Part shown: piece after piece, positions 1 to 11,907 of the stretch
How the letters are laid out: every line of letters starts with the position of its first letter
How positions within the stretch are numbered: the stretch's first letter is position 1
Assembly (NCBI GenBank): GCA_009784355.1
Contig: WRBU01000016.1
Coordinates: 1 to 11,907 of the forward strand
Direction of reading: 5' to 3'
DNA from: Defluviitaleaceae bacterium
GTDB lineage: Bacteria > Bacillota > Clostridia > Lachnospirales > WRAX01
DNA length: 11,907 nt
Made by a program: the position numbers and the translations under genes
The notes under the pieces: model-generated
Databases searched by the model: none
Seen by the model: only the letters and a program-made list of their open reading frames with translations
Told to the model about the DNA's origin: nothing

Positions 1-1172
1 AAACCTTCTACCAAATGAATACGTTTTTGCGCCTTTTCAAGGTCAAATTGTGTGCGGCGTGATACAACGTCCTTTTGATGTTCAAGGTAGTACCCCAAAA
101 TCTCTTTAAGGTTGAGAACTTTTGGCTCGCCATTTACAAGGGCAAGCATATTTACACCAAAGCTCTCTTGTAATTGTGTGTATTTGTAAAGAAGATTAAG
201 CACCACATTAACATTAGCTTCTTTTTTAATCTCAATAACAACATTTACTCCGTTACGGTCGGATTCATCCCTAATGTCTGAAATACCCTCAATTTTTTTA
301 TCCTTTACAAGTTCTGCAATTTTTTCTTGCATTTTACCTTTGTTGACTTGGTACGGCATTTCACGAACCGAAATACACTCCCGCCCGTTTGCAAGTGTTT
401 CAATTTCGCATTTTGCCCGCATAACAACCCTACCTCTGCCTGTCATATAAGCAGAGCGTATGCCAGCCGTCCCCAAAATATTTGCTCCTGTCGGAAAATC
501 GGGACCTGTTACAATTTTAAGTAATTCCTCAATTTCCGTTTCCCGTCCTTCTTCTACAAAATTATCAATAATTTTTACAACGGCATTAATAATTTCTGTG
601 AGGTTGTGGGGGGGTATGTTTGTAGCCATACCAACCGCAATACCACTAGACCCATTGACAAGTAGGTTAGGGTATCTAGCAGGCAGCACCCTTGGCTCTT
701 TTAGCTCTTCTGTATAGTTTGGCGCAAAATCCACCGTGTTTTTTTCAATATCCGTTATCATTTCCATGGAAATTGGTGAAAGGCGGGCTTCGGTGTAACG
801 CTCTGCTGCTGCTTCATCCCCATCCATAGAGCCAAAGTTACCATGACCATCAACAAGCATATACCTCATAGAAAAATCCTGTGCCATACGTACCAAAGCA
901 TCATAAATGGAGCTATTGCCGTGGGGGTGATATTTACCCATAACATCACCTGTAATACGTGCACATTTTTTATAGGGTTTGTTCGGCTCTAAATTAAGCT
1001 CATTCATCGAATGTAAAATACGCCTGTGTACGGGTTTTAGACCATCACGCACATCAGGCAATGCCCTCGAAACAATAACAGACATCGCATAATCAATATA
1101 CGACTTCTTCATCTCTTGGGCAATATTTGTTACTATTACTTTATCGTGTTGAGTTATATTATTCTCATCCAT
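1..1172 (-). CDS. gyrA: DNA gyrase subunit A, N-terminal 390 residues (runs off the left edge)
   Basis: GyrA is the breakage-reunion subunit of DNA gyrase; with GyrB it introduces negative supercoils using ATP. I translated the strand directly: it opens [20 protein letters not shown] and continues with the family motifs [16 protein letters not shown] (36-51), [15 protein letters not shown] (71-85) and the active-site RYTE with catalytic Tyr126 (codon 797-795). The ATG at 1172 lies 8 bases after AAGGAAG (1187-1181). The gene follows gyrB by 64 bases, as usual, and that gap holds a parS-like palindrome. A TATAAT overlaps the gyrB stop but has no good -35, so co-transcription with gyrB is likely. 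Odd point: the quinolone region reads [10 protein letters not shown] (82-91). Ser87 (E. coli Ser83) and Asp91 (Asp87) are kept, but Asn86 stands where E. coli has Asp82. The C-terminal part lies outside the window. Confidence 0.97.
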
Positions 1173-1214
1173 TTGTCATTCTTCCTTTTTCCGCAATTAA
1201 TTTCATTAAACCGA

Positions 1215-1230
1215 CTTTCCACGTGGAACA
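1215..1230. promoter_or_regulatory. parS-like palindrome in the gyrB-gyrA gap
   Basis: The bottom strand reads TGTTCCACGTGGAAAG, with a perfect 12-base palindromic core TTCCACGTGGAA. Compared with the Bacillus parS consensus TGTTNCACGTGAAACA it keeps TGTTNCACGTG and differs at three positions in the right arm. Centromere sites bound by ParB/Spo0J cluster around the origin, and a better match lies at 8983-8998. It may be a weak parS site, or an operator for gyrA. ParB binding is inferred from sequence only. Confidence 0.5.
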
Positions 1231-1236
1231 ACCCCA

Positions 1237-3180
<1,944 letters not shown>

Positions 3181-3239
3181 TCAAAATTTTTATTTCATAA
3201 AAAACAGATAAGCACTTTTTACCAAAATGCAACGACTAA

Positions 3240-3268
3240 ATTATACCACAAAACCCAGTTTTTATCAA
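3240..3268 (-). promoter_or_regulatory. Promoter of gyrB, -35 overlapping the recF stop codon
   Basis: On the bottom strand TTGATA (3268-3263) is followed after exactly 17 bases by a perfect TATAAT (3245-3240). The TGA stop of recF (3267-3265) lies inside the -35 hexamer. Transcription should begin near 3233, leaving a leader of about 65 bases before the TTG start. This gives gyrB-gyrA a promoter separate from the dnaN-recF transcript. Confidence 0.8.
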
Positions 3269-4371
3269 GTGTTTTCGGTGAAAAAGTTACCTTTTTCAAC
3301 TCTAAAAAACTTTGTGCTATCGCAATTTTTGTTAAATGCTAAAAAATCATCAAAAACACTCTCCGCACCCGTCATTGTGATGATGGTTTGCATCCCTTTA
3401 ATTTTGTTCATCAAGAAATGTTGACGGTTTGCGTCAAGCTCTGAAAGTATGTCATCTAACAAAAGCACGGGCATATACCCTTTTTCATTAAAAATCAAAT
3501 CAAGTTCTGCCAATTTTATTGATAGTGCAGCCGTTCGCTGCTGTCCTTGTGATGCAAAAACACGAGCATCCTTGCCATCGATTTTAAATTCCAAATCATC
3601 TTTATGAATCCCAACAGATGTGTTTTTCCTAGCAATATCAAACTCCCTATTTTTAGTAAGTTTTTCCAAAAAGGTATTATTTTCAACATTGTTTTTATAA
3701 ATAATTTCAAGACTTTCAGTGTTATTGGTTATTTTTTTTTGATTTAAGTCTGCTAAAATCGTTAGTTCTGAAACAAACCGTTTTCTCGCTACAATTATAT
3801 CAGCACCGTACTTTACCAGTTGTTCGTCCCAGACATCAAGTGTATCTAAACACTTTGGGATATTAGCCACCTCTCTTAATAGGTTGTTTCGCTGTTTTAA
3901 AACTTTATAATACATGCGAAGACTAAAATAATATGTAGGGTAGAGTTGACAGAGTTCCATGTCTAAAAAACGCCTGCGAAGCCCAGGGCCTGCCTTCACC
4001 AAAGAAAGGTCTTCTGGCGAAAATATTACACATATTAGATGCCCAAAAAGCTCCCCAAGACGTTTAATAACAACTCCATTTACCATAATTTTTTTGCTGT
4101 CTTTTTCTATGTGAACCGAAAGTTTGTCCAAGTGGCCGTGGATGTTTTTTACAAAAGCACTTGCAAAAGCATCTTTTTCACCAATTTTAATTAACTCTTT
4201 ATCTTTACCAAAGCGGTGCGAGCGACCCGTAGCACAAAAATAAACAGATTCTAAAAAATTTGTTTTTCCTTGGGCGTTATCCCCATAAAAAATATTTATC
4301 TCATCTGCTAGGTCAATTTCGGCATTTTCTATATTTCTAAAATTAATAAGATTAATTTTTTCTATCCGCAT
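3265..4371 (-). CDS. recF: RecF, DNA replication and repair ATPase
   Basis: RecF is an SMC-like ABC ATPase that helps load RecA at single-strand gaps, working with RecO and RecR. The 368 residues match the family length. Visible motifs are MRIEKINLINFRNIE at the start, Walker A GDNAQGKT (30-37), the RecF motif FSPEDLSLVKAGPGLRRRFLD (117-137, split here by the usual GPG turn), the ABC signature FASQGQQRT (272-280) and Walker B PVLLLDDILSELD (301-313). The ATG is one base past the dnaN stop and its AAGGGGAT binding site lies at the very end of dnaN, so translation is probably coupled. Bacillus has the S4-domain gene yaaA between dnaN and recF; here no room remains for it. The stop codon is embedded in the gyrB promoter. 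Confidence 0.96.
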   Translation of the reverse strand: MRIEKINLINFRNIENAEIDLADEINIFYGDNAQGKTNFLESVYFCATGRSHRFGKDKELIKIGEKDAFASAFVKNIHGHLDKLSVHIEKDSKKIMVNGVVIKRLGELFGHLICVIFSPEDLSLVKAGPGLRRRFLDMELCQLYPTYYFSLRMYYKVLKQRNNLLREVANIPKCLDTLDVWDEQLVKYGADIIVARKRFVSELTILADLNQKKITNNTESLEIIYKNNVENNTFLEKLTKNREFDIARKNTSVGIHKDDLEFKIDGKDARVFASQGQQRTAALSIKLAELDLIFNEKGYMPVLLLDDILSELDANRQHFLMNKIKGMQTIITMTGAESVFDDFLAFNKNCDSTKFFRVEKGNFFTENT

Positions 4372-4372
4372 T

Positions 4373-5482
4373 TTATCCCCTTAACCTCAAAGGAAGCACA
4401 AGATATTTATAATCATCACTATTTTCCATTTTAATAATACACGGCGACAGCGAGGATGTTAGCGACATGGTCACTTTTTCGCCCTCCAATACCTTCATAA
4501 CCTCTGTTAGATATTTTGGATTAAAAGCTATTTCCAAATCTGGGCCATCTTGTATTATAGATACCTCTTCATGCGAAGTACCCATTTCTGTGTTGGATGA
4601 TATAGCAACAATACCGTCTTCAATTTTTAATTTTACAGGACTCTTTTTACTGTCTTTTGAGATTAGTGTCGCACGGTCTATGCCATCCATTAGAACAATG
4701 CGGTCAGCCGTTATTAGTGTATTTGTATCCGCCGTAAACATATTTTCGTAATTAATAAACTCGCCTTCTAAAAGCCTTGATACAATTATGCAGTTTTCTA
4801 TTTCAAAAAGCACGTGTTTGTCGGTGGCATAAAATTTAATAGCTGCGTCATTATCAGTTGGAAGTATTCGTCCAACTTCCGTCATTGTTTTAGCAGGTAT
4901 AACAATTTTTAAATCACCAGAACTGCTTTGCGTGATTGATTTACGCAACGAGATTCTAAAACCATCCACAGAAACAATGGTGATTTCCTCACCTTTGATA
5001 TTGAGTAATTGTCCGCACAAAACAGGCTTTGACGGGTCAATAGACACAGAAAAGACCGTTTGACGTATCATATTTTTAAATTCATTTGATGCTACAACAT
5101 ATGCACCAACTTTGTCAACAGCAGGAAGTTCCGGAAATTCCACCGCATTCATACCCAAAATTTTAAACTCGGTTTTTCCTGATTTTATCACGGTTAGGTT
5201 TTTGTCATCAGAGCTTATTTCGATGTGTTTATCGGGCATTGCTCTTGCAATGTCATTAAAGATTTTTGCATCAAGGGCAACAGAGCCCTCTTCTAAAACC
5301 TCCGCTTCAATGAAATCAGTTTCTATTGCCAGTTCCAAATCGTTAGCTGTGAGTTTTAGTCCTTTTTCGCTGGCTGTGAGCAACACACATTCTAAAATGG
5401 GGGTTGTGGCGCGAGAACTAATGGCCTTTGCCACCGTATTTAAACCATCCAATAACATTTTTTTTGAACAACTTATTTTCAT
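4373..5482 (-). CDS. dnaN: DNA polymerase III beta subunit (sliding clamp)
   Basis: DnaN forms the ring-shaped dimer that holds DNA polymerase III on DNA and also docks mismatch-repair and ligase partners. At 369 residues it fits the three-domain clamp fold (about 1-120, 125-250 and 255-369). It starts MKISCSKKMLLDGLNTVAKA, carries RATTPILECVLLTA (24-37), and ends in the usual hydrophobic strand YLVLPLRLRG. The ATG follows AAGGATGG with correct spacing. It lies downstream of dnaA across the 428-base origin spacer and one base upstream of recF. I see no convincing promoter of its own; a weak TTGAAT/TTAAAA pair lies in the spacer, so readthrough from dnaA is possible. Confidence 0.97.
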   Translation of the reverse strand: MKISCSKKMLLDGLNTVAKAISSRATTPILECVLLTASEKGLKLTANDLELAIETDFIEAEVLEEGSVALDAKIFNDIARAMPDKHIEISSDDKNLTVIKSGKTEFKILGMNAVEFPELPAVDKVGAYVVASNEFKNMIRQTVFSVSIDPSKPVLCGQLLNIKGEEITIVSVDGFRISLRKSITQSSSGDLKIVIPAKTMTEVGRILPTDNDAAIKFYATDKHVLFEIENCIIVSRLLEGEFINYENMFTADTNTLITADRIVLMDGIDRATLISKDSKKSPVKLKIEDGIVAISSNTEMGTSHEEVSIIQDGPDLEIAFNPKYLTEVMKVLEGEKVTMSLTSSLSPCIIKMENSDDYKYLVLPLRLRG

Positions 5483-5520
5483 AATTTACCATCCTTTTGG
5501 CGAAATTTTCTCATTCCACA

Positions 5521-5576
5521 CATACTTATATTTATTTTAGTAGTAGCAGTAGTAGGGGCTGTGAATTTGTGAAAAA
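5521..5576. promoter_or_regulatory. Basal unwinding element: DnaA boxes, G-rich patch, six DnaA-trios, AT-rich DNA
   Basis: Reading from dnaA toward dnaN (right to left): DnaA-box-like TTTTTCACA (5576-5568) and AAATTCACA (5568-5560) on the bottom strand, then GGGC on the top strand (5556-5559), then six triplets TAG TAG TAG CAG TAG TAG (5538-5555, top strand), then AT-rich DNA (5521-5537). This is the box/GC-patch/trio order described for B. subtilis, where DnaA extends from boxes onto one strand by contacting 3'-GAT repeats. The composition is read directly; melting is inferred. Confidence 0.82.
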
Positions 5577-5700
5577 GGGGTTGAAAGCCTGTGTTTAAAG
5601 CAAGGTCTGCTATGGAAAACAAATGTATAAACCACCTAAAACCCAAGTGCTTTTTAACATCTTCCACACAAAAACATTCAAACGAGTTTTTTCACAAATT
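5564..5700. repeat. 13-base perfect inverted repeat across the origin spacer
   Basis: AATTTGTGAAAAA at 5564-5576 is repeated as its exact reverse complement at 5688-5700, with 111 bases between. Each arm includes a weak DnaA box (TTTTTCACA) in opposite orientation. It may be a duplicated box unit that organises DnaA around the unwinding site. Confidence 0.7.
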
Positions 5701-5791
5701 AACCACAGTGTTTCAACATCAATTCCCACATACGGTGAATGACCCTCAAACAATAGGTTTTAAGTTTGTGACTACTTAGCTAGTGAATGAC

Positions 5792-5826
5792 TGTACCACG
5801 AAATTCGGTGGGACACTGAAATTTCA
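5792..5826. repeat. Imperfect palindromes in the dnaA-proximal origin spacer
   Basis: Two adjacent dyads lie here. TGT-A-CCAC at 5792-5799 pairs with GTGG-G-ACA at 5808-5815 around an 8-base centre, and TGAAATTTCA at 5817-5826 is a perfect 10-base palindrome. No T tract follows on the dnaA strand, so this is not an intrinsic terminator. It could be a protein-binding site in the origin. Confidence 0.45.
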
Positions 5827-5910
5827 TGTCTTGCATTCTTCTATGTTGATAACGTTTTAAAAAGTTGTAGATACAAAAGCCAGCAACAACACCTTTTCAA
5901 AAACTACAAT

Positions 5911-7257
5911 CTAGCTAATTTTAATCTTTTTTTCTAGCTCTGCAACTTCTCTTTTTAGGGTTTTGTTTTTATCGATATTAGCAGTTATTTTATCAACAGC
6001 ATGGATAATTGTTGAGTGGTCTTTGCCACCAAAATCTTTTCCTATTTGTTTTAAAGGTGCGTCTATTATCATGCGGCATAGATACATCGCAACATGCCTA
6101 GCATAAATTATCTCGGCAGAACGCTTTCTTGAAAGCATTTCTTCTAATGGTATATTGTAATATCCCGAAACAACTTCTTGAATATAAGATACGTCTACCT
6201 CACGCCTACCTCTTTGTCTAATCATATTTTCGAGGGCTTTTTCGGCGAGCTCTACTGTACATTTTGTGTTCATTAATTTTGCACGAGCCGTTACTGTTTT
6301 CAAAGCACCTTCTAATTCACGAATGTTATCATCCATATATTTTGCAATGAAATTGACAACAGCCATATCAACCTCTACACCCTCTTCCTCTGCTTTTTTT
6401 AACAAAATAGCAGCACGGGTTTCAAGGTCGGGTAAAGAAATATCAACAATTAGGTCACTTGCGAATCGAGAGCGCAAACGTCCTTCGATGGATTGTAAGT
6501 CTAGCGGGGGCTTGTCCGCCGTTAAAACAATTTGCTTGTTGTCGTTGTGCAAAGTGTTAAAAGTGTGGAAAAACTCTTCTTGCGTACCTTCTTTGTCGGA
6601 CAAAAACTGTATATCATCCACCAGCAAACAATCCACTTGACGGTACTTGTCCCTAAATTCTTGATTCTTTTTGTTACGAATAGCGTAAACAAATTCATTT
6701 ACAAGATTTTCAGAAGATGTGTACAAAACTTTTGCATTTGGGTTATTATGTAGTATTTGGTTTCCTATTGAATGCATAAGGTGGGTTTTACCTAATCCAA
6801 CGCCGCCGTAAATAAATAATGGATTATAGTTTAGCCCAGGCTTATCTGCTACAGCCAATGCGGCAGAATAAGCAAATTCGTTGTTCTTTCCCCTTACAAA
6901 AGCATCAAAGTGAAATTTTGCCCGGAGGTTAGTCCCGCTTAAATTTGGCTTAACTTCATCCTCGCTATCAATATTAAAGGTAGTGGCTTCTGATTCCAAA
7001 ATCACTCTGATTCCAAAATCTTTTCCAAAAACAGAACGGAATGCACTAGCAATTTTTCCTGCATAACGGGTGTTGACGGTGGATTTTATATATTCATCTT
7101 TTGCCAACAAAACAAACACATCTTTGTCAATTATATGAGGTTTTAATGGTTGTATCCAAGTTGAAAAAGCAGCAGGATTTAAAGCCCCTTCTTGCATAAA
7201 TAAAATAATAGACTCCCAATAACTCTCAACACTTTTTGTTAATAAAGCAGTAGCCAT
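5911..7257 (-). CDS. dnaA: Chromosomal replication initiator DnaA
   Basis: DnaA is the AAA+ ATPase that binds DnaA boxes and melts the origin. The 448 residues fit the family. Domain I (about 1-85) has FSTWIQPLKP; domain II is a short linker (about 90-112). Domain III has Walker A GGVGLGKT (151-158), Walker B LLVDDIQF (211-218), IEGRLRSRF with the arginine finger (257-265), and sensor II in NIRELEGAL (311-319). Domain IV, the DNA-binding part, ends with the signature GGKDHSTIIHAVDKI (410-424); Lys replaces the more common Arg before Asp-His, within normal variation. The ATG at 7257 follows a weak GGGGG site by about 9 bases. Its promoter at 7456-7484 leaves a leader of about 190 bases carrying three perfect DnaA boxes, which suggests autoregulation. 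Confidence 0.98.
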   Translation of the reverse strand: MATALLTKSVESYWESIILFMQEGALNPAAFSTWIQPLKPHIIDKDVFVLLAKDEYIKSTVNTRYAGKIASAFRSVFGKDFGIRVILESEATTFNIDSEDEVKPNLSGTNLRAKFHFDAFVRGKNNEFAYSAALAVADKPGLNYNPLFIYGGVGLGKTHLMHSIGNQILHNNPNAKVLYTSSENLVNEFVYAIRNKKNQEFRDKYRQVDCLLVDDIQFLSDKEGTQEEFFHTFNTLHNDNKQIVLTADKPPLDLQSIEGRLRSRFASDLIVDISLPDLETRAAILLKKAEEEGVEVDMAVVNFIAKYMDDNIRELEGALKTVTARAKLMNTKCTVELAEKALENMIRQRGRREVDVSYIQEVVSGYYNIPLEEMLSRKRSAEIIYARHVAMYLCRMIIDAPLKQIGKDFGGKDHSTIIHAVDKITANIDKNKTLKREVAELEKKIKIS

Positions 7258-7325
7258 TTAAGTATACCCCCGATATATTTGTTGTGTTTAGCAAAAAAAT
7301 GGTTACGCACCATTGCCAAATCGAC

Positions 7326-7345
7326 TTATCCACAAATGTGGATAA
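7326..7345. promoter_or_regulatory. Inverted pair of perfect DnaA boxes in the dnaA leader
   Basis: TTATCCACA (7326-7334, top strand) and TGTGGATAA (7337-7345, the same box on the bottom strand) face each other across AA. Both match the DnaA box consensus at all nine bases. They lie about 70 bases upstream of the dnaA start and downstream of its promoter, so bound DnaA could block elongation as well as organise the origin. Confidence 0.92.
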
Positions 7346-7401
7346 AATCTAAAAAACAAACCATTGCCGTCTAAAAGCAAGCCATCCAAAAATAAAAAAA
7401 G

Positions 7402-7410
7402 TTATCCACA
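7402..7410 (+). promoter_or_regulatory. Third perfect DnaA box upstream of dnaA
   Basis: TTATCCACA matches the consensus at all nine bases, 57 bases to the right of the inverted pair, and is followed by T-rich DNA. It lies about 40 bases downstream of the predicted dnaA transcription start. Confidence 0.9.
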
Positions 7411-7455
7411 TTTTTACTAACAAAAACCTTTAATAACGCCATTTACTATATGCCT

Positions 7456-7484
7456 ATTATAGCAAAAGCAGCCTAGAATTTCAA
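7456..7484 (-). promoter_or_regulatory. Promoter of dnaA
   Basis: On the bottom strand TTGAAA (7484-7479), a 17-base spacer ending in TGC, and a perfect TATAAT (7461-7456) give a near-ideal vegetative promoter with an extended -10 (TGCTATAAT). Transcription should start near 7449, leaving a leader of about 190 bases that includes all three perfect DnaA boxes. Confidence 0.82.
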
Positions 7485-7519
7485 TAGCTCTTTTGAAAGT
7501 TATTAAACAAAATTTGATG

Positions 7520-7621
7520 TATAGTGAATCAACTTTAAAACAATTCAAGGCATAGCCTTGAGATTTTTTAAAATTGCTTTGCAATTTGTGTCTTTCAATT
7601 TAAGTGTAGTTCTTAAGTTGG
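7520..7621. repeat. Three-hairpin cluster beginning TATAGTGAATC, possible palindromic element remnant
   Basis: Three consecutive hairpins are seen: CAAGGC-ATA-GCCTTG (7546-7560), AAATTGC-TTT-GCAATTT (7571-7587), and CAATTTAAG (7597-7605) with CTTAAGTTG (7612-7620, one G-T pair). The stretch starts TATAGTGAATC at 7520, like the TA-flanked termini of Correia-type and IS630-related miniature elements. I find no matching inverted end to the right, so a whole mobile element is not shown. The first hairpin is followed by AGATTTTTT and could also end rightward transcription. Confidence 0.4.
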
Positions 7622-7771
7622 AAGGCTATAGCGACAACATGTATCGTCACCGAACTTATTTTAAGCAACCACAGACTAACTCAAACCACAAATCTTCTCT
7701 CCCTTGTCCTCTCGGTCGGAAGGATTGGGTTGGAGTAAATCTGTGCTTATTTAGCATCTTCCGATTTTTAG

Positions 7772-7800
7772 TAAAAAAAGAACACCTATTGAGATGTTCT
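7772..7800 (-). terminator. Intrinsic terminator overlapping the end of the beta-propeller-like gene
   Basis: The bottom strand from 7800 to 7779 folds as a 9-base-pair stem (AGAACATCT with AGGTGTTCT, one G-T pair) around a CAAT loop, followed at once by a run of T (7778-7773). The stop codon TAG (7788-7786) and the last three codons lie inside the stem, so the terminator starts before the gene ends. It shields the dnaA control region from leftward readthrough. Confidence 0.85.
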
Positions 7801-8913
7801 AATTATTTTTTTAATTTCGTCCACATCGTCAAAACTTTCAAAAAAACTGTCATACTCATTTTGACTGCCAATTTGGTGATTTTGATGTTCATATATGTAT
7901 TGATGACTGGTCTTTTGCTGGTTGTCAATTATGTGGTATATTTGCGAAAAAAGTTGAACATCCCAAGGCTTTTCTGCGCTTACATATATGCTATTTGTTA
8001 AAAAGTCATTTTTATATTCTTTGTCTTGCAAAAAAACACTCACGGATGTTTGTTGTGGGTATTTGTCCACATGTCTTTTTGGAGTAGAAGCATATAGTTG
8101 CTCGTCTTCCAGTATCGTACATTCAAATACTTCATCACCGCGTGCAAACACCACATGCACAACATTATCTTCAATATAAATCAAAGTATTATAAACTTGA
8201 TGCCCGCTAGATATAGCGACTTTGGGAGACAGTCCGTTTGCGTCAAGTCTTCTGTATACCAATGATGTGTTTAAAATGTTTTTTGTTACATAAACCATGT
8301 GTATGGCTTCTGTACTTGCTAAAAAGGAAGAGTTTTGAGTATTTATATTTGCTGATGGCTGAATGATTTTAAAATCACTCATTGTGTCTGCTCCATAGAC
8401 CTCTCTATACCCAAAGTCTGCACCCGAACCAGAAGCGGCGGCTTGATAAAAAACGAGATAATGCTGTCCGCAAATTGGAACCACCCTAAATGAATTACCA
8501 CCATCATATGGAACAACGCGCCCTAAATGCTTGCTGTTGCTCCACATACCTTGAGAGGATACATTGTGAGACATTAAAATATGGCTTGGCTCTGCTTGAA
8601 CAGGAATGCTATGAATTACATAAATGTCGTCTTGCAACCCTATGCCATAATATTGTCCAGCCAAACCCCCACTCACTAAAGTAGACGTTGTTAACACCCC
8701 TTGTTCAAAAATAATTTTTTCTACCTGAGATGCCCTTTGGCATAAGATTAATATATTTCCCTCAAAAAGGCTTACGGAAAAATTTATTACACCATCTTTT
8801 TTAATACAGCTTGACTTTGACCATTTATTATCTGTGTACTGCTTCCAAAACAGCCCGCCGTGCTTGCCATAAAAACAATATAAACCTCTCTTTGACAACA
8901 CAATATAATTCAC
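7786..8913 (-). CDS. Beta-propeller-like protein of unknown function
   Basis: I do not recognise a named family. The 375-residue product has no signal peptide or membrane segment, so it is probably cytoplasmic. Hydrophobic strand motifs recur about every 43-55 residues: NILILC (53-58), DIYVIH (96-101), HYLVFY (151-156), AIHMVY (203-208) and NVVHVVF (250-256). That spacing suits blades of a beta-propeller over about residues 1-290. The tail (about 320-375) is His/Gln-rich then acidic (DSFFESFDDVDE) and may be flexible. The start is GTG at 8913, with GAGGTG (8927-8922) 8 bases upstream; no nearby ATG in this frame fits. It is the last gene of a leftward group, with a parS site and a small palindrome in its 101-base upstream gap and a terminator within its stop region. 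A protein-interaction role is a guess. Confidence 0.8.
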   Translation of the reverse strand: MNYIVLSKRGLYCFYGKHGGLFWKQYTDNKWSKSSCIKKDGVINFSVSLFEGNILILCQRASQVEKIIFEQGVLTTSTLVSGGLAGQYYGIGLQDDIYVIHSIPVQAEPSHILMSHNVSSQGMWSNSKHLGRVVPYDGGNSFRVVPICGQHYLVFYQAAASGSGADFGYREVYGADTMSDFKIIQPSANINTQNSSFLASTEAIHMVYVTKNILNTSLVYRRLDANGLSPKVAISSGHQVYNTLIYIEDNVVHVVFARGDEVFECTILEDEQLYASTPKRHVDKYPQQTSVSVFLQDKEYKNDFLTNSIYVSAEKPWDVQLFSQIYHIIDNQQKTSHQYIYEHQNHQIGSQNEYDSFFESFDDVDEIKKIIRTSQ

Positions 8914-8942
8914 CTAAACATCACCTCGGTAAATTATATTGC

Positions 8943-8955
8943 ATACAACTTGTAT
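8943..8955. promoter_or_regulatory. 13-base palindrome upstream of the beta-propeller-like gene
   Basis: ATACAA-C-TTGTAT is a perfect inverted repeat around one central base, 16 bases above the ribosome binding site. The bottom strand here reads TATACA, a possible -10, though only a weak TTTTGC lies 17 bases upstream of it. It may be an operator or simply promoter DNA. Confidence 0.4.
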
Positions 8956-8982
8956 ACTATGAGAAGACATTAAGCAAAAAAA

Positions 8983-8998
8983 TGTTCCACGTGAAACC
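8983..8998. promoter_or_regulatory. parS: parS centromere site (ParB/Spo0J binding)
   Basis: TGTTCCACGTGAAACC matches the Bacillus parS consensus TGTTNCACGTGAAACA at every defined base except the last. It lies between two leftward genes about 1.7 kb from the dnaA start, where origin-proximal parS sites are expected. On the bottom strand it is followed directly by seven T, so its dyad could also act as a weak terminator for the gene ending at 9015. parA and parB are not in the window. Confidence 0.85.
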
Positions 8999-9014
8999 AA
9001 GACGATTTAAGATA

Positions 9015-9443
9015 TTAAGATACGAACCTATTTGAATGCTCAATACCTGCACCATCAAGCAGATTTAACACATATTCGTCCCATCTAATATTTGCAGATT
9101 TATCAAGGGAGAAAGTTTTTTGCGACACACCTGTAGAAATATTGATGCAACCATCTTCATACAAGACGTTTACAAAAAATATAGTGTCAGGCACACCAAC
9201 AACATCTCCAGATTTGCTCAAAACAATCTTAATATATTTTGGCAAAGCACTGCCTTTTATAATTTCAAAGGCGTAATGACGCATATTTTGCCATGTTGAA
9301 GGCTCATTTGCTGGTATTTTGCTAATTTCAAAACATGCAAAACTATGTATCACAGCACTGTGAAAAGCGAATGCGTCAAAACATTCACTTTTTAAAAGTT
9401 TTGCCATAAAAGTTTTTGTATCCGCTATTGACAGTGAAAGCAT
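9015..9443 (-). CDS. DUF5721-like protein, function unknown
   Basis: The 142-residue product resembles the clostridial family DUF5721 by memory of its pattern: a start like MLSLSIADTKTFMAKLL, a central W..MRHYAFEIIKG (51-64), and a C-terminal strand-rich part with NISTGVSQKTFSLDKS...WDEYV (101-125). No signal peptide, membrane segment or catalytic motif is visible; it is probably cytoplasmic. The ATG at 9443 is 9 bases from the stop of the upstream gene, and its AGAGG site (9454-9450) overlaps that TAG stop, so the two are translated together. A parS site with a T run lies 17 bases after its stop. The family has no known role, and its place in an operon with a membrane zinc-ribbon protein is the only functional hint. 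A search against Pfam would settle the family. Confidence 0.8.
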   Translation of the reverse strand: MLSLSIADTKTFMAKLLKSECFDAFAFHSAVIHSFACFEISKIPANEPSTWQNMRHYAFEIIKGSALPKYIKIVLSKSGDVVGVPDTIFFVNVLYEDGCINISTGVSQKTFSLDKSANIRWDEYVLNLLDGAGIEHSNRFVS

Positions 9444-9452
9444 TGTATACCT

Positions 9453-10712
9453 CTATTCTTGTCTTAATATGTAAAGCGGCGGCAAAGTTATGTCTGACAA
9501 TATATCCTCTGCGTGCTGCCATCCAGACACGGGCTGCACAACCCACTGACTAGAAAAAGCAGCCAAAAACGAACCATAGCTTTCAAAAACCATATATGTG
9601 TATTGGTTTGTTGAAGCGATAAAGTTAGGGGCAACACCGCTTGGAATTAAAGTATTTTCAATCATTATATTTTGTAAGTACGCAAAATTGGCTGCTTGCA
9701 CCAAATTTGTTCTTGTTAGGTTAAAATTTGGCAAAAGTGATGGGTTAAAATTTGGTGCGGCTTGATTAATGACTTGGGTTGGATGCCGTTGGTTTTCAAG
9801 TCCGCTCAAAAGCATCAAAGGCTCGTTGTCTACAATTTCAAAAACATAATGTCTTAACAAATGACTGCTGCCCACATTGGATACAGTGGCAAAGGCAAAA
9901 TTACCGTCTGCCGACATAAACCTCACATCAATCAAAATACCGTTATTTTGACTAATTATAGAAGACACGATGTTTTGATAGATTACGCTTTGTGAAAGAG
10001 GTCTAACGACACTACCTCCGTATGGGATGTAACTCTCAATAACACTATTAAGATTCTCTCTAAAAATTTCTGTGTAGTTGTGTGTGGAATACAAACCAAT
10101 GCCCGTTATTGTTTCGTGGGCTACAAAAACAGTTAGAGTGTTTTCGTTAGGTAAATCTACTTCGTCAAAAACATTTAAGTCGCTTGGCCGTAAATACAAA
10201 ATTAAAAAATCTTCCTGTAAAAAAGGTTGCGGCAAAAGCCCTAACTCAACAAGGTGCTGGGTTGTTATAAATACTTGGTCGGTATCATTAAATAAGTAGC
10301 CCATGTTGGAAACAAATGCAAAATGAATTGAAAATTCTTCTAAATAATCTGTAACAACTGTATTTAGTTCGGACAGAGCACTGCGGCGAAGCTCTTCGTC
10401 AATCAAAGGCGGCCCGTTGTCAACAGATGAATTTTGTTGTTGGTCGCCATTAGACGTTTCGGTGTTGGTTGGCAAATCACTGTCTATGGTATCGTTTGTG
10501 CTGCTAGAAAAAATATTAGATATGAAATCAAAATTAACCCTATCCGTTAAATACATTACAACAAAAAAAACACACACACCAAATATCAGTGCAATTACAC
10601 CAATTTTTGTGTATTTTGGCAAGTTTTTTTTACCGCTTCTAATGGGGCGGGTGCAATTTTTACAAATACCGTCCGAAGTTTTAATTATGTTGTTACAATG
10701 TTTACACAGCAT
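9453..10712 (-). CDS. Membrane-anchored zinc-ribbon protein with extracytoplasmic domain
   Basis: No named family is recognised. Numbered from the chosen start, a zinc ribbon of two CxxC pairs (Cys3/Cys6 and Cys17/Cys20) is followed by a Lys/Arg-rich stretch, one membrane helix (37-55), an S/T/N/Q-rich linker (about 68-98) and about 320 outside residues. The positive residues before the helix place the zinc ribbon in the cytoplasm and the large domain outside. The outer domain alternates aromatic strands with Asn-rich loops. Start choice: GAGGTG (10725-10720) is one base from an ATG at 10718 but 7 bases from the ATG at 10712, so the latter is preferred (419 residues; 421 otherwise). A strong promoter precedes it, and the DUF5721-like gene follows with an overlapping binding site. 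Zinc-ribbon-plus-helix proteins are common in clostridia, often as membrane sensors; function here is unknown. Confidence 0.85.
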   Translation of the reverse strand: MLCKHCNNIIKTSDGICKNCTRPIRSGKKNLPKYTKIGVIALIFGVCVFFVVMYLTDRVNFDFISNIFSSSTNDTIDSDLPTNTETSNGDQQQNSSVDNGPPLIDEELRRSALSELNTVVTDYLEEFSIHFAFVSNMGYLFNDTDQVFITTQHLVELGLLPQPFLQEDFLILYLRPSDLNVFDEVDLPNENTLTVFVAHETITGIGLYSTHNYTEIFRENLNSVIESYIPYGGSVVRPLSQSVIYQNIVSSIISQNNGILIDVRFMSADGNFAFATVSNVGSSHLLRHYVFEIVDNEPLMLLSGLENQRHPTQVINQAAPNFNPSLLPNFNLTRTNLVQAANFAYLQNIMIENTLIPSGVAPNFIASTNQYTYMVFESYGSFLAAFSSQWVVQPVSGWQHAEDILSDITLPPLYILRQE

Positions 10713-10746
10713 ATCCATTCACCTCAATGCTTGTTCGTCAATGTTG

Positions 10747-10775
10747 ATTATAACATACCGTAAAAATGATTGCAA
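10747..10775 (-). promoter_or_regulatory. Leftward promoter of the zinc-ribbon/DUF5721 operon
   Basis: On the bottom strand TTGCAA (10775-10770), exactly 17 bases, then a perfect TATAAT (10752-10747). The start should be near 10740, leaving a leader of about 28 bases before the ATG at 10712. The -35 hexamer is shared with the rightward exoA promoter. Confidence 0.82.
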
Positions 10776-10798
10776 ACAAAATTGCGTTATGTTAAAAT
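10770..10798 (+). promoter_or_regulatory. Rightward promoter of exoA
   Basis: TTGCAA (10770-10775), 17 bases, then TAAAAT (10793-10798). Because TTGCAA is its own reverse complement, the same six bases serve as -35 for the leftward promoter. The start should be near 10805, about 28 bases before the exoA ATG. Confidence 0.75.
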
Positions 10799-10832
10799 GT
10801 TCCACAGATAATAAATATAGGCGGGTGATTTT

Positions 10833-11588
10833 ATGAAGTTTGTGTCATGGAATGTAAATGGACTGCGTGCCACAATGAAAAAAGGCTTTATGGATTTTTT
10901 TGATGCGATAGATGCGGATTTTTTTTGCTTGCAAGAAACCAAAATGCAATATAGCCAACTTACCTTTGAATTTCCGGGCTATAATGTGTTTTTTTGTGAT
11001 GCAGAAAAAAAGGGATATTCCGGCACGGCTATTTTTGCCAAAAAAGCACCCCTATCAAGTGCTTACGGCATTGGTATTGAAGAGCATGACAAAGAAGGGC
11101 GTGTTATAACGCTGGAATATGATGATTTTTATTTGGTGAATGTATATACCCCTAATTCTAAAAACGAGCTGCTGCGGTTGCCGTACCGCATGGTTTGGGA
11201 GGATGCGTTTAGAGAGTACCTATTGGGGCTTGATGCGAAAAAGCCCGTGGTGCTGTGCGGGGATTTAAATGTAGCGCACAAAGAAATTGACCTAAAAAAC
11301 CCAAAATCAAACCGTAAAAGTGCGGGCTTTACAGACGAGGAGAGGGGAAAATTCACAACCCTGCTTGACGCTGGCTTTGTGGACACATTTAGACATCTTT
11401 ACCCTGATTTAGAAGGGGCGTATACTTGGTGGTCAATGATTTCCCGTGCAAGAGAGCGAAACGCAGGATGGCGCATAGACTACTTTGTGGTATCAAGCCG
11501 CTTTGCAGACAGCATCACCGAAGCAAAAATTTATGACGACATTTACGGGTCAGACCACTGCCCTGTCGGAATTACATTGAAAATATAG
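10833..11588 (+). CDS. exoA: Exodeoxyribonuclease III / AP endonuclease
   Basis: This enzyme cuts DNA 5' to abasic sites and has 3'-5' exonuclease activity in base excision repair. The 251 residues have the family length. All active-site residues of the exonuclease-phosphatase fold are visible: Asn7 (WNVNGLRA), Glu35 (LQETK), Tyr105 (NVYTPNS), Asp144 and Asn146 (GDLNVAH), Asp216 (WRIDYF), and Asp241/His242 (GSDHCP). TYTWWS-like AYTWWS (196-201) is the usual DNA-contact loop. The ATG follows GGGTGA by 5 bases. It is the first rightward gene, and points with a rightward fork. A 6-codon ORF and a Met-rich small gene follow. The name exoA is the Bacillus symbol; xth is the alternative. Confidence 0.97.
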
Positions 11589-11640
11589 AAGGCTGTACAA
11601 TTTTAGCAGGTCAAGCAACATTTTGGAGGATATTCATAAA

Positions 11641-11661
11641 ATGCTCTATAACGAGTTTTAA
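11641..11661 (+). CDS. Candidate six-codon leader ORF
   Basis: ATG CTC TAT AAC GAG TTT TAA encodes MLYNEF. A GGAGG (11625-11629) lies 11 bases upstream, a little far. Its stop is 14 bases before the ATG of the Met-rich gene, just ahead of that gene's own GGAGG. The two initiation regions resemble each other (GGAGGATATTCAT and GGAGGAATATTTAT), so one may be a decayed copy of the other. It could be a leader peptide or chance. Confidence 0.3.
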   Translation: MLYNEF

Positions 11662-11675
11662 GTGGAGGAATATTT

Positions 11676-11828
11676 ATGAATAACCCTACTGCGGGAGCGC
11701 ACGTACCGCCCTTTGTACCGCCTGTGCAAGACAACAGAATGATGATGTTAATGCTTATGCTAATGCTAAACCCAGGTATTTTTGCGGGCAATATGATGAT
11801 GTTTTTAATTTTAATGATGATGTTTTAA
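11676..11828 (+). CDS. Methionine-rich 50-residue small protein
   Basis: No known family is recognised. The product has 13 Met in 50 residues. A Pro-rich start with HVPPFVPPVQ (9-18) is followed by MMMLMLMLML (22-31), a turn NPGIFAGN (32-39), and MMMFLILMMMF (40-50). The two Met/Leu blocks could form a short hydrophobic hairpin, perhaps in the membrane. Met-rich segments are known to bind copper in some small proteins, but no Cys is present and the role is unproven. The case for a real gene is a near-ideal GGAGGA (11664-11669) 6 bases before the ATG and a strong terminator starting right at the stop. It is probably co-transcribed with exoA; no good promoter of its own is seen. Confidence 0.65.
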   Translation: MNNPTAGAHVPPFVPPVQDNRMMMLMLMLMLNPGIFAGNMMMFLILMMMF

Positions 11829-11862
11829 AAAACAGGCGACCAAATAAAGGTCGCCTGTTTTT
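11828..11862. terminator. Strong bidirectional intrinsic terminator
   Basis: AACAGGCGACC (11831-11841) pairs perfectly with GGTCGCCTGTT (11849-11859) around an AAATAAA loop, and flanking A and T runs extend the stem and supply a T tract on both strands. It begins at the stop of the Met-rich gene and faces the presumed end of a leftward gene at 11867. Confidence 0.93.
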
Positions 11863-11866
11863 GCTC

Positions 11867-11907
11867 TTATAATGTCTTGACAATATTCGTACCAACATCT
11901 TTTCCCA
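11867..11907 (-). CDS. Possible 3' end of a leftward gene (enters from the right edge)
   Basis: The bottom strand reads, in one frame, GKDVGTNIVKTL and then TAA (11869-11867), five bases before the bidirectional terminator. Only 12 full codons are visible, so no family can be named. Position before a terminator with a T tract on this strand is the main support; chance is possible. Confidence 0.4.
   Translation of the reverse strand, partial: GKDVGTNIVKTL

Follow-up and report, generated by a model that had tools for sequence, protein, structure and literature searches.

Predicted divergent promoters around one symmetric -35 hexamer upstream of exoA and at other gene pairs of a clostridial family

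Introduction

Upstream of an exoA-type gene in a Defluviitaleaceae bacterium, a single palindromic hexamer lies midway between two outward-facing -10 elements, which raises the question of whether these 52 bp make up a dedicated switch between the flanking genes or a promoter region that serves both of them. We refer to the whole stretch of DNA that was analyzed (11,907 nucleotides) as the window. Our answer, which we hold to be probable, is a bidirectional promoter built around one symmetric -35, i.e., a single case of a family-wide habit with no dedicated switch. The features on which the argument turns are the following:

9015..9443, minus strand: DUF5721 gene (PF18988, E 5.5e-21), 9 bp past the zinc-ribbon-like gene
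9453..10718, minus strand: protein of 421 aa without a Pfam family, CxxC...CxxC near the N-terminus, by eye like a zinc ribbon (ORF list, Pfam, alignment)
10747..10752, minus strand: -10 TATAAT of the zinc-ribbon promoter (ATTATA on the plus strand), TG-extended (CA at 10754-10755 on the plus strand), predicted start at about 10740
10770..10775, no strand: shared palindromic -35 hexamer TTGCAA (sequence and promoter scan; register kept in orthologues)
10793..10798, plus strand: -10 TAAAAT of the exoA promoter, TG-extended at 10790-10791, predicted start at about 10805
10833..11588, plus strand: exoA-type gene of the exonuclease III/endonuclease family PF03372 (Pfam), 251 aa

Results

Two predicted promoters and their surroundings

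Read along the top strand, ATTATA is followed by 17 bp, TTGCAA, another 17 bp and TAAAAT. An earlier note on this DNA had described TTGCAA as its own reverse complement, 17 bp from TAAAAT on the top and from TATAAT on the bottom strand, and this is exact to the base. In the promoter scan of the window, the minus promoter matches the consensus at 10 of 12 positions and the plus promoter at 9 of 12. The scan also found TG ahead of both -10s, a feature absent from that note, which makes each side an extended -10 promoter. Both directions thus carry the marks of sigma-A-type (sigma-70) promoters, i.e., hexamers near TTGACA and TATAAT, a 17-bp spacer within the range of 16-18 bp, and extended -10s.

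The 421-aa protein probably starts at 10712 because the five aligned orthologues lack its first two residues, and its gene probably forms one operon with the DUF5721 gene. That operon had been labeled "zinc-ribbon/DUF5721", and its second half is confirmed by PF18988, while the zinc ribbon is a by-eye reading of an invariant CxxC...CxxC in a protein without a Pfam family. Downstream of exoA, a small Met- and Leu-rich frame of about 50 aa (11677-11826; no Pfam family) is followed by a terminator-like GC-rich inverted repeat and T run. Scanning the window against Rfam with gathering thresholds gave no match.

The segment 5911-7785 holds a minus-strand dnaA-like gene and, after it, a non-coding region, probably the replication origin. 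The gene past this putative origin (7786-8913, minus strand, 375 aa) has no Pfam family. Near the origin are palindromes that we take to be parS-like; such sites occur in all 16 family genomes. One of them, TGTTCCACGTGAAACC, lies at 8983-8998 of the window with one mismatch to the pattern. In the relative G003, a full palindrome, TGTTCCACGTGGAACA (L012, G003:C20:2248-2263), has one base, the last, in common with the exoA -10 and extends into the leader; at the equivalent position of the window (10798-10805) only its left half, TGTTCCAC, is present. In some relatives, transcription of exoA may therefore begin within a ParB site.

Conservation at orthologous loci

The exonuclease gene is present in 10 of the 16 family genomes and diverges from the zinc-ribbon-like gene in seven of them (G000, G003, G004, G007, G010, G011, and G014). 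The exonuclease of the window is 81-88% identical to those of the other six, and its zinc-ribbon-like protein is 31-41% identical to theirs. Public records match five of the zinc-ribbon-like loci, i.e., four metagenome-assembled genomes (MAGs) named Defluviitaleaceae and one named Clostridiales, which are presumably of termite-gut origin judging from their project names.

Promoters were called in six of the seven orthologous regions, and for G010 the elements were taken from the search for divergent -10 patterns described below. The top-scoring promoters of both directions overlap at their -35s in five of the six scored regions and do so exactly in G010. Across all seven loci, the -35s overlap with a register of 0 or 1 bp in six and stand 2 bp apart in one, which supports the claim that two sigma-A-type promoters have one palindromic -35 in common.

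The earlier note had also proposed close relatives as a check, in which neither the shared TTGCAA nor one of the -10s should be missing, and this expectation holds in part. Both -10s are found at all seven loci, but the hexamer has fared less uniformly. It is shared exactly as TTGCAA with 17/17 spacers in three loci (G000, G003, and G010). Another three (G004, G007, and G014) read TTCGCAA, from which the minus promoter takes TTGCGA. The plus promoter of these loci takes TTCGCA, shifted by one base, or else TCGCAA, for which the spacer is 16 bp, and their minus-side -10 lacks the TG extension. In G011, TTGCAT and TTGCGT lie separately within GCAAGCTTGC.

Comparing G000, G003, and G010 gives identities of 91, 100, and 91% over the 22 element positions and of 20, 40, and 30% over the spacers; element identity is inflated for G000 and G010, which are themselves pattern hits, while G003 is not. 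The same comparison is less informative for G004, G007, and G014, the spacers of which are 67-90% identical. The unit of G010 (L163, G010:C80) lies near the zinc-ribbon-like gene, and the start of exoA is 284 bp away from it, as if the leader had gained sequence. In G015, the two genes are on different contigs with a promoter each, which by eye read TTGCAA-17-TATTAT without a mirrored -10 for the exonuclease gene and TTGCAT-17-TATAAT for the zinc-ribbon-like gene.

Recurrence across the family

We searched the 16 family genomes for divergent extended -10 pairs with the pattern ATTATAnCA-N(20-50)-TGnTAnAAT, i.e., at 31 distances. The 106 forward and reverse matches correspond to 79 distinct places, including the symmetric G012:C72, which was taken from its minus-strand copy with unchanged length. 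At 22 of these places the total length is 51 (11) or 52 (11), the lengths dictated by a shared -35, and the neighboring lengths of 49, 50, 53, and 54 account for 1, 0, 2, and 2 places. Length 52 corresponds to a shared TTGCAA with 17/17 spacers and length 51 to a shared TTGnCAA or to TTGCAA with spacers of 16 and 17 bp.

The 22 sites are spread over 12 of the 16 genomes. Their cores are TTGCAA with 17/17 spacers in eight, TTGnCAA in six, TTGCAA with 17/16 spacers in four, and TTTACAA in one; a shared core resembling a -35 is thus present at 19 sites and absent from three. At 17 sites, each side has an ORF of at least 45 aa that starts no more than 160 bp away and is one of the two longest ORFs listed for that side.

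Compared with uniform spacing, an approximate null, the binomial p is 3e-9 for 22/79. It becomes 3e-7 (19/76) after merging sites at the same gene pair (two sites each at exoA, an M18 peptidase, and, by eye, a patatin). Merging sites with any gene in common adds a third M18 site and, by eye, two tmk sites and leaves 17 sites, for which p is 4e-6 (17/74); dropping the three coreless sites as well gives 2e-4 (14/71). Merging was applied to the length-51/52 sites alone, and the other 57 places were left unmerged.

ORF-aware promoter calling over 1.09 Mb of family stretches yielded 118 divergent pairs, 74 of them with 60-360 bp between the genes. Promoters scored at least 10 in both directions in 22 pairs, three of which were shared, two of these being the present locus (in G014 and G007). 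The resulting shared fraction of 13.6% compares with 2.4% under a resampled null in a sample that is too small to carry weight.

Two further observations concern spacing. Divergent extended -10 pairs show a smaller excess at total length 64 (7/79); some of these have two adjacent -35-like cores, and by eye G007:C82 and G014:C63 appear to be orthologous sites. Moreover, 18 of the 118 divergent gaps called in the family stretches (L059-L078 and L109-L148) measure 104-125 bp, about the length needed for one shared -35 unit and two short leaders.

Comparison with the wider class and order

The spacing peak sets the family apart from its surroundings. In a class sample of 290 genomes, the total of which excludes the window's own genome, 68 of 1414 matches (4.8%) had lengths 51/52 compared with a uniform expectation of 6.5%, i.e., there was no excess. 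Counted in the same way, the family has 29 of 106 (Fisher p 7e-13 against the class). Within the order outside the family, from which three family genomes were excluded, 9 of 118 among the matches listed had these lengths (p 0.35, no excess); the difference between family and order, again among the matches listed, has a p of 2e-4.

TTGCAA is a genuine -35 in this family: ahead of TGnTAnAAT it occurs 16 times at a spacer of 17 bp versus 0.67 times on average for the remaining spacings, with TTGACA at 27. We considered whether frequent use of this hexamer is the whole cause of the peak and rejected this idea, since TTGCAA is common across the class too (260 matches to TTGCAA-17-extended -10 in the 16 family genomes and 624 in 98 class genomes), while mirrored sites centered on TTGCAA, counted with one identical pattern, number eight in the 16 family genomes and two in the 290 class genomes. 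Single genomes have little power in this respect, as illustrated by G083, which has 48 TTGCAA matches and no mirrored site but just two divergent matches at any distance. The G036 and G051 stretches, used as -35 controls, contained too few promoters for comparison.

Discussion

The elements, their register, their conservation, and their recurrence can be read directly from the DNA, and on this basis we propose that two sigma-A-type extended -10 promoters stand back to back on one symmetric -35. Region 4 of sigma factors contacts the -35 as double-stranded DNA, according to PMC12825309, so that a palindromic hexamer should be readable in both directions. The housekeeping sigma region 4 would accordingly read TTGCAA on either strand, and the holoenzyme would bind in one of two orientations, leading to transcription of either exoA or the operon of the zinc-ribbon-like and DUF5721 genes. 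The two -10s, 40 bp apart, would complete two promoters of which one would be engaged at a time. Since the hexamer is common to both and the -35s overlap in six of seven loci, geometry leads us to expect one holoenzyme at a time, and polymerases should exclude each other at the shared -35. We presume that both promoters fire and that sigma-A is the factor. Selection on the expression of each gene would keep the two in register, and the locus would be one instance of a habit, common to the family, of basing compact divergent intergenic regions on a shared TTGCAA or TTGnCAA. Any effect on expression would depend on promoter occupancy, and at basal activity the link to expression is expected to be weak.

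The alternative that survives best takes exclusion one step further, with firing of one promoter silencing the other and exoA and the zinc-ribbon operon used as alternatives. The geometry of the shared hexamer, kept with the same two genes in six of seven loci, speaks for such a switch, as does the finding in PMC12825309 that activation of one direction of an E. coli bidirectional promoter can repress the other. The two promoters look near consensus, and competition between them is therefore possible. However, the layout is present at other gene pairs, the -35s are separated in G011, and the genes are apart in G015, all of which suggests that DNA economy and the keeping of two promoters, rather than a designed switch, maintain it. 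Furthermore, all five E. coli bidirectional promoters tested in that paper fire too weakly at basal level for competition, which sets in upon activation of one direction; these promoters share their -10, and the comparison is thus an analogy only. Together, these points count against the earlier proposal of exoA and the zinc-ribbon/DUF5721 operon as coupled alternatives, and we regard a dedicated switch as unlikely.

A second alternative, to which we give still less credence, is that the palindrome mainly serves a regulator as its operator, the promoter match being secondary. TTGCAA is indeed palindromic, and by eye G004, G007, and G014 have GCAAGGGnGCAAA in common next to the core. Yet at unrelated genes both -10s stand at precisely 17 bp from the core. 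At 14 sites, the -35s of both strands begin with TTG and have 17-bp spacers, and 69 of 196 positions (35%) of these mirrored spacers are complementary, which argues against a long dyad; no inverted repeat exceeding the -35 hexamer in length was found at these 14 family sites.

The weakest alternative, one real promoter and a mirrored -10 that is a coincidence of AT-rich DNA, draws on promoter-like sites in the window being no commoner than in shuffles (41 versus 36.6, sd 6.4; not significant) and on the strict mirrored pattern having a single occurrence in the genome of the window just as in the reversed control, a count that for this reason proves nothing alone, but it is scarcely credible given that a mirrored pair with a common -35 arose in 50 of 20000 Markov-1 random 114-mers of the region's composition, that 0 of these 20000 gave such a pair with two extended -10s, and that orthologues retain the layout despite diverged spacers. 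The case against chance rests on this conservation and on the 51/52 spacing peak.

A bidirectional promoter around one symmetric -35 therefore remains our preferred reading, with modest consequences for exoA alone, i.e., a compact conserved promoter pair. The broader possibility is a recurrent family class of symmetric TTGCAA or TTGnCAA -35s with mirrored extended -10s, preserved as a unit at well more than a dozen divergent gene pairs, in which the choice of orientation would link the outputs of many housekeeping pairs; we put this forward tentatively, as somewhat more doubtful than not. Such a lineage would offer a natural series of sites for measuring how polymerase chooses its orientation, and the 51/52-bp peak between divergent extended -10s is a simple genome test for any clade.

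Divergent promoters near enough to interfere with each other are familiar, e.g., lambda PR/PRM and those in the review of Beck and Warren, and the examples that we can name have separate -35s. We know of no recurrent, exact sharing of one -35 hexamer across a lineage, and an exact-phrase search found no paper on recurrent promoters with a common -35 among the open-licence literature matches listed, which is weak evidence of absence. The Pc/Pr pair of plasmid pLS20 (PMC4207663) likewise consists of overlapping divergent sigma-A promoters at which polymerase interference is expected, but in that pair the -10 of Pr is proposed to fall on the -35 of Pc and the -35 of Pr on the -10 of Pc, and the regulator is Rco, whereas here -35 lies on -35 and no regulator is evident.

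The closest parallel is the class of bacterial bidirectional promoters described by Warman, Grainger, and colleagues, in which, as here, symmetry of a core element permits two polymerase orientations and divergent RNAs, often between divergent genes. These promoters have a -10 common to both directions (PMC12825309), and the distance between their start sites is 7-25 bp, with 18 bp the most frequent value (PMC12825309 and PMC10268837). The present locus differs in both respects, with a common -35, separate -10s, and predicted starts about 65 bp apart as judged from the -10s. In these papers bidirectionality is explained by -10 symmetry, and the -35 in that role would be a second route to it. 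The best reading of our locus is thus a lineage-enriched variant of the bidirectional promoter that has the -35 in common, whereas the described class has the -10 in common.
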